A stretch of 64,000 nucleotides of DNA, taken from Leptolyngbya sp. Heron Island J (GTDB taxonomy: Bacteria; Cyanobacteriota; Cyanobacteriia; Phormidesmidales; Phormidesmidaceae). The notes under the pieces were generated by a model that searched no databases, was not told where the DNA came from, and saw only the letters and a program-made list of their open reading frames with translations. The stretch spans positions 163,091 through 227,090 of the forward strand of contig NZ_AWNH01000014.1 of the NCBI RefSeq assembly GCF_000482245.1, written 5' to 3'. This document shows, in pieces, positions 1 to 64,000 of this stretch; the stretch's first letter is position 1; each line of letters opens with the position of its first letter. A program made the translations under genes and the position numbers.

Positions 1-1
1 G

Positions 2-202
2 ATAGGTGTAGGCCATCCTCCCCCGACGAGAGACTTTATTTTGAACCATGACTCCATGTTGGTTAGGTTATTTAGCTCGCAACAAGTTTTCTACCCATGG
101 GGCATGGAGATGCCGTTAAGCCTTTTTGACCTGACAACACTCACGGCTATTGGTTTGGCCAAGGCGCTGTCACTGCATGAGCGCCTAACCATTAAATGCT
201 GA
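2..202 (+). CDS. C-terminal fragment of an unidentified protein (partial, cut by window edge)
   Basis: The second forward frame is open from the window edge to a TGA at 200-202, giving about 66 codons. The translation has a mixed, protein-like composition, including the stretches VGHPPPTRDF and FYPWGMEMPLSLFDLTTLT. It stops 31 bases before the next gene, on the same strand, which fits the end of an upstream gene in the same unit as the two membrane proteins that follow. I do not recognise the family, and a chance open frame of this length is possible. Confidence 0.4.
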   Translation: MGVGHPPPTRDFILNHDSMLVRLFSSQQVFYPWGMEMPLSLFDLTTLTAIGLAKALSLHERLTIKC

Positions 203-233
203 CAGCTAAACATTTTGACGAATTCAACGGTTC

Positions 234-1694
234 ATGAGCACGCATAAATTATCGACGTCTGAGAGATGGGTCTTAATCTTTTTGAGTTTGGTTATAGGTT
301 GTCTGCTATTGCAGCCCATAGTTGAGCTAGTGGCAATAGTCCCTAAAAACTACAACGAAGGATGGAATGCTTTTCATAGTGCTCATGCTCTCGGGCCAGA
401 AAACCTATATCCCAAGGCTGACCAGCTGTTTTCTAACAACTATCCCCCCCTATCGTTTTACCTGGTCGGCGGGTTAGGAGCCGTGATGGGCGATGGGATT
501 ATTGCTGGCCGCCTGGTGGCTCTAGGTAGTTTGCTATTGGTCACTGCCAGCATTTTTTTGATTTTACGATGGCCGCTGGACTGTGCCTTGACTCCAAGTT
601 TGCTCTCATCACTGCTGTTTTTAGGCTATGTCAGCACCCACTATCGCAACTATGTGGCGATGAATGATCCGCAAATGTTAGCACATGTTTTTCAGCTGTG
701 TGGGGTCCTGGTGCTCTATGGCAAAGGCACGATTCGGGGGAAAGCCTCATCCATGTGGTTATCACTGGCCCTGGGTCTCATTTTTGGCAGTCTTTTGATT
801 AAACACAATCTGCTAACGATTCCTTTGATTACCACTGGTTGGCTACTGATCAGTGCTAGAGGCTATTGGTTATGGCTATTGCTGGGGGTGGGCACTGGTT
901 GCTTAGGGCTATGCTACGGGATGTACGGATCTGATTTTCTACGGGAGATCTTGTTTCATTCGCGGCAGTATCAGTTTGAGAAAATTCCAGATAAGTTATT
1001 AAATTGGCTGCATCCGGCGTTCTTGTGGATATTTTATGGGGTTGGCGCTAACTGGAAGTCTCACAAAAAGTACGCCTGGTTGGTCATGGTTTACTTTTTG
1101 GTCTCGCTAATAGTGGCCGCCGCTATTGCTGGCGGGCAAGGGGTTGACTATAACTCAGTGTTTGATGTGTTGATGGGTTTGATTTTGCTATTGGGGACTG
1201 GGCTCGACCGGGTCAAGCACAGGGCCAAGGTGCTTAAACCTCGTCTGGGTTGGATCGTAGTTTTAGCACTGCCGGTACTTTTGGCCTTGCCCTCCGTGGG
1301 GCTTGTGGATGAGCTTAAGGCTTTTGAGACGGAAAAGGTAAGTACAGCGGCTGTGATTGATGCGATCGCAACTACCGATGGGCCAGTCATGTGTGAAATG
1401 CTAGCCCTCTGTTACTGGGCAGGCCACCCCTTTGAAGTCGACCTGTTTAACACAGGACAAAAAATAAAAACCGGCACCATGGCAGAGACTGTTCTCACCA
1501 ATTTAATTGAACAGCAACACTTTGCCATTATTCAGCTGAACCATAGCGACGGTAGCCGTAATCTGCCAACAGCCGTAAACCAGGCCATTTTCAAATACTA
1601 TCAAGTACGTCCCCCATTACCCCTACCGGGTATTGAACATCCAGCATTTTTGTTTTATCCGGTAGAGTTACCTGCAAAGGCAAGCGGGCCGTAA
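234..1694 (+). CDS. Multi-pass membrane protein, GT-C glycosyltransferase-like
   Basis: This 486-residue protein is very hydrophobic, with about ten predicted membrane spans and an N-terminal span near residues 13-35. An acidic loop follows the first span (YNEGWNAFHSA), the place where GT-C enzymes of the PMT/ArnT class carry their catalytic acidic residue. A second loop has NNYPPLSFYLVGGL, also common in these lipid-linked sugar transferases. The C-terminal ~130 residues look like a soluble outer domain. Such proteins move a sugar from a polyprenyl phosphate donor onto a lipid, glycan or protein at the outer side of the plasma membrane. The next gene is of the same broad type and starts 24 bases downstream, so the two probably form an operon. 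Donor and acceptor cannot be inferred. Confidence 0.6.
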   Translation: MSTHKLSTSERWVLIFLSLVIGCLLLQPIVELVAIVPKNYNEGWNAFHSAHALGPENLYPKADQLFSNNYPPLSFYLVGGLGAVMGDGIIAGRLVALGSLLLVTASIFLILRWPLDCALTPSLLSSLLFLGYVSTHYRNYVAMNDPQMLAHVFQLCGVLVLYGKGTIRGKASSMWLSLALGLIFGSLLIKHNLLTIPLITTGWLLISARGYWLWLLLGVGTGCLGLCYGMYGSDFLREILFHSRQYQFEKIPDKLLNWLHPAFLWIFYGVGANWKSHKKYAWLVMVYFLVSLIVAAAIAGGQGVDYNSVFDVLMGLILLLGTGLDRVKHRAKVLKPRLGWIVVLALPVLLALPSVGLVDELKAFETEKVSTAAVIDAIATTDGPVMCEMLALCYWAGHPFEVDLFNTGQKIKTGTMAETVLTNLIEQQHFAIIQLNHSDGSRNLPTAVNQAIFKYYQVRPPLPLPGIEHPAFLFYPVELPAKASGP

Positions 1695-1718
1695 TGTCTA
1701 GATAGAGTATTTGCAAAC

Positions 1719-3230
1719 ATGTCCATTTCCATCCCCCATTGGCTGATTCGTATTTATAAATCGCCATGGGCTGCCGTTCTGATTGTCGCCATTCTGGGCT
1801 TTATTGGTGCCCTCAATCACAGCATGTGGCGCGATGAGATGAATGTCTGGCTAATTGCACGGGATAGTCCATCCTGGGCAGCATTTGTGGAAAATATTCA
1901 CTACGACCGTGCCCATCCAGGTCTATGGCACCTGCTGGTGGCAGGGCTATATCACGTATTTGGTCAGCCCATCGCCATGCAGATATTTCACTGGCTGCTA
2001 GCGATGGGCTCATTATTGCTGATCTGGCAATGCAGCCCTTTTACCCAATGGCAAAAGTGGCTGTTTACCTTTGGCTATCTACCATTCTATGAGCATCTAC
2101 TGATTGCTCGTAACTATGCGATCGCTATGTTGCTCCTGTTTGCCATTTGCAGCCTGTGGCCTATGCGGCGGCAGGCTTACTGGCCACTGGCGGGGTTACT
2201 GGTGCTGTTGGCGAATAGCAATGTTTATGCATTTTTAATTGCGATCGCTCTCGCTCTAACCCTGGGACTGGAGGTATTGTGCGAGACCCAACGTCGCCGC
2301 TGGCTCGATATAGGGCTGAGCAGCTTCCTAATTGTGACAGGCTATGCCATAGCCCTTTACTTCATTATCCCCCCCATCGATGTCGCTAATCAGGCCCTTG
2401 AAGGGTATGTCACTGGCCTGAACATCCGACATCTGCTCAGAGCCGTTGGTCGCATCTTTGGGGGGTACTACGTCATCATCCCCAACGGTAAGCGATACCT
2501 GGATCTCTTAATCTGTGCAGCCATTAGTCTAGGAACTTGCTTTTTAGTTGTACTCAAGCTTGTCAAAAAGCCTTATCCCTTAGCATTTTATTTACTGAGT
2601 AATGGCATCCTCTTAGGCTTTACATACGCCAAATTTATGCCGATCTCCATTCGTCATTTTGGGAACTTTTATCTCATTCTGATTGCAGCATTGTGGCTAG
2701 CCTGTCACTATCAGCCAACCACAGCCATCACCCAACACATACTTATCCTTGAAACATGGCAGCAACAATCCCAGCGCTGGTTTAGTCGGACATTTACCAG
2801 CATTTTGATCGCCCATGTCATCGGCGGTATATTCCTGTTCACCATGGACTTCACTATTCCCTACTCAGCCAGCCGAACCACTGCTGCCTATATGCGTCAG
2901 GCCAATCTACAAGACGAATTTATTGTAGCTAGTCGCGATGCTCAGATGGCTGCCCTCAGCGGCTACCTCGATCGCCCTTTTTACTTTCCAGAACGCCAGG
3001 CCATCGGTAGCTACACACTATTCTTTAAAGGAGTTCGCCAGGAAGTTGATCAGCAAATAGTCCTTCAGCAGGTGAAGCAACTGCTAGCTGAGCACCCTAA
3101 AATTCTCCTAGTGCTCAGCAAAGAATTAGAAGAAACAACTACAGGCCTCGACATTGAGCCGATCCAGTCATTTGAGAAAGCCTGGCAAAATGAAGAGTAC
3201 TACCTCTACTGGGTTAGCGCTGCCGGGTAG
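1719..3230 (+). CDS. Multi-pass membrane protein, GT-C glycosyltransferase-like
   Basis: This is a 503-residue integral membrane protein with a first span near residues 18-36, followed by MWRDEMNVWLIARD. The acidic pair right after the first span is a signature of GT-C transferases (PMT, ArnT, GT39/GT83-like). About ten further hydrophobic segments and a soluble C-terminal tail of ~110 residues follow. It lies 24 bases after a similar gene and ends two bases before the convergent thf1 gene. The likely role is glycosylation using a polyprenyl-linked sugar, with unknown target. A general polytopic membrane protein without transferase activity remains possible. Confidence 0.6.
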   Translation: MSISIPHWLIRIYKSPWAAVLIVAILGFIGALNHSMWRDEMNVWLIARDSPSWAAFVENIHYDRAHPGLWHLLVAGLYHVFGQPIAMQIFHWLLAMGSLLLIWQCSPFTQWQKWLFTFGYLPFYEHLLIARNYAIAMLLLFAICSLWPMRRQAYWPLAGLLVLLANSNVYAFLIAIALALTLGLEVLCETQRRRWLDIGLSSFLIVTGYAIALYFIIPPIDVANQALEGYVTGLNIRHLLRAVGRIFGGYYVIIPNGKRYLDLLICAAISLGTCFLVVLKLVKKPYPLAFYLLSNGILLGFTYAKFMPISIRHFGNFYLILIAALWLACHYQPTTAITQHILILETWQQQSQRWFSRTFTSILIAHVIGGIFLFTMDFTIPYSASRTTAAYMRQANLQDEFIVASRDAQMAALSGYLDRPFYFPERQAIGSYTLFFKGVRQEVDQQIVLQQVKQLLAEHPKILLVLSKELEETTTGLDIEPIQSFEKAWQNEEYYLYWVSAAG

Positions 3231-3232
3231 TC

Positions 3233-3997
3233 CTAGGACTCGGATTCAGCTGACTCAGCAGTACCAGACGCAGCGTCAGAAGAGGTTTCTGCTTCTGCCT
3301 TGGCTTGAGCCCGCTGCTCACGTTTTTTGCGCTCGGCTTCCAAGATATCTTTCATCACTTCCTGAGCCTGGGCCATCTTGTCCAGGTTACTCCGATAGAG
3401 TTCTAGATCTTTGTCAACCTTTTCAGCCGGTAATGCCAGCATTTCGGCCGCTGTTTTTAGCATTTCCTCACGCTTATCCTTGTCATCCAAAGCCGCTACA
3501 TCAACGGTTTCAAACAAGGTGTAGAGACCTACAGCCATCAGGCGAGTGTACTTGGCGCTGGCTTGATTCGCCACCATGTGGAGCTTGTTTTGCAAATTGC
3601 TACCGCTTGCAGCTTTAGCATTGGAGAGCTGAGTGTTGAGATCGTTCAGCGATAGGTTTGCGAGATCGGCCTTTAAAGCCTCAGCATCTTGTCGATATTG
3701 TTGAGAATCGCCTTCCACTGCTTTACAGATAGCCGCGAAGATTGATTCTTTGTCTTGCTCAGGCTCATAACCCACCATAAACCGATCAAAACTGGTCACC
3801 ACACCGAGGGCATAGAGGGGGTTATAGACAAAATCGACATTTACCGAAAGCAGATGCATTTCCACCATTAGCTCCTCAACCACTCTCCGGTATAGAGAAT
3901 TGATAGGACGAGAATGGTGATTGTAGAAGGCTCGCTTGGTATCGGAAACCGTACGGAGGTTAGTCACAGGTGGGGTTAATAAAACGCTAGACATCAT
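3233..3997 (-). CDS. thf1: Thf1/Psb29, photosystem II biogenesis protein
   Basis: The 254 residues match the Thf1/Psb29 (thylakoid formation 1) family along their length. The N-terminal core has TVSDTKRAFYNHHSRPIN and FDRFMVGYEPEQDKESIF, hallmarks of the family, and an alanine- and glutamate-rich coiled-coil tail forms the last ~60 residues. In cyanobacteria and plants the protein supports photosystem II repair and stabilises thylakoid FtsH protease complexes. It has no signal peptide, as expected for a cytosolic/thylakoid-surface protein. Two adjacent ATG codons are possible starts. It converges on the preceding membrane-protein gene with only two bases between the stops. Confidence 0.93.
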   Translation of the reverse strand: MMSSVLLTPPVTNLRTVSDTKRAFYNHHSRPINSLYRRVVEELMVEMHLLSVNVDFVYNPLYALGVVTSFDRFMVGYEPEQDKESIFAAICKAVEGDSQQYRQDAEALKADLANLSLNDLNTQLSNAKAASGSNLQNKLHMVANQASAKYTRLMAVGLYTLFETVDVAALDDKDKREEMLKTAAEMLALPAEKVDKDLELYRSNLDKMAQAQEVMKDILEAERKKREQRAQAKAEAETSSDAASGTAESAESES

Positions 3998-4126
3998 TTT
4001 CTACTGCGGACGAACTTTTGCCAAGAATCATAAGATTCAGGCTCAATTGTATTCATCGTGATGGATGCCCATACCACCTTAACGAAGTTTACTCACCTAC
4101 GCTGCTTCAACAGCGGCAGGTTTCGC

Positions 4127-4489
4127 CTAAAAGATCATTGGCTCCGGTGCTGCCTTAATCGCCTCTTCTTCACTGTCGTAAATCGCAAACACAGAATCCA
4201 TCATTGTCACTTCAAAGACGAGCTTTGATTCTGGATGGACATTGCATAGCTTAAAGCTACCTTGAAGCTTATCGGCATCCCGCATCCCTGCCACCAAAGA
4301 CGTTAACCCTGAACTATCAATAAAGTTAACCTCGCCAAGATTGACAATGATGTGGGGAGTTGTATTGACAATACACTCCTGCAGCTTGAGACGGAACTGC
4401 CAAGCTGTAGTGATATCGAGCCGCCCTTGGGGTAAGAAAACAGCAATACTATGACTGCTCTCGGGCGGGTTGACTATTCTTTGCTCCAT
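4127..4489 (-). CDS. STAS-domain protein, anti-sigma factor antagonist-like
   Basis: This short protein (about 120 residues from the chosen start) is a single STAS domain of the SpoIIAA/RsbV class. It contains GRLDITTAWQFRLKL, then VNLGEVNFIDSSGLTSLV, in which the serine of DSSG is the residue phosphorylated in classical antagonists. Such proteins bind or release a partner switch kinase/anti-sigma factor depending on phosphorylation. I start it at ATG 4489 (MEQRIVNPP) because the 25 residues available upstream look unlike the family. No partner kinase or phosphatase gene is adjacent, so its pathway is unknown. Confidence 0.85.
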   Translation of the reverse strand: MEQRIVNPPESSHSIAVFLPQGRLDITTAWQFRLKLQECIVNTTPHIIVNLGEVNFIDSSGLTSLVAGMRDADKLQGSFKLCNVHPESKLVFEVTMMDSVFAIYDSEEEAIKAAPEPMIF

Positions 4490-4780
4490 GGTGACCGGCC
4501 TTTCATATCTGATAGCTAATTTTAAATATCTGACGAGCACCAAACCAATGCCCGTACATACCATGATGCCCTTGAGAACATGAGAAAGCGCTGAAATGCC
4601 AACGCTTACGACAAATTGCGGATTTTAATCGACACTTAGAAATACTGATTTTGCAAAGCTACACAATGTTCAAAAGAACATGCAGATCAGTATGCACGAA
4701 AATACATACAAAATCAGGATATTTACGCATCAACCGTGATACGGCACCGATGCGTCTTCTCGGTATATTCCTTGATGCTT

Positions 4781-4810
4781 AAAGAGTGCATGGAGTTCCA
4801 CGCACTCTTT
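4781..4810 (-). terminator. Hairpin downstream of hemF
   Basis: Two 13-base arms (AAAGAGTGCATGG and CCACGCACTCTTT, one mismatch) enclose a 4-base loop. It sits 22 bases beyond the hemF stop on the transcript strand. There is no clean U-run after the stem, so it may be an RNA-stabilising hairpin rather than a strong intrinsic terminator. Confidence 0.55.
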
Positions 4811-4831
4811 AGAATGTAAAAAATTATTTTT

Positions 4832-5869
4832 TTACGCGCCCCAGTTCACCCAATCTTGAGGTTTTAGAAAAGTATCGTAAAGCTTAGCCTCAGGAGTACC
4901 TGGCTCAGGCGCATAACTATACTCCCAACGCACCATGGGCGGCAGCGACATTAGGATTGATTCGGTCCGACCATTAGTCTGCAATCCAAAAATCGTTCCG
5001 CGATCGTAGACAAGATTAAATTCAACGTAGCGTCCCCGACGATAGAGCTGGAAATTACGCTGATGCTCACCGTACTCAGTATGACGTCGCTTTTCAACAA
5101 TGGGAATGTAGGACGGCAAGAAGGCATCGCCACAATCAATGGCGAACTTGAATAGATCTTCCCAACCCCGCTGTGGTGGCTGCCCTACTTTCTGACTGTG
5201 TTGTGCTGCCGGACCATCAGGCTTGGGACCACGATACAGCTCACCAGTACCGTCCTGGTAGTCAAAGAATACACCGCCTACACCACGGGTTTCCTGACGA
5301 TGCTTTAGGTAAAAATATTCGTCACACCATAGCTTGAAGGTGTTGTAGTACTCAGGATGATTGCGATCGCACGCTTCTTTTAACGTCCGATGAAACTGCA
5401 CTACATCCTCTTCAAACGGATAATAGGGCGTTAGATCAATACCACCGCCAAACCACCAAACTGGGCCTGCCTCAAAATAGCGATAGTTAAGATGTACTGT
5501 AGGTATATAAGGGTTACGAGGATGCAACACCATTGAAGTGCCTGTTGCATAGAAACCATGGCCTTCAGCTTCGGGACGCTGCATCAAAATTGAAGGAGGC
5601 AGTCGATCGCCCCAAACCTCAGAGAAATTAACCCCACCCTGCTCAAAAACATCGCCCTGCTTCATCACGCGTGAACGGCCACCCCCACCATCGGGGCGCG
5701 TCCACTGGTCTTCTACAAATTGACCGACGCCGTCAACCTCAGCCAGCTTCTGACATATACGATCCTGAAGTCCCTTGAATCCTTGGCTCACACGCTCGCG
5801 TGAATCACTAGGAGGAACAACGGGACTAGAGACCTTCTGCGTAGAGTTCTGCGTAGAAGCGATGACCAT
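4832..5869 (-). CDS. hemF: Oxygen-dependent coproporphyrinogen III oxidase HemF
   Basis: At 345 residues this is a full-length HemF. Typical stretches are [50 protein letters not shown] and [20 protein letters not shown]. The enzyme oxidatively decarboxylates two propionates of coproporphyrinogen III to give protoporphyrinogen IX, using oxygen, in the cytoplasm. The pathway feeds both chlorophyll and heme/bilins, and hemB, ho1 and pcyA lie further along the window. It is transcribed alone, with a hairpin just downstream and a 352-base gap upstream that must hold its promoter. Confidence 0.97.
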
Positions 5870-6221
5870 GGCGATCTAGAGCTAAAAAAACAAATTTGAT
5901 CAAACTGCTGCTACTAACTATCTCTAAAAGCCTGCTAAAGACACAGACCTTCAAGAAGCAGCTACTAATGATAATGAATCATGATTTTGGTGGTTTTCAA
6001 CCAAGTTGACACACAGTGTGACAATCCTTGACAAAAGCCCAAACCTATGTGGAGTCTTCGTTTTCAACCATGTCCTTAGGTTAGCAAGTAGGTGAAATGT
6101 TAACCCGAGGTTAAAATGCCTTTCAATATAAAAAATTCAAGTAGTCAAACCCAGTTAATCAGCCCCTGACCATCCGCATCCACCGTTATGAAGGTGGCTT
6201 GACCAGCATTAATTTGTTGTC
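5870..6221. other. Intergenic region between divergent hemF and a START-like gene
   Basis: These 352 bases separate two divergently transcribed genes and must contain both promoters. The sequence is AT-rich. I see a TTGACA at about 6030 but no well-spaced -10 partner, so no promoter is called. There is no open frame of note and no stable RNA signature that I can recognise. Confidence 0.5.
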
Positions 6222-6821
6222 ATGGAAGCTATAGCGATTAATCAGGTAGACTACAGGCGCATCATGCTTCGACTCTGGTTTCAGTCACTCAAACAGCACT
6301 TCCGTCGCCGCCCCCCTAAGGCTGTCAGGCGATCAGCTCTGACCCAGGGAAATAGGACAATACTGGAGAAACACTATCAGGTCAGTAGCACCGCCTCGAT
6401 CGAAGTGCTATGGCAGAAAATGAACGATCTAGCAGGTCTAGCATCCTGGCATCCGCTGATTACCGCCACCAACGCCCCCAACGGTCAGCAAGCTAAACCT
6501 GGGCTGATTTATCGAGTATTCGCCCACTGGGTGCCAGTGCCAATCAAAATTTTTGTAGAAAGCGTCCTGCCAGGAGAATGCATCAGCTTGCGGGTTTTTC
6601 CAGTGCCAGGGCTAGAAGAACGGGCCATTTATCGGCTCGAATCCGCCCTGTGTGGTACCCGTATCTCCTACTCCATAGAACTCAAAGGCTGGTTATCTCC
6701 AGTCGCCTGGTCATTTTTACGCCCCTATGCCACCAGAGTAGCAGCAGCCCTAGCTCAGGCTGCTGAACAAGCCACTACATCCGCCATTGTCCCCAACCAA
6801 TACCGAGACATTTTTAGCTAA
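6222..6821 (+). CDS. SRPBCC (START/polyketide cyclase-like) family protein
   Basis: This is a 199-residue protein. After a basic N-terminal extension of about 45 residues, the region from KHYQVSSTASIEVLWQKMND onward has the helix-grip layout of SRPBCC proteins: a strand and helix, then DLAGLASWHPLI, and a closing helix (SFLRPYATRVAAALAQAAEQ). Such folds bind hydrophobic ligands or catalyse simple cyclisations, and the ligand here is unknown. The basic, arginine-rich N-terminus may be dispensable, and an internal ATG at 6264 is a possible start. It stands alone between hemF and mrp, so context gives no further hint. Confidence 0.7.
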   Translation: MEAIAINQVDYRRIMLRLWFQSLKQHFRRRPPKAVRRSALTQGNRTILEKHYQVSSTASIEVLWQKMNDLAGLASWHPLITATNAPNGQQAKPGLIYRVFAHWVPVPIKIFVESVLPGECISLRVFPVPGLEERAIYRLESALCGTRISYSIELKGWLSPVAWSFLRPYATRVAAALAQAAEQATTSAIVPNQYRDIFS

Positions 6822-6953
6822 CGGACGTTTGCTGAGGTTTCCTATAGAGGCCATAAAGACATCCCATGTGATGTTGCCAATGCATCGGACATGACACTTT
6901 AGAATGGACTGTAAATATTCGCTTAAGAATTTGTCCACCCGTTTTACAAAAAC

Positions 6954-8024
6954 ATGATGCCGACAACTGAGGCAATTCTGGACGCGCTGCGCCCCGTTCA
7001 AGATCCTGAGCTGCAGAAAAGCTTGGTAGAGCTCAACATGATCCGCAATGTAGCCGTCGATGACGGTCAGGTGAGCTTTACTCTTGTACTAACCACTCCA
7101 GCCTGTCCCCTCAAGGAATTTATTGTTGAAGACTGTGAGAAAGCTGTAAAAACACTGCCAGGTGTGGCCTCAGTTGCGGTTGAAGTCACTGCTGAAACTC
7201 CTCAGCAAAAGTCGTCTCTTCCTGACCAGCAAGGTATTGATCAGGTCAAAAATATTTTGGCCGTTTCCAGCGGTAAAGGTGGCGTCGGCAAAAGCACCGT
7301 AGCTGTCAATCTGGCTGTATCCCTGGCCCAAGTTGGAGCTAAAGTCGGTCTGCTGGATGCCGATATCTATGGCCCCAATGCCCCCATCATGATGGGTTTG
7401 AAAGATGGCAACGTTGTTGTTAGAGATGGCACTGGTGGTCAGCAGGAACTAGAGCCCGCCTTTAACCATGGTGTCAAGCTGGTCTCCATGGGATTTTTGA
7501 TTGACCGAGACCAACCTGTAGTGTGGCGAGGCCCAATGCTCAATGGCATTATTCGCCAGTTTTTATATCAGGTGCAGTGGGGGGAGCTAGATTATCTGAT
7601 TGTGGACATGCCTCCAGGTACAGGCGACGCCCAACTGACTATGGCCCAGGCCGTGCCCATGGCGGGTGTAGTGATTGTCACCACTCCCCAAGACGTTGCC
7701 CTATCAGATGCTCGTCGCGGTTTAAAGATGTTTGAACAGCTGAATGTTCGTGTACTGGGCATCGTGGAAAACATGAGCTACTTTGTTCCACCGGATATGC
7801 CCGACAAGACCTATGACATTTTTGGCTCCGGAGGTGGAGCCAAAGCCGCCGAAGCATTAGGAGTACCCTTATTGGGCTGTGTACCGTTAGAAATGCCAGT
7901 ACGGGAAGGTGGCGACGCAGGTAAACCCATTGTGTTATCTCAACCCGGCTCTGCTTCAGCCGAAGCTCTCACCAAAATTTCTCAGCAGGTAGCGGCTAAG
8001 ATTTCGGTAGCCGCATTAACATAG
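6954..8024 (+). CDS. mrp: Mrp/ApbC-family P-loop ATPase, iron-sulfur cluster carrier
   Basis: The 356 residues begin with a DUF59/MIP18-like domain (ILDALRPVQDPELQKSLVEL; PACPLKEFI near residue 51) and continue with a MinD-like ATPase. The deviant Walker A motif GKGGVGKS is at residues 107-114, followed by DADIYGPNAP and DMPPGTGDAQLT. Family members bind and hand over Fe-S clusters using ATP. The CxxC pair that many bacterial homologues carry after ENMSYF is absent (ENMSYFVPPDMPDKTYD), as I recall for cyanobacterial Mrp. The gene has tandem ATG codons at its start and is followed by a very strong inverted repeat. Confidence 0.93.
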   Translation: MMPTTEAILDALRPVQDPELQKSLVELNMIRNVAVDDGQVSFTLVLTTPACPLKEFIVEDCEKAVKTLPGVASVAVEVTAETPQQKSSLPDQQGIDQVKNILAVSSGKGGVGKSTVAVNLAVSLAQVGAKVGLLDADIYGPNAPIMMGLKDGNVVVRDGTGGQQELEPAFNHGVKLVSMGFLIDRDQPVVWRGPMLNGIIRQFLYQVQWGELDYLIVDMPPGTGDAQLTMAQAVPMAGVVIVTTPQDVALSDARRGLKMFEQLNVRVLGIVENMSYFVPPDMPDKTYDIFGSGGGAKAAEALGVPLLGCVPLEMPVREGGDAGKPIVLSQPGSASAEALTKISQQVAAKISVAALT

Positions 8025-8029
8025 GCACT

Positions 8030-8076
8030 TGGTCATTGTTTGTAGAAATGTAGAACGATTCTACAAACAATGACCA
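8030..8076 (+). terminator. Perfect 18-bp inverted repeat after mrp
   Basis: The arms TGGTCATTGTTTGTAGAA (8030-8047) and its exact complement (8059-8076) are separated by an 11-base loop. It begins five bases after the mrp stop and precedes rodA. The stem would be long and stable. The following CATTCTTTTC is only weakly U-rich, so function as a terminator is likely but not certain. Confidence 0.65.
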
Positions 8077-8112
8077 CATTCTTTTCACAACCACGCAGTT
8101 CGTTTTGCTTGT

Positions 8113-9369
8113 ATGGCTCAAACCGCATTCCTAGGCAAATGGTTTCACCGCTCACTACACCCCTGGCGCGGCATTGACTGGCTGCTGTTGATAATGCCCC
8201 TTGGCATCACCCTGTTTTCCAGTCTGTTGATTGCTAGCACCAGGTTGTATACCGGAGAAACCGACCTAGCCTGGAACCATGTCATCATGGGTGCCCTGGG
8301 TATAGCTTTATGTATGTGGATAGCCCGTAGTCGCTATGAAGCTCTATTAGAGTGGCGCTGGGTAATCTATTTAATTACCAATCTATCCCTGGTAGCGGTC
8401 ATGCTGATTGGTACTGTAGGCAATGGTGCCCAGAGCTGGATCAGCATTGGTGGCTTCAATATTCAGCCTTCAGAATTTGCCAAGATCGGCATCATTATCA
8501 CTTTGGCAGCCACTCTAAAAGATCGAGAATCAACGACCTTAGGGGGGCTCTTAAAAGCTCTGGCGATTACTGCCGTTCCCTGGGTGCTGATTTTTTTGCA
8601 ACCTGATCTGGGCACCTCGCTGGTTTTTGGCGCAATTGTGCTGGGGATGCTTTATTGGAGCAACATGAACCCTGGCTGGTTGGTGCTACTGATCTCGCCT
8701 ATCATCGCTGCGGTTATTTTTACCCTATCGATTCCTGTATGGATTGGCTGGGTAGTGCTGGCTGGGGCGATTGCCTGGATGACGCTGCCGCTACGGTGGT
8801 ACAGCACGCTGATTATCGTTGTTGTCAACTCCATTGCGGGCAAGATTGGTGAGCTATTGTGGAACTTGCTGCAAGACTATCAACGCGAGCGTCTGACTCT
8901 GTTTCTCAATCCTGAGCAGGACCCCCTGGGTGGCGGCTATCACCTAATTCAGTCACGCATTGCCATTGGCTCAGGTCAGCTTTGGGGACGCGGCTTATTC
9001 CATGGTACGCAAACTCAGCTCAGCTTTATTCCTGAGCAGCATACGGATTTTATTTTCTCTGCTCTGGGTGAAGAGCTGGGATTTATGGGCGCTCTGGCTA
9101 TTGTATTGGCCTTCTGGTTTATCTGTTTGCGGCTGATTATCATTGCTCAAAACGCGAAGGATAATTTTGGATCGCTGCTGGCAATTGGTGTATTGTCGAT
9201 GATTGTGTTTCAGGTGGTGGTCAACATTGGCATGACCATTGGTCTAGCTCCGATTACAGGAATTCCGTTGCCTTGGATGAGCTATGGACGATCGTCATTA
9301 CTGACAAATTTTATTGGCATCGGCATTGTGGAGTCGGTGGCGAACTTTCAGCATCGGTTGAAGTTTTAA
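8113..9369 (+). CDS. rodA: RodA, SEDS-family peptidoglycan glycosyltransferase
   Basis: This 418-residue polytopic protein belongs to the FtsW/RodA/SpoVE (SEDS) family. Diagnostic segments are GNGAQSWISIGGFNIQPSEF, FLQPDLGTSLVFGAI, RIAIGSGQLWGRG and FIPEQHTDFIFSALGEELGF, which carry the conserved catalytic-loop residues, and PLPWMSYGRSS near the C-terminus. SEDS proteins polymerise lipid II into glycan strands together with a class B penicillin-binding protein. The variant motifs and the N-terminal WRGIDWLLL favour RodA (elongation) over FtsW. It follows mrp but is separated from it by a strong hairpin. Confidence 0.93.
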   Translation: MAQTAFLGKWFHRSLHPWRGIDWLLLIMPLGITLFSSLLIASTRLYTGETDLAWNHVIMGALGIALCMWIARSRYEALLEWRWVIYLITNLSLVAVMLIGTVGNGAQSWISIGGFNIQPSEFAKIGIIITLAATLKDRESTTLGGLLKALAITAVPWVLIFLQPDLGTSLVFGAIVLGMLYWSNMNPGWLVLLISPIIAAVIFTLSIPVWIGWVVLAGAIAWMTLPLRWYSTLIIVVVNSIAGKIGELLWNLLQDYQRERLTLFLNPEQDPLGGGYHLIQSRIAIGSGQLWGRGLFHGTQTQLSFIPEQHTDFIFSALGEELGFMGALAIVLAFWFICLRLIIIAQNAKDNFGSLLAIGVLSMIVFQVVVNIGMTIGLAPITGIPLPWMSYGRSSLLTNFIGIGIVESVANFQHRLKF

Positions 9370-9598
9370 AGCTCAGTGTGAAACGTCGGTTGGGTGACCC
9401 CAAACCAACAGTTCTATCCTCTCTTGAAGGCTCTTATTAACCCAATATTGCTAACCTTTTTACTCACAATCGGTTGGTAGGCGATGGGGTTCGATCGGTT
9501 GGGTTGATGAGAAATTGAGATCGGAGTGAGGGTTTTGGCGTTGTGGCACCCCAACCTACCGTTAAACTATTTATTGAAACTCTAGCAAAGCAACGCTC

Positions 9599-9793
9599 AT
9601 GATGATTTTGCCTGGCTCTCCGGTAAAGGTGACGAATGTAAATGACACTTACTATGGGTTTCAAGGACTAGTACAGCGAATTACGGATGGTAAGGTAGCT
9701 GTGCTGTTTGAAGGGGGCAACTGGGATAAGCTGGTGACCTTCAAAATATCTGAAATTGAGGTGGTTAAGCCTAAGCGCGGCAAGAAGAAATAG
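9599..9793 (+). CDS. ndhS: NdhS, NAD(P)H dehydrogenase (NDH-1) ferredoxin-docking subunit
   Basis: This small 64-residue protein is an SH3-like fold with conserved [17 protein letters not shown] and [16 protein letters not shown], the pattern of cyanobacterial NdhS. NdhS sits on the peripheral arm of thylakoid NDH-1 and helps ferredoxin dock for cyclic electron flow. The basic tail KPKRGKKK may aid binding of the acidic ferredoxin. Either ATG at 9599 or 9602 can start it. It is a lone gene, with 229 non-coding bases after rodA. Confidence 0.88.
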
Positions 9794-9903
9794 GGGTATT
9801 TATAACCAGAACATCCATTAGGGGAGCCCCTGCATTTTTCCCGGTGGGATGTCATTTTTTGGGCATGGTGCTAATGTACTGAGGACGTTTGTACTGTGTC
9901 ACT

Positions 9904-10548
9904 ATGCGTCTTCCTCTACCGCAGCTAGCTGAGCGCGATCGCAACCCTGCCCACATTGCTGAGGTAATTGAAACCGCAACGACTGAGTTTTTGGCCCAAT
10001 GTTTAGAGCCGGAGGATTTAAGTTTTCCGGCAATGCCACCCTTTGGCAGCTGGGTCAAGTCGTTTGATGAGGAAGCCGACAATCAGATTTATGGGGTGGT
10101 TTACCATGCCACCACTAGCCCGATTGACTCAGTACATCGGGCAAGGGCGTTGGGCATGTCGCTAGAGGATTTGCGACAGCAGCAGCCACAAATTTTTGCG
10201 ATGTTAAAAACTGAATTTCGAGTTGCGATCGTGGGGTTTGAGACATCCGCTCGGGACGGACGTTGCTATCAGCATTTGCCACCGCGACCGCCACAGGTAC
10301 ATCAGGCGGTGTATCAGTGTGAACCGAATGAAGTAATTGGGTTCACCGATGAGTTGGATTTTTTGCGAACGTTGTTGCAGGTAGGTGGGGTACCAAGTGA
10401 AAGCTTGGTAGCAGCAGCAATTCGTGAGGTGTATCAGCTCAGAAAATTTGATCGAGATTGGTTAGTATTGGCTGGGCGGACAGTGGGAACACTTTTGAAG
10501 GATGATTATGACCGGCTAAGGATGATTTTGAATCAGATTCATCCCTAG
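9904..10548 (+). CDS. Conserved hypothetical protein, HAS-barrel-like N-terminus possible
   Basis: About 214 residues from the ATG at 9904 (MRLPLPQLAERDRNPAHIAE). A TTG five codons earlier is less likely. The first half has the feel of a small beta-barrel (SWVKSFDEEADNQIYGVVYH, then VGFETSARDG), and the second half is helical (FTDELDFLRTLLQVGGVPSESLVAAAIREVY). The layout resembles proteins that accompany HerA/FtsK-like ATPases in cyanobacteria, but I do not identify it firmly. It has no signal peptide or membrane span. It follows ndhS by 110 bases on the same strand and may be co-transcribed. Confidence 0.7.
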   Translation: MRLPLPQLAERDRNPAHIAEVIETATTEFLAQCLEPEDLSFPAMPPFGSWVKSFDEEADNQIYGVVYHATTSPIDSVHRARALGMSLEDLRQQQPQIFAMLKTEFRVAIVGFETSARDGRCYQHLPPRPPQVHQAVYQCEPNEVIGFTDELDFLRTLLQVGGVPSESLVAAAIREVYQLRKFDRDWLVLAGRTVGTLLKDDYDRLRMILNQIHP

Positions 10549-10613
10549 TGCCTCACTTATAGTGAGAGCGCTCCATCGGGTAAACAAGCTCAGAGGGAAT
10601 ATACAAACACCAG

Positions 10614-10982
10614 CTATCCCAGCTTCTCAGAGGGCAGCACTAGCCATCCACAGAACTGATGCTTTGGCACCACAGCACGTTTAATCCAGGATCTAACGTC
10701 GGCTCCGCTACAAATATTATATTTCTTCACAAGATCGCAGGTTTTCCCCAGGGCTTTCCTCAGGTTTTCCACATCTTTGGATAAGTTCTCCCCAGGCCGT
10801 AACCAAAACTGTGTCAATTCAGCGATTCTGTGGAAAACTCTCAACCCATGGGGATCAGCATGGTTGAGTAACCACATGTAAACAAAACCCTGGCTTAACC
10901 CCGATTGTCTCGTGGGGGTCAAAATCTTGTTAGGAAAATCTAAAGATTCAGAGCCATTGCGATTTTCTATAGGCTCCTGCAC
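10614..10982 (-). CDS. Hypothetical protein, 122 aa
   Basis: This frame starts at GTG 10982 and encodes 122 residues, with segments such as FVYMWLLNHADPHGLRVFHR and VENLRKALGKTCDLVKKYN. It has three cysteines, no signal peptide and no membrane span. Length and composition are compatible with a real gene, but it has no family I recognise and a weak start. It lies between two forward genes, which lowers confidence. Confidence 0.4.
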   Translation of the reverse strand: MQEPIENRNGSESLDFPNKILTPTRQSGLSQGFVYMWLLNHADPHGLRVFHRIAELTQFWLRPGENLSKDVENLRKALGKTCDLVKKYNICSGADVRSWIKRAVVPKHQFCGWLVLPSEKLG

Positions 10983-11134
10983 AATGAAACTCCACTAACT
11001 CAGACGGTCTGTTACTTCCTTGTCCTGCATATAGGGTGCGACCAAAAGATACTTCAGCAACACTTGGACAAGGGTGGCAACCAGGCCTTAATTTGTCATG
11101 TTTACATGTACTTTTTGAAGGAGCTTTACAGCCG

Positions 11135-11350
11135 ATGAATTCAGCGACAGCCCCCGTTACCGTCAGTCTCATGGTAGAGATTCCCGAGACTTTACATGTA
11201 TCTGTTCAGGAGTATTTAAATACCCACGAATTGTGGAGTCAGGAACGGATGATGCAGGCCGCACTTTCTTTATTCTTATTGCAAAATGGGGTCAATCAAC
11301 CCCATGTGAACAGTCTTTACCTGGATAGTTTATTTGGCTGTGCCGCTTAG
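11135..11350 (+). CDS. DUF2811-family small protein
   Basis: From ATG 11135 this encodes 71 residues. The core VSLMVEIPETLHVSVQEYLN, then ERMMQAALSLFLLQNG, matches the DUF2811 family found across cyanobacteria. The pattern resembles short ribbon-helix-helix-like proteins, but no function is established. A longer reading from 11036 would add 33 residues with no family likeness, so the internal start is preferred. Confidence 0.8.
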   Translation: MNSATAPVTVSLMVEIPETLHVSVQEYLNTHELWSQERMMQAALSLFLLQNGVNQPHVNSLYLDSLFGCAA

Positions 11351-11563
11351 GTGTAGCTGCTTCTGGCTCTCTCGCTGCGTCAACAGTTTTTATCTGGAGA
11401 GTTTAGTTGCACAACCCAGCGCTGAATTGACTGGGCATGCTACCAAGGGCTGAGTCAAGGACTTTAGACACTCACAATTAGATCAATGGCCGTACTATCA
11501 TGCCCGATGGTATGGCCATTATTGTATGGGCCGTGCAGCCGTACTGGGTTAAAGGGGGAGCTG

Positions 11564-12754
11564 ATGGAAACGTTTGATTGGATTGTGATTGGCAATGGCC
11601 TAGCTGGTGCCGCTTTGAGCTATGAGCTAGCCAGACTAGGGCTATCGGTGCTGCTGGTGGATGATGGTAATGCAGACAGTGCGACTCGCTGCAGCTATGG
11701 GGGGGTTGCTTATTGGTCGGGGACCGATGCCATCACCCAAGAGCTTTGTGAACAGGGAATTAAACGCCATCGTCAGCTGTCGGATGAGTTGGAAGCGCCA
11801 ACGGAGTTTCGGGAATTGGATTTGCTGCTGACATTTGCCCCTGATGTCGATGGCAGCCGTTTGGAAAAACAGTATGGGCAGTTTGCGATCGCACCGCGTT
11901 TGATCTCAGCCCAAGAGGCCCACGCTCTTGAACCCCAACTTAAGCTCGATGCCATTGGCGGAGCGTTCACCATCAAGCATGGTCACGTTAATCCCCTGAA
12001 AACCTTAGAAGCTTTTAACCAGGCTTTTCGACGCCTAGGCGGCCAGCAAATGATTGCCTCAGTCACTGGCTTAGTGCGCGTCAAAAACCGTATCACTGGC
12101 ATTCTGACCGCAACTCAAGCTTATGCCGCCGCCAATGTGGCCGTAGCCGCAGGCGGTTACAGTCGAAAACTGCTAAACGCTGCGCAGCTGTCGGTGCCGC
12201 TGTATCACACCCATGCTGAAATTATGGCGTTACCCCAGGTGGAACAATCCCTGCGCACTCTGATTATGCCAGCTGTGGCCAGCCGCTTTGACGCTGAGGC
12301 CACAGCCAGTGCACCAGCCACCGATAGCCTTTGGGATGGGCCACCCCACAAAATCGCCCCGCCAATTTTAGACACTGGAGTAATTCAGTTTTTAGATGGT
12401 TCTACTTATATCGGCCAGATCAGTCGGTTTCGAACGGACCTGGACACCTCATTGATTGACGCTGCCCAAAGTGAAGCGAGCCTGCGTCAGGGAATTACAG
12501 CTCAATTACCTTGCCTGGCCAATCTTCCCGGCCACTGGCGACACTGTTTAGTCACCTTTAGCCGTGATGACCTACCGCTAATCGGCCCACTGCCTGACAT
12601 AGACGGCGTCCACGTCTTTTCTGGCTTTACCAGCCCCTTTGCCATGCTCCTCCCCGTAGCCCGGCGGTTTGCCCAATGGGTACATAGCGGCCAGCAGCAA
12701 CCGTCCGATGCTCTGATTGAAAAAATGCTGGTGACACGCTTCACCCATGCATAA
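11564..12754 (+). CDS. FAD-dependent oxidoreductase (DAO/glycine oxidase-like)
   Basis: The protein is 396 residues from ATG 11564, chosen because AAAGGGGGAG lies just upstream. It opens with a Rossmann FAD motif (IGNGLAGAALSYELARLG), followed by an acidic strand end (VLLVDDG). The middle has the D-amino-acid-oxidase-like substrate domain (HGHVNPLKTLEAFNQAFRR), and the C-terminus has DLPLIGPLPDIDGVHVFSGF, which usually closes the FAD site in the DAO family. It probably oxidises a primary or secondary amine. The substrate is unknown. It has no membrane span and no obvious partner gene. Confidence 0.85.
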   Translation: METFDWIVIGNGLAGAALSYELARLGLSVLLVDDGNADSATRCSYGGVAYWSGTDAITQELCEQGIKRHRQLSDELEAPTEFRELDLLLTFAPDVDGSRLEKQYGQFAIAPRLISAQEAHALEPQLKLDAIGGAFTIKHGHVNPLKTLEAFNQAFRRLGGQQMIASVTGLVRVKNRITGILTATQAYAAANVAVAAGGYSRKLLNAAQLSVPLYHTHAEIMALPQVEQSLRTLIMPAVASRFDAEATASAPATDSLWDGPPHKIAPPILDTGVIQFLDGSTYIGQISRFRTDLDTSLIDAAQSEASLRQGITAQLPCLANLPGHWRHCLVTFSRDDLPLIGPLPDIDGVHVFSGFTSPFAMLLPVARRFAQWVHSGQQQPSDALIEKMLVTRFTHA

Positions 12755-12950
12755 TGCCGGATAGAGAGTGCCTACCCTGAGCGATTTCCGGGCTGATCAA
12801 ATGACGTCTATATTTAATCACTGCTTTTCTCTATGATCGCCGAGTTTACTATAGAAAATACGCTATGATTTTTACGTCGGCAGCGTTGTCTTCTGGGCTG
12901 CTGGCCATTTCTATTTGCTGCCCATCTCTAGTTCAGGGGTCCGAAAGTCC

Positions 12951-15155
12951 ATGACGGTAACTGCATACGCCACTCCGGCATTCTGTGACGGTATTCAATA
13001 TTTTGGTGAGGCTCCTGCTGAAATGGTGGCCTATCTAGACTCAGCTGCGATCGGAGAAGGGGAGGCTGCGATCTCATCCCCCAGCGATCCTAAAGCCGTT
13101 TACCAAACTATGTTGGCCGCTGACGCCCTACGTTACCTGACGCTACAAATGACAGCCAGCAAACAGTCTGGTCATCCAGGTGGCTTTGCCAGTGTGGCCG
13201 ACGGGATTGCGGCCCTGGTGATGTTGGGCTACAAAAACTTAATTACGGAAGTGGGACACCATGCCCCTGGCTTTTACAGCACGGTCTTTTTGGATCGCTC
13301 GTTAGAAGCCATGGAGATTGAGACCGTCAGCCAACTTTGCGATCGCTTTCGCGAAACCCATGGTCTGCTCGGTCATCTGTCAGGTCAAATTCCAGGGCTG
13401 CTCAATCCCGCCGGTCCCCTGGGACAGGGACAACATTTTGCCATGGCCGGTGCCAAACTTAACCCCGGTACTCTATTCCCCGTCACCATTGGCGATGGTG
13501 GTCTGGGTGAGCCCTACATCATGAGCAGCATGGCCCACTTCAACACGGCCTATCCCCAACGCACCAATTTCTTACCAATTCTGGTGTGGAACGGCTTCTC
13601 CCAGGAACACCACAGTATGGTGTCCACCCAGTCAAATGAGGCTATGATCGCCTACTGGCAAGGGAATGGCTTTAAGGACGTGATTTTGGTGGATGCCAAA
13701 AACTATGACGATGCCGATCAGTCGGGTCCTTATGTAGACAGCACCGCATTTTCCCTCAAACAACGCCTCGCCTTTACCCAGGCCATTCTTGAAGCCACAG
13801 ACAAAGCCGCCAAACAGGCTCTATCTGGCACGCTAACCGTTTTGATCATCAAACAGCTCAAAGGAGCTGGTGTCCACAAGCGAGGTGCCAAATCCCATAA
13901 TCTCTACCCCGGTGACAACCTGGACAAAGATTACATTGTTAGTGCTTTACAGGCACGGGCACTGCCAGCTGTTGGCTGGGACCTGGTACGTACCAACTTT
14001 GAGCGCTCTAACGGTGGCCCCAATGTAAAAACTGCCGTTACTGAATCAGAACTACGTCTAGCAAACCTGGGGCAATTCCCCTTCAATGAATTCCCAATTG
14101 GCGGTGATAAGCAAGTGGCCACCACCGCAATGGGGGCCCTGGTAGCTCATGTGGGGCAACAGGATTCTAACTTTGTTGTCACCAATGCCGATGGTAATGC
14201 TGCCTCAGGCATCAACAATATCAACCAGGCACTGAAGATTGTTCACCCGACAACAGACGAGCTATATTTCCAGGGACCTAACGGTCAGGTTTATGAACCG
14301 CTGAGCGAAGATGCTTGTGCTGGCATGGCTGCTGCCCAGGCGCTGTTTGGCGGCCGCAGCCTGTGGTGCTCTTATGAGTCTTTTGCCATTAATGGATTGC
14401 CTATTTGGCAAACCGTTACCCAAGCCATGGCTGAACTACGCCGGAACACACCGTCTACTATCTGTCTCTTTACCGCAGGTGCGTTGGAGCAGGGACGTAA
14501 CGGCTGGACTCACCAACGCCCTGAAATCGAGAATTACTTTGCTGCGATGATGCGTAACGGCAATGTCTTCCCGTTGTTCCCCATTGATGCCAACAGTATC
14601 CAAGCTTGTTATGAATGGGCCGTGGGCACTAGCAATAAGGGCATCACCATCACGGCTAGCAAGTCTCCTCTACCGATCCGGACTACACTAGCTCAAACTC
14701 GTGAGGCGTTAGAAAAAGGAGCCATTATTCTCCAAGAGACCCCCGGCGAGAAGACTGTTGTCTTTGCAGTAATTGGCGACATGATGCTGTTGCCTGTTCT
14801 AGAAGCAGCTGAAACTCTGAAGGCAGCTGGCATTGGTTCTAAGGTTGTCGGAGTTGTCAATCCTCGACGACTCTATCGTTCTAGCGATGTAGCCTGGGAA
14901 ACCTGCCGCAATGGTGACGATGGCTTTTTGAGCGATAGTGATTTTGCCAACCTCTTTGCAGGCGATGCATTGCTTGGTGTTACCGGTGGTACCAGCGCCA
15001 TGCTAGAGCCGGTTATGCTGCGCAGCAGCCTGACCCGCGATGTGCTGGCCTGGAAACGGGGTGAAACAACTGCTAGCCCAGGTCAACTCTTTACCTTCAA
15101 CGGTTTAACCGCAGATGCTATTGCAGCGAGAAGCAAGACTTTGCTGTTAGGGTAA
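12951..15155 (+). CDS. Thiamine-diphosphate enzyme, transketolase/phosphoketolase-like
   Basis: This large enzyme has 734 residues from ATG 12951; a TTG at 12915 would add 12. A transketolase-like N-terminal motif (SKQSGHPGGFASVADGI) is followed by a phosphoketolase-like stretch: SGQIPGLLNPAGPLGQGQH, then the TPP motif starting GDGGLGEP and ending LPILVWNG. The pyrimidine-binding half has NADGNAASGINNINQAL and LWCSYESFAINGLPIW. True phosphoketolases split xylulose 5-phosphate or fructose 6-phosphate with phosphate to make acetyl phosphate. The protein looks closest to the divergent second phosphoketolase-like gene of cyanobacteria, whose activity is uncertain. I do not assign a symbol. A hairpin follows the gene. 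Confidence 0.75.
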   Translation: MTVTAYATPAFCDGIQYFGEAPAEMVAYLDSAAIGEGEAAISSPSDPKAVYQTMLAADALRYLTLQMTASKQSGHPGGFASVADGIAALVMLGYKNLITEVGHHAPGFYSTVFLDRSLEAMEIETVSQLCDRFRETHGLLGHLSGQIPGLLNPAGPLGQGQHFAMAGAKLNPGTLFPVTIGDGGLGEPYIMSSMAHFNTAYPQRTNFLPILVWNGFSQEHHSMVSTQSNEAMIAYWQGNGFKDVILVDAKNYDDADQSGPYVDSTAFSLKQRLAFTQAILEATDKAAKQALSGTLTVLIIKQLKGAGVHKRGAKSHNLYPGDNLDKDYIVSALQARALPAVGWDLVRTNFERSNGGPNVKTAVTESELRLANLGQFPFNEFPIGGDKQVATTAMGALVAHVGQQDSNFVVTNADGNAASGINNINQALKIVHPTTDELYFQGPNGQVYEPLSEDACAGMAAAQALFGGRSLWCSYESFAINGLPIWQTVTQAMAELRRNTPSTICLFTAGALEQGRNGWTHQRPEIENYFAAMMRNGNVFPLFPIDANSIQACYEWAVGTSNKGITITASKSPLPIRTTLAQTREALEKGAIILQETPGEKTVVFAVIGDMMLLPVLEAAETLKAAGIGSKVVGVVNPRRLYRSSDVAWETCRNGDDGFLSDSDFANLFAGDALLGVTGGTSAMLEPVMLRSSLTRDVLAWKRGETTASPGQLFTFNGLTADAIAARSKTLLLG

Positions 15156-15197
15156 ATCTTCGGTTCTGTCAGACTACAGATCTCTATATATCCCATA

Positions 15198-15242
15198 GAC
15201 GTCTCAAATTGTGGTTTATTTCAGAATCACAATTTGAGCGTC
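15198..15242 (+). terminator. Hairpin after the transketolase/phosphoketolase-like gene
   Basis: GACGTCTCAAATTGTG (15198-15213) pairs with CACAATTTGAGCGTC (15228-15242) with a single bulge and a 14-base loop. It lies 43 bases after the stop codon and is followed by TTCAATCTTTC. A weak intrinsic terminator or a 3'-end stabiliser is likely. Confidence 0.55.
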
Positions 15243-15523
15243 TTCAATCTTTCAGGCGAGGACAGCTGTTTGCCAAACACCTTGAAACCACAGCTATAGC
15301 AAGTGACAGGCTGAAAAAGACAGTGTAAGCTCCTAAAAATTCAAATCTCGTTTTTTTTCTCTTATCCTCTTACCTTTACTCTTTCTTTCTTTGCTCTATA
15401 CCGACAGTTTGTAGTTTCCCCACAGATTGTGAGAGATCTTGCATATTGTTGTAACGAGCTCTTTTTTTATTCCATAGAAGGCATATCATACTGACAGACA
15501 TCTACTCTCAAGTCAGAACTGAT
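15243..15523. other. Intergenic region upstream of the outer-membrane protein, with polypyrimidine tract
   Basis: No gene is seen. The stretch at about 15350-15396 is almost pure pyrimidine on the forward strand (long runs of T with C, broken by few purines), an odd composition that may mark a 5' leader or a structural element. The promoter of the downstream gene should lie here but is not obvious. Confidence 0.45.
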
Positions 15524-16354
15524 ATGTATAAGTTAAACGCTCTGGTTTACACCTCAGCAACTTTGATGGTGCTCCTAACAGGTATCCTCTCTCCTGCCAA
15601 AGCACAGACAACAGAATCGCAGTCTTTAGACGATAATTCAGAGACGTTAGAGTCAGAGTCTTTAGGCGATAGTTCGAACACTTTTGTCGCTCAGGCTGCT
15701 TTAGAGGCTGCGGATGAAAATGGCTGGTATGTTTCCCTGGGACCAAGTTTAATCTTTGATTATCCAATCGACATTGATTCCGATGGTCCTGTTGCAGTAA
15801 CTACAGCCCCTCTAGTTCCTGGTGGCCCAGCTGTCGTGACGAATATTCCCATTGATATTTCTTTAGACACGGAAACAGGATTTGGGATTAATGGGGCAGT
15901 TGGCTATCGTTTTGACGATGCTCGCGTAGAACTAGAAGTGGCTTACACCAATAACGATGTTGAAAGTATTACAGTCAACGACTTAGATGAAATTTCCCTG
16001 GATGGAGAAATCGAATCTACCCAGTTTATGGTCACTGGCTACTATGACATCCCAACTAACAGCCGGTTTAGCCCTTATATCGGTGGTGGTGTTGGCATCG
16101 CTACATTAACCGCAGATGATATTGAAACCGATATCCCAGGTCTTGGCTTAGTAGCATTGGATGACACTGGCACCAGCTTTGTTTTCCAGGTTAAGGCAGG
16201 CGTTGGCTATCAGATTAGCAGACAGGCTAATATCTTTTTAGGCTATCGACTACATGGCATACCAGGTCAAGACTTTGAGGTTTTTGACACTGATTTCGAT
16301 GCTGACACGTTCCTAGTGCATTCTCTGCAGCTAGGTGCCCGATATGAGTTCTAA
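15524..16354 (+). CDS. Outer-membrane beta-barrel protein (OmpW/Opa-like)
   Basis: This 276-residue protein has a clear signal peptide ending near PAKAQT (cleavage after about residue 27). A Ser/Glu/Asp-rich spacer follows, then alternating strands: GWYVSLGPSLIFDY, FGINGAVGYRFDDARVELEV, TQFMVTGYYDIP, FSPYIGGGVGIATL, FVFQVKAGVGYQI. It ends in LQLGARYEF, whose terminal phenylalanine is the signal for BAM-dependent insertion. The pattern fits an eight-stranded barrel of the OmpA-like/Opa/OmpW transmembrane class. The loops are strongly acidic. Its role could be a small-molecule channel or adhesion, which the sequence does not decide. Confidence 0.8.
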   Translation: MYKLNALVYTSATLMVLLTGILSPAKAQTTESQSLDDNSETLESESLGDSSNTFVAQAALEAADENGWYVSLGPSLIFDYPIDIDSDGPVAVTTAPLVPGGPAVVTNIPIDISLDTETGFGINGAVGYRFDDARVELEVAYTNNDVESITVNDLDEISLDGEIESTQFMVTGYYDIPTNSRFSPYIGGGVGIATLTADDIETDIPGLGLVALDDTGTSFVFQVKAGVGYQISRQANIFLGYRLHGIPGQDFEVFDTDFDADTFLVHSLQLGARYEF

Positions 16355-16363
16355 AAACGATTG

Positions 16364-17992
16364 CTAGGTATCTTTATCATCTAAGGCATACACTCGATAT
16401 CGAGAGTTTTCATAGACAACAGGCAGCTCTAGCTGCTGCTGGGCAATGGTTACTATATAGTTGCTTTGATACTTATCCATCAAGGTGATGACCTGGGCAG
16501 TATCTAAGCTATCGTAGGCCTCACTCAGGATATGCCTAATCGGACGGCGAGAGTCAGTCCGACGGTTGACGTTGCTCAGCAGATCAATGCCACCCCCCAG
16601 ATCACTTATGCGTTCGTACCAGTCTTCAACATCGGCAGACGATGCACTAGGAACAAACCGGAATTTAGCCACCGATGGATGATCGGAAAGCCAGGGCAGG
16701 GCAGCAGCTTTGACGGGAGATGAAATGACAATTTCTCCATCTGGGACATTTTGTTTTAGCCAGTCAGCCAATGGCACCATTTCAGCGTTGACCCCATTGG
16801 CTTCAATAGGGAACATTCTTAACTCCATGCCTTTGCTATAAAAACGTACGGCTTCTGCGCCAAAGGCCGTCAGAATAATTAGGGTGATTGCGATCGCACC
16901 CCGCCGATGCTGCCACAGTAATTTCTCCAGAGTTAGCGCTAGAAAAATGGCGGCTCCTAAGGCCAACATTAAATCCCCCACCCGGAAGGGGTAGTATTGC
17001 AAAATTTGACCATTGCGGTCCAGCGGAGCAATCAGAATGCCTGCCCCAAATAGGATCAGCGTACAGAGGACGTAACAGAAAAAGTCTGTCCGGTGACGGG
17101 TCAGCTCAGCAGCTTTTGAATCTTGAGGTACCGCCCGCAGCAGATAGAAAGCACAGCTGCCAAACACCAACAGGTAAGCTAATAACAACCACCATTCATC
17201 CATAGGCCAGGCCAAAGGATTAACATGGTGCGGATTGCGTAAAAAAGAATAAATATAGGCCGGAGAGATACTGCTTGCTTCGACAGGACTCAGTAGCTGG
17301 GTTAAAACAGCGGAGAGGGCAAACACCCCGGTAAGACCATAGATTGCGATCGCAGCCAGCCAGCGACGACCATCCAGCAACACATCAGAGCGTCGCCACA
17401 TCAACCACAATAGGACAGCGATCGACGCCCAGCCCCCCACCAGAGCATGGAACGATGCTGCTAGCCCCAGCCATGCAGTCATCCATAGATAGCGAGCCGC
17501 GACCATAGCCGACAGCGCCATAAACAGAGCACTGTAAGCAAATACCTTAGGCTCAATTCCCCCCAACAGCCACTCGCCAGCCATCACCCCCTGGGGTCTA
17601 CGCACATACACAAACAAACCAATGGCCACCAGTAGCGTGAGCAAACCTATCCCCAACCGTCGGGCCAGAGCCCACAGACCAATCGCTACAGACAGATAGC
17701 CTAAAATGCGCCCGATGATTGATGTGGCCAGAAACCCTACTGTTGTCGTCAGATGGCCAAATAAAATCTGAAAAAGTACGCGATAGCCTGGTGGCTCACT
17801 GTAGTAAATATCCTGTGCCAGCCAGGTAGGCTCAGCAAAATGACGAGACAGCGGCAAATGATGGATCTCATTCACCAACCCCATATTGCGAATAAATAAA
17901 AATTTGAGACACAAAAATAAGGTGATGGTGGCAACGGGCAATACCCAGGCATGTAGGAAAGATGGCTTTTGGCGCGCAGACTTCACGGACAT
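16364..17992 (-). CDS. Polytopic membrane protein of unknown function (DUF6798-like)
   Basis: The protein has 542 residues and about ten to twelve hydrophobic spans, starting near residues 15-30. Notable loops are HLPLSRHFAEPTWLAQDIYY, near the first span, and GGIEPKVFAYSALFMALSA. The C-terminal ~140 residues are soluble (LADWLKQNVPDGEIVISSP). This is the layout of GT-C-like or DUF6798 membrane proteins, in which the soluble end faces the periplasm. No catalytic motif is certain. It converges on the barrel-protein gene with a 9-base gap. Confidence 0.6.
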   Translation of the reverse strand: MSVKSARQKPSFLHAWVLPVATITLFLCLKFLFIRNMGLVNEIHHLPLSRHFAEPTWLAQDIYYSEPPGYRVLFQILFGHLTTTVGFLATSIIGRILGYLSVAIGLWALARRLGIGLLTLLVAIGLFVYVRRPQGVMAGEWLLGGIEPKVFAYSALFMALSAMVAARYLWMTAWLGLAASFHALVGGWASIAVLLWLMWRRSDVLLDGRRWLAAIAIYGLTGVFALSAVLTQLLSPVEASSISPAYIYSFLRNPHHVNPLAWPMDEWWLLLAYLLVFGSCAFYLLRAVPQDSKAAELTRHRTDFFCYVLCTLILFGAGILIAPLDRNGQILQYYPFRVGDLMLALGAAIFLALTLEKLLWQHRRGAIAITLIILTAFGAEAVRFYSKGMELRMFPIEANGVNAEMVPLADWLKQNVPDGEIVISSPVKAAALPWLSDHPSVAKFRFVPSASSADVEDWYERISDLGGGIDLLSNVNRRTDSRRPIRHILSEAYDSLDTAQVITLMDKYQSNYIVTIAQQQLELPVVYENSRYRVYALDDKDT

Positions 17993-18147
17993 CTCGACTA
18001 AGTAGAATGACCTGAAAGTTCATTATTCCAGGCCGCGCCAGTGTACCATTCAACCAAGTCTTAGATAATTTGCCCCCTACGACTCCGCCCAGGGGAAACC
18101 TTCCAGCAGAATGCATCAGAACAACCAGAACGGAGCCAGAATCACCC

Positions 18148-18648
18148 TTAGTTCGCTAACACGCCAGGCCAGTTTTGGTCAGCCTGGGCAATGTGGCCAG
18201 GAATATCCTTAGACCAACGCTCTTGAATCCTGGCATCGTAGTTCAAGTACAGTTTGCCATCAACAATCTTCCAAGAAGTAGGTTCTATGGATGCTGTGGT
18301 TCCCTGACTCACAGCATAGGCACAGAAACCACCATACTGTGGAGCATAGTCCTCAGGGTTAGCCGCAAACAGGTCGCGATTTTCTGCTGAGGCAAACTGC
18401 CAGGTGGTCCCTTCCCAGTCATAGGTAAATTCATCGCTACCCGGTGTGTATTCACCCACAGTAAAGTAAGCCACCGGATCGGCACCACGAATTGCTATAC
18501 CGTCTTCAGCAAATACTGCATAGGTCGGTGCTGCAGCCTGTTCAGTGCCAGCGGGTGCGGTAGCAGTTGAGGATGGGCTAGATGTGCCACAACTAGCTAA
18601 GAGCACCGTACTCGCCAGTGCTAGAGAAAGAAGAATTGAGCGTTTCAT
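18148..18648 (-). CDS. YHS-domain lipoprotein
   Basis: This 166-residue protein has a lipoprotein signal peptide (lipobox LLASCG, cysteine near residue 20) and a Ser/Thr/Ala-rich linker. A YHS domain follows: GIAIRGADPVAYFTVGEYTP, a WQFASAENRDLFAANPEDYA helix and YGGFCAYAVSQG. YHS domains are often linked to metal handling, and the FCAY cysteine is the usual candidate ligand. The protein would be anchored outside the plasma membrane. It stands alone, upstream of a zinc-ribbon gene on the same strand. Confidence 0.85.
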   Translation of the reverse strand: MKRSILLSLALASTVLLASCGTSSPSSTATAPAGTEQAAAPTYAVFAEDGIAIRGADPVAYFTVGEYTPGSDEFTYDWEGTTWQFASAENRDLFAANPEDYAPQYGGFCAYAVSQGTTASIEPTSWKIVDGKLYLNYDARIQERWSKDIPGHIAQADQNWPGVLAN

Positions 18649-18773
18649 GGCGCAGAGAAAGAAAGATCACATAAAGTAATACGCCTCTAAACTGAAAAGC
18701 ATCTGAGAAATACCATCTAGTTCACTGAGGCAGATACAGTATGAACGGCTGTACATAAAAATGCCAAATTAGC

Positions 18774-19157
18774 CTAAACGTCGCTTCTAGACCTCAATAC
18801 TCCTGGATGAGAAGGCAGCTCAATATCTGATGGATCCTCAGCAAGGACACGAATGGCTTGATCACAGAAGTGCTTTACGAATTCTTGGGCTTTAGCGAGG
18901 GTATTTGGATATCTGACCTTCTCCCAGATATATCCATGCAGATTGTGTATTTCCTGATAATAGAAACCGTGCTTGGCAAGATAGATAACGACATCCCACA
19001 GCGCTTGGTTTGTTTTTTTAGGTGGATGAAATTTAACACCCATCTGGTAAGCAGTATGACCACAGTGAGGACACACCCTGATAAATCCTGGAAACTTACC
19101 AGGACGTTTAAAAGTAGTTTGGCAGTCAAAACAAACGAAAGGGGCGACACCGTGCAT
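18774..19157 (-). CDS. Zinc-ribbon hypothetical protein, 127 aa
   Basis: I start this at ATG 19157 because a perfect Shine-Dalgarno (AAAGGAGGT) lies just upstream. An earlier start at 19193 would ignore it. The N-terminus has a four-cysteine zinc ribbon: CFDC, then CPHCGH about 20 residues later. The remainder is helical and basic (FHPPKKTNQALWDVVIYLAKH, then IWEKVRYPNTLAKAQEFVKH). The plan suggests a nucleic-acid-binding protein, but the function is unknown. Such a strong ribosome site is unusual for this genome stretch and implies good translation. Confidence 0.6.
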   Translation of the reverse strand: MHGVAPFVCFDCQTTFKRPGKFPGFIRVCPHCGHTAYQMGVKFHPPKKTNQALWDVVIYLAKHGFYYQEIHNLHGYIWEKVRYPNTLAKAQEFVKHFCDQAIRVLAEDPSDIELPSHPGVLRSRSDV

Positions 19158-19358
19158 AAAAATACCTCCTTTGCTATTTGTAATGTTTGACACCCTTACA
19201 TTCCCATTATGACCCGCTCATCTGGTTCAAATGATGACAGATTAATAACTTATCAACCCATTTCTTGAAGCTAGCCTTCTCCGGCATTGGATGATGGTCA
19301 AGGAAGGGAGTCAAATATCCTGATGGTTTAAAATTGATGGATAGTTTTGTCTACTCAC

Positions 19359-19862
19359 TTATAAGTTTTGTGAGGTAACCAAGGCCGCACATCTACAAGC
19401 CAACGCCGCCCTATTTTCTATACTCAGCTTTGAATAGATTCGTCGCAGATGTGATGAAACAGTCCATGAACTAATACCGAGCTTTTTAGCAATTAGTTTA
19501 TTTGAACAACCTGAGGCTACCAAAATAGCAATTTCAAGTTCCCGCCCCGTTAGAACATGAAGCATATCTCCTTGATGGGTGATTTTACTGGACACAGGGG
19601 CAGAGATATCTTTTCCTAGGACCACCATAAAATCTTGCCCATCTATAGTGATTTTCCCAACCACCTTATTAGTAGGTTCAGATAAAAGCCCTGTTATGCT
19701 TGAGCCTTCTGTTTTGTTTAACACCTGTTTAAGATCATTGTAAGAAACAATATAAAGAGACAGTTCAAACAACTTGAAATTGACTAGGGCATTAGTCAGC
19801 AAGTCTGAACCGAACAAACTCAACTTTTCTATCTTGGAGGCTGTAACACTGTTCATGGCCAA
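19359..19862 (-). CDS. LuxR-family transcriptional regulator
   Basis: The protein has 167 residues with a C-terminal GerE/LuxR helix-turn-helix: LTGRELEIAILVASGCSNKL, then AKKLGISSWTVSSHLRRIYS and ENRAAL. The N-terminal ~95 residues show no known sensor motif and no phosphoacceptor pattern, so it is not a classical response regulator. It could bind a small ligand or act like the short cyanobacterial regulators of the PedR type. It lies about 1.6 kb from the start of the injection-system locus, transcribed away from it, so a regulatory link is possible but unproven. Confidence 0.85.
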   Translation of the reverse strand: MAMNSVTASKIEKLSLFGSDLLTNALVNFKLFELSLYIVSYNDLKQVLNKTEGSSITGLLSEPTNKVVGKITIDGQDFMVVLGKDISAPVSSKITHQGDMLHVLTGRELEIAILVASGCSNKLIAKKLGISSWTVSSHLRRIYSKLSIENRAALACRCAALVTSQNL

Positions 19863-20329
19863 TCTTAGTTAAAGTTCTAAAAGTAAGTAGCCTAGAAAAA
19901 AGCAATACAGATCGCACCATGCCCAGTAGCAATGATCACCCAGTAGATTTGACATAATACGTTGCGAATACTCTACCTTGGGTTGCGATCGCTTCATCCC
20001 CTCAGAACAAGATCTTGCTTTGAGCGATGATTGACAATAGTTTTTCCTAGAGAAACTGGCTGTTTTAAAGGCTGAGGCTGAAAAACTTAAAGCTTTTAGC
20101 CATTTATCAATGATTTCGGCTTAGTTACGCCACTAAACCTCATAAAGAAACTGCCAATCAACGGAATCTAGCAAGTAGCTGAACACATAATCAACTTAAT
20201 TGTTAGCATAAAGATTAGGCAATGCAAACCCATAAAAGATCAATGTATCGAGGTGTAACCCTAATGACTGCATGATTTTCCAGCTGTCTTCAACGACAAT
20301 AAAAGATTAAAATAATTAAATGTTCAGTA
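19863..20329. other. 467-base gap without a recognisable gene
   Basis: The stretch is AT-rich and includes one HIP1 palindrome (GCGATCGC, about 19985). Short peptides can be read (for example around 20060-20120) but none has a start, length or likeness that supports a gene. A decayed gene or insertion remnant is possible but not demonstrable by eye. Confidence 0.4.
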
Positions 20330-21163
20330 TTAAATCTTTAACCAGAATACTGATGCCTCTCGCCAAATATCCAGCGTTTCATCCACTGCAGGCCGGATGC
20401 TAACACTCTGTGAGGCAGTTGGATAATTATTATCTATACCCATAGAAATTTGTGTTCGTGTAAGCGGTAGCACCATAAAGATGACGCAAAAATGGATACC
20501 ACACCATTTATATTGAGCCAAATTTGCCAAGGTCAACACCTGACGTAAATTATCCGTCTCAATACTGGCGAATGCATCCTCTAAAACAATACTTCTACAA
20601 GATATATTCAGGCTTTCCAGAAATTTGCAGATTTTAGGGGGGTGTCCATTTAAATACTCATTTTCATCTTGATAGGACAATATAAACGACGTTTGTATCG
20701 TTGCTAATAGTGATATTGCATCGCGACACGCAAAAATCAACGCATTATTATCAGCATGATTATTGCCTATTTCAACATCTAGCGTGCTGGTTAGCCTTTC
20801 CCACTTTTCGACCAACAGATAGTCCCTTTCTGGAAATAGAGAATTTTTAAGACTATCCCCAATCCAAAAAAACTGAAGGCCATTGAGGTCGGATGCGGAT
20901 CGTATTTCTTCCCAGATTTTAAGGGACTGAGTCAAGCCTGCCAAAGAGGTTGTATATCCTCTTCCAAACAGAGGATGGCTAACATTTTGAGGAACTAATT
21001 TTGCTAGATTATTGAGATAGAAATCTGTATCGTTCAGGATATTCCATAGCTCTCTTGAAACCCACAAATTTAAAATGGATGACAATTGGCGAGTGATATC
21101 AGGCCCATACTTTGACAAAGCGAGAATGGGGTCAATCACACAGGAGAGATCGTATTTCGCCAT
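20330..21163 (-). CDS. Hypothetical protein, 277 aa, divergent from the injection-system operon
   Basis: Read from ATG 21163 (MAKYDLSCVIDPIL); a TTG at 21178 would add five residues. The sequence is largely helical with stretches such as SLAGLTQSLKIWEEIRSASD and NLRQVLTLANLAQYKWCGI. It has no signal peptide and no clear membrane span. The fold and family are not recognised. It shares the 340-base upstream region with the CIS operon, on the opposite strand. Its base composition is more AT-rich than the CIS genes, which hints at a different history. Confidence 0.6.
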   Translation of the reverse strand: MAKYDLSCVIDPILALSKYGPDITRQLSSILNLWVSRELWNILNDTDFYLNNLAKLVPQNVSHPLFGRGYTTSLAGLTQSLKIWEEIRSASDLNGLQFFWIGDSLKNSLFPERDYLLVEKWERLTSTLDVEIGNNHADNNALIFACRDAISLLATIQTSFILSYQDENEYLNGHPPKICKFLESLNISCRSIVLEDAFASIETDNLRQVLTLANLAQYKWCGIHFCVIFMVLPLTRTQISMGIDNNYPTASQSVSIRPAVDETLDIWREASVFWLKI

Positions 21164-21178
21164 TCTGAACCGACCCAA

Positions 21179-21503
21179 GCATTATATGTGATCAAGGTTA
21201 TTACCATTGCCCATACACGATATCGTTAATGGTAAAACAATGAAACTACTCGTCTTGGGTAGCATATTTGGACTAACTAAAATGTGCTAAGTATATTGAC
21301 CTAGCAAAGAATAGGGCTTGAAGAAACCTGGGTTTGCAATATACAAATGATTTGGAAATAACAACTTATTCTGCAGACAAGGGAGTGGCCTTAGCTGTTT
21401 GAGCCAATTATCTGGCTGACTGCTGCCATGTCTTGTTGTAGCATCCTTTGGACTCGCCCTTGGGAAATAGAGCTTGAGCAATTAACTTGAGGTAAAGGAG
21501 CAG
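21179..21503. promoter_or_regulatory. Region upstream of the contractile injection-system operon
   Basis: These bases lie between a divergent hypothetical gene and the first CIS gene and must carry the CIS promoter. The ribosome site is clear: AAAGGAG a few bases before ATG 21504. No confident -35/-10 pair could be called by eye. A 64-codon reverse frame here is judged spurious. Confidence 0.5.
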
Positions 21504-22784
21504 ATGCCAAGCCTGATATTGCATCGCATGGATTCAGAATGGATTTCATCGAACCCAGCGCAATTGGTCACTTCCACTGATACGCAACAGTTTGTTGGTG
21601 ACGATGGTATTAGCAATCGTTTGGTTGCTAGCTCCGATGCCTTGGGTAGTCAGATTACATTTACACCGGATGCTCCCATTGATTTAGAAGCATTTGAGGA
21701 AATTCGTTTTTGGATTCGCTCGTCCCGGCAGGCCAATGGCTCCAGTCAACATCCGTTCTATCTAGAATTTGCCTATCAAGACTCGGGTGATGCCCCAGAG
21801 GAAGAGCATCGTTGGTTGGTTCCGGTCAATCGCTCTAATACCTGGGAAGAGCGGCGCATTGGCGTTGAGAACGATCGGCGTAGCGCCGTCACTGGTTTTC
21901 AGCTGCGATGTCTAACCAATTTACCCTTCACTTGCAATATTGATGATCTGCTCACTGTGCGTGAAGATATGCTCCTGGATTTGGAGCAAGCACTATTGCA
22001 GCAGATTGATACCCAGGGAATCCAGCTTATCCGTGACGATATCCCTCTGAGCCAGGCTGCCAGCCCTGGAGATGTCCAACTTGTTTTACCGTTTACGCCT
22101 GATTTTGCGGTTGACAATCGCATTTTGGTACAAGGTGGCAGCGAAGGAGATGAAATCCATACGGTTATCGGAGTCACCCACGATTCTGCTGGAGATAGTA
22201 CGACGTTAGAGCTAGATCCAGAGAGTCCGCTTAGAGGAGTGCTTGCCGCTGATATTGCAACGGTTTCGATTACTGTACCCAGTATTGTTGAAACATCCTC
22301 TGTTGTCACCAGTCCTCCTAGTCCATCGGTTGTATTGACACTGCTGGATGTACAAGAAGATCTAGAAAGGACAGGCTATGCACTTCAGCGAGATAGTTTT
22401 CGGCAGCGAGGCGACCTGACGGTGTGTAGCACACGAGCGGCAGCACGGGCCTATTTGGTGGAGTATCAATTGGTGGTGCTTGCGCCCCAGCGGCAGCAGC
22501 AGTTAGCAATCTATCGTTGGTTGTTGCAACGACTCTCTATTGATATCGGCCTGCCCATTAATGGCAGTAACGCACCGGTTTGGGTGCTGCCTCCCCTGGA
22601 GGCCGATGATAGACAACTCGGCATTTTGACCACGGTACGGGTGCGTATTGGCACTCGTTTGGAAACGGCCCAGCGTCAGGAACAGCCCTGGGCACAGCAG
22701 GTCGGCATCTATACAGCCCAGACTAATGCTCCCTTAGAGCAGGAGGGAATCGTTTTGAACTTTCAAAATCTCTCCACTGGTTAG
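21504..22784 (+). CDS. CIS operon first gene: putative tail terminator/cap protein with N-terminal jelly-roll domain
   Basis: The protein has 426 residues in three parts. The first ~150 resemble a carbohydrate-binding-like jelly roll (FTPDAPIDLEAFEEIRFWIR; NTWEERRIGV; TNLPFTCNIDDLLTV). A middle beta domain (residues ~165-255) has NRILVQGGSEGDEIHTVIGV. The last ~150 contain DVQEDLERTGYALQRDS and LAIYRWLLQRLSIDIGLP, which recall the DUF4255/tail-terminator proteins (Afp16/Pvc16-like) that cap the tube and sheath. Position as first gene before the sheath is normal for such a cap. The assignment rests on position and weak pattern. A tail or effector-adaptor role cannot be excluded. It has a good ribosome site. 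Confidence 0.55.
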   Translation: MPSLILHRMDSEWISSNPAQLVTSTDTQQFVGDDGISNRLVASSDALGSQITFTPDAPIDLEAFEEIRFWIRSSRQANGSSQHPFYLEFAYQDSGDAPEEEHRWLVPVNRSNTWEERRIGVENDRRSAVTGFQLRCLTNLPFTCNIDDLLTVREDMLLDLEQALLQQIDTQGIQLIRDDIPLSQAASPGDVQLVLPFTPDFAVDNRILVQGGSEGDEIHTVIGVTHDSAGDSTTLELDPESPLRGVLAADIATVSITVPSIVETSSVVTSPPSPSVVLTLLDVQEDLERTGYALQRDSFRQRGDLTVCSTRAAARAYLVEYQLVVLAPQRQQQLAIYRWLLQRLSIDIGLPINGSNAPVWVLPPLEADDRQLGILTTVRVRIGTRLETAQRQEQPWAQQVGIYTAQTNAPLEQEGIVLNFQNLSTG

Positions 22785-22837
22785 CGCTGACAGCCGATTG
22801 TTACACAATTCCTCTTTTAGCATGAGATACGAAAATT

Positions 22838-24421
22838 ATGGTTTTAGATGTCGGTATCAATGTTATTGAAGCAAATGGTCGGTCAACTCCCACCATTGAG
22901 GCTGCACCTACATCTGTTGCAGCTTTCCTGGGGGTGACTGAACGGGGAGTGCCTAATCGACCTGTCCGCATTAGTAGCCCAGAACAATTTCGTAACCGTT
23001 TTGGTCGCCATGGGACCAATGGCTATTTGGCGTATGCGATCGCAGGTTTTTTCGGCAACGGCGGACGAGAAGCCCATGTCAATCGAATTGTCGCCAGCAC
23101 CACGACAGCGACCTCGTGGGTGCTCAATGACCGCCAGATCACCCCTGCACCCACGCTCCAGGTGACCGCTGGCTATCGTGGGCAGGTAGACCCAGGTATT
23201 TGGGGCAATCGCCTACGGTTGGATATCCGGGCCGAGACCGACAGCTTCCGACTGATTGTGCGCTATCAGGCCACCCCTAGTGAGTCATTTACCGTTGTCG
23301 AAGACTGGTCTGGTCTGACCATGGAGGTCAACTCGCCCAACTACGCAGTCACGCGTTTAAACAATGCATTTACCGGTTCGAACTACATTGTTCTCACCAA
23401 TCTGAATAGCAGTGCAACGGGTCTGCAACGCCAGCCAGCGGTTGTCTCCAATCTGGCTCCTGGCACCCTGGCGACTGAGACTGTCCCCAGCGCTAATGAC
23501 TATATTGGAGATTCGACGACCGGATTCCACGGGTTTGACACGGTTCAGGTACAGCTGCTGGCCATCCCTGATGCCCATACTCTGGTGGATGGGTTAGGGG
23601 CAGATGCAGGTCGAGAAACCGTCGTCCAAAGTGCCCTCGACTACTGTGCCCAGCGTGGCGATCTAATGTTTGTCGGTACGGTGCCCCACCGTCAGCCCAA
23701 TGAACTGGAAAGCAATTATCTCTCTCGTATCCAAACCTATTCCAGCCAGTTTCAAAGTAGCAAAGTCTATGGAGCCCTCTATGGTCCCTGGATCGAAGTC
23801 AATGACCCCGTTGGCAATGGCCCAGCCCCAACTCGATACAGCCCTGCCGACGGTCACATTATGGGCATTTATGCTCGCACAGAACGAGAGCGTGGTATCT
23901 GGAAAGCACCGGCTGGCCTCGCAGCACAAGTACGAGGCGGGTTGTCTGTTGCAGCAGAGTTTACCGATCGTCAGCATACCAGCCTGGTGCGTGACGGTTT
24001 AGTCAACAGCATTCGCTTTACCGCCGGAAGCGGGATTACGCTCACCGCTTCCCGCACATTGAGTACCGATACTCGCTGGTGGTTTGTGAACGTCCGATTG
24101 TTGTTTAACTTTGTCAAAACCTCTCTCAGAGATGGATTACATTTTGTTCGTCAGGAACCCCACACTGCTGACCTGCGGCGCAATGTGCAGTTAAACGTAG
24201 TGAGACCCTTTTTGCTGGGACTTTGGCGTCAGGGAGCCTTCGGTAGCGAGGATCCGGATACTGTTTTTAGCATTAAGTGTGACGCTGAAAACAATCCTCC
24301 CACAGAGGTCAACCTGGGAAATTTTCGCATAGAAGTCTACTTTTATGCTGCTCGCCCCGTAGAAACTATTCGCCTGATCGTCGGGCAACAGCCGAGCGGT
24401 GCATCCGCAAATGAACTATAA
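22838..24421 (+). CDS. Contractile sheath protein, short paralogue (Cis2-type)
   Basis: This 527-residue protein is a phage-tail-sheath/FI-like protein. The N-terminus (LDVGINVIEANGRSTPTIEA; SVAAFLGVTERGVPNRPV) forms the inter-subunit strand that links sheath rings. The C-terminal core has GIWKAPAGLAA, ASRTLSTDTRWWFVNVR, FNFVKTSLRDGLHFVRQEP and LLGLWRQGAFGS. The sheath contracts to drive the inner tube through a membrane. It is followed, 26 bases on, by a longer paralogue. It lacks the two insertion modules of that paralogue, having instead a compact middle domain around residues 105-235. Confidence 0.93.
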   Translation: MVLDVGINVIEANGRSTPTIEAAPTSVAAFLGVTERGVPNRPVRISSPEQFRNRFGRHGTNGYLAYAIAGFFGNGGREAHVNRIVASTTTATSWVLNDRQITPAPTLQVTAGYRGQVDPGIWGNRLRLDIRAETDSFRLIVRYQATPSESFTVVEDWSGLTMEVNSPNYAVTRLNNAFTGSNYIVLTNLNSSATGLQRQPAVVSNLAPGTLATETVPSANDYIGDSTTGFHGFDTVQVQLLAIPDAHTLVDGLGADAGRETVVQSALDYCAQRGDLMFVGTVPHRQPNELESNYLSRIQTYSSQFQSSKVYGALYGPWIEVNDPVGNGPAPTRYSPADGHIMGIYARTERERGIWKAPAGLAAQVRGGLSVAAEFTDRQHTSLVRDGLVNSIRFTAGSGITLTASRTLSTDTRWWFVNVRLLFNFVKTSLRDGLHFVRQEPHTADLRRNVQLNVVRPFLLGLWRQGAFGSEDPDTVFSIKCDAENNPPTEVNLGNFRIEVYFYAARPVETIRLIVGQQPSGASANEL

Positions 24422-24447
24422 GGAGAAACACTCAAGGAGAAACTCTT
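24422..24447 (+). promoter_or_regulatory. Tandem duplicated ribosome-binding site before the long sheath gene
   Basis: The short gap holds two copies of AAGGAGAAAC (AAGGAGAAACACTC, then AAGGAGAAACTCTT) directly before ATG 24448. The second copy is well spaced for initiation. Doubling of the site suggests very high translation of this sheath gene, as needed for a protein present in hundreds of copies per particle. Confidence 0.6.
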
Positions 24448-26844
24448 ATGGCCTTTAACCTTGGGGTTAATGTTGTTGAAGTGGATGGTCGTGCCGCCCC
24501 TACCATTGTCGCTGCCCAAACATCAGTAGCCGGTTTTCTAATCCGCAGTCAGCGGGGTGTACCGAATGTTCCGGTTGCTCTCAAGGGGTTTACAGACTAC
24601 GCTAACTTTTTTGGCGGCTACGCCACTGGTTCTGACAATCAGCCTCTTTATGGAGCCCACACGATTCGCGGCTTTTTTGATAGTGGTGGCACTGATGCTT
24701 ACGCGGTGAGAATTGTCGGTAGCGGGCACCGACCAGCGAATGCAATTCTCAATGATCGCTTAGGCACAGCCACCCTTGATGTTCAGGCTGGCATGCGCGG
24801 TCAGCTGGATCCGGGGGGGTGGGGAGATGCCCTGTCGGTAAGTATTGTTGATAATTCGCGAGGTACAGCAGCTATCCCTGCCCAAATTAGGGGTACTACA
24901 GCGGAACCGTTTGCTCTGGCCGATGGCCAGAGTCTGCAGGTAATTGTCAACGGTGAGAGTCCACCAATTACCATCACGTTTGCAGAGACGGATTTTATCA
25001 ACATTGCCTCGGCTTCAGCCGCCGAAGTTGTGGCTGCGATTAGTCGTCAAACTACAGCCCTCCGAGTGGGAATTACCCCCGAGCTGGAGCTGATGTTAGC
25101 GAGCGCAGTGGCTGGATCGACCTCTCACCTGTCCGTGGCTGGTGATGCGGCAGCGGCCCTGGGGTTTGGCGGTGCTCCCAGTACCAGCGAGGGGGCCTTA
25201 GTGGGCACCACTACCCTGGCGACTCTACAAAATACGGCTGGTTTTTTGCCGGGGTCGGCGGTGCGTCTGGAAACACGGGGACATGTGATCGCCCCTAACA
25301 CAGCGGCGGCCAGTGGCCTGGTGGATACAGGCATAGAGGTTAGCGTTGATGGTGGGTCCGCCAACGTGATTACCTTTACAGCCAGTGACTTTTTAGATGC
25401 TGCCAACATTATGCCAACAGAGATTGTTGCGGCAATCAACCGACAGGCTCAGGGATTCACAGCGGCCCTCGATCACACACAGCAGCTAGTGTTGCTTGCC
25501 AATAGCTACGGGGCTGGTTCCAGTATTGAGATCGCACCCCCGCCCGTGTCTCCCCCCGATGCTACCGTTCTGTTGGGATTTGATACCGTTACCAGTCCAG
25601 CTGTTGCCGGGCAACGAGACTATCGGGCCTTAAATATGGTGTCTGAAGTCTATAAATTTGTTACCTGGTCCCCGGCGTTGGGTCTACCCGCCAACTTTGC
25701 CCGGATTCAATCGGTAGAGTTTGACGTGATTGTCAGCCAGAACGGTGTAGAGGTTGAACGGTTTGAAGCCCTGAGTATGCAGCCCACCCTGGACTACGCG
25801 ATTGAGGCAGTGGTGAACAATGGTATCAGCGGCTCTCGCTATATCACCGTCACCAATCAGAACAGTGGTTCTGGAGTCGGACAGACAGCACCGGCTCAGG
25901 GAGTATTTGAGTTGGGAGCAACCCCTGCCACAGCGGGCAGCGATGGTGGCGCACCAGTAGATACTGACTACACAGGTGACCCAGCCTTGCGCACAGGACT
26001 TTATGCCTTCGATATGGCCTCAATACAGCTGTTGGCCTGCCCTGAGGCCCAGTCTGCTGGAGTGGTCATTGCGAGTTTGGCCTACTGTGAACGACGTGGA
26101 GACGCGATGTTTGTCGGTACAGCACCTAGCGGCTATGACCTGGAGGGGATTAAGACCTACGCCAGTGAGCTGCGTGCTAGCAAAGTCTACGGGGCGCTTT
26201 ACGCTCCTTGGATTCAGGTGGCTAACCCAACTGACACCACGGGGGCAAATCCTCGTTTAGAGATCCCCCCCGATGGTCATGTCTTGGGGACCTATGCCCG
26301 GATTGCCAGAAGTCGTGGGGTTTGGAAAGCCCCCGCAGGGGATGAAGCCCAGCTCAGCAATGTGCTGGGAGTGGAGTTTGACATGAGTGATGTGGACCAT
26401 ACCGATCTGGTGAAGAACGGTGGGGTTAACGGGATTCGCGCGATTCCTCGTAGAGGTATTGTGCTGGATGCATCGCGCACCTTGAGTACCGACACCCGCT
26501 GGCTGTATGTGGGCACGCGACGGCTGTTTAACTTTGTTAAAACATCGCTGAAAGATGGTCTCCGCTGGGTGCTTCAAGAACCCAATAGTCAAACCCTGTG
26601 GAACCGGATTAACTATAACGTGATCACCCCATTCCTTACGGGCTTGTGGCGTCAGGGCGCGTTTGGATCCGATCCGCTGGAGCAGGTAGTGACCATAAAA
26701 ATCGATGCTGAGAACAATCCGCCGGATCAGGTCACTCAAGGCAATCTAACGGTGGAAGTGTATTTCTATCCGGTGCGTCCGGCTGAAACCATTATTTTGG
26801 TGGTTGGCCAACAGGAAAGCGGTGCGATCGCAACAGAAAACTAG
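24448..26844 (+). CDS. Contractile sheath protein, long paralogue with two insertion modules
   Basis: The 798 residues share the start (NLGVNVVEVDGRAAPTIVAA) and end (FNFVKTSLKDGLRWVLQEP; GLWRQGAFGS) of the neighbouring sheath. The middle is expanded by about 250 residues. Two related ~90-residue modules occupy residues ~150-242 and ~283-380, each with a DGxxxxV beta start, TF.ETDF/TF.ASDF, EVVAAIxRQ and a C-terminal LGF. These should form decorations on the sheath outside, away from the tube. Similar modules recur in the 1075-aa baseplate protein. In other systems the larger sheath often makes a special ring or the main sheath. Which applies here is unknown. Confidence 0.92.
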   Translation: MAFNLGVNVVEVDGRAAPTIVAAQTSVAGFLIRSQRGVPNVPVALKGFTDYANFFGGYATGSDNQPLYGAHTIRGFFDSGGTDAYAVRIVGSGHRPANAILNDRLGTATLDVQAGMRGQLDPGGWGDALSVSIVDNSRGTAAIPAQIRGTTAEPFALADGQSLQVIVNGESPPITITFAETDFINIASASAAEVVAAISRQTTALRVGITPELELMLASAVAGSTSHLSVAGDAAAALGFGGAPSTSEGALVGTTTLATLQNTAGFLPGSAVRLETRGHVIAPNTAAASGLVDTGIEVSVDGGSANVITFTASDFLDAANIMPTEIVAAINRQAQGFTAALDHTQQLVLLANSYGAGSSIEIAPPPVSPPDATVLLGFDTVTSPAVAGQRDYRALNMVSEVYKFVTWSPALGLPANFARIQSVEFDVIVSQNGVEVERFEALSMQPTLDYAIEAVVNNGISGSRYITVTNQNSGSGVGQTAPAQGVFELGATPATAGSDGGAPVDTDYTGDPALRTGLYAFDMASIQLLACPEAQSAGVVIASLAYCERRGDAMFVGTAPSGYDLEGIKTYASELRASKVYGALYAPWIQVANPTDTTGANPRLEIPPDGHVLGTYARIARSRGVWKAPAGDEAQLSNVLGVEFDMSDVDHTDLVKNGGVNGIRAIPRRGIVLDASRTLSTDTRWLYVGTRRLFNFVKTSLKDGLRWVLQEPNSQTLWNRINYNVITPFLTGLWRQGAFGSDPLEQVVTIKIDAENNPPDQVTQGNLTVEVYFYPVRPAETIILVVGQQESGAIATEN

Positions 26845-26937
26845 CCCCATCTATTCTCTGTCTTTAGAAAAGACACACTTGACTAGATGTGGGTGCAGGC
26901 AGTCACTCAATTTTTGCAACATTATTGGAGAGTAACA

Positions 26938-27405
26938 ATGGCAGAACTTACCTTTAGCGAATCCTGGCGCACCCATGGGTTTCGTTTGGAGATTGAAGGC
27001 ATTCCCTCAGTGCCCATCACCAAAGTGACTGGTCTCAATGAAGGCATGACCGAAACCATTGAACAAGCAGATGGCGGCGACACCATTGTTCGTAAAATCA
27101 CCAGTGGCATCGTTAAGTTTGATCCCCTGGTGATTGAGCGCAATATGGATGGCAGCCCCAACGATCAGATTTTTCAGGACTGGTTTAATGAAATGTTTCA
27201 GCTCAACGGAGCTAGCGGCGGCTCTTCGGTGCGCCGCAACGGAGCCGTCGTCAAAATGGAAAACGGACAAGAGGTGATGCGATTTGCTTTCTTTGAAGGC
27301 TGGGTCAAAAAATCCAGCTTTTCTGATTTAGAAGCCGCCTCCGCCAACCTGTTTAAGCAAATCATTGAAATTGAACACAACGGTTTGGAGCGCATTACCG
27401 CATAG
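26938..27405 (+). CDS. Inner tube protein (gp19/Hcp-like, Cis1-type)
   Basis: The protein is 155 residues from ATG 26938, which has GGAG about eight bases upstream; an earlier TTG/GTG reading gives an unlikely N-terminus. It matches tail-tube proteins of the T4 gp19/DUF type: FSESWRTHGFRLEIEGIPSV, ITKVTGLNEGMTETIEQADG and RFAFFEGWVKKSSFSDLEAA. Stacked hexamers form the rigid tube enclosed by the sheath. It follows the sheath genes as in most CIS loci. Only one tube gene of this class is present. Confidence 0.92.
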   Translation: MAELTFSESWRTHGFRLEIEGIPSVPITKVTGLNEGMTETIEQADGGDTIVRKITSGIVKFDPLVIERNMDGSPNDQIFQDWFNEMFQLNGASGGSSVRRNGAVVKMENGQEVMRFAFFEGWVKKSSFSDLEAASANLFKQIIEIEHNGLERITA

Positions 27406-27466
27406 TCTGCCCGCTCTGGTTGACAAGCCTATGCATCACTCGATTTAACTGCAAAGGAGACTATCA

Positions 27467-28246
27467 ATGGGAAATCGACCGACAAGAGAATTTGACTTTG
27501 AGCTACCCGTGGGCTACATGGATGAGGATGGACGGGTACACCGAACAGCTACACTGCGCAAAATGAGCGGCCATGAAGAGGCCATGCTGGCGGATCGAAA
27601 ACTACGTCAGAATGCTGGCAAGCTGGTCACAGAACTGCTGACCAGCTGCACCAAAAAGCTAGATGACGTGACCAGTGTCAACCGCCAACTGATTGCCGAT
27701 CTAACCTCCGCTGACCGCAACTATTTGTTGTTAGAGCTGCGCAAAATCACCTTTGGAGAAACCATTGAAGCGAATTATCGCTGTCCCGCCTGCGGGGGCA
27801 CCAATCATATTTTAGAGGAGCTAGACGAACTCCCCGTTAATCGTGCCGACAACGGCGGTCCTCCAGAAATCATGGTGGAACTGGAAGACGGCTATGAAGA
27901 TAAAAACGGCGAAGTCTATACGACCATGAGCTTCCGATTACCTACAGGGGTCGATGAGGAGAAGACCGCCAACATTGTTAAAAGCAATGCCTCACGGGGG
28001 ACTAATGCCCTGTTAAGCCGCTGCATGGTGGGTCTGGGGGACATGCCAACCAATCGCCGTGAGGCCTTAGGAACAAAAATTTTAGGCGATTTGACCATGG
28101 GGGACCGCGCCCGAATTGAACGGGCCTTTCGTCAGGAGATGCCAGGGGTGGATCTAACGCGAGAATTGACCTGTGAACATTGTGGCAGCCCGATCAAAAC
28201 CACATTGGATATGAAAAGTTTTTTCTCTCTGCCATCGGCAGCCTAG
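27467..28246 (+). CDS. CIS assembly/baseplate protein with split zinc finger
   Basis: The protein has 259 residues. It carries two CxxC pairs, CPACG at residues 106-109 and CEHCG at 236-239, about 130 residues apart, probably joined into one zinc site. The rest is mostly helical (GHEEAMLADRKLRQNAGKLV; ADRNYLLLELRKITFGE; GDRARIERAFRQEMPGVDL). The plan is that of CIS proteins placed between tube and tape measure, compared with phage baseplate-assembly proteins (T4 gp26/gp51-like) or tail-assembly chaperones. It overlaps the next coding unit by 67 bases in the -1 frame and ends just after a slippery heptamer. Confidence 0.75.
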   Translation: MGNRPTREFDFELPVGYMDEDGRVHRTATLRKMSGHEEAMLADRKLRQNAGKLVTELLTSCTKKLDDVTSVNRQLIADLTSADRNYLLLELRKITFGETIEANYRCPACGGTNHILEELDELPVNRADNGGPPEIMVELEDGYEDKNGEVYTTMSFRLPTGVDEEKTANIVKSNASRGTNALLSRCMVGLGDMPTNRREALGTKILGDLTMGDRARIERAFRQEMPGVDLTRELTCEHCGSPIKTTLDMKSFFSLPSAA

Positions 28247-28410
28247 CCCAGCTACACCAGGAAGTATTTTACCTGGCCTATCATCTGCACTGGTCGCCTA
28301 ACGATGTGATTGAGCTGGATGTGGAAACCCGCCGGGCGTATCTGCGGTTGTTGATGGAGCAGCTGGAGCGAGAGAAAGAAGCGGTCGAAAAGGCCAAAAA
28401 AGGCAGATAA
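28180..28410 (+). CDS. DUF6760-family CIS protein, in the -1 frame (start unclear)
   Basis: The frame encodes a DUF6760 core: LHQEVFYLAYHLHW, then ETRRAYLRLLMEQLEREKEA and a basic tail. DUF6760 proteins are small, constant members of CIS clusters, next to the tape measure. No ATG or GTG exists in frame before the core. The only usual start is TTG 28180, one codon after an in-frame TGA, and no ribosome site is evident. The core is preceded by an extra stretch in the overlap with the upstream gene. It may instead be made as a -1 frameshift fusion of about 314 residues (252 from the upstream gene, 62 from here). The TTG start is nominal. Confidence 0.7.
   Translation: MWQPDQNHIGYEKFFLSAIGSLAQLHQEVFYLAYHLHWSPNDVIELDVETRRAYLRLLMEQLEREKEAVEKAKKGR
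28219..28225 (+). promoter_or_regulatory. Candidate -1 ribosomal frameshift site (T TTT TTC)
   Basis: The heptamer TTTTTTC is phased as X XXY YYZ relative to the upstream reading frame (AGT TTT TTC, codons 251-253), a classic slippery sequence. Slipping back by one base here enters the DUF6760 frame seven codons before the upstream stop. No strong downstream hairpin is obvious by eye. Assignment is inference from phase and context. Confidence 0.55.
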
Positions 28411-28467
28411 CAAGAACAGATAGCAGTGTAGATCATCGTTGCTAACCCATGTAGGAAAATCACTGAT

Positions 28468-30729
28468 ATGGACGGGGTTCTCCCAATTAGTTTTAGCCTT
28501 GGAAATGCGGCAGAAAGCATTGGTCAGCAGATGCAACAGGGGCTGACTCCCTTTCTAGAGCAAATGAATGGCATCCTGCAGCGTCGTGGAGATGAATTGT
28601 CTCGTATTGGCTTTGGGGTGATGACCCTGGTGATTGGCACCTTGGGTCTGATTCAGGGGCTACAGCTAGGGGTGCAGTCGGTCCAGGTGGTTAATCTGGG
28701 GTTCTTAGAAATTATGGGGGCGGGGAGTTTTGCCTTCCTGGTGTTGATCTTTCTCAAGCTGTTCGATATTGAACGAGAGATTCGCAGTCTGCACCGATGT
28801 ATGAGTGGGGTGATCAAGAACTTCCTTTGGGTCAAATTGGAGGCTCTGTTGATTTCCATTTGCGATCGCATCGTCACCTGTTTAACGATGTTGCTCAACG
28901 TGCTGCTCAGCATCAGTGTCACCCTCAAAGCATTGCTGGAAGTTACGTTAAAACTGTTGGCAGACATTGCCATTCAACTGCAGGCAGGATTAAGCGTTGA
29001 CGGTTCATTTTCTTTTACCCTGGAGCTAAAGGGCTTAGGCGACATTGACCTGTTGGAACTGACCCTAAAGATGTTTGGTCTGGCCGCCGCCGCCACCGCC
29101 TTGACCGCGGCCCTGGGGTTGCTGATTCCAGCTCTTACAGCAATGTCAGGGGTGCTGGCCCTGCTGGCGGGGGGACTGGCGTTGTTGGCCCTGGCCCTGG
29201 GACTGATGCCTGATAATCTGCAGGACATTGTCAATGCTTTGCTGTGGCTGGGGGCAGGACTGATTGTGCTGGGAGCTGCGATCGCAATTGCCTTTGCCAC
29301 TGGTACCCTGGTGCCAATCATTGCTGGCTTAGCTGCTATTCTGGTCTTTTTAGCCATATTGGCGGGTGTTCTCCACCTGATGCCCGACAACCTAGACGAC
29401 ATCGCCAAAGGCCTCTTAAAACTCTATGGCGGACTGATTTTACTCGGTGCGGCCATTGCCCTATTGGGGGCAGACAAGTTTAAGCAAGTGGCCCTGGGAC
29501 TGCTGGCGATCGGAGTCTTTTTGCTACTGGTGGGCCTAGCCTTACGGCTCTTTAACGAAGCCTCTCTAGCCGCGATTCCAGCCCTGAATGAACTGTTTGA
29601 GGCAGTTATTGCCTTAGTCAATGCTCTAGCCGAAATTGAAGAAGAAAGCTTTAAGAAAATTGCTGTCGGGTTGTTGGGAATTGTCGTTTTTCTCGGGCTG
29701 CTAGGGCTAGCCTTACGACTGTTTAATACTGAAGTTCTCGAAGCCATTCCGGGTCTCAAGGATTTATTTGATGGGCTGATCGCATTGGCAACATCCATCG
29801 CAGAATTTGACGAAGCTCAGTTAAAAAAGATTGGGTTAGGATTTCTAGGAATTGTTGTTTTCCTCGGGCTATTAGGACTGGCGCTACGACTATTTAATGC
29901 GGATGTATTAAATGCTATTCCTGGACTGAAAGACCTGTTTGATGGACTGGTAAGTTTGGCTGAGACCATTGCTAATTTTAGCGTTGATCAGATGATTCAA
30001 ATTGCCTTTGGTCTAGCCGGTATTGTCACCTTTTTGTTCTTGCTTAGCTTCGCCATCAACAATTTCAATGTTGATGTCTTGAATGCACTACCAGCGCTTT
30101 CAGAGTTATTAAACAGTCTGGTCAACCTGATGACCGCCCTGGCCGGGTTTACGATTGGAGAACTACTTTTAATTGCTGCAGGTCTGGCCATATTAACTGC
30201 CTTTATGTTTGGTTTGGCTCTGGCCCTTAATCTGGCTACCCCTGGACTCAATGCCATGGCCGCTGTGTTAGGCAGCATGGAAAGCCTGCTCAACACCGCT
30301 GCAGAAGCCGCTGGCAATTTGGCCGATGCCATCAGTTCGATTCCCAGTCTGCCCAGCTTGCCAGACTTTGATATCGGCATCTCGGACTTGATTCCATCCT
30401 TCCAGACCGGGGGGATTATGCCACACACAGGCTTAGCGTATCTGCATGCAGGAGAACGTGTGCTCAATGTGGAAGAGACCCAAGCCTTCAACCGAGGGGC
30501 CAGGGGAGGCAACCTCCTAACAGCTTCACCATCAGCCACAGCAGCAGGAGCTGTTGATCAATCCATGCATCTAGGAGGCATCAACATTACCATCAACGCC
30601 GATCGGCTCGATGGTGATTCTGCCAATATTCTGAGCGATGAAATTGTTCAACAGCTGCGGGCGAAGCTGGCCAACTTACAAACAGAAGAAAATTTCCGCA
30701 CAGGCGTTCGCAGCAGCGCCCCGGCTTAA
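28468..30729 (+). CDS. Tape-measure-like protein with four 57-residue hydrophobic repeats
   Basis: This 753-residue protein ends with a typical phage tape-measure tail: FQTGGIMPHTGLAYLHAGER and VLNVEET, then a beta-like end (LGGINITINADRLDG). The body is strongly hydrophobic and helical. Residues ~339-566 are four tandem 57-residue repeats (consensus features VVFLGLLGLALRLFN, AIPGLKDLFDGL). Before them lie two shorter units with LMPDNLxDI. Tape-measure proteins fill the tube and set its length. The membrane-like hydrophobic helices are unusual and could help bilayer entry or membrane docking. It follows DUF6760 by 57 bases. Confidence 0.8.
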   Translation: MDGVLPISFSLGNAAESIGQQMQQGLTPFLEQMNGILQRRGDELSRIGFGVMTLVIGTLGLIQGLQLGVQSVQVVNLGFLEIMGAGSFAFLVLIFLKLFDIEREIRSLHRCMSGVIKNFLWVKLEALLISICDRIVTCLTMLLNVLLSISVTLKALLEVTLKLLADIAIQLQAGLSVDGSFSFTLELKGLGDIDLLELTLKMFGLAAAATALTAALGLLIPALTAMSGVLALLAGGLALLALALGLMPDNLQDIVNALLWLGAGLIVLGAAIAIAFATGTLVPIIAGLAAILVFLAILAGVLHLMPDNLDDIAKGLLKLYGGLILLGAAIALLGADKFKQVALGLLAIGVFLLLVGLALRLFNEASLAAIPALNELFEAVIALVNALAEIEEESFKKIAVGLLGIVVFLGLLGLALRLFNTEVLEAIPGLKDLFDGLIALATSIAEFDEAQLKKIGLGFLGIVVFLGLLGLALRLFNADVLNAIPGLKDLFDGLVSLAETIANFSVDQMIQIAFGLAGIVTFLFLLSFAINNFNVDVLNALPALSELLNSLVNLMTALAGFTIGELLLIAAGLAILTAFMFGLALALNLATPGLNAMAAVLGSMESLLNTAAEAAGNLADAISSIPSLPSLPDFDIGISDLIPSFQTGGIMPHTGLAYLHAGERVLNVEETQAFNRGARGGNLLTASPSATAAGAVDQSMHLGGINITINADRLDGDSANILSDEIVQQLRAKLANLQTEENFRTGVRSSAPA

Positions 30730-30792
30730 TTCTCTAGGGAGCATAATCACAGTGCATTTTATGACCAGCAGACTTAAGACAACAAAAGTTCG

Positions 30793-31368
30793 ATGAGACG
30801 AGAGCAGCGCCATCCAATTCGGGGATTTTTGGTCAGTGTGGGGCTGACCCCAGAGCTTCTGGTCGAATTCCAGTACAACCCTTCGCAGCTGAGCGATCGG
30901 CGGTCGGTGAGCTATGCCACACTCAACGCGCCGGGGCTGATTATGCCCACCCGTCAGTATGTGTCTGGTGGCGATCGCACCCTGAGCTTTACCGTGCGGA
31001 TTGATGGACTCATGCCAGGCCCCATGGATAAAACCATTAACATTAGCCGCGACGCCGATGGGGGGATCACCCCAGAACTGAACAAATATCGCACCTTTCT
31101 ATATCCCCAATCGGAACAGTGGCAGCGAGCAGGCGGTAGTTTTATGCCCCTATACGCAGACACCCAACAATTTGCCAGTCCGCCCCCCTGTCGCCTCAGT
31201 TTAGGCAATCGCGTGATTGATTGCATTGTCACCGATGTCTCTATCACCGAACTCTATTTCAACACCCAGCTAGCACCGCTACGGGCCGATGTCGCCATCA
31301 GCCTGGTGGAACTCACCCCTTACAATCGCCCCGCTCCTGGAGGACAAGTCAATGCCCGTCAAGCCTGA
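30793..31368 (+). CDS. CIS_tube-family protein (Afp7/Pvc7-like)
   Basis: The 191 residues match the CIS_tube family that sits at the tube-baseplate junction. They begin with FLVSVGLTPELLVEFQYNPS and continue with SGGDRTLSFTVRIDG, SPPPCRLSLGNRVIDCIVTD and LAPLRADVAISLVE. The N-terminal FxYNPxxL pattern is the typical signature. The protein likely bridges the tube to the hub/spike and the LysM adaptor encoded next, which it overlaps by 17 bases. The gene pair plus hub and spike (30.8-33.3 kb) forms the usual core baseplate set. Confidence 0.88.
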   Translation: MRREQRHPIRGFLVSVGLTPELLVEFQYNPSQLSDRRSVSYATLNAPGLIMPTRQYVSGGDRTLSFTVRIDGLMPGPMDKTINISRDADGGITPELNKYRTFLYPQSEQWQRAGGSFMPLYADTQQFASPPPCRLSLGNRVIDCIVTDVSITELYFNTQLAPLRADVAISLVELTPYNRPAPGGQVNARQA

Positions 31369-31666
31369 TTCTCGTCATGCCAATTTACCAATTAACCAAA
31401 CCGTCAGTCCGGATGGCACTCTGCGGTCCACCATTGCTCTGCGGCTGGGTCAAGCTGAGCCCACCACATCCCTGACCCAACATCGGCTGGTCCAGGGAGA
31501 AACGCTGGACCAGCTGGCGTTGCGCTACTTTGGAGACGAACGCCTTTGGTGGCGCATTCTAGATGCCAATCCCCTGGTGTATCCCTTCGATATTCCTGTG
31601 GGGCAGATACTAACAATTCCAGCACCGGGACCCGCCACTCGTATTACTCGCGCTCGGAGGTTTTAA
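31352..31666 (+). CDS. LysM-domain CIS adaptor protein
   Basis: The protein is 104 residues from ATG 31352, preceded by GGAGG at about 31339-31343 and overlapping the previous gene. After a ~45-residue N-terminal segment comes a LysM domain: HRLVQGETLDQLALRYFGDE, then WWRILDANPLVYPFDIPVGQ and LTIPAP. In CIS and phages, LysM proteins (gp53/gpX-like) fit between tube, hub and wedge. Its placement between CIS_tube and hub genes agrees. The end is basic (TRITRARRF). Confidence 0.87.
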   Translation: MPVKPDSRHANLPINQTVSPDGTLRSTIALRLGQAEPTTSLTQHRLVQGETLDQLALRYFGDERLWWRILDANPLVYPFDIPVGQILTIPAPGPATRITRARRF

Positions 31667-31667
31667 G

Positions 31668-32783
31668 ATGGGCACCCGCACTCCGTTCTACGCAGTCACC
31701 TTAGAGGGCGTCGATATCACTCCCTGGATCACGAGCATTAGCCTGGTGGAAGATGATCGCCAGACCGATCATGTCATGCTGACGATTCAGGACCCACGCC
31801 TGCTCTATGCGGATGCATTGTTTGAGGGGAGCTGGGCCGAGATTGATATTGGCTATGCCGAGGCCCATCAGCATGCGCTGATGTTGCGGGCGTTAATCAC
31901 CAAAGTTGAGTTGCGCTATCCCCAGGATGGCATTCCCACCTTGACCCTGAAGGGAGAAGATAAATCGATTGAAATGGGGTTAACGGAAAAGCGAAAACGC
32001 TGGCGCGATCGCACCGTTACCGACATTGTTAAAGCCGTAGCCGCTCCCTATGGGTTTGAACGGGTGGAGGCCCGATTATCCCGCGATCCAATCCCTGGCA
32101 GACCCATCCATCAAGGAGGACAGACCGACTTAGCGTTTTTGCAGGATCTGGCCGAAACCTACCACGCCAAATGTTTTGTCGAACTGGATGAACAGGGACG
32201 CGAGGTGCTTTATTTCATCCCGGAGCGGGCAATTATCCAGCTGCAGCGAGCCGACACTCTGGTATTACGCTATCGCATGGGCCCCACCAGTAATCTGTTT
32301 AGCTTTACCCCCAGCTTTGACAGTAGTTATATTGATCGGCTGAAGGAGATTAATGATATTGACGATCGAGGGCAGCGGATCGAAAGCTCCGAACAACCCT
32401 CACCCGATATCTTTATCTGGCCGCTAAATCCAGTACGTTTGGCCCAGGCCAATGATCGAGATCGCGCCCAAATACAACAGCTTTATACCCAGGGAGTTGC
32501 GCGCAAACAAGACTTACAGCGCCAGCTTACGGCCCGACGAGTGACGGCGGGTGAAGTCGCCCCTAACCAGGGCCAAATTGAATCCACCAATGATGCCCTG
32601 GAAGCACGTCGTTTAGGCATGACCGCCAGGGGCACCACCTTTGGCAACATCTGGCTGCGGGCTAAATCCAACGTCATTGTGGAGGGCGTCAGTGAACGCT
32701 TTAACGGCGAGTGGTACGTCACTAACGTCACCCACAAGATCGACCGTGGCGGCTATAAAACAGATTTTCAATGCGTTCGTTAA
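31668..32783 (+). CDS. Baseplate hub protein (gp27/gpD-like, VgrG N-terminal type)
   Basis: This 371-residue protein is of the phage late control D/gp27 family: VTLEGVDITPWITSISLVED at the start, LMLRALITKVELRYPQDG, LTLKGEDKSIEMGLTEKRKR and HQGGQTDLAFLQDLAETYHA. The C-terminus has WYVTNVTHKIDRGGYKTDF, usual in hub proteins. It starts one base after the LysM stop, with GGAGG upstream. In other CIS the hub is fused with the spike (Pvc8). Here the spike is a separate gene beginning just after the hub stop. Confidence 0.88.
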   Translation: MGTRTPFYAVTLEGVDITPWITSISLVEDDRQTDHVMLTIQDPRLLYADALFEGSWAEIDIGYAEAHQHALMLRALITKVELRYPQDGIPTLTLKGEDKSIEMGLTEKRKRWRDRTVTDIVKAVAAPYGFERVEARLSRDPIPGRPIHQGGQTDLAFLQDLAETYHAKCFVELDEQGREVLYFIPERAIIQLQRADTLVLRYRMGPTSNLFSFTPSFDSSYIDRLKEINDIDDRGQRIESSEQPSPDIFIWPLNPVRLAQANDRDRAQIQQLYTQGVARKQDLQRQLTARRVTAGEVAPNQGQIESTNDALEARRLGMTARGTTFGNIWLRAKSNVIVEGVSERFNGEWYVTNVTHKIDRGGYKTDFQCVR

Positions 32784-32802
32784 CCCGGAGAAACTGTCAC
32801 CA

Positions 32803-33270
32803 ATGATGGAAAAATACTTTGGTAAATACTCAGGAATTGTGATGGACAACCGGGACGATCAGCGGCTGGGACAGTTGCAAGTATCGGTGCCAGCCATCTT
32901 TCCAGGCGATGACGCCGTTGTTGCCCGGCCAGCACTCCCCTATGGTGTTTACTTTGTTCCCGAGGTAGACGCCAAGGTCTGGATAGAGTTTGAAGGGGGT
33001 GACCCCGGTCTCCCGATCTGGACAGGTCTGCAGTCGGTACCAGGAGAATGGCCCCAAGAAGCCGATATCTCGCCACCGCAAAAACGATTGATGAAAACCG
33101 CATCTGGCCACCTGCTGTTGTTCAACGACAAAGGCGGTGAAGAAGGGATTGAAATTGAAAGCAACGCCCGCATTGTGATTCGCTGTCCGGGCACCATCGT
33201 GATTGAATCCCCCAATTTAATTTTGAACGGACGCTTGGTGGCACCGCTGCCACCCAATCAACCCATCTAA
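32803..33270 (+). CDS. Baseplate spike protein (gpV/gp5 OB-fold)
   Basis: The protein is 155 residues from ATG 32803, with a CGGAG ribosome site upstream. The first ~85 residues are the gp5/gpV OB-fold (KYFGKYSGIVMDNRDDQRLG; LPYGVYFVPEVDAKVWIEFE; GDPGLPIWTG). The last ~50 form a beta-helix-like tip (SGHLLLFNDKGGEEGIEIES; RIVIRCPGTIVIES). The trimer forms the membrane-piercing spike on the hub encoded immediately upstream. It is short and carries no visible C-terminal effector or enzyme domain. No recognisable PAAR tip protein is encoded nearby. Confidence 0.88.
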   Translation: MMEKYFGKYSGIVMDNRDDQRLGQLQVSVPAIFPGDDAVVARPALPYGVYFVPEVDAKVWIEFEGGDPGLPIWTGLQSVPGEWPQEADISPPQKRLMKTASGHLLLFNDKGGEEGIEIESNARIVIRCPGTIVIESPNLILNGRLVAPLPPNQPI

Positions 33271-33331
33271 ACAAAAGCACTGCTCTATGTGGGCAGAATC
33301 TTCCTATTTTGCATTCTCTCTTTGAATTATT

Positions 33332-34039
33332 ATGGCTGAGCTAAACGTTGAAGTCCCCTGTGTTGAACTCCCAGAGCTTCCAGAAATTCCCCAGATCCAG
33401 CTGTTTGGGGGAGTTTCTCTAAATGGATTTCTTGATTTCTCTGCGGGGGTGCCCAATCAATGTAGTGCTAACTTTAGCCTGATTCAGCAGCTCGCTCCCA
33501 CTCTGGCCAGCATGACCATTGTGCTCAAGATTTTGGCTGTCCTAAAGGCATTACAGGCTGCTGCCGAGAGCGCCTTCTTAGACTCAGGGGATCTGTTAGT
33601 CTCTCTGGTGGATCTGGCCCCCATCTTTGTCTCGCTGACACCAGCTGGTATGGCGGTCACAATTGCAGGCATGCTGCGGTTAATCATTAGTTTTCTCAAC
33701 TGTTTTATTCTGCAGTTAGAAGCCAGTGTCAAATTTCAGGCCAACATTGCCGAGCTCCAGGCTCAAGCCGATCTTGATCCGGTGTCGGTGAGCCCGGTGC
33801 TAACCGCCTCACTCTCCTGTGCCCAGGCCAATGCAGAATTATCTTTAGAGCATGTTATGGCATCCCTTGGCCCCGTGCAGCCGCTGATCGAGATGATCAC
33901 GCTAGTGGCTGACATTGCTGGCATTCCCCTGGAGCTATCGCTGGATGTATCCGCATCAGCCGACTCAGTGGAGATGATTAGCAGTCTAAAAGAGACGGTT
34001 AGCTCAATTGAAGCAACAATCGAAGCCCTGCCTGTTTAG
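33332..34039 (+). CDS. Hydrophobic CIS-linked protein of unknown function, 235 aa
   Basis: After a short N-terminus rich in Pro/Glu (CVELPELPEIPQIQLFGGVS), residues ~45-130 form two or three long hydrophobic helices (MTIVLKILAVLKALQAAAES; TPAGMAVTIAGMLRLIISFL). The remainder is Ala/Ser-rich and helical, with a likely coiled-coil end. It has no signal peptide and no known motif. Placement between the spike and wedge genes is where CIS encode spike-tip, tube-cargo or accessory proteins. A pore-former, cargo or membrane anchor are all possible, and none is demonstrated. Confidence 0.65.
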   Translation: MAELNVEVPCVELPELPEIPQIQLFGGVSLNGFLDFSAGVPNQCSANFSLIQQLAPTLASMTIVLKILAVLKALQAAAESAFLDSGDLLVSLVDLAPIFVSLTPAGMAVTIAGMLRLIISFLNCFILQLEASVKFQANIAELQAQADLDPVSVSPVLTASLSCAQANAELSLEHVMASLGPVQPLIEMITLVADIAGIPLELSLDVSASADSVEMISSLKETVSSIEATIEALPV

Positions 34040-34141
34040 AACTGAATGAGACAGGCTAACTAGAGAATGCCTGGAATCAAGAAAAATGTTTAGTCAAAAC
34101 CACTATTCACCAGCAAAACACCTTTAACCGAGAGAAATACC

Positions 34142-34540
34142 ATGGGGTTAGGAACCGATCACATCATTTGTAAAACAGAATTTGTAGAGGCGATGCGGGC
34201 ACGGCTGGCCTCGGATAGACCAGAGCTGGGGGATACGGTCGATAAACCGGGGGCTCAAAAAAATCTGGGGGCTTTTGGCTTAGCAGTCTATCGCATCGCC
34301 ACCAGCCATGCTGAAGTGGTATCAGCAGCCGACACCGATGACCAGTTCTGGCAATGGTTTGAATCACTAGAAAAATGGGCATCGGCAAGCTCTAATTGGC
34401 AACAAGATCTAGTCAAGATATTTGCCAACTGGGAACCGGAGCGACCCGCCGATAGAGCCCTCAGGGAAGCGATTTTGCGCTTACCCAACCCAGGAGCACC
34501 ACCCCAGCCACCCCACAGCTTAACCGGAAGAATACAATGA
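34142..34540 (+). CDS. Small CIS-linked protein of unknown function, 132 aa
   Basis: The 132 residues are helical and soluble (CKTEFVEAMRARLASDRPEL; FWQWFESLEKWASASSNWQQ; DRALREAILRLPNPGAPPQP), with a Pro-rich end. The gene starts 100 bases after the hydrophobic protein and overlaps the gp25-like gene by 4 bases (ATGA), so it belongs to the baseplate block. The tryptophan-rich helix is distinctive. No family is recognised. It could be a baseplate or assembly factor. Confidence 0.65.
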   Translation: MGLGTDHIICKTEFVEAMRARLASDRPELGDTVDKPGAQKNLGAFGLAVYRIATSHAEVVSAADTDDQFWQWFESLEKWASASSNWQQDLVKIFANWEPERPADRALREAILRLPNPGAPPQPPHSLTGRIQ

Positions 34541-34905
34541 ACACACCACCAATCATGGGATTTAGCTTTCCTTTTCGCATTGTGAACGGAGGGGTGAGTC
34601 GCAGTCGAGACTTTGAAAAGCTTAAACAGAATGTGCGTCATCTACTCAGTACACGTTTGGGTGAACGGACGATGCTCCGTCGCTATGGCGGCGGCGTTCA
34701 TCACCGTTTGCAAAGCCCCAACGACAGTACGCTACAGACACTGATTCGCCACGAAATTGAACAGGCCCTGCGCGAGTACATGCCAGAAGTACAGCTAACG
34801 GCCCCTCTAAGCCTGACCGCTAACGCCAGTGAACTCACCATTGTGGTTGAGTATCAAGCCAGTCCGCAAGACACCATTCGGCAGCTGGAATTACAGATTA
34901 TCTGA
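34537..34905 (+). CDS. gp25-like baseplate wedge protein
   Basis: The 122 residues fit the GPW/gp25 family: GFSFPFRIVNGGVSRSRDFE, LKQNVRHLLSTRLGERTMLR, RYGGGVHHRLQSPND, then a LIRHEIEQALREYMPE helix. In the assembled machine gp25 (Cis9-type) joins the sheath to the baseplate and triggers contraction. It overlaps the previous gene by four bases and is followed 32 bases on by the gp6/J-like wedge gene, the normal order in phages and CIS. Confidence 0.92.
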   Translation: MNTPPIMGFSFPFRIVNGGVSRSRDFEKLKQNVRHLLSTRLGERTMLRRYGGGVHHRLQSPNDSTLQTLIRHEIEQALREYMPEVQLTAPLSLTANASELTIVVEYQASPQDTIRQLELQII

Positions 34906-34937
34906 GATCGCCCCTATGGGGCGTGGGAGACAAACCC

Positions 34938-36497
34938 GTGCTTCCCATTGACTACACCAACCTAGACTACGAATCACTCCGCGAGGCCATGCTGGGTCTG
35001 GCGCAGGAGACTCTTCCAGAATGGACCGACCTGAGCGAAAACGACTTGGGGGTGCTGTTGGTAGAGTTGTTCGCCTATGCCTGTGATATTACCCTCTACT
35101 ATCAAACACGCATTGCTAATAACTTGTTGCCTGAGACCGCTGATGAACCGGAAGCCCTGATCCAGCTGTTACGGCTGATTGGCTACGAGCTGCGACCGGC
35201 ATCACCGGCTACTGTCAATTTAAGTGCTGCAGTTGATGCAGCTGTTATCAGTGATGAAACGTCGATTTTAATTCCAAATCGCACACAGTTTTTTGTCTCC
35301 TTACCGACAGGGGAACAGGTTGTTTTTGAAACCGTTGATGAAATTACCATTGCCCCCCACCAGCTTTCGCTACCCGATGTCCAGAATCTGCGCTATTTTC
35401 TCCCCATTCCGGTTGTGCAAGGACAGAGCATTTTGGATGAAGCGGTGGCTGAATCCGATGGCAGTCCCAATCAAAGTTATAGTCTAGAAGCAGGGCCAGT
35501 GATTGCTGATTCTATCGAGGTAACGGTCAGTGAACCCGGTGGGGAGACTCGGTGGCAGGCGGTTGATTCCCTGGCAGATAGCAGCCCTGCGGATCGAAAT
35601 TTTGTGGTGCAGTGGGACGCTCAAGGTAGAGCAACCCTGCGATTTGGTGACAACCTGAATGGGATGGCTCCCCTGCGCGGCACGGCGATTTCACCAGTAC
35701 TCATTCGGGCAACCTACCGAGTGGGGGGTGGTCCCCAGGGAAATGTGGCGGCAGGAACAGTCTTTACGCCAGCGTCTACACTACCGGGCAACATCAGTCT
35801 GTTAAACGTTACTAATCTGGCCGCTGCTGCCGGTGGGCAAGTGGGTGAGAGTCTGGATCGGGCTAGGCGGCTGGCTCCCCGACTCTATCGCACCCAGGAA
35901 CGCGCGGTGACCCCACGAGACTATGCGGATCTGGCATTAATGGTGCCTGGGGTGGGCAAGGCCAAGGCGGTGGCCACCAATTGGAATCAAGTGGTGCTCT
36001 ATATTGCACCAGCAGGTCAGGTGGCAACTCCGACCGAGTTGTTGCAGCAAAATGTGTTGGCGTTTTTTGAGTCTCGTCGTCCGGTGACAACAGCCCTAAC
36101 TGTGGTTGGGCCGCAACCGGCTGATATCTATCTGCGAGCCGACATCCGAGCTCAGCCCTACTATCGCCAAATTGACGTGCAACAGGCGGTGGAGCAGGCA
36201 GTAGCTGACTATCTGGCCTTTGACACGCTGGAATTTGGTCAGCGTATTTATCTCAGTAAGGTCTATGAAATTATTCAGAGTCTGCCGCAGGTGGCGTCAC
36301 TCACCGTCACTCAGTTTAGCCGTCAGCCCAATACGGGGATGGGCATGGATATTGAAAGCGATGGCATCATCGAGCTATCGCCCAATGAGCTCCCCCGCTT
36401 AGGCTATCGTGATAACCCTAATACGCTGGCAGCGCCTGGCAATAATAGTTATCGACCTGCGATCGCACTTCGCATCCAAGGGGAGGTGGTCGCATGA
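34938..36497 (+). CDS. Baseplate J/gp6-like wedge protein
   Basis: The protein is 519 residues from GTG 34938, chosen because GGGAG lies 8-12 bases before it; an in-frame GTG at 34923 would add five residues. Typical features are a start with LPIDYTNLDYESLREAML, WTDLSENDLGVLLVELFAYA, GRATLRFGDNLNGMAP and ERAVTPRDYADLALMVPGV. This is the Cis11/gp6-like wedge that forms the baseplate ring. The C-terminal third has DIYLRADIRAQPYYRQ and a DIESDGIIELSPNELPRLG end. It overlaps the next gene by four bases. Confidence 0.9.
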   Translation: MLPIDYTNLDYESLREAMLGLAQETLPEWTDLSENDLGVLLVELFAYACDITLYYQTRIANNLLPETADEPEALIQLLRLIGYELRPASPATVNLSAAVDAAVISDETSILIPNRTQFFVSLPTGEQVVFETVDEITIAPHQLSLPDVQNLRYFLPIPVVQGQSILDEAVAESDGSPNQSYSLEAGPVIADSIEVTVSEPGGETRWQAVDSLADSSPADRNFVVQWDAQGRATLRFGDNLNGMAPLRGTAISPVLIRATYRVGGGPQGNVAAGTVFTPASTLPGNISLLNVTNLAAAAGGQVGESLDRARRLAPRLYRTQERAVTPRDYADLALMVPGVGKAKAVATNWNQVVLYIAPAGQVATPTELLQQNVLAFFESRRPVTTALTVVGPQPADIYLRADIRAQPYYRQIDVQQAVEQAVADYLAFDTLEFGQRIYLSKVYEIIQSLPQVASLTVTQFSRQPNTGMGMDIESDGIIELSPNELPRLGYRDNPNTLAAPGNNSYRPAIALRIQGEVVA

Positions 36498-39400
36498 AGA
36501 CTGTCACCGCCCTACAGGCCAAACCTCATTTGGCCGGTCATCGCATCGATCTCTCCTGGCAAAATCCTTTGGCTGCAGAATTTGAACCAGGGATATCTCT
36601 TGTCGGCATCCAAATTGTGCGTCGCCAACGCACATTTACAGAAGCCAGTGACATTGGGGGCGATGGAGAACTGTTAGCCGATGGTCAGATTGTATATAAC
36701 GGCGCAATTATTTCGCACTTTAGCGATCAGAATTTATCTCCTCAAACCACCTACTACTACACCCTATTCACCCTCGACAGTACCGGCAGTATTCACACAG
36801 ACCTACAGGCTCGCGTAGCCTGTTTTTCCACCCAAAACTATAATCTAGCCACACAGCTATACAAACTGTTACCCGCCGTCCATCAGCGCTATGATACGCC
36901 CCTGGATGCCGCCCAACAAGTTACCTTACAAACCACAAATCCTGCCTTAGCCCAGGCCCTCGATACCCTGCCACCACAGCTCAAAAACCGGGGTCAGCTG
37001 TGGCGATTTTTACAGGCAACCGCCTCCCCCCTGGATATGATGCGCAGTCTGGCAGAAGGACTGCCACAGTTACATCAGCCCGATATTGTCCGACCAGAAT
37101 TCTTGCCAGCCCTCGCCCAATGGATGGGATGGGACTTAGATCAAACTCTGCCGCTGTTCTCCCAGCGTAATGAAGTACAGTTTGCACCGCATCTTTATCG
37201 CCAGGTCAGCACCATCCCCAGCTTGCGCAGCCTGGTGACTCGCTACACCGGTTGGTATACCCAGGTCGCTGAATTTGAACAACAGATTATCCGCACCAAT
37301 CTGCCCGCTCAGCTCAACATTTTTGCTCTGGTTGCTGGCACTGAACCTAACCAGTGGCACAGTCCGACCAACGCTGCGCTGGCGCTGGGATTTATTGAAG
37401 ACAACGCCAGTACCACTGGCACAGCAAGCACTGCGGCCCAGCTAACTAGCACAGCCAGCGAACCCTTTGTCCTCACTCCTGGCATGGAATTGACCATCAC
37501 CGCCGATGGTCGAGTTCCCAACGGCGTGACTTTTTTACCCGGTGACTTTGTGGATATGGGTGCAGCAGTGGCAACTGAAGTAGTTGCTGTCCTCAACCGC
37601 ACCTTCTCCGAGGTGACAGCCACTGCCGTCGATGGACAAATTCGGCTACAGTCTCACACCGTGGGTGACAGCTCCGCTTTGCAAATTGGTCAGTCTGTTG
37701 CCGCCCTGGTCTCGTTAGAAGGAGCACCTCGGGGGCGTCTCTCGCCAGTCACCGATTCTCTCAATCATCTACGTCTGTTTTATGAGACAGTTACACCATT
37801 AACCGAGGCAACAACCGCCGCCGCTCTGCAACAACTGCAGGGCAATCCTATAGGATCTATCGCTGGAGAAACAGCCACACCTAACCTCCAATCATCTCCC
37901 TACCGACCAGCCACACCTCAAGGAGAAATTCACTACAAGTCTTTTCGCAGCGGGCAGTGGGGCGAGGCCCAACCCCTAACCCATCTAAGCGAGGGAGCTG
38001 CCGGTCATCCCACTGCTGTCGTCCTGCCGGACGATCGTCTGTGGGTAGCCTGGGTGCGGTATCCAGATACGGCCAGCGGCCAGCTAGAATTTATCCTCGG
38101 CCAGCCCGCCCCACCCCAGCCCGCTCGTTTGGTGAGTCAAAAATCGGGGCCCTACACTCTTTCACCGGGCATGAGTCTGGTATTTCGAGTCAATGGGAAT
38201 CGCTTGGTCGGGGTACAGTTTTCGGGCGCAGACCTCAGCCAGGCTACCGCAGAAGCGGTGAGGACAGTGCTGAATACCCAGCTCACTAGCGTCAGTGCCG
38301 TGGCCGAAAACGGACGACTGGTCCTGGAAACGCCAGCTTCAGGAGGCGATCAGCGATTAGAGCTGGTGTTGTCTCTGTCCAGCGCCGCCGCCGCTCTAGG
38401 ATTTGATCAACGCAACTCAGTGGCCACCGGCACCTGGGGCGATGCCATTACCTGGCAGCCTGTTACCGCTACGGGCGACCCTGGCCGTCACAGCGATCTG
38501 GCCGCTGTAGTGGCTGGCGATGGCCGGGTGTGGCTGTTCTGGTCCACCCATACTGGACGGCGCTGGTCAATTGTCACCGCCCAATGGAACAGCGCGGCCC
38601 CACCTGAAACCGCCTGGTCACCGATTGAGCCATTAGCCGAGACGGCGGGAGGCAATCGTGAGCCCTATGCCATCCTGGATACCGCCAATCGGATTTGGCT
38701 ATTTTGGTCTCAGCGTCAGGTGGGTTCAGGCCCAGAAAGTTGGACCCTGCGACGACGGGTGTTTGATCCGGGGACCACCAGCTGGGGGCCAGAAGTAGCA
38801 GTCACGGTGCCGCCGCCAGTTAACAGTCAGGTTCGCGATCTCACCCCCCAAGCAATTCGCCTTGAAGATAATAATTTTCAACTCTTCTTCCAGTCCAACC
38901 GCAACGGCGGCAGCGATCTATGGTCGGCGACGGTGATTGCCGATCCGACAAACACTACCCCCATCGAGCCTGTGGCCATTACCACTGGCCCTACCCTGGA
39001 CAGCGCCCCAGCTCCGGTGCAAATGCCAGAAGGAGCGTTGTGGCTACTCTATCGTAGCGATCGCAGCGTCTCCCTCTCCCAAATTGCCAACCGGCCCATG
39101 GTGGCCCTCAACCATCGCATCATTCAACCCAACACCGGCTCCACAACCCCAAATTCCAACACCTCACAAAGCTTTCGTCGACCGGACACCGGCACCCTTA
39201 AACGGTTTGCTGGAGCCAACAGCATCGTACTCGCCGACATTGCCCGGATTCAACGACAGCGTCAGTGGGATGATTTATTGTCCTACACGCCCCAAAAACC
39301 AGATGGTGGTCTCCTGGCCAACGACGACCTCTACACGCGAGGCACCATTGGTCTATACCTGAGTCGCACCATTCCCGACAGTCCACTCTCACGAGAAAAA

Positions 39401-39721
39401 GTTGAACGGCTCAAAGCAGTCCTGGAGAATTTTTTGCCGATCAATGTGCGGGTGGTGGTGATTTTGGCCCCTCGCGTCGACATTGAGTATCTCTATCCAC
39501 CCGGTGAAGACATTGAGGAACGCTACCAGGATCAGTATCCCTTTGTGGATTACTACAGCGGTCTGACCGATGCCACCGACCTGGATCTACCCGACTGGGT
39601 GCTTTTACTTTCCAACTCGATCGATCAGGTGTCCGCCGACCCCACAGATTTGACCACACTACGCGATCGCACCCATTTCCCTCCCTATCTTCCCCCCAAC
39701 AATGAACCTGATGATTCCTAA
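36494..39721 (+). CDS. Very large tail-protein-I-like baseplate protein with insertions and propeller-like repeats
   Basis: The protein has 1075 residues. The N-terminal ~110 resemble fibronectin III (HLAGHRIDLSWQNPLAAEF; QTTYYYTLFTLDS). Residues ~120-300 resemble phage tail protein I (YKLLPAVHQRYD; LPALAQWMGWDLDQTLPLFS; TIPSLRSLVTRYTGW). Two ~90-residue modules at ~320-411 and ~550-640 match those in the long sheath. Between and after them run W-x-F/A-W repeats (RLWVAW, RVWLFW, RIWLFW) like a beta-propeller, to about residue 860. The end (REKVERLKAVLENFLPINVR) returns to tail-protein-I. It is probably the outer wedge (Cis12-like) with surface-exposed domains, unusually large. Confidence 0.8.
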   Translation: MKTVTALQAKPHLAGHRIDLSWQNPLAAEFEPGISLVGIQIVRRQRTFTEASDIGGDGELLADGQIVYNGAIISHFSDQNLSPQTTYYYTLFTLDSTGSIHTDLQARVACFSTQNYNLATQLYKLLPAVHQRYDTPLDAAQQVTLQTTNPALAQALDTLPPQLKNRGQLWRFLQATASPLDMMRSLAEGLPQLHQPDIVRPEFLPALAQWMGWDLDQTLPLFSQRNEVQFAPHLYRQVSTIPSLRSLVTRYTGWYTQVAEFEQQIIRTNLPAQLNIFALVAGTEPNQWHSPTNAALALGFIEDNASTTGTASTAAQLTSTASEPFVLTPGMELTITADGRVPNGVTFLPGDFVDMGAAVATEVVAVLNRTFSEVTATAVDGQIRLQSHTVGDSSALQIGQSVAALVSLEGAPRGRLSPVTDSLNHLRLFYETVTPLTEATTAAALQQLQGNPIGSIAGETATPNLQSSPYRPATPQGEIHYKSFRSGQWGEAQPLTHLSEGAAGHPTAVVLPDDRLWVAWVRYPDTASGQLEFILGQPAPPQPARLVSQKSGPYTLSPGMSLVFRVNGNRLVGVQFSGADLSQATAEAVRTVLNTQLTSVSAVAENGRLVLETPASGGDQRLELVLSLSSAAAALGFDQRNSVATGTWGDAITWQPVTATGDPGRHSDLAAVVAGDGRVWLFWSTHTGRRWSIVTAQWNSAAPPETAWSPIEPLAETAGGNREPYAILDTANRIWLFWSQRQVGSGPESWTLRRRVFDPGTTSWGPEVAVTVPPPVNSQVRDLTPQAIRLEDNNFQLFFQSNRNGGSDLWSATVIADPTNTTPIEPVAITTGPTLDSAPAPVQMPEGALWLLYRSDRSVSLSQIANRPMVALNHRIIQPNTGSTTPNSNTSQSFRRPDTGTLKRFAGANSIVLADIARIQRQRQWDDLLSYTPQKPDGGLLANDDLYTRGTIGLYLSRTIPDSPLSREKVERLKAVLENFLPINVRVVVILAPRVDIEYLYPPGEDIEERYQDQYPFVDYYSGLTDATDLDLPDWVLLLSNSIDQVSADPTDLTTLRDRTHFPPYLPPNNEPDDS

Positions 39722-39733
39722 GGAGCCCGTCCC

Positions 39734-40279
39734 ATGCCTAAAGCCGAAAAAGTAATGACTCTCCGGGGACTATACCGAGATGTACTACGTGATGCCCAGG
39801 GTCGTGTGATTTGCGATCGCGGTTGGCATAGCAACGCCATTGTTACCGATTGTCGCCGTCTGCTGGCCGGTTTTATGCTCGGCGAAAACACCACCCTGGG
39901 GATTCAAGGTATTCGCCTGGGGGCAGGCAATCCAGCCTGGGACCAGCCCCCAGGCACACCGCCTTCAACGCCCGCACAAACCCAGCTCGTCGATGCCAAT
40001 GCCCACTTTGTCCCCAGCGATGCCCTACAGCTAAACTATCTGATTCCAGACACCGACAGCGAAACCGCTAACCCCACCAATCGGCTACAAATATTCGCCA
40101 GTTTGGGACCTAACGTTCCTCCCTGGCCCGATGCCAATCACCCCTCATCTACCCTAAGAGAGTTTGGCCTGGTAGGACAGCTAGCCGGAGAAGAAATCTT
40201 AATCAACTACGTCACCCATCCTGCCATTCCCAAAGATCCCGCTAGCACCCTGGAACGCACCATTTGGCTAGTGTTTTAA
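39734..40279 (+). CDS. Tail-fibre/collar-like CIS protein, 181 aa
   Basis: The 181 residues show a beta-rich layout. The start MTLRGLYRDVLRDAQGRV is followed by a LGIQGIRLGAGNPAW stretch and a Pro/Thr-rich loop, then TLREFGLVGQLAGEEILINY and RTIWLVF. Similar R-x-GxG, FGL, LIN(Y/R)VxHP.I.K and R.I.LxF patterns are seen in short phage tail proteins that sit at the fibre base. It lies 12 bases after the 1075-aa protein gene. The role is inferred from position and pattern only. Confidence 0.6.
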   Translation: MPKAEKVMTLRGLYRDVLRDAQGRVICDRGWHSNAIVTDCRRLLAGFMLGENTTLGIQGIRLGAGNPAWDQPPGTPPSTPAQTQLVDANAHFVPSDALQLNYLIPDTDSETANPTNRLQIFASLGPNVPPWPDANHPSSTLREFGLVGQLAGEEILINYVTHPAIPKDPASTLERTIWLVF

Positions 40280-40321
40280 CCACACACTTTGAGCCTGAAG
40301 TTTGACCCCGAAGGAGGAGAG

Positions 40322-42094
40322 ATGGCCATTATCTCAGAAGATACATTTAATGACCTCAGCCGATATGTCAGTTTGCGCTTACAACAAGGCGTTCCCCTAG
40401 TAGACGCCGACTGGAATGAGATGGAAGATATCCGCAGATTCGAACTGCGGGCCTTCCTCAAGTGGTTTGTAGGTGACGGCATTCCAGACGGTCTGGAAGA
40501 CAGCTTTCGCATCATCGCCACGGGCGCAGACAACAACTTTAACATTTCTGTCGGGGGCGGGAACGAAGGCCTTAACGCAGGTCGCTACCTGGTCGATGGG
40601 TTAGATGTGTTTATCACCGCTGGCATGTTTGTTTCGGATATTGATACCAGCTTTACCAACCAGCAGCTCCATACCAGCCAGCCAGGGGCAGCCCAACTAG
40701 CAGAAATTCTCAATGTCCCGGTTATTACCCCAATTCCAGATCCTCCAGAGAACCCAGACGAGATTGTTATACTCACAGTCTATCTCGATGTCTGGGAACG
40801 GCTAGTCATGCCTGCCGAAGAACCCAGTTTAGTATTACCCAGCCTGGGTACCGAAAGCTGTGCTCGTCTGCGACGGGAGTGGGTTATCCGAGTGAGGCCT
40901 AGCAGCGATGTTCCCAGCTCGGGTGATTCAGACTATTTACCTGAGCATAGCTATATCGCCCTCGCAGAAATCCGTCAGGATTCTACCGGGCTAATCACCC
41001 CTGAACGCCTGACTGACCGTCGTCGGTTAGGTCTTAAAGTGCCCTCACAGCTAGATATCACCCAGCTAACCAACGATGCCTTTGGTAGCAGCTACGGTTT
41101 TAATGGTCGAGGGCAGCCCGCCCTACCAATTAGCATGCGCGAAGTCATTAACGCCATACTGCGGGGCGGCAGACCTGCCATCATCGGTCCTGACGAATTA
41201 CTCGCAATCGAGGGTCCCCATTCTAACCCTGCCACTAGTTTTGATGCCAATGGTAACCAATGGTTGTTTTGGGTACGGGGGGTTGCGGCCAACGAAATTT
41301 GGTTTCAGCGACAAATCGATGGTCAAACCTGGCTACCAGCCGCACTCTTAAGAAACACCAACGTCACTACCGGACTCTCCGCCACCGGGACATCTGACGG
41401 CGCTATCTGGATATTCTGGAGTGACGAAGATGAAGCCGGGACACGCGCTGATATTTTTGGACAGGTCTTCCGTAATGGTGTATTTGGACCTGAATTTACA
41501 GTCAGCAACAGTATTGCCGGTCAATTTAATCGGAGTGTTTCCACCCAGGCTAACAACAGTAATCAGGTGATGGTGGTTTGGCAAAACTCCTCTACATCAA
41601 CATTTCAGTCTCGGCTCTACAACGGAGAACCTGCTGTTGCCACAGGTGTAATTGATGTTTCCAGTGATTTCGCAGTAGCCCCAGCCCTGGTTATCAGCGC
41701 AGATAATCAATTCCATATCCATGGTCTAGACAGCAATGGCTTACCAGCCTCAATTCTCCGCGCCACCTGGCAGGCCGACATAACCACCTGGAATGTACCC
41801 ACACCCACAGGTGTTAGCATTACCGCTGGACCGCTAGAACTCGCCGCCGCAGACGATCCCTTTGGCGGCACCTGGCTGCTTTACACCAACGGAGAAGTTT
41901 CGATCACGGGCAGCTACTTGAGACCCAACAACCCACCCGATCCGCCACTTGTGTTAGCAGAGACATCAGCTGCACCCCTTAACCTCACCAGCACCCAGGA
42001 CTCTGAAGGTAACCTACAAGCAACGTTTGTGACCATCGTTGGTCCCGGTCTGACTACCACCCTACAAAGACTGCGCTTAATCAGCTCTATCTGA
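40322..42094 (+). CDS. DUF6519-domain CIS protein with propeller-like C-terminus
   Basis: The protein is 590 residues from ATG 40322, preceded by AAGGAGGAGAG. The N-terminus is a DUF6519 domain: DLSRYVSLRLQQGVPLVDAD, WNEMEDIRRFELRAFLKWF, then SVGGGNEGLNAGRYLVDGLD. DUF6519 proteins are common in CIS loci with uncertain function, possibly fibre or receptor binding. From ~residue 300 the sequence turns into W-x-F-W repeats (NQWLFWVRG, AIWIFWSD, QVMVVWQN, TWLLYTNG) akin to those in the 1075-aa protein. The protein may be exposed on the outside of the particle. Confidence 0.75.
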   Translation: MAIISEDTFNDLSRYVSLRLQQGVPLVDADWNEMEDIRRFELRAFLKWFVGDGIPDGLEDSFRIIATGADNNFNISVGGGNEGLNAGRYLVDGLDVFITAGMFVSDIDTSFTNQQLHTSQPGAAQLAEILNVPVITPIPDPPENPDEIVILTVYLDVWERLVMPAEEPSLVLPSLGTESCARLRREWVIRVRPSSDVPSSGDSDYLPEHSYIALAEIRQDSTGLITPERLTDRRRLGLKVPSQLDITQLTNDAFGSSYGFNGRGQPALPISMREVINAILRGGRPAIIGPDELLAIEGPHSNPATSFDANGNQWLFWVRGVAANEIWFQRQIDGQTWLPAALLRNTNVTTGLSATGTSDGAIWIFWSDEDEAGTRADIFGQVFRNGVFGPEFTVSNSIAGQFNRSVSTQANNSNQVMVVWQNSSTSTFQSRLYNGEPAVATGVIDVSSDFAVAPALVISADNQFHIHGLDSNGLPASILRATWQADITTWNVPTPTGVSITAGPLELAAADDPFGGTWLLYTNGEVSITGSYLRPNNPPDPPLVLAETSAAPLNLTSTQDSEGNLQATFVTIVGPGLTTTLQRLRLISSI

Positions 42095-42130
42095 CCAACA
42101 GCCGTAGTTATAACAAGGAATGCACAGACA

Positions 42131-44950
42131 ATGAAAAATCGATTACTAATGGCGTTCTTAGCCATTTTCTCTACCCTCTTTTTAATGGCAACCCCGGCCT
42201 ATGCCCAAACACCAATTGATTGGGACCCCGGTACTTCCACACCAACATTTGATAACGGCTCCATGACCTGGGACCCGTTTGATAGCGCCCAAGCTCAGCC
42301 AGCCAAAGGCGGAATTATCGTTACCTATCCCCCCAATGGCTTTGCTTATCCCATCGATCTATCAACCGCCAATATATTTCTTCAGCCCAGTGCCACCGCT
42401 AGCGAAGTTCCGTGTACGCTCGGCGGTGCGCCCATGAATGCCGCACCAGGTAGCTGCTATTTCAGTCTCTCGGATGGCGATCGCAGAATTCGCATTGAAT
42501 ACCTGGGCAATCTCTCCGACAACTTCACATTTCGCGGTACCGATCTTCTCTCCGCCAATCCTGTTGCCTTTAGCATCAATGATTTTAATAGTGCCGATAC
42601 TGGAGTCGCTCTAATACCTGATCCAGCTCGAGATCCGGCCCGTTTACTCATGGTGTTAGACAAGTCTGGCAGTATGAGATGGTCATCACATCCAACTGAC
42701 ATGGGATGTGGCACGAATACTCCCGTCAACGACGACCCGATGATCGATCCCTGTGGACCATCTCGCTGGAAAGTCCTCAACGACTCAGTAGAAGCTGCTC
42801 TCAGCGTAGCGGAGCCCTATGCCTTAGCAGGTCACGATCGGTTTGCTGCAGCCCTGTTCAATGGCAACGTCAGCTATACCTTCCCATCAATGGATGCAGC
42901 CAACAAAGATACGTTACTGGGGCCAAACAATATTGCCACCTTCTTAAGTGGAACTGAATTAGGCGGCCAAACCCCCGGTGGCAGTACCTCTATCGGTGAT
43001 GGCATGGAATACTTTGATGACCTGGTCACCGGCCCAGATGCAGGTGACTACAACCAGTCCATTCTTGTATTTAGTGATGGAGAAGAAAATACAGCTCAAT
43101 TTATCGTGATGTTAGAAGATGCATCCCCACCCACAATTGGCATCAGTAATACAGACGATCCGGGTGGAGCTGCAGGTGCTAGCGAATTTGCACCTGGTGT
43201 GCGCATTTGTCCTTTTGCCATGCGCAGCAGCGATCCAAATAATGTTGATCCAACCGACCAATTAGCCTTTATTGCGGAGCATCGCTGCGACGATCTCGCT
43301 TACAGCGTCACCGATCTATTGGGTCAAGATAATCCAGCCCTGACTCAGTTCTTTTTGCAGGTTCTCAACAACACCCTGGTTGGCGATAAACTTGAAATTG
43401 TCAAGAAAGCGAACGGCCAGTTATTCAGGGATGAGGGGACGTCCGAGCTGTTTATAACTGGTCAAGATGTCCAGGCGTTTACTATTCTTATCCAATGGAA
43501 TGAGACATTCAACGGCCTTTCAGAATTAGTACTGGAAAAAGATGGGGTAACATTTCCCCTACTAAATACAGATGCTGCCATCGTCCAGACTGGGGAAAAT
43601 CACATATCAGCCACACTACGTCAACCCTTTTGTAACGATGAGGGCAAATGTGTAGATAGTGCAGGCAAATGGAAAATCTATTTCCGACCTTTCTTTCAAA
43701 GTGCAGAGAGTTTTACTTATGATCTGTTTGTCAATGCTGATAACGCCTCTATCGCCAGTGAATTTAAAGCGACACAGCCGATCCCAGGTATTCTCCAGCC
43801 CATCGAATTAACCGCCACTTTGAGCGAAGCCAGTAAACCGTTACAAGGGGGCAAGGTCAAAGCTGTCATTAGAAGGGCTGAAGCAGGCTTAGGTAACGTG
43901 CTTTCCCTAGCAGACATCAGACCTGCTGACCAGCAAAGTGATCTTGAACCGCTTAGTCTTACAGCGCTCAAGGTAGAAGCTATGCTAAAAGATCCCAATT
44001 ATCGCCCAGAAATTCTTGCCGCCCTCCAGGCCAACAAAGTTGAAGAGGTTGTTCTGACTGAATCTTCACCCGGAGTTTACACTGGACTTTACAAAGATAC
44101 ATTTGTCGATGGCGTTTATTTCATAGACTTTTTGGTAGATGCCAAGGGTGCCATCAACGGGCCCTTTACCCGTACATTTGGACAAACCTACTATGTACCA
44201 ATGGCTCCAGATGCAGAGATCACAGCAGATAGTTTGAGAGTAGCTTCACTTTCTAATTGCTCCAGAAAGTATGCTGGCGGATGTTTTTCAGTCTCCATCA
44301 GCCCGATGAACAAAAACAAGGATTTGCTTGGGCCAAGCAAAGAAAAGCTGTTCAGCTTACCAAACTTTAGGGGCGACATCTTAACCCCATTTGCAGATCG
44401 AAAACTTAATGGTGTTTACACCACTGAGGTGGGATTTCCAGAGGGCATATCTGGGCTTGAGCTAATTACTATTGGTGGCGTCAAAATTCCCGTTGATGTG
44501 CCTGCCAAACAATCCAACAAGTATGAGTATTCAGCTCAACTGATGTGCGGTCGAAAAGAGGGAACCAACGGTTATTACGACACTAACATCACTATCCACA
44601 ATCCCAACAGGTTTAGAAGTTCGCTGTCCATAGATCTTGTGCTGGCGTCTTCCTTTAGTACCAAAAATCGTAGCAAAACCATTTCCATTGGCGATGCCCG
44701 ATTGGGCCGCAATGAGGCCTTAACGATTGATTGTGATTTTCTTAAGAAGAAAGTCTTTAACGGCAAACTTCCCAACAATTTTCTAAATGGTGTGGTCGTT
44801 ATCGACAGTCCATCCAGGCTTCAGGTAAGTACGACCTACACGACTCTGCCTCGTTTCCGCTGGTTAGGAACCAACGGCATCTACATGAGAGAGGTACCTG
44901 AACGCCCGTTTAGATTTGATGATGCGCCGCCCACATTTAATCGCGATTAA
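42131..44950 (+). CDS. Secreted von Willebrand factor A domain protein ending the CIS operon
   Basis: This 939-residue protein has a Sec signal peptide (cleavage near AYA-Q, residue 25). Domain order is an N-terminal beta region (VTYPPNGFAYPIDL), then a vWA domain from about residue 170: the MIDAS motif DKSGS at 177-181, later GGSTSIGDGMEY and VFSDGEENT. Beta-sandwich domains of the CLCA-like type follow, to the end. vWA domains bind ligands through a metal ion. It starts 36 bases after the CIS gene and ends at a strong terminator, so it is probably co-transcribed. No cell-anchoring motif is visible. Its place in CIS biology is unknown; adhesion or a regulator of target contact are possibilities. 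Confidence 0.75.
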   Translation: MKNRLLMAFLAIFSTLFLMATPAYAQTPIDWDPGTSTPTFDNGSMTWDPFDSAQAQPAKGGIIVTYPPNGFAYPIDLSTANIFLQPSATASEVPCTLGGAPMNAAPGSCYFSLSDGDRRIRIEYLGNLSDNFTFRGTDLLSANPVAFSINDFNSADTGVALIPDPARDPARLLMVLDKSGSMRWSSHPTDMGCGTNTPVNDDPMIDPCGPSRWKVLNDSVEAALSVAEPYALAGHDRFAAALFNGNVSYTFPSMDAANKDTLLGPNNIATFLSGTELGGQTPGGSTSIGDGMEYFDDLVTGPDAGDYNQSILVFSDGEENTAQFIVMLEDASPPTIGISNTDDPGGAAGASEFAPGVRICPFAMRSSDPNNVDPTDQLAFIAEHRCDDLAYSVTDLLGQDNPALTQFFLQVLNNTLVGDKLEIVKKANGQLFRDEGTSELFITGQDVQAFTILIQWNETFNGLSELVLEKDGVTFPLLNTDAAIVQTGENHISATLRQPFCNDEGKCVDSAGKWKIYFRPFFQSAESFTYDLFVNADNASIASEFKATQPIPGILQPIELTATLSEASKPLQGGKVKAVIRRAEAGLGNVLSLADIRPADQQSDLEPLSLTALKVEAMLKDPNYRPEILAALQANKVEEVVLTESSPGVYTGLYKDTFVDGVYFIDFLVDAKGAINGPFTRTFGQTYYVPMAPDAEITADSLRVASLSNCSRKYAGGCFSVSISPMNKNKDLLGPSKEKLFSLPNFRGDILTPFADRKLNGVYTTEVGFPEGISGLELITIGGVKIPVDVPAKQSNKYEYSAQLMCGRKEGTNGYYDTNITIHNPNRFRSSLSIDLVLASSFSTKNRSKTISIGDARLGRNEALTIDCDFLKKKVFNGKLPNNFLNGVVVIDSPSRLQVSTTYTTLPRFRWLGTNGIYMREVPERPFRFDDAPPTFNRD

Positions 44951-44982
44951 GTCGCGTATAGAACAGCGGACGCACTAACACG

Positions 44983-45027
44983 ACATCCTAAGCGGCGGCA
45001 CGCTAGCTGTTTAGGATGTTTCTTTTT
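44983..45027 (+). terminator. Intrinsic terminator ending the CIS operon
   Basis: ACATCCTAA (44983-44991) pairs with TTAGGATGT (45011-45019), with a GC-rich loop between, and is followed by TTCTTTTTT. Stem plus U-run lies 33 bases after the vWA stop. It marks a clear end of the operon. Confidence 0.85.
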
Positions 45028-45075
45028 TGAAAAGAACAAAACAGACCAACGTTACAGGCTAACTTTTCAGCCCCA

Positions 45076-45993
45076 TTAGTTGGTAATCAGCGTATCAGGT
45101 CCATCATGATGAAACGGTGGTTGATGAAAGTTACCATGCTGTGTGGATTCTAAATATACGATCGCAACTGGCTGACCATCATGATTCAATACTCCCCATG
45201 AACTCGGTATATTTGTGCGAATAAAGTCACCGTTGACTTCAGCCTGTAGCTTTGTATGTTGACCTGAAAACAGTTGCTCAACCACCTGAGATTCGGTCTG
45301 GGTAGGAAAGCTAGTATATAGTTTTGGTGTGAGTGCTAGCTGACCCTCGTCATTGGCAACGATCGTCCCAGCTTCGATGCGAGCATATTTGAAAGGTGCC
45401 TCATTTGTGGGTATTAAAATGACCGCTATGGGATTGTGGGGAAACGAAGAGGAAATAGATTGTAACAGCTTTTTAAGGTTGCCTAGCTGTCCTTGCTGTT
45501 CGAGCGTATTGGTCTTTAAAGCCTCTAGCAGCGGTGAAGGAAATAAGCCAACCACCTGCTCCACTGCCGCATCCATATCATCCTGGACTTGGTTAAACTC
45601 TACTCTGTCTGCCCGAATGAATGACTGCAGACGTACCTGATTGATTATTTGCAGACCTCCTAAGAGAAGTGCGATCGCTAAACAGCCAGCTAGGATTGTC
45701 CGTCTCATCCGTCGCGTAAACCATCTTGAAATAGCATAGTCAGGTAGCTGAGCACGACTGGCATTGGCTTCTGCTATCAAGGCCAAACTCAACACCACAT
45801 TCATCACCACCAGCACCAGAGCAATAATGCCACTTGCTACTAATAGAGCCCGCACAACCAGCGTCAGAGCATCGGGCAAAATATCCCATCCTAAAAATTC
45901 ATCAATCACCCATAGCACAATACCTACACAGGAAAGAGATAATAACCAGACAGTCAGACTGGTTACCAAACGTAGAGCGAATCGATGATTCAT
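45076..45993 (-). CDS. Membrane protein with two N-terminal spans and a periplasmic domain
   Basis: The 305 residues have three or four hydrophobic segments near the start (LVTSLTVWLLSLSCVGIVLW; LVVRALLVASGIIALVLVVM; TILAGCLAIALLLGGLQI), then a soluble ~170-residue domain rich in charged and polar residues (HNPIAVILIPTNEAPFKYAR; YTSFPTQTESQVVEQLFSGQ; VAIVYLESTQHGNFHQPP). This is the layout of sensors with an extracytoplasmic domain, but no signalling output domain is present. It converges on the CIS operon with the terminator between. The function is not recognised. Confidence 0.6.
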   Translation of the reverse strand: MNHRFALRLVTSLTVWLLSLSCVGIVLWVIDEFLGWDILPDALTLVVRALLVASGIIALVLVVMNVVLSLALIAEANASRAQLPDYAISRWFTRRMRRTILAGCLAIALLLGGLQIINQVRLQSFIRADRVEFNQVQDDMDAAVEQVVGLFPSPLLEALKTNTLEQQGQLGNLKKLLQSISSSFPHNPIAVILIPTNEAPFKYARIEAGTIVANDEGQLALTPKLYTSFPTQTESQVVEQLFSGQHTKLQAEVNGDFIRTNIPSSWGVLNHDGQPVAIVYLESTQHGNFHQPPFHHDGPDTLITN

Positions 45994-46115
45994 GGTGTTG
46001 TTATTTGAGGACTACTGCCTCAGCTAAACCTAGTATTTCACTAGACAACACAAATCATCGCTCGATCATTTCTGATAGAAGCAGCAAAGTTTATCATATC
46101 CTCATCGTTTGGACG

Positions 46116-46238
46116 ATGAGGGTTTTGCAAAAAGCTATGAAAGAAGCAGAACAGAAGCTGATACTAGCTGCGCAAGAGAAAAAAGCGCAATATGAAGATA
46201 AAGCAGCTAAATTAAGAGCAGTTTGGAAAACGCATTAG
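46116..46238 (+). CDS. Possible small coiled-coil protein, 40 aa
   Basis: An ATG at 46116 opens a 40-codon frame encoding a basic, heptad-like helix (KAMKEAEQKLILAAQEKKAQ). No strong ribosome site is seen. It is convergent with the next reverse gene. Short charged helices arise easily by chance, so this is a low-confidence call. Confidence 0.25.
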   Translation: MRVLQKAMKEAEQKLILAAQEKKAQYEDKAAKLRAVWKTH

Positions 46239-46307
46239 CTCATGGAGAAAGAGCGTTTTCCATGCTCAACAAACAAAGCAATGAATAACAAAGAAGTCGC
46301 CTTCTCC

Positions 46308-46583
46308 CTAAGATTCATTAGATGAAGATCCAGAAGCCCCAATTCCAAGCTCTTTTTTACTCTTTTTAAGCTCTTTCCAAAGCTGTCTAATCTCGTAATA
46401 AGCTTCCATTGAGGTAAGCTTTCCACCTGTTTCCAAGGCACAGATATAACCAATGCGCTGTGAAAATTCCTGCAGATTAGCATTAAAGGCCAAATTCTGT
46501 GGAGAGAAGCGCCCATGGTAGCGACTGCGCGGATATAAAAGATTATCGATTTCAGGTTGTTTGTAGGAGTCGGGAACAGTCAT
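46308..46583 (-). CDS. Conserved cyanobacterial small protein (DUF7219-like)
   Basis: The 91 residues include NLLYPRSRYHGRFSPQNLAF, then NANLQEFSQRIGYICALETG and YYEIRQLWKELKKSKKELG, a pattern I associate with a small protein family conserved in cyanobacteria. It is soluble and helical with a Ser-rich end. No function is known. The start is an ATG at 46583. It lies alone, 443 bases from ilvD. Confidence 0.7.
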   Translation of the reverse strand: MTVPDSYKQPEIDNLLYPRSRYHGRFSPQNLAFNANLQEFSQRIGYICALETGGKLTSMEAYYEIRQLWKELKKSKKELGIGASGSSSNES

Positions 46584-47026
46584 TTTATGATTTTGATCAG
46601 AGAGGTATATGCTATTGTGAGGTGAATCGAACAGCAGACTGTTCTACGTATGTCGTCATCTTGTAGAAACTGAAGCTGAAACGCGAGCCAACAACTTGAT
46701 CGTCAGCAGAAAATCCACACAACTTGATTATTCACAGTTGCTAGCTATCACAATCAGAAAAAGTAAAAAAACTCATCCTCATTTTCCGTAACGAGATGTG
46801 ACAGCATATTTTAGAAGAACGCTTTACTAGTCAAGACATTATATATATGTATAGACAAATTGCAACAAAAGCTTGCTTCCAGTACAGCTATTGCACAGGA
46901 AGCAATGTTAAAGCTGATAGCAATTAACTGAAAAAACCAGTATTCAAGATGAGGAAAGCTGAAACGAATCAGAACCCAACCAAGGAAGGAATTCTGACTC
47001 GTTTTTCTGGCCCTACAAAAATCGTT
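46584..47026. other. 443-base intergenic region with an inverted repeat near ilvD
   Basis: It is AT-rich and holds no gene I can support. A hairpin of 13-base arms (46962-46974 with 46992-47004, one G-T pair) lies just downstream of ilvD on the reverse strand and could end its transcript. Weaker GCTTCC/GGAAGC pairing at about 46875-46905 may also fold. Confidence 0.5.
46962..47004 (-). terminator. Hairpin downstream of ilvD
   Basis: Arms AAACGAATCAGAA and TTCTGACTCGTTT enclose 17 bases, 23 bases after the ilvD stop on the transcript strand. The T-run lies on the forward-strand side, so it could also serve convergent transcription. Confidence 0.55.
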
Positions 47027-48712
47027 CTAAAACAGATCCTTGTCAGTAACCGCACCCTGACTGCTAGACGATACTAAGGTGGCATACTTCGCCAACACGC
47101 CCCGCTTGTAGCGAGGTGCAGGGGCAGTCCACTTAGCTCGTCGCTGAGCCAGTTCTTCATCAGATACGTTCAACTGCAGTAACAGCTGGTCGGCGTCAAT
47201 TGTAATCGAGTCGCCTTCTTCCACCAGACCGATGGTGCCTCCTACTGCTGCCTCAGGCGCAACATGGCCAACTACCATACCGTAGGTGCCACCGGAGAAG
47301 CGACCATCAGTGATTAACCCGACCGAGTCTCCCAGACCAGCACCAATAATGGCTGAGGTGGGTGCTAGCATTTCGCGCATACCAGGACCGCCTTTGGGGC
47401 CTTCGTACCGCACCACTACAATATTACCTGCCTGAATTTTGCCTGCCAAAATGGCATCTAGGCAATCTTCTTCAGACTCGAAGACACGGGCAGGCCCGGT
47501 GATACTACGATTTTTGATGCCGGTTAGCTTAGCGACTGCCCCTTCTGTGGCGAGATTGCCTTTGAGAATACCCAGGTGGCCTTGGGCATAGAGCGGCTGA
47601 TCAAAGGGGCGAATGACATCTTGATCGGGACTGGGCTGATCCGGAACATCAGCCAAGACATCGGCAATGGTTTGACCGCTAACTGTCAGGGCATCGCCGT
47701 GGAGTAACCCTTGATTTAGCAGCATCTTCATGACCAGTGGGATACCACCTGCTTTGTGTAGGTCAGTAGCCACATAACGTCCTGAGGGTTTGAGATCGCA
47801 GAACACGGGCACCCGATTACGGATCACCTCAAAGTCGTCAATGGTGAGTTCGACCCCCATGGTGTGGGCAATGGCTAATAGGTGCAACACTGAGTTCGTC
47901 GAGCCACCCACCGCCATGATTACGGAAATTGCGTTTTCAAAGGCTTTGCGAGTCAAAATCTGGCTCGGCAGAATCTGCTTGCGGATAGCCTCAACCAGTA
48001 CATGGGCTGATTTCTCAGTACTGTCAGCTTTTTCAGCGTCTTCTGCAGCCATGGTGGAGGAATAAGGTAGGCTCAGACCCATGGCTTCAATGGCTGATGA
48101 CATGGTGTTGGCTGTGAACATCCCTCCACAGGAACCGGCACCAGGGCAAGCGTTTTTCTCAACAGCTATTAGGCGTTCTTCGTCGATCTTGCCAGCACTA
48201 TATTGACCAACGGCTTCAAAGGCACTGACAACAGTTAAGTCTTCGCCATCAAGATGACCGGGTTTGATGGTGCCGCCGTAAACAAATATGGCAGGGATGT
48301 TAATGCGTGCGATCGCAATAATCGCCCCCGGCATATTCTTATCACAGCCACCAATAGCCAGCACAGCATCCATACTCTGGCCCGTGCAGGCAGTCTCAAT
48401 CGAGTCAGCAATCACATCCCGGGACACCAGGGAATACTTCATCCCCTCAGTCCCCATAGAAATACCATCACTGATAGTAATCGTGCCAAACAATTGGGGC
48501 ATGGCTCCTGACTCCCGCAGCGCCGCTTCCCCCCGCAGTGCCAGGGCATTAATCCCCATATTGCAAGGGGTAATCGTGCTATAGCCATTCGCTATGCCCA
48601 CAATGGGCTTATTAAAATCATCATCCTGAAAACCCACGGCCCGTAGCATGGCACGGTTGGGTGAGCGCTGTACTCCCTGGGTAATGACACGGCTTTTACG
48701 GTTGTCGGCCAT
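47027..48712 (-). CDS. ilvD: Dihydroxy-acid dehydratase IlvD
   Basis: The 561 residues align over the full IlvD length. Conserved iron-sulfur cysteines appear in CNMG near residue 49, [11 protein letters not shown] and [16 protein letters not shown], and the protein also has [15 protein letters not shown] and [19 protein letters not shown]. The enzyme dehydrates dihydroxy acids to the 2-oxo acids that lead to valine, leucine and isoleucine, in the cytoplasm. It is a lone gene. The start [20 protein letters not shown] agrees with homologues. Confidence 0.97.
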
Positions 48713-48811
48713 GATTAACTCCTTCGCGATCCATACAAACCCTAATTGTTACAGATTAGGGGTGGAGACAGATTATGGCACAGTGGCTGAAAATGATCAT
48801 TTTTAGCATGC

Positions 48812-50125
48812 TTACGATTGAGTCACCGCCTGATCGATATCAACGTCCGTTGCACAAGGCTCTAACAGATAGGTCACCATCCGCCCTTTACCCTTAATCA
48901 CAATTGGCCCTCGCTGCCGGAACTGATAGCGGTCGTCACACGCTTGCAGCCGTTGATAGGTCGCTTCACTGATCTGAATTCCATTAGGAATCCCATGAGA
49001 TTCCATCCGGCTGGCTGTGTTCACCGTGTCACCCCACAGATCATAGGCAAACTTCTTGAGACCAATCACTCCAGCCACCACTGGTCCCGTATGAATCCCG
49101 ATACGTAGAGAAATATTTTGATTGGTCTGAGCATTAAACTCAGCCAGCGTTTCCTGCATTTTCACTGCCATGGCAGCGACTGCCGCCGCGTGGTTAGCCT
49201 GAGGTTGGGGCAAACCTGCCGCCACCATATAGGCATCCCCAATAGTTTTGATCTTTTCTAACCCGTGGCTTTCAGCTAGCTGATCAAATCTCGAAAACAC
49301 TTGGTTTAGTAAGTCGACAATATTGGCAGCTGGCTGGGTCTCGGTTAGCTGCGTAAAGTTAACAATATCGGCAAACAGTACTGTCACTTCGGCAAAACTT
49401 TCAGCAATAATGTCGGGCCCTTGCTTGAGCTGCTCAGCAATGGGACGCGGCAAAATATTGAGCAGTAACCGTTCAGACTTTTCTTGAGCCTCTAGCAGTT
49501 GACGATTAGTGGCAAAGTTTGCTCGCGATAGCTTTTCATAAAAGTAAACCGAGCAATTACAGATACAGCAAATCCAAAACGTATTGAGCAACAGGCTAGC
49601 GGCGGGCAACCCTGGTGTCACCACCTGGAGGCCCAACAACGAATTAACACCAAAGTAGTAGACAATCACCCCCAGCTGAGAGATTAGATGCAACGGCCAA
49701 CTGACTGGAACCAGAGTAGCCTGAGTAATAAAAGAGAGCGCCCAGCTAAATAGATCGGGTTCTGCAATTGGGGTATTGGTGGCCAAGCCGGTATAGGTTT
49801 CATGGAATCGGTGTAACAGACTAATGGACCACGATGCCAGTAAAAAAACAGCAATAATTTGACGAGGCCGATAGTTCTGTTTACGAATCAACCACAGACA
49901 GAGTAACAAGAGTGCCATCCGTGCCAGATTCGTAATAATCCACAGCAGTACAAACGGATCATGACCATCCGTCAGGTACGTCAGCGTATCCAGGGGTAAA
50001 AATGTAACGAAATAAAAGAGACCAAATAAGATCCCCAGCCGCAGCCGCCGCTGCATAAATTGGTGACGCCAATGGGCGTAGGATGCAAACTCATGGATGG
50101 GCGTTACTCGAAAAAAACCAAGCAT
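48812..50125 (-). CDS. Membrane-bound class III adenylate cyclase
   Basis: The protein has 437 residues. The N-terminal ~190 hold five or six membrane spans, followed by a short linker (ERLLLNILPRPIAEQLKQ) and a class III cyclase domain. Metal-binding aspartates are in VLFADIVNFTQLT and TIGDAYMVAAGLP. KIKTIGD gives the adenine-specific lysine and YDLWGDTVNTASRM the matching aspartate, so ATP is the likely substrate. This type responds to membrane or light/redox cues in cyanobacteria. The specific signal is not evident. It lies downstream of the PRK-like gene on the same strand with 243 bases between. Confidence 0.88.
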   Translation of the reverse strand: MLGFFRVTPIHEFASYAHWRHQFMQRRLRLGILFGLFYFVTFLPLDTLTYLTDGHDPFVLLWIITNLARMALLLLCLWLIRKQNYRPRQIIAVFLLASWSISLLHRFHETYTGLATNTPIAEPDLFSWALSFITQATLVPVSWPLHLISQLGVIVYYFGVNSLLGLQVVTPGLPAASLLLNTFWICCICNCSVYFYEKLSRANFATNRQLLEAQEKSERLLLNILPRPIAEQLKQGPDIIAESFAEVTVLFADIVNFTQLTETQPAANIVDLLNQVFSRFDQLAESHGLEKIKTIGDAYMVAAGLPQPQANHAAAVAAMAVKMQETLAEFNAQTNQNISLRIGIHTGPVVAGVIGLKKFAYDLWGDTVNTASRMESHGIPNGIQISEATYQRLQACDDRYQFRQRGPIVIKGKGRMVTYLLEPCATDVDIDQAVTQS

Positions 50126-50308
50126 GGTAAAACAGCTTTAGGGCTCAACGCTGTTGATAAAGCACAGACTGACAAATTCAGGCACGGTAATTGTGGCACA
50201 CGGACCGAGGCCAAAACCTTGTTCGTTAGTGAGACAATGGCATTTCTTCATATCACTACACCGCTGTCGGTCAGTAGGGCTCAAGATTCTGTAGCCAATA
50301 CCCAAACA

Positions 50309-50340
50309 AATACCCGCCAGACTGCAATCTGACGGGTATT
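50309..50340 (-). terminator. Hairpin downstream of the PRK-like gene
   Basis: AATACCCGCCAGA and TCTGACGGGTATT (one G-T pair) enclose six bases, 28 bases beyond the stop of the PRK-like gene. The reverse strand continues with TTGTTTGGG, so the structure may act as its terminator. Confidence 0.6.
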
Positions 50341-50368
50341 CATCAAGGTTAAAATGCTTGGTCAGAAC

Positions 50369-51322
50369 CTATGCAGCTAGCTTCATTTTGCCAGCAGTAT
50401 TCATCGCCTTCAGCATATGGTAAGTGATCAGCAACTGAGTCAGTGCCAGCGGATAGCTCTGCAACGTTTCACCAGTGGTACCAACAATTTTACCGACTTC
50501 TTGGTTGCCTTCCAGGCTGCAGAACTGACCTAGATAGGGAACTTCGCTACACAACATACGTTCAAGCTTTTGTACCTGTTCTGGCGTGGCATGACCATCA
50601 ATAGCCAGCACATCTACGGGTTTACCCATGTCACGCTGCAATCCCAGGCGAATAGCCTTACTCAGGTCATCATCAAGAATCTCGGTAAAGTCAGGGTGTG
50701 GAATTGTGGGGCGCAACACCAAATTGACATTAAGCAACAAGTCGTTAGCCTTTTCCTCAGGATTTTCGGGTGGATAGAAAGTAACGATGACATCAGACCA
50801 CTTGCGCTGGGGACGAATAAAGGCTTCAGAATCAGGCTCTCGCTGGCGTAGAGCGGATAGCACCTGCTCTTCGTTGTAGCCACGCTTGCGAGTATCACGC
50901 TTGATTTTCCACTTAGTGCGCAGCTCTTCAGGAGGAGCCAAATAAACTTTGACATCGTAGGCATCGCGAGCAAGCTTGCTAGAGTAGCCCAGCAACCCTT
51001 CAACAATGACAAACTTTTTAGGCTGAATATACTCCGGGGGATCAAACTCACCAGATGTGTGGTTGTAGATCGGCTTGAGGATGGGTTGGCCCTGACGCAG
51101 CAGCGCTAGATGCTGCTCAATGATGTCAACATAATTGCAATCAGGATGCAGCGCAGATATTCCCATTTCTTTACGCTGCTGACGATCATAACGATGGTAG
51201 TCATCGGTGCAGATGGTCGTCACCTCATGCTCACCAAGCACCTGGGCAATCCCGCGAGTTAGGGTAGTTTTACCAGCGGCACTGTCTCCAACAATACCAA
51301 GGATAATTGGACGCTCTGCCAT
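50369..51322 (-). CDS. Phosphoribulokinase-family protein (paralogue, not classical PRK)
   Basis: The 317 residues begin with a P-loop GDSAAGKT (residues 12-19) and carry ICTDDYHRYDRQQRKEMG, PIYNHTSGEFDPPEYIQP and VVEG-like VIVEGLLGY, all PRK features. PRK phosphorylates ribulose 5-phosphate to ribulose 1,5-bisphosphate. Compared with the classical cyanobacterial enzyme, the P-loop cysteine used for thioredoxin control is alanine (A16), only the second (C38) remains, and the C-terminal half is very different. It is probably a second PRK-like kinase rather than the Calvin-cycle enzyme. No Calvin-cycle neighbours occur. Confidence 0.85.
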   Translation of the reverse strand: MAERPIILGIVGDSAAGKTTLTRGIAQVLGEHEVTTICTDDYHRYDRQQRKEMGISALHPDCNYVDIIEQHLALLRQGQPILKPIYNHTSGEFDPPEYIQPKKFVIVEGLLGYSSKLARDAYDVKVYLAPPEELRTKWKIKRDTRKRGYNEEQVLSALRQREPDSEAFIRPQRKWSDVIVTFYPPENPEEKANDLLLNVNLVLRPTIPHPDFTEILDDDLSKAIRLGLQRDMGKPVDVLAIDGHATPEQVQKLERMLCSEVPYLGQFCSLEGNQEVGKIVGTTGETLQSYPLALTQLLITYHMLKAMNTAGKMKLAA

Positions 51323-51610
51323 GGACGTATCTCCTGCTTCTTTAGACTTTCTTAAACTCAGGCGTTAGTTTTATCTTATGCACCAACGGTACGAGGCTCA
51401 AGAATCTGTGTAAAAGAATACGCTCTGCCCCATAATCGATCTATTGAGTAAAAATACTCATAACCATTGAGAAATAACGCCCATAGCGATCCTTATAATG
51501 GGCAACAATGCCAAAAACATTTAACAAAAATTTACTTAACAGGCTCCTGCTTAACCTCTGGCACATACAGGGCAGTGCGCAGTGCGTTCAGGATTTAATT
51601 TGACGTCATA

Positions 51611-52465
51611 TTAGTCTGTCACCCACATCACTAGCAGACGATTGCGACCACGTTTTTTAGCGATCGCCAGGGCCTCTTCAGCTTTACTCAACAGTAGTTC
51701 TTCACGCTCAGTGGGATGTTCGAGATCGGTGACGACCCCACCAATATTGACATCTAAGGCCGTCTTAGTGCCGTCTTGCAGGGTAAGGGGCTGATCGCTC
51801 AGGGCTACTTTGATAGTTTCTGCGTATTTGGTGACGGCTTTAACATCTAAACCCGTCAGGCTACAGGTAAATTGACCCTGGTTATTACTGAACAGCCAAG
51901 CATCAACGGTCAAGTTTCGCTGCAGTACATGGGCAATCGCTAACCACAGCGCCTGATCTTGTTTGAGGTCGCTGGTGTCGGGCTGCTGTCGCTGGGGGTG
52001 AATCAGCAGTAGCCCCACAGCCTGAAATTGTTCATTAAGCGGCTGCATTTTCATTTGCTGCAGCAGGGCGCGGATGATGCGTGGGATGGCAGCATCGCTA
52101 ACGAGGCTAGTAGTGTGGTCAAGCAGATCCAGGGATTGCAACAGAGTTTGATAGCTGTTGCGCAGGGTGGTTGCTTTGCGGGTTTGACTATCCACTTCTT
52201 TTTGTTTGACCAATAGCTGATCTTCTAAACTATGGGCCTGTCGCTTACCTCGGGAAATGCGCCACTCCCGCTTGAGAAAGGCTGGTATGGTCACTAACAA
52301 TCCGAAAAGAACACCTAAGCCCGACGATAGCAGTAACACAGTAGCCAGATGTTGCTGCTCTAGCTGCCAGATAAAGAAGTTGATGGTGACGAGCTGATCG
52401 TTTTGGAGAGCAAATGCGATCGCAAAAAACGCAACTATCAGAGCAAAGATAAGAAACAGTGCCAT
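51611..52465 (-). CDS. LapA-domain membrane protein with degenerate GGDEF domain
   Basis: The protein has 284 residues. Two spans near residues 2-22 and 42-62 flank QNDQLVTINFFIWQLEQ, the LapA (DUF1049) pattern. A coiled coil (LEDQLLVKQKEVDSQTRKAT) leads to a GGDEF-like domain. There, the end is well kept (NIGGVV; LLSKAEEALAIAKKRGRNRL), but the catalytic GGDEF loop is replaced by NNQGQF. The protein should thus not make cyclic di-GMP and may be a structural or binding remnant. No partner gene is adjacent. Confidence 0.8.
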   Translation of the reverse strand: MALFLIFALIVAFFAIAFALQNDQLVTINFFIWQLEQQHLATVLLLSSGLGVLFGLLVTIPAFLKREWRISRGKRQAHSLEDQLLVKQKEVDSQTRKATTLRNSYQTLLQSLDLLDHTTSLVSDAAIPRIIRALLQQMKMQPLNEQFQAVGLLLIHPQRQQPDTSDLKQDQALWLAIAHVLQRNLTVDAWLFSNNQGQFTCSLTGLDVKAVTKYAETIKVALSDQPLTLQDGTKTALDVNIGGVVTDLEHPTEREELLLSKAEEALAIAKKRGRNRLLVMWVTD

Positions 52466-52656
52466 AGAACAATAGCTAACGAAAGAGCAGTAGGACAGCA
52501 GTTACCCAAAGCTTAGTGAAACTGAATATCAACGCACATCAGCCAAAATTGCAGAATCCTTCAATTTTGGCGGTCATATACTAATCATTATCTTCCCTGC
52601 CAAATCCAAATAGTTGCATCAAAATCAAAAGAGAGTGTTTTTACACGAGGACATAA

Positions 52657-53040
52657 ATGATGGCTGAATTAACCGGTCCCTGGTTAGGGTCTTACTGGCA
52701 GGCAAAAGACCCTACCCGTTTTGAAGCCACCTTTGTCCAAGCACGTAATAGTTTAAGTGGCCGCATCGTTGACGATGGTCCTTTGGGTGAAGCCCAAGTC
52801 CATGGACAAGTGACCGGACGGCACATTAGCTTTACCAAAACCTATTTCAATAATCCCAGCTATACCACTCAGTACACAGGCACTGTCTCAGAGGACGGCG
52901 ACCACATTACAGGCCAGTGGCGACAGAATTCTAGACACAGCGGTTCCTGGGAAGCCCATCGCAGTGATAACGATCTGAGTAAAGAACTGAGGGCCGTATT
53001 AGAAAAAAATGTACCAGAACTAGCCAGCACTAAGGGGTAA
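52657..53040 (+). CDS. Small beta-barrel-like hypothetical protein
   Basis: The 127 residues form repeated beta patterns: GPWLGSYWQAKDPTRFEATF, LSGRIVDDGPLGEAQVHGQV, ISFTKTYFNNPSYTTQYTGT and ITGQWRQNSRHSGSWEAHRS. The plan resembles a small lipocalin-like or META-like barrel with the G-x-W ends typical of that fold. No signal peptide exists, so it is cytoplasmic. Function is unknown. The first or second ATG (52657/52660) can start it. A cyanobacterial conserved hypothetical is likely. Confidence 0.65.
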   Translation: MMAELTGPWLGSYWQAKDPTRFEATFVQARNSLSGRIVDDGPLGEAQVHGQVTGRHISFTKTYFNNPSYTTQYTGTVSEDGDHITGQWRQNSRHSGSWEAHRSDNDLSKELRAVLEKNVPELASTKG

Positions 53041-53141
53041 AAAGCCTGGCTAGCCAGTGACAGACTGGTGAAGACAATTCAGAGGGCTGAAACGTTGCTA
53101 CTTCAGGCATCGTCCTCCGCCCTCATACTCCCCGTCCTGCG

Positions 53142-55058
53142 CTACAGCTTTAACATCACCTCAGGCAAAAGCTCGGCAGGCACCTGGTTCAGCGCTCCTT
53201 GCTGTCCCTCCAGACCCAGCAGCTCATAGTGAGCAGAGACATTCCGAACCAGGGCATTAAATAGCGGTGTGTAGGTCGCAGTGCCTTTGGGGGATTGTTG
53301 CAAGGCCGCAATGTAGTGTGTCAGCGCCCGGTCTAAGTTACCAACGATTTCGGTGCGATGCTCTGCGGATCGCGCCAATCTGTCATAAATACTGCCTAAA
53401 CAGTGGCGAATCGACGCTAGTTCCAGACTTGACGGGGCCAGTTCTGAAGCCTTCAGGGCAGCCTCATAGGCAATGATGGCATTTTGCTGATAGCGTCCTT
53501 CAGGATCGGCTGGAGCCTCTGGGTGATTAGCTAATTCCCAAAAGGCCGTTCCCAAATTGTTATAGGTACTGGCACAGGCTCCTGGATCAGTGGTCGGGGT
53601 GCGATAATTTAAGGCGTCACGGTAGGCTGCGATCGCATGTTTGAGCAAAAAGATGGGACGCTCATAACGGGATAGACTCCAGTAAGCAATACCCAAATTG
53701 TTTTGTACTGCTGCATACTCTAGCGGAGCAGTTTCAGGATGATGACAGCGTAGCGCCTCGTTATAGGCTGCAATTGCACGATGAAGATGATGCTTAGGCT
53801 GCTCGTAGTAAGCCAGTTTCCAATACACCGAGCCCAGACTATTTTGCAACGTGCCATATTCCTCAGGCGTCGTTTCCGCTGAACAAAACGGCAGGGCCTG
53901 ACGATAAGCTGTAACCGCCTCTTTGAGATGGGTAACCGAATCGTCATGGTTGGCTAAGGCACTGTATACAGCACCTAAATTACCGTAGAGACGGCTGGCA
54001 GTATCCGCATCGGCGTTGGTGCACTGGAGACCTTCTTTATATAGTTCAGCACTGCGGTGCATCCCCTCCAGCAGAGCCGAACGCTCGTTTTGATGCTGAG
54101 CCTGGAGCCAATGCAGGGTGCCCAGATCATTTAATCCCGCTGCTCGCTGGCTATCGTCCGTTGGCAGCCAGCGTAGATAAATCTCAAAGGTTTCAATAGC
54201 AGTCGTTAGCAAATTGGGGGTCATTTCCCCTGCTTCAATGCGATCGCGATAGTGATTCCCCAAAGCCCGATAAGCCTGCATAATCTCGACCGGAGTAGCC
54301 CCTTTCGCTTCTAGCTGGGCCAAGGTTTCCAGCGGATTCTCCAACGCTGTCACATCCAGGGTCACAGACTTGGGGAGTGGCGGTGGGTTTAATGGAGCCG
54401 CCGCCGCAACGTCAGAAGTTTGGTCAAGTTGGGCCAGATCCGCGCTCAAAATTTGCCAAATATCAGGACTCTGAGCAGTTTCGACATCACCATAAAGACC
54501 ATCCTCGACCGCAGGCACAGCCGCCGTCTCCGGTACAATCGGCACAGGCTCACCCACAAACCGAAAGACACCGCTACGCCACTGCCAAAACTCAGGCGCA
54601 GACTGCTCCAATTTGCGATACCAGGGCCACGATAGCCAGATCACCAAGCTGCTGTCCAGATGAGGCAGCAGTGACTGCATACTTTCAAGGGAGCGTAACA
54701 AATGATTTTGCGATCGGAGCGACGCATGGGTCATCGCATCCAGCCCGACAACCTGCAGATGTGGCGTCGGCGTCGGTGCTTGTTTGAGCCACTGCACCAG
54801 CTGCAGCATCAAATCAGGCTGCCTGGGGTCAAAATTCAGTTGAGCCAGACCAACTGCACCACCATCGTCTAAAGTACTATCCGCAGTAGCCAAATCTGAC
54901 TGCAGTCTGGCTACAAGCTGTGCTTGTAGCGTATCGCTGTCACAGACCGCAATCAAAAGCTGGCGTCTAAGATTGAGCTGGAGTACAGTTTTCAGTTCTT
55001 CGTACTGCCGTTGATTGAGCCCCAAAACTTTGCGAGATTTGAGTTGTGTAGCCACCAT
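53142..55058 (-). CDS. TPR-repeat protein
   Basis: I start at ATG 55058 (MVATQLKSRKVLGLNQRQYE); an upstream TTG is unlikely. The N-terminal ~180 residues form a separate domain (LVIWLSWPWYRKLEQSAPEF) that recalls P-loop-less AAA-like regulators. A linker rich in Pro/Ala follows, then at least five long TPR repeats of about 41-57 residues (YGNLGAVYSALANHDDSV; LGSVYWKLAYYEQPKHHLHR; LGIAYWSLSRYERP). TPRs bind partner proteins. No enzymatic motif or membrane span is seen. A wide range of roles is possible, so function is not called. Confidence 0.8.
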   Translation of the reverse strand: MVATQLKSRKVLGLNQRQYEELKTVLQLNLRRQLLIAVCDSDTLQAQLVARLQSDLATADSTLDDGGAVGLAQLNFDPRQPDLMLQLVQWLKQAPTPTPHLQVVGLDAMTHASLRSQNHLLRSLESMQSLLPHLDSSLVIWLSWPWYRKLEQSAPEFWQWRSGVFRFVGEPVPIVPETAAVPAVEDGLYGDVETAQSPDIWQILSADLAQLDQTSDVAAAAPLNPPPLPKSVTLDVTALENPLETLAQLEAKGATPVEIMQAYRALGNHYRDRIEAGEMTPNLLTTAIETFEIYLRWLPTDDSQRAAGLNDLGTLHWLQAQHQNERSALLEGMHRSAELYKEGLQCTNADADTASRLYGNLGAVYSALANHDDSVTHLKEAVTAYRQALPFCSAETTPEEYGTLQNSLGSVYWKLAYYEQPKHHLHRAIAAYNEALRCHHPETAPLEYAAVQNNLGIAYWSLSRYERPIFLLKHAIAAYRDALNYRTPTTDPGACASTYNNLGTAFWELANHPEAPADPEGRYQQNAIIAYEAALKASELAPSSLELASIRHCLGSIYDRLARSAEHRTEIVGNLDRALTHYIAALQQSPKGTATYTPLFNALVRNVSAHYELLGLEGQQGALNQVPAELLPEVMLKL

Positions 55059-55389
55059 AGCGTCAAAAAAGTGTGTGAAACAAGGGAACGGGGCAACAAA
55101 AGTGGAGGCTGAGGCCAACTAGCATCCAACAGTGGAATACTGGTATAGCCTGCGCTATGCCCTAATAGGCACAACAGTCAAGTACCCATCTTTTCCCTAA
55201 AAAACAATTCACATCAGGAATAAGGTAATGAATTCACGCGAATTAAGGTGACAAATTGGATCATAGCTAGTTGATTCTGCCTGAGACTGAAGCGCTACTG
55301 TAAACTTGATATAGTCCATTATCCGTGACGATACCGTTTTGCTAATGGTGCAGTCCGATCCGTTTATAAGGTGAACAGAACGCTCATAC

Positions 55390-56124
55390 ATGTCGATTAC
55401 GGTAAAGTCATCCATCCGTCAGCATCAGAACTCTGTCATCTGTGAGCTGGCCGATATTATTGAAGAAACCTGGCAGCATCACCTTGACGTCTCGCCTTAT
55501 CATCTCCCTAGCGATCTTGGCTATGTAGAAAGTCGTTTAGAAGGTGAGCGCTTAGTCATTGAAAATGTCTGCTATCAGACTCCAGAATTTCGGAAGCTGC
55601 ATCTAGAACTTGCCCAGGTGGGTCCAAATCTAGACATCTTGCACTGCGTCATGTTCCCCAACCCCGACTATGCACTGCCGATGTTTGGTTGCGACATTGT
55701 TAGCGGTCGCGGGCAAATCAGTGCTGCCGTTGTTGATCTCTCGCCTACCAGTTCTAATGGTTTACCCGTCGCCTACACCCGTGCTTTAGCAGGGATGGGC
55801 ACTAACGGCTACAGCAATCCACGGGAGCTACCTAGCTGGGGTCATATTTTTTCAGACTACTGTTGCTTTATCAGACCCATTGGCCCCCAGGAAAATGAGC
55901 GGTTTCTAAACCAGGTACGCCACTATCTGACCTTGCATTGCCAACAAGCCACAACTACATCCCCTACCCCTCGCCAGCGAGCTGAAATTTTAGCCGGGCA
56001 ACGTAACTATTGCACCCATCAGCAGCAAAACGACAAAACCCGTCGCATTTTAGAAAAAGCCTTTGATTCAGCTTGGGCAGAACGCTACATGACCACTGTG
56101 CTATTTGATTTACCCAAAGAATAG
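55390..56124 (+). CDS. pcyA: Phycocyanobilin:ferredoxin oxidoreductase PcyA
   Basis: The 244 residues match the ferredoxin-dependent bilin reductase family. Active-site residues are visible: E73 (HLELAQVG), H85 (DILHCVMFP) and D102 (MFGCDIV), equal to E76, H88 and D105 of the Synechocystis enzyme. The enzyme reduces biliverdin by four electrons to phycocyanobilin, the light-harvesting chromophore of phycobilisomes. Heme oxygenase, which supplies biliverdin, is encoded about 3.5 kb further on. gmk follows 47 bases downstream on the same strand. Confidence 0.97.
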   Translation: MSITVKSSIRQHQNSVICELADIIEETWQHHLDVSPYHLPSDLGYVESRLEGERLVIENVCYQTPEFRKLHLELAQVGPNLDILHCVMFPNPDYALPMFGCDIVSGRGQISAAVVDLSPTSSNGLPVAYTRALAGMGTNGYSNPRELPSWGHIFSDYCCFIRPIGPQENERFLNQVRHYLTLHCQQATTTSPTPRQRAEILAGQRNYCTHQQQNDKTRRILEKAFDSAWAERYMTTVLFDLPKE

Positions 56125-56171
56125 GCTAAAAAAATGGGACAGTAGAATTTCCGTAGTTTCCTGTGTTACCG

Positions 56172-56834
56172 ATGCCTTCAATTTCATTGCCCGTCAGTTC
56201 CCAAACAGTTGCTACGTCATCAGCCTCAGGGCAATTGATCGTCTTTACAGGCCCCAGCGGCGTTGGCAAGGGTACATTATTACGTCAGTTACTGAAGCGT
56301 CATCCAGACATTCAGCTATCGATTTCAGCGACTACTCGTCAGCCTCGACCCGGTGAAGAGCACGGCAAACATTATTACTTTGTGTCTCGTGCTGAATTTG
56401 ATGTCATGGTGGCCCAGGAGCAGCTTTTGGAATGGGCTGAATTTGCAGGCAATTACTATGGCACACCGCGTCAGCCGCTAGAAGCGATGATCGACCGTGG
56501 TCATGTGGTGATTTTAGAAATCGAGCTGGAAGGAGCCCGCCAGGTACGTCAAACGTTACCAAAAGCACCGCAAATTTTTGTGTTGCCGCCCAGCTTGCAA
56601 GAGTTGGAAGCCCGTATTCGTCAGCGAGGACAGGATTCGGACGCTGCGATCGCAAAGCGCCTGACACGGGCCGAAGTTGAAATCGCTGCCGCCAGTGAGT
56701 TTGACATACAGATCATTAACGATGATCTAGAGCGGGCTCTCACCGACCTAGAGAAAGCCGTCTTCAGTCAGCTGACCCCGACGACGAGGGAGGAACACCC
56801 GCCATCACCACAAGAGATTCAACAACCGACTTAA
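56172..56834 (+). CDS. gmk: Guanylate kinase Gmk
   Basis: The protein is 220 residues from ATG 56172; a GTG three codons earlier is possible. Typical features are [16 protein letters not shown] (P-loop), [20 protein letters not shown], then [20 protein letters not shown] and [11 protein letters not shown]. It phosphorylates GMP to GDP, needed for GTP supply. A Ser-rich N-terminal extension of about 15 residues precedes the fold. The last 71 bases overlap the 3' end of the convergent ftsI gene, an unusual arrangement that puts a polar C-terminal tail ([12 protein letters not shown]) on this protein. Confidence 0.95.
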
Positions 56835-58506
56835 CTAGGGGGGCTGCCACCGTTGAACCATAGGCATCGTCCCCCAAGGGTTCATCAATCACCGCCAGCA
56901 CCACATAGCGAGGATTCTCTACTGGCAAAATACCAACGAAACTAACTAAGCGACCATCGCCATATTCCCCATAGGCATTGGCCTTTTGCGCTGTGCCCGT
57001 CTTACCTCCCATGCGGTAGTTGGCGATCCGGGCCGTTTGCCCAGATCCAGACTCCACCACATCCTCCATCATTTCCACCACAGTCTGAGTGGTTTCCCGA
57101 GAAAAAACCGTCTTGGGCTCTGGGCGTTCCGGCTGCCAGGTCAAATTCCCCTCTTGATCCACCAGTCCCCTCACCACGTGGGGGGTAACAAGCTTGCCAC
57201 CATTGGCCAAAGCGCTATGGAGCTGGACCAGCTGGAGCGGATTCAGCGAAAAGCCTTGCCCAAAGGATGTTGTGGCCGCTTCAACAGCGCTATTGACAAA
57301 TTGAGACCGGCTTTTGAGCTGGGCCGTCGCCTCAGCAGGCAGTTCAATCCCAACAGGTTCGCCTAAACCTAAGCGTTCAAGCCATTGATAGTATTCAGAT
57401 CGCTTTAGCCGCTCCATAATGTGAACCATGCCCACATTGCTGGAATAGCGCAGAATATCAGTGACTGTTATGGAACCACGACCGCCCACTTCGTTATAGT
57501 CGACATTTTGAATGGTCCATTGATCGTACTGTAGACGCCCTTCATCAAAAATGTATTCGTCCGGGGCAAGCAACCCTTCTTCAACGGCGATCGCAACGTT
57601 AATCGGCTTAAACGTTGATCCCGGCTCATAAAGATCGCTGACAACCCAGTTCTTAAACTGCTCAACCTCTGCTTCGTAATAGCGGTTGGGATCATAGGTG
57701 GGCGCAACGGCCAAAGACAAAATAGCCCCATCGCGACTATCCATCACCACCAAGGCCCCCTGCTTAGCCCCATGTTGACGAACAGTAGCCTCTAAATTGC
57801 GCTGGGCAATTCGCTGTAAACGGCTGTCTACAGTTAACTGCAGCCTGAGTCCATCGCGGTTAGGCAACTGCTGCGGCGTGTAGGGCAGAGGCACATCATC
57901 CAGCTCATACAGCAAGCGTTCCTGCAGCGCATACTCCAGACCCGCCTGGGGAACTCCTTCCAGATTCACATATCCCACCAGCTGAGACATCAATGACTGC
58001 TGTGGATAAAAACGTTGCTGGCTTGGCAACAGATCCAAACCATCCATCCTCAGATCACGAATCCGTTTTGCCAGCTCCTCTGACACATCTACCGCCACCT
58101 TAAGTCCGGTTTCCTGCTGTTGAAACCGTTGTAATAGCGAATCCTGGGATTTACCCAAAACATTCCCCAACGTATTAGCCATCTCCTCACGGGAGCGACT
58201 AAACAACATCGGATGGGCATAAATGGTGTAAACGACTCGATCCACCGCCAACACATTCCCCTGGCGATCAATCATCGGTCGCCGTGAAGTCCGGGGCACC
58301 TGGGGCAAATTCTGCCGTTGCTGCTGAGCCTGAGCTTTGAGATTATCTCCCAAAACCAGCTGCAAACGAGCCATGCGAGCACTCAAGCCCACCATAGACA
58401 TCACCATCAACGCCCAAACCGTCACCAGACGAAACCGAGGCGAAGACACATGACGAGGCCGACGACTAAACCGACGACGCTCTGAATTAGATGGCTGTGT
58501 AACCAT
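56764..58506 (-). CDS. ftsI: Class B penicillin-binding protein FtsI (PBP3-like)
   Basis: This 580-residue protein has a basic cytoplasmic start, one membrane span near residues 28-45, a pedestal domain and a transpeptidase domain with all three motifs: STFK (S297-K300), SSN (355-357) and KTG (502-504). It cross-links peptidoglycan at the septum with FtsW. The last ~20 residues share DNA with gmk on the other strand. A bitopic FtsL-like protein is encoded 52 bases upstream on the same strand, supporting a divisome role. Confidence 0.95.
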
Positions 58507-58558
58507 AAATTTTAAGCAAGCAAAACAGAGGCGCTCACATCAAAAAAGCAGTGACCTT

Positions 58559-59122
58559 TCAATACCCCAGAGGATGATGGGGCATAGGCTCTGGAGCATC
58601 AGGCTCCAGCCCAGGCTCAACTGACGGACGCGCCGGAGCAGGTGACAAGAAGATAGCACGCTTAGGCTCAAAGGGCTTAAATCCGGCTGTGGGTGATTCC
58701 GCTTGCTCGGCCATGGTATTTTTCAACGTCGCGTTTGCAGTCGTCACCTGTTGAATTGCAGCCTTTAATGTATCTAGACGGTTAAACGAGCGAGCCACAG
58801 CCTTATCCAAGTAAACTGTCCAGCTGTAGATAATTAAGGCTGTCGCCACCAATCCACCTGTCAGCACAGTAGAACTCTGCTGCACACCCACCAAAAGCTT
58901 CAGACCCAGCGGTAACCGAGGCGTTCTAGGTAGCTGCTTTACCTCAGCGGGTACGGCCTGAAGCGTCTTAGCTCTAGAAGGAACAGAACGAACAGGCGCT
59001 TCAAACAGTGCCTCAGGAGACACATCTTGCTGACCCTTAGAACGCAATAACACTAGATTTTGCTTCCTAGAGCTTTTAACGCTATCACTCTTACCTTGAT
59101 CAGCTCTAACGGCAAAACCCAC
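58559..59122 (-). CDS. Bitopic protein with periplasmic helix, FtsL-like candidate
   Basis: The 187 residues start at GTG 59122. A basic, Arg/Lys/Ser-rich cytoplasmic part of ~80 residues is followed by one span (VLTGGLVATALIIYSWTVYL, about residues 87-106), then a helix with leucine spacing (SFNRLDTLKAAIQQVTTANA) and a Pro-rich tail. Layout and place just before ftsI recall FtsL, the small divisome protein linking FtsI/W. Sequence identity to FtsL cannot be judged by eye, so the name is left off. Probably co-transcribed with ftsI. Confidence 0.6.
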   Translation of the reverse strand: MGFAVRADQGKSDSVKSSRKQNLVLLRSKGQQDVSPEALFEAPVRSVPSRAKTLQAVPAEVKQLPRTPRLPLGLKLLVGVQQSSTVLTGGLVATALIIYSWTVYLDKAVARSFNRLDTLKAAIQQVTTANATLKNTMAEQAESPTAGFKPFEPKRAIFLSPAPARPSVEPGLEPDAPEPMPHHPLGY

Positions 59123-59519
59123 TCGTTTACTCCTTACTTTTAGCGTTGCCCCATGCGTTAGAACTATATCCGCTCAAACGCACCAACATTAAACCCAATC
59201 TGAGTAAAAGCTGCAGTTTTCACTATTAAAACCGACAGCCCTAACTCTGAAATAGACTTAACATTCCATGCTTCACCAAGAAAATAGCAGAAAAGGTGAA
59301 CTTATCAAGTATTTTTTGGCACCCAATGTAAAACTATAAATAGCTAATCTAACTATTTCAGTAGAAACCCGGTCTTATCAGGAATAGCGTAATTGTTACT
59401 TAGAAATTGAGCACTATGCTACAGGAGTCTTTTCTAAAGGGCAAGCTTCAAATAGATTCGCCGCGCCACCAGCAATCAGCAACCCTTGGAACAGACATAC
59501 TTTAACCAAAAAGAAAATA
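59123..59519. other. 397-base intergenic region upstream of the FtsL-like gene
   Basis: This gap holds the promoter region of the FtsL-like/ftsI pair on the reverse strand and borders the end of the ho1 transcript. It is AT-rich with no open frame, RNA signature or repeat that I can support. Confidence 0.45.
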
Positions 59520-59543
59520 GGCAGCTCCCTAAGGAATGCTGCC
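59505..59543 (-). terminator. Intrinsic terminator of ho1
   Basis: On the reverse strand GGCAGC and GCTGCC close a hairpin (59520-59543) whose inner bases also pair (ATTCC/GGAG), followed by CTATTTTCTTTTTGG. It lies about 50 bases after the ho1 stop. A second small hairpin (GCGACCG/CGGTCGC, 59564-59584) precedes it. Confidence 0.75.
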
Positions 59544-59594
59544 CATCTTTAAAGCTTTTGATAGCGACCGAGTCAACCGGTCGCCTGGCAAACG

Positions 59595-60311
59595 CTATTC
59601 AGCCGCAACCAGCTCAGTACTGCCACGCCGACGCCCACGGGTAAGGCTATTAAACAGCATCTGACCAATAGCCTTAACCAGGTTACCTTCAAGCTCTTGG
59701 AACAGCCGCATGTTGATCCCAAAGGCATCGTTAGCTTCCTCTACGATGCGATCGGCCATGGCCTCATCAACAGGTGCTGCATTAATCGTGCTGCGATAAT
59801 TATCCTTAAACGCACCCTCATCAGGGATAGTGGGGAACTCATAAAAAGCAACTCCCTCATCATCCGCTAAATTCATCGCACGCTGGGCAATGTTCTTCAG
59901 AATCTGACCACCGGACAAATCACCCAAATAGCGGGTGTAAGAATGACCTACGAGCAATTCAGGCGACTCATTAGAAATCTCACGAATTCGCTCAACGTAA
60001 GCTTGACCCTCTGGAGAAATCGAAATTTGCTCTTTCCAATTTGGGCCGTAGTAGTAGGCTAGGTCAGTCTCCAGAGTTTCCTTACGATATAACTCAGGAT
60101 AGTAAACCGACGAAACCACAGGATGGTCCTTGTGACGCTCTAATTCTTCTTCCATAGCAGCGTACACATAGTAGAAGTTAGCCACCAGCTTACGGTAGGA
60201 CTTCTTCTCAACAACGCCACGTAAAAAACAACGAACAAAGCCTACGTTCTCGGCCATTGTGTGCGCTTTCTGCGTACCTTTCTTGAGCTTCTCGGCTAAA
60301 TTGCTGCTCAT
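59595..60311 (-). CDS. ho1: Heme oxygenase (biliverdin-producing) Ho1
   Basis: The 238 residues match cyanobacterial/plastid heme oxygenase. The proximal heme ligand is H17 (TQKAHTMAENVGF), followed by KSYRKLVANFYYVYAAMEEE and GDLSGGQILKNIAQRAM. The enzyme uses ferredoxin and oxygen to open heme to biliverdin, releasing iron and CO. Biliverdin then goes to PcyA, encoded nearby. It stands alone between terminator hairpins and a 415-base leader region. The Arg-rich C-terminal tail (RGRRRGSTE) is typical. Confidence 0.97.
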   Translation of the reverse strand: MSSNLAEKLKKGTQKAHTMAENVGFVRCFLRGVVEKKSYRKLVANFYYVYAAMEEELERHKDHPVVSSVYYPELYRKETLETDLAYYYGPNWKEQISISPEGQAYVERIREISNESPELLVGHSYTRYLGDLSGGQILKNIAQRAMNLADDEGVAFYEFPTIPDEGAFKDNYRSTINAAPVDEAMADRIVEEANDAFGINMRLFQELEGNLVKAIGQMLFNSLTRGRRRGSTELVAAE

Positions 60312-60726
60312 ACTAAATATCTCGACGTTAAATGAATTTAATATCGTCCGCCGTACGCGTAGGACGACGAAGAGTTAAACGGCATTAGCCATGCTCTAGA
60401 GTCTTTGTCAGCTCTAAAATGCATGTGGTCCAAGGCCGCTTAAGAAATAGGGACATCGCCACAATTGCTACCGTAGACCGTTTCGATGAGCCATTACATT
60501 ACATTTTTTTACGCGGGAGAAAAGAAAATTCCTACCAAAATCCTCCTTAGAAAGCCACAAGGCTATCACCGCATTTGGTTCATCAGATATAGCAACGTAT
60601 CTTTTTCGTAGCATTTCGAAACTTTTTGAAATTTTTAGCGGGCAATTCTAAAAAAATTGATTGCGGCCTGGCTACAAGACAACTCGTTACTGCGTCGTGA
60701 GGTACCTCACCAAACACGAGGTCACA
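60312..60726. other. 415-base region upstream of ho1
   Basis: It should contain the ho1 promoter on the reverse strand. A short palindrome TCGTCC...GGACGA (60344-60367) with an inner CGTACG lies about 35-55 bases before the ho1 start and may fold in the leader. No gene is seen. The long AT-rich run of 60595-60665 has no further recognisable signal. Confidence 0.45.
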
Positions 60727-61059
60727 CTAGTCAAAAAAACGATCAAGGGCAGCTTTTAACTCGGTCAGCTCGGCTTCAATATTGCCTTCGGTTACAGCTC
60801 GACTAATACACTCGCTCAGATGCTCATCTAATATCAATCGAGCGACACGATCCAGGGCTCCTCGAACAGCAGCAACCTGTACAAGGACATCTGGACAAGG
60901 CCTGCCTTCATGCACCATGGTCTTGATACCACGGACATGGCCCTCGATGCGGGATAAGCGATTGACAATCCGTTTTAAGGATTCTTCACTGTGGGTGTGG
61001 CCATGGCCATTCGCATCATGGGAATGGGAATGGGAAATGGCGTCTGAAGAGATGCTCAA
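60727..61059 (-). CDS. CsoR/RcnR-family metal sensor, InrS-like (nickel)
   Basis: The protein is 110 residues from TTG 61059. The ATG at 61122 would add a hydrophobic, unlike-the-family N-terminus. With the TTG start the metal ligands fall at C55, H80 and C84 (EGRPCPDVL; LDEHLSECI), two off the known InrS ligands C53, H78 and C82, which supports it. A His-rich start (SHSHSHDANGHGHTHS) is also like InrS. The protein binds nickel and then leaves promoter DNA of a nickel exporter. No such exporter is adjacent in this window. RcnR or CsoR function is an alternative. Confidence 0.82.
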   Translation of the reverse strand: MSISSDAISHSHSHDANGHGHTHSEESLKRIVNRLSRIEGHVRGIKTMVHEGRPCPDVLVQVAAVRGALDRVARLILDEHLSECISRAVTEGNIEAELTELKAALDRFFD

Positions 61060-61190
61060 GGCTATGATCAGTAGAGGTTGAATGAAGTGTAAAAAAAATA
61101 ACGAACACCTCGACTGAGGCATTCGTTACATATTGTTACGTTTCTACGTTTTTTTGTCACGTCAAACAGGTTTTATGAATCAGGTCCGTT

Positions 61191-62177
61191 TTACTGGCCT
61201 TTTAACCATCGAGCCACGTCTTTGGCGTGATAGGACAGAATCAAATCAGCCCCTGATCGCTTAAAACTCATCATAGTCTCCATCACCAGCTTTTGTTCAT
61301 CCACCCAGCCATTGAGAGCTGCTGCTTTAACCATAGAATATTCGCCCGATACGTTATACGCCGCTACAGGCAGATTGCTGGCTTCTTTCACTCGCCAAAT
61401 GATGTCCATGTAGGCCAGAGCTGGCTTCACCATCAGCATGTCAGCTCCTTCAGTAATGTCTAATTCGATTTCCTTGAGAGCTTCCTGACCATTGGCCGGG
61501 TCCATTTGATAGGTGCGACGATCACCAAACTGGGGTGCAGACTCTGCAACATCCCGAAACGGGCCATAGTAGGACGACGCATACTTAGCGGCATAGGACA
61601 AAATTGGAATATTCTCAAACCCGGCTGCATCCAGACCGGACCGAATAGCCCCAACAAAGCCATCCATCATGCCAGACGGTGCAATAATATCTGCTCCGGC
61701 ATTGGCTTGAGACACAGCGGTTTTCTTGAGTAGATCTAGGGTAGGGTCATTCAGCACTCGACCAGTCAGGTCCCCTACTTCCAAGTAACCACAGTGACCG
61801 TGGGGAGTATATTCACAGAGACAGGTATCGACTGTCACAATTAGGTCAGGAACAGCCTTTTTGACCGCCTCTGTTGCCTTTTGCACAATGCCGCAGTCAT
61901 GCCATGCCCCTGTAGCGTCGTCATCCTTACCCTCTGGAATCCCAAACAAAATAATTGAGGGAATACCGAGATCGTAAACTTCTTTAGCTTCCTCTACAAT
62001 CTTGTCTACCGATAGCTGGTAAACACCGGGCATCGACTTTACTTCATTAGCAACGCCCTCACCAGGAACCGCAAACAGCGGATAGATGAAGTCACTGGTG
62101 GTAACAACGTTTTCACGAACCATACGACGCAATTGTGGGTGGCTGCGCAACCGGCGGGGGCGATGAGTGGGAAACAT
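61191..62177 (-). CDS. hemB: Porphobilinogen synthase (delta-aminolevulinate dehydratase) HemB
   Basis: The 328 residues match HemB over the full length. Features are [31 protein letters not shown] (metal-binding cysteine region), [30 protein letters not shown] with the first Schiff-base lysine, and [14 protein letters not shown] with the second. The enzyme joins two 5-aminolevulinate molecules to porphobilinogen, the first common step of tetrapyrrole synthesis. It precedes the InrS-like gene by 68 bases in the transcript direction, without obvious functional link. Confidence 0.96.
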
Positions 62178-62318
62178 GTCAGTTCTTAAAGAAAGCCTGT
62201 AAAAGGATTAAGTAAACAGTCTAAAACCTGCCTGGACCTATACTTTCAGTCAGATTAAAAAAAGTAACGTTCGCGGCAAACGATAAAATAAGCCACCGTC
62301 ACCAAGAGGAGTATTTAG

Positions 62319-62915
62319 GTGTTTGCAACGGCAGAGTTGCTGTGGGCATTAATTGGCTTGATTTTGACCATCGGGGGCACATGGTTAGAGGTCTTTATTA
62401 CCACTGGACCTTGGAATTGGGCTAATGGTATAGACGTTCTTTCGCTTGGGGTCAGCTTTCAAGTCGGAGCTGTTTTATTAATCGGCTGTTTGGGGGGGCA
62501 AAATGCAGCGGCTCTGTCACAGGTCGCTTATCTCAGTCTGGGGCTTTTTCTATTCCAGGCATTTGATTTTCAAGTCTTTACCCAAGGGGGTGGGTTGAGC
62601 TATGTCAGAGAACCGAGCTTTGGCTATTTACTTGGATTTATTCCAGCGGCATGGGTCTGCGGCTATCTGGCATTTTGGGAAACGCTGAAGCTAGAAACAT
62701 TAGCGCTGAGTTGTTTAGGCGGCCTGCTTACTATTCATGTAGTGGGATTAGTGTATTTGCCCCTGGCCTATGTATTACAGTGGACTGGTGAAAATGCGCC
62801 ATCTTTGGCAGAGGCTATTTTCACATTCTCAATTGCGCCCATTCCAGGGCAGCTGGTCTTGGTCTGTGCGGTTTCGGTGCTGGCCTACGGTATGCGCCAG
62901 ATCATGTTCTATTAG
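62319..62915 (+). CDS. bioY: BioY-family biotin transporter substrate-binding protein
   Basis: The 198 residues start at GTG 62319, with AAGAGGAG upstream. It has six hydrophobic segments and the BioY-like TQGGGLSYVREPSFGYLLGF, followed by IPAAWVCGYLAF. BioY is the S component of the energy-coupling-factor biotin transporter. No EcfA/T genes lie beside it, so it must use shared ones encoded elsewhere or function alone. It precedes lspA by 15 bases; bioY-lspA pairing is frequent in cyanobacteria. Confidence 0.82.
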   Translation: MFATAELLWALIGLILTIGGTWLEVFITTGPWNWANGIDVLSLGVSFQVGAVLLIGCLGGQNAAALSQVAYLSLGLFLFQAFDFQVFTQGGGLSYVREPSFGYLLGFIPAAWVCGYLAFWETLKLETLALSCLGGLLTIHVVGLVYLPLAYVLQWTGENAPSLAEAIFTFSIAPIPGQLVLVCAVSVLAYGMRQIMFY

Positions 62916-62930
62916 CACCGTCATAACAGC

Positions 62931-63431
62931 ATGGGTAGGTTAAGGAGAAAACAAATCAATCGTCTGTTCTGGGTGGCGGCTTTTATCGGGCTGCTTCTAG
63001 ATCAAATCACCAAGCACTGGGTCGTCCAAAACTTTAATTTGGGCGAACCGGTAACGATTATTCCAGGGGTGCTCAATTTTACCTATGTGCTGAATCGAGG
63101 GGCTGCGTGGAGTATTTGCAGCGGCGATAATTGTCGTTGGATACTGCCCTGGCTATCGGTCATTGTCAGCCTCGCGATCGCAGGCTATGGTCTGGTGATG
63201 CGGATTGAAGATCGCTGGGAGCGTGCTGGCTGGGGATTTATATTGGCCGGGGCCATGGGGAATGGCGTCGATCGGGTCAAAGCCGGTGAAGTGGTGGATT
63301 TTATTCAAGCATTTCCTATTACCCGATTTCCGGTGTTTAATCTGGCGGATATCTGGATCAACGTGGGTATTGTCTGTCTATTGATCGCTATTTTTGTGGC
63401 AGAAAAACGTGAACAAAAGAAGAAGTCTTAA
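62931..63431 (+). CDS. lspA: Lipoprotein signal peptidase LspA
   Basis: The 166 residues are a typical signal peptidase II with four spans and the catalytic aspartates in GNGVDRVKAGEVVDFI and FNLADIWINVG. The stretch LLDQITKHWVVQNF and the VLNRGAAWSI loop are also diagnostic. It removes signal peptides from prolipoproteins after lipid attachment, in the plasma membrane. The YHS lipoprotein at 18.1-18.6 kb would be a substrate. It is presumably co-transcribed with bioY. Confidence 0.96.
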   Translation: MGRLRRKQINRLFWVAAFIGLLLDQITKHWVVQNFNLGEPVTIIPGVLNFTYVLNRGAAWSICSGDNCRWILPWLSVIVSLAIAGYGLVMRIEDRWERAGWGFILAGAMGNGVDRVKAGEVVDFIQAFPITRFPVFNLADIWINVGIVCLLIAIFVAEKREQKKKS

Positions 63432-63655
63432 AGGATATTTGCTGAGACCTATGCTTAAACGTCTTTAGAAATGTGGGGGATATTATATTGACCCTATCTA
63501 ACTCTATTTAGGGACTTAGAATAAGCCATATTCATATTCGCAATCCTGGTTGTGTTGACTGTAGTTGTAATAGCTGGATCAGGGGTCAATGATTGAGGGG
63601 TTATAGTGAACCCATACATCAAACATCCGTATTTTCAAACACTCTACGTCTAAGG

Positions 63656-64000
63656 ATGACTCAGCCACCTCACCGTAATTCATCGACGACACCCCCACGA
63701 ACCATCTTGGGAACGATGACCCAGGTGATTCAAAATGTGGCTCGGGTAGATTTCAATAAATTGGCGTTGAAGCCCGGTGCCCGAGTGCCAAAGCTGGTAG
63801 TGGACTATGACAGCCAGCGGCAAGAATATGATCTGGTGGGCGATCACTATGTGTTGGGGCGTAGCTCCAAGAACTGTGACATTGTGGTGCGCAGTCCGCT
63901 GGTCAGTCAGACGCATTTAACGCTGACTCGCGATCGCAACCAACCTGGCAACCCCTTTGTCCTCAAAGATCAAAAATCCACCAACGGCACCTACTGCGGC
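63656..64000 (+). CDS. FHA-domain protein, N-terminal part (cut by window edge)
   Basis: An ATG at 63656, with AAGG just upstream, opens a frame that continues past the window end. The N-terminus (residues ~16-35: RTILGTMTQVIQNVARVDF) precedes an FHA domain: YVLGRSSKNCDIVV, SPLVSQTHLTL and LKDQKSTNGTY, which bind phosphothreonine. In cyanobacteria such an FHA start often belongs to a class A penicillin-binding protein (FHA-modulated transglycosylase/transpeptidase). The rest is outside the window, so the name is tentative. Confidence 0.75.
   Translation, partial: MTQPPHRNSSTTPPRTILGTMTQVIQNVARVDFNKLALKPGARVPKLVVDYDSQRQEYDLVGDHYVLGRSSKNCDIVVRSPLVSQTHLTLTRDRNQPGNPFVLKDQKSTNGTYCG

Follow-up and report, generated by a model that had tools for sequence, protein, structure and literature searches.

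The DUF6760 reading frame that overlaps the 3' end of a gp26-like gene (gene A) in Leptolyngbya sp. Heron Island J very probably forms one coding unit with that gene, from which a TAC-N/TAC-NC pair of tail assembly chaperones would be made by programmed -1 ribosomal frameshifting. The window, by which we mean the whole stretch of 64,000 nucleotides that was analysed, carries a gene cluster that, judged by its matches, has the parts of a contractile injection system. In addition to the genes in Table 1, these include a CIS tube protein, a gpD-type hub, a spike OB domain, gp25, baseplate J and a Tail_P2_I match. Gene A is located between the tail-tube gene and a tape-measure-like gene, the tape-measure match being a weak one (E 0.0033).

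In the mechanism that we propose, most ribosomes would terminate at the TAG at 28244 and release a 259-aa protein (TAC-N). A minority, with the Phe codons TTT and TTC of the heptamer in the P and A sites, would slip back by one base and then read the -1 frame up to the TAA at 28408, yielding a 314-aa TAC-NC with a helical DUF6760 domain at its end. If the analogy with gpG/gpGT of lambda and gp26/gp51 of T4 applies, the tape-measure protein would be covered by many short and few long copies, and tube subunits would be brought in by the DUF6760 tail of the latter as the contractile injection system is assembled. The sequence and its phase, the conservation of both, the lack of usable starts, in-frame fusions in relatives and a fold resemblance to a phage chaperone are observed here; the occurrence of the slip, its efficiency, the product ratio and the role in assembly are inferred.

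Table 1. Features at and around the junction of gene A and DUF6760, in window coordinates.
Feature	Position	Strand	Evidence or remark
Tail sheath gene	22838..24421	+	PF04984, E 4.6e-5, 23.8 bits, under the curated cut-off of 31.4
Second tail sheath gene	24448..26844	+	PF17482 (Phage_sheath_1C), E 4.8e-9, above cut-off
Tail tube gene, adjoining gene A upstream	26887..27405	+	PF06841 (Phage_T4_gp19), E 3.5e-16
Gene A, gp26-like tail assembly chaperone (TAC-N), zero-frame product of 259 aa	27467..28246	+	PF12322
-1 frame open stretch before the shift site, thought to be untranslated	28177..28224	+	Holds the sole candidate start, TTG 28180
Slippery heptamer T TTT TTC, in phase, proposed -1 shift site	28219..28225	+	Read directly
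Small hairpin CTGCC-ATC-GGCAG, 3 nt past the heptamer, possible stimulator	28229..28241	+	Folding, z = 0.1
Zero-frame stop TAG of gene A	28244..28246	+	Six sense codons past the heptamer
-1 frame extension (DUF6760), 61 codons and TAA	28225..28410	+	PF20546, 22.1 bits, below cut-off
Likely tape-measure gene, 753 aa, directly downstream	28468..30729	+	Position and length; PHROG 4372 weakly, E 0.0033

The junction and its two reading frames

Gene A runs from an ATG to a TAG, and the heptamer near its end is in the X XXY YYZ phase, with codon boundaries T-TTT-TTC. The -1 frame opens after a TGA at 28174-28176 and ends with a TAA at 28408-28410. A simultaneous slip on the heptamer would join 253 zero-frame residues to 61 residues of the -1 frame, giving the predicted 314 aa. 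The TTG at 28180, the second codon of the -1 frame, is the sole ATG, GTG or TTG ahead of the conserved core in that frame, and inspection by eye revealed no Shine-Dalgarno-like sequence at a usable spacing from it. These readings bear out a preliminary description of this DNA, which had placed DUF6760 in the -1 frame relative to the upstream gene, without an ATG or GTG before its core and with a lone TTG just after a stop that lacked a ribosome site. It had also pointed to a correctly phased T TTT TTC near the upstream stop and to products of 259 and about 314 aa, both of which are retained, the latter as predicted sizes.

Taken by itself, the window does not make a compelling case for the heptamer. 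We counted 14 in-phase TTTTTT heptamers in its 52 ORFs of at least 120 aa (18,463 codons), two of them no more than 45 nt from a stop; past the other near-stop heptamer, which is in ORF 60727-61122 (minus strand), only two codons of the -1 frame remain open. The strength of the case is the conservation of the heptamer in all 31 long-type representatives, the window included, which is described below.

With respect to its identity, gene A matched PF12322 (T4_baseplate; E 5.9e-18, 65.8 bits against a curated cut-off of 24.5) and PHROG 150 (E 4.2e-18). The top match in a viral library was a Bacillus phage protein without a name (E 1.6e-22), and ranks 3 and 5 were held by T4-like baseplate hub assembly proteins (E 2.0e-18 and 3.8e-17). 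What had been called simply a zinc-finger gene can be specified as a gene of the T4 gp26/gp51 type (PF12322) with two zinc ribbons. The AF2 model of gene A had a pLDDT of 90.3, and the top PDB match of its N-terminal part was the HK97 tail assembly chaperone 2ob9, at a Z of 6.2 (86 of 107 residues, rmsd 3.2), where a Z under 8 may reflect a common arrangement only; the next PDB row reached a Z of 2.6. Foldseek alone gave a match to 2ob9 that was not significant (E 0.56, prob 0.38). These comparisons thus lend moderate support to a TAC fold for gene A. The analogy to gpG/gpGT that had been drawn earlier holds, given the PF12322 match, the match of the model to the HK97 TAC, and the tube and tape-measure-like neighbours.

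The -1 frame of the window scored 22.1 bits against PF20546 (E 1.6e-4, model positions 9-58) and did not reach the curated cut-off of 27. Among orthologous loci, L015-L019 scored 27.3-31.6, L002 25.5 and L012 21.3, so that the window belongs to DUF6760 by way of its orthologues and not by its own score. In the AF2 model of the 76-residue -1 frame, residues 1-17, which extend to two residues past the slip, had a pLDDT below 50, and the residues beyond were predicted as mostly confident helices. Upstream of the heptamer, most residues of this frame showed little conservation; three of 20 positions exceeded 0.7, possibly as a reflection of the conservation of gene A itself. Past the two Phe there were eight variable positions, and from about nine residues after the slip conservation was strong, including an invariant Trp. 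Both the gene A frame and the DUF6760 frame are conserved as protein. A PDB structure search with the DUF6760 model returned nothing significant. Homology of DUF6760 to the gp51 tail was hinted at only by the gp51-type PHROG 634 (E 0.085); our own DUF6760 profile did not match T4 gp51, and an hhalign comparison of the fused relatives with T4 gp51 aligned the zinc ribbon only, with no significant C-terminal match.

Conservation of the heptamer among relatives

We defined the long type as a gene-A relative followed by a DUF6760 partner in another frame, and represented it by unfused loci of less than 90% amino acid identity (n = 31, window included). Scanning genome contigs for gene A identified 12 loci, which come from actinobacteria, an acidobacterium, an acidimicrobiium, an anaerolinean, Nitrospirillum, Corallococcus, a Symbiobacteriaceae bin and a filamentous cyanobacterium (the L002 locus), and in all 12 the partner was in -1 and the heptamer was present. 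Further searches covered 296 genomes of the class of Phytomonospora (13 with matches, all 15 places examined), 195 of the phylum of Corallococcus (62 with matches, best 30 of 83 places examined), 301 of the phylum of the anaerolinean (38 with matches, best 30 of 39 places examined) and 247 of the phylum of the acidobacterium (4 with matches, all 4 places examined). The phylum names used here follow the titles of these records. After removal of 9 duplicate loci and 8 with identical junctions, the genome searches left 31 long pairs of gene A and DUF6760, of which 24 overlap in -1 and 7 are fused in frame. A search of IMG/VR added 12 loci, of which the 10 untruncated ones (45-70% identity) were used. 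The 24 unfused pairs, these ten and L020 make 35 unfused loci, and 31 of them remained under 90% identity. L020 is of the long type, with T TTT TTT and a partner in -1 as far as its contig goes, and was still counted although the contig ends without a DUF6760 match. Genomes of the same genus or family mostly lacked the gene (matches in 6 of 143 and 21 of 386, the window's own genome being in both sets), and in the set of 386 all matches except the window cover the first half of gene A only, which is the short type discussed below.

All 31 long-type representatives contain an in-phase T TTT TTN that begins 10-25 nt ahead of the gene-A stop, and there is no other in-phase TTTTTT in the 7128 codons of the same genes, in which TTT accounts for 19 of 133 Phe codons and GC3 is 0.87. 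Summed over loci, a null model based on codon usage gave log10 P = -70 for the conservation of the heptamer, a value that overstates the case because the model treats the loci as independent and ignores phylogeny. The seventh base of the heptamer is T, A, G and C in 14, 8, 6 and 3 of the 31 loci, respectively. Parsimony on a FastTree tree requires no fewer than 8 changes of this base, no fewer than 12 in the first two positions of the codon before TTT TTN, and none in TTTTTT. That codon varies (AGT, CAT, AAT, GGT, GCT, TCT, CGT) and always ends in T. These patterns are in line with selection that acts on the nucleotides of the heptamer and not on amino acids. All 24 unfused long pairs from the genome searches have their partner in -1, as do all 10 untruncated IMG/VR loci. 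The alignment of relatives that the preliminary description had proposed as a check therefore finds heptamer and -1 phase conserved in every one of the 31 long-type representatives with DUF6760.

The same loci bear on whether DUF6760 could instead be translated separately, either by re-initiation after termination at the overlapping stop or by a start at the TTG at 28180, which we consider very unlikely. Overlaps in -1 of the NTGA type are common, and in 9 of the 31 representatives an ATG or GTG is found between heptamer and core, so that coupled re-initiation could coexist in these nine loci. Eight of these starts overlap the stop, and a simple test detected no Shine-Dalgarno-like sequence at any of the eight. 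A free DUF6760 gene has also been annotated publicly in a Nostoc relative, from position 2851, but this gene would begin with ATA. Moreover, 21 of the 31, the window among them, have no ATG, GTG or TTG from the heptamer to the conserved core, a further one has a TTG only, and the TTG of the window is situated within unconserved sequence. The heptamer is kept even in the nine loci that do have a start. In 9 of the 31 representatives there is a -1 frame stop no more than 20 codons upstream of the slip.

The seven long pairs that are single in-frame ORFs (four from the search of the Corallococcus phylum and three from that of the anaerolinean phylum) likewise speak against a separate protein, and they mean that some relatives do encode the fused protein. 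L093 is an eighth such fusion, which was scored as short since its best domain match was cut. In the L101 fusion, both PF12322 and PF20546 score above cut-off; it keeps the residues FFF, spelled ttc ttc ttc, and L102 has ttc ttt. The T run is missing from loci with an in-frame fusion. As a side observation, L006 looks like a further in-frame fusion, with no DUF6760 match.

A different arrangement was observed in 14 Myxococcota loci (L082-L089, L091, L092, L094, L097-L099), which have a long gene-A relative and a small -1 partner that our own DUF6760 profile did not recognise. A GTG overlaps the stop in all 14, which is in line with separately started partners, and 12 of the 14 spell Phe-Phe as ttc ttc, without T TTT TTN; L089 and L097 have a T TTT TTC 64 nt ahead of the stop. 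These loci look like ordinary coupled genes, and frameshifting is thus not universal among gene-A relatives. A clear start with no slippery site, which the preliminary description had named as the finding that would count against it, was accordingly absent from the 31 long-type representatives and present in this group with a non-DUF6760 partner. That the heptamer is missing where a start is present would be as the frameshift reading leads one to expect. Some other loci with a gene-A match stood apart: L124 and L126-L129 showed no visible DUF6760-like frame, L057 and L131 had a partner-like frame in +1, and the locus of L095 was cut off.

Most of the cyanobacterial relatives found in the set of 386 genomes have open frames of some 120-150 aa and match gene A over its first half only. 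Among 61 pairs scored as short, 58 were in -1, two in +1 (L031 and L041) and one was L093; dropping 10 near-identical loci and setting L031 and L041 aside left 48 distinct -1 loci. Each of these 48 has an in-phase G GGG GNN or G GGA AAG. The former was found in 46 loci; in L069 it lies further upstream, as G GGG GAA. The second DUF6760 locus in the window's own genome, L007, has G GGA AAG, which we take to be the heptamer of phage lambda. No ATG, GTG or TTG occurs up to 8 nt past the stop in 30 of the 48, five of which have one further on. The other 18 have an ATG or GTG at or beside the stop behind a G-rich, Shine-Dalgarno-like run, as a separately made DUF6760 protein would have it, and in these 18 the run of Gs might just as well serve as a Shine-Dalgarno sequence. 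Support for the mechanism from the short class is therefore less clean.

Both classes also inform a second alternative, namely that RNA polymerase slips on the T run, so that mRNAs with one T more or one T less would produce the fusion by normal translation. We regard this as most improbable. Transcriptional slippage is generally described for runs longer than six or seven Ts, and runs of nine Ts (5 of 31) and eight Ts (2 of 31) do occur, but 17 of the 31 loci, including the window, have only six Ts and 7 have seven. In addition, the short-class sequences G GGG GAA and G GGA AAG are not long runs, and the seventh base of the T heptamer can also be A, G or C, which matches a heptamer for tandem slippage. 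Finally, a sequencing error or a decayed former in-frame fusion, which the in-frame fusions in relatives might suggest, has next to no probability as the source of the -1 overlap, because all 31 representatives, which come from many different genomes and contigs, show this frame relation together with the heptamer, and both frames are conserved as protein.

We also considered RNA elements that could stimulate programmed frameshifting at the heptamer; a structure downstream of the slip site is a common, though not an obligatory, feature of such chaperone loci. No shared element was found on folding the 30-80 nt past the heptamer in the 31 representatives, and thus no conserved stimulatory structure. 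The mean folding z of the 45 nt past the heptamer was -0.1, as compared with -0.29 in 124 control windows. For the 60 nt past the heptamer the mean z was -1.04, for 50 nt starting 5 nt past it -1.36, and in both cases 8 of the 31 loci fell below -2, which was true of 5.6% of the controls, these being 45 nt in length. Single loci may therefore have a stimulator. The hairpin in the window is no better than shuffled sequence, as judged by its z, and was not seen as a common element in the relatives. No Shine-Dalgarno-like stimulator upstream of the heptamer was apparent by eye in the representatives.

Comparison with phage chaperone loci

According to a passage in PMC3004832, gp26 and gp51 of T4 are hub assembly chaperones. 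Both match PF12322 end to end (9e-64 and 4e-52, respectively), and gp51 runs about 48 residues past the match at its C-terminus, which is the layout that would be expected of a short TAC-N and a long TAC-NC. Gene A shares PF12322 with these proteins; however, T4 gp26 and gp51 are encoded by two separate genes on opposite strands, whereas the window has one locus with a -1 overlap; two separate genes are not a requirement of PF12322. In this respect the locus resembles gpG/gpGT of lambda and gp13 of HK97, where a short product and a -1-extended product come from one locus adjoining the tape-measure gene and the first frame carries a slippery heptamer near its 3' end. It differs from these loci in that it belongs to a bacterial contractile injection system and not to a phage, that gene A is of the gp26 type with two zinc ribbons, and that the extension is DUF6760. 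In loci of the gpG/gpGT kind, the fusion product has a fixed low ratio, is required in assembly and does not remain in the finished particle. Sections of PMC5009743 describe the role and the ratio of gpG and gpGT, and state that G-T frameshifting is conserved in long-tailed phages with the exception of T4. For TAC genes of the HK97-like kind, an excerpt of PMC3711429 reports measured frameshifting of 6-7%.

Slip sites made of Ts have precedents among phages. Part of PMC12846349 describes a TAC locus in Vandenendeviridae and Andersonviridae with a conserved GTTTTT and a -1 frame, which resembles the loci studied here in its poly-T slip site and in a -1 partner annotated as a separate hypothetical gene; as described there it is confined to phages, in contrast to the bacterial machine considered here. 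The same part attributes to Vladimirov et al. 2022 the finding that TAC-N genes of T4-like phages have poly-T slip sites, and describes a comparable site in other myophages; the phage side is therefore at least partly known.

We observed such a site in the gp26 locus of cyanophage P-RSM4, which has an in-phase T TTT TTC, the exact heptamer of the window, and a -1 partner frame. This viral gp26 is distant from gene A (26.7% over 29% of the query, E 3, with P0001), and P-RSM4 itself has an ATG in the partner frame past the stop. Its IMG/VR relatives, of which the best 80 of 90 were kept and 79 were untruncated (L163 being truncated), have the in-phase T TTT TTC starting 10 nt ahead of the stop in 79 of 79 cases. 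These 79 loci comprise 28 distinct junctions, in which the -1 frame continues for 59-65 codons beyond the stop; in 20 of them, no ATG, GTG or TTG occurs up to 40 nt past it. Other phage loci were more varied. L145 has T TTT TTC 49 nt ahead of the stop and a -1 partner; L150 and six relatives have it 58-70 nt ahead, although their partner frame contains an ATG at +2. In nine others (L146-L149, L153-L157) the partner-like frame is in +1; five of these (L146-L148, L153, L155) have no ATG or GTG in that frame up to 45 nt past the stop, and the other four have one. A +1 frameshift may be possible in those loci.

Frameshifting as a proposed route to the chaperone pair

The mechanism is thus known from phages; as far as our searches show, the novelty lies in its setting in a bacterial machine, in how widely it is spread and in what it means for DUF6760. 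Titles and the starts of abstracts, among the matches listed by a literature search whose coverage leaves out most subscription journals, contained no frameshift in contractile injection systems, and the word frameshift does not occur in PMC8894136 and PMC12998442.

We consider it reasonably likely that frameshifting is a general and ancient route to the chaperone pair in bacterial contractile injection systems of the DUF6760 type, with DUF6760 as the frameshift-only tail of a gp26-like protein; the GTG-type Myxococcota loci lower the probability of this broader view. Under it, lineages would have swapped one slip sequence for another (T TTT TTN, G GGG GRN, G GGA AAG), joined the two frames in one ORF or acquired a start for the partner, and +1 in place of -1 may be in use in some phage relatives.

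If the mechanism proposed for gene A is right, it would place a programmed frameshift in machinery that bacteria maintain for their own use, and not in a virus. DUF6760 would gain a likely role, and a likely assembly chaperone could be named for these machines; the odd annotated start of the small gene in the Nostoc relative would also be explained. A single heptamer that can be recoded would offer a handle on the control of contractile injection system assembly. Altogether, the in-frame fusions and the changes of heptamer would provide a natural series in which the evolution of recoding can be followed.

Putative slip sequences and starts of DUF6760

The window's own genome was found to hold a second DUF6760 locus (L007), which is of the short type, that is, its relative of gene A (the gp26-like putative tail assembly chaperone gene) matches only the first half of gene A. 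At this locus an in-phase G GGA AAG stands in place of T TTT TTC; the Leptolyngbya sp. Heron Island J genome carries two different putative slip sequences. In the Nostoc sp. UHCC 0926 plasmid pn3 (L151), DUF6760 is publicly annotated with an ATA start codon that overlaps the stop of the upstream gene, which suggests that no ordinary start was found during annotation.

Locations of two DUF6760 loci outside the window and of two features within it
Feature	Location	Strand	Remarks
DUF6760, L007	contig C8:121916-122047
DUF6760, L151	2851-3021
ORF	window 60727-61122	minus	ends ...TTT TTT GAC TAG; T TTT TTT in phase, its first base 10 nt ahead of the stop
939-aa protein	window 42131-44950		cluster end; weak VWA domain match, below cut-off

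The T TTT TTT of the minus-strand ORF is a slippery site by chance; the -1 frame there closes after two codons. No contractile injection system family was present among the Pfam matches of the 939-aa protein, which is possibly an accessory part.

Partner frames in +1

A small gp51-like frame follows the gp26-like gene in +1 at nine phage loci (L146-L149 and L153-L157), and a partner-like small frame is likewise in +1 at L057 and L131. Near the junction, no ATG or GTG was found in the partner frame of five of the nine (L146-L148, L153 and L155). The junction sequences CTT TGG (L155) and CTC TGA (L146 and L148) resemble the release-factor-2 +1 site. Among cyanobacteria, gene-A copies are in tandem or partners are displaced at L031/L043 and L041, where, measured against the closer gene A, DUF6760 is in +1 and the GGGGGA motif is retained.

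A different partner in Myxococcota

At 14 Myxococcota loci (L082-L089, L091, L092, L094 and L097-L099), the small conserved protein encoded in -1 after the gene-A relatives is a different one, with the stretch ...WREGLF.LCW.QHGGSGL..., and in all 14 a GTG overlaps the stop. This protein may be a further chaperone tail that is produced from a gene of its own.
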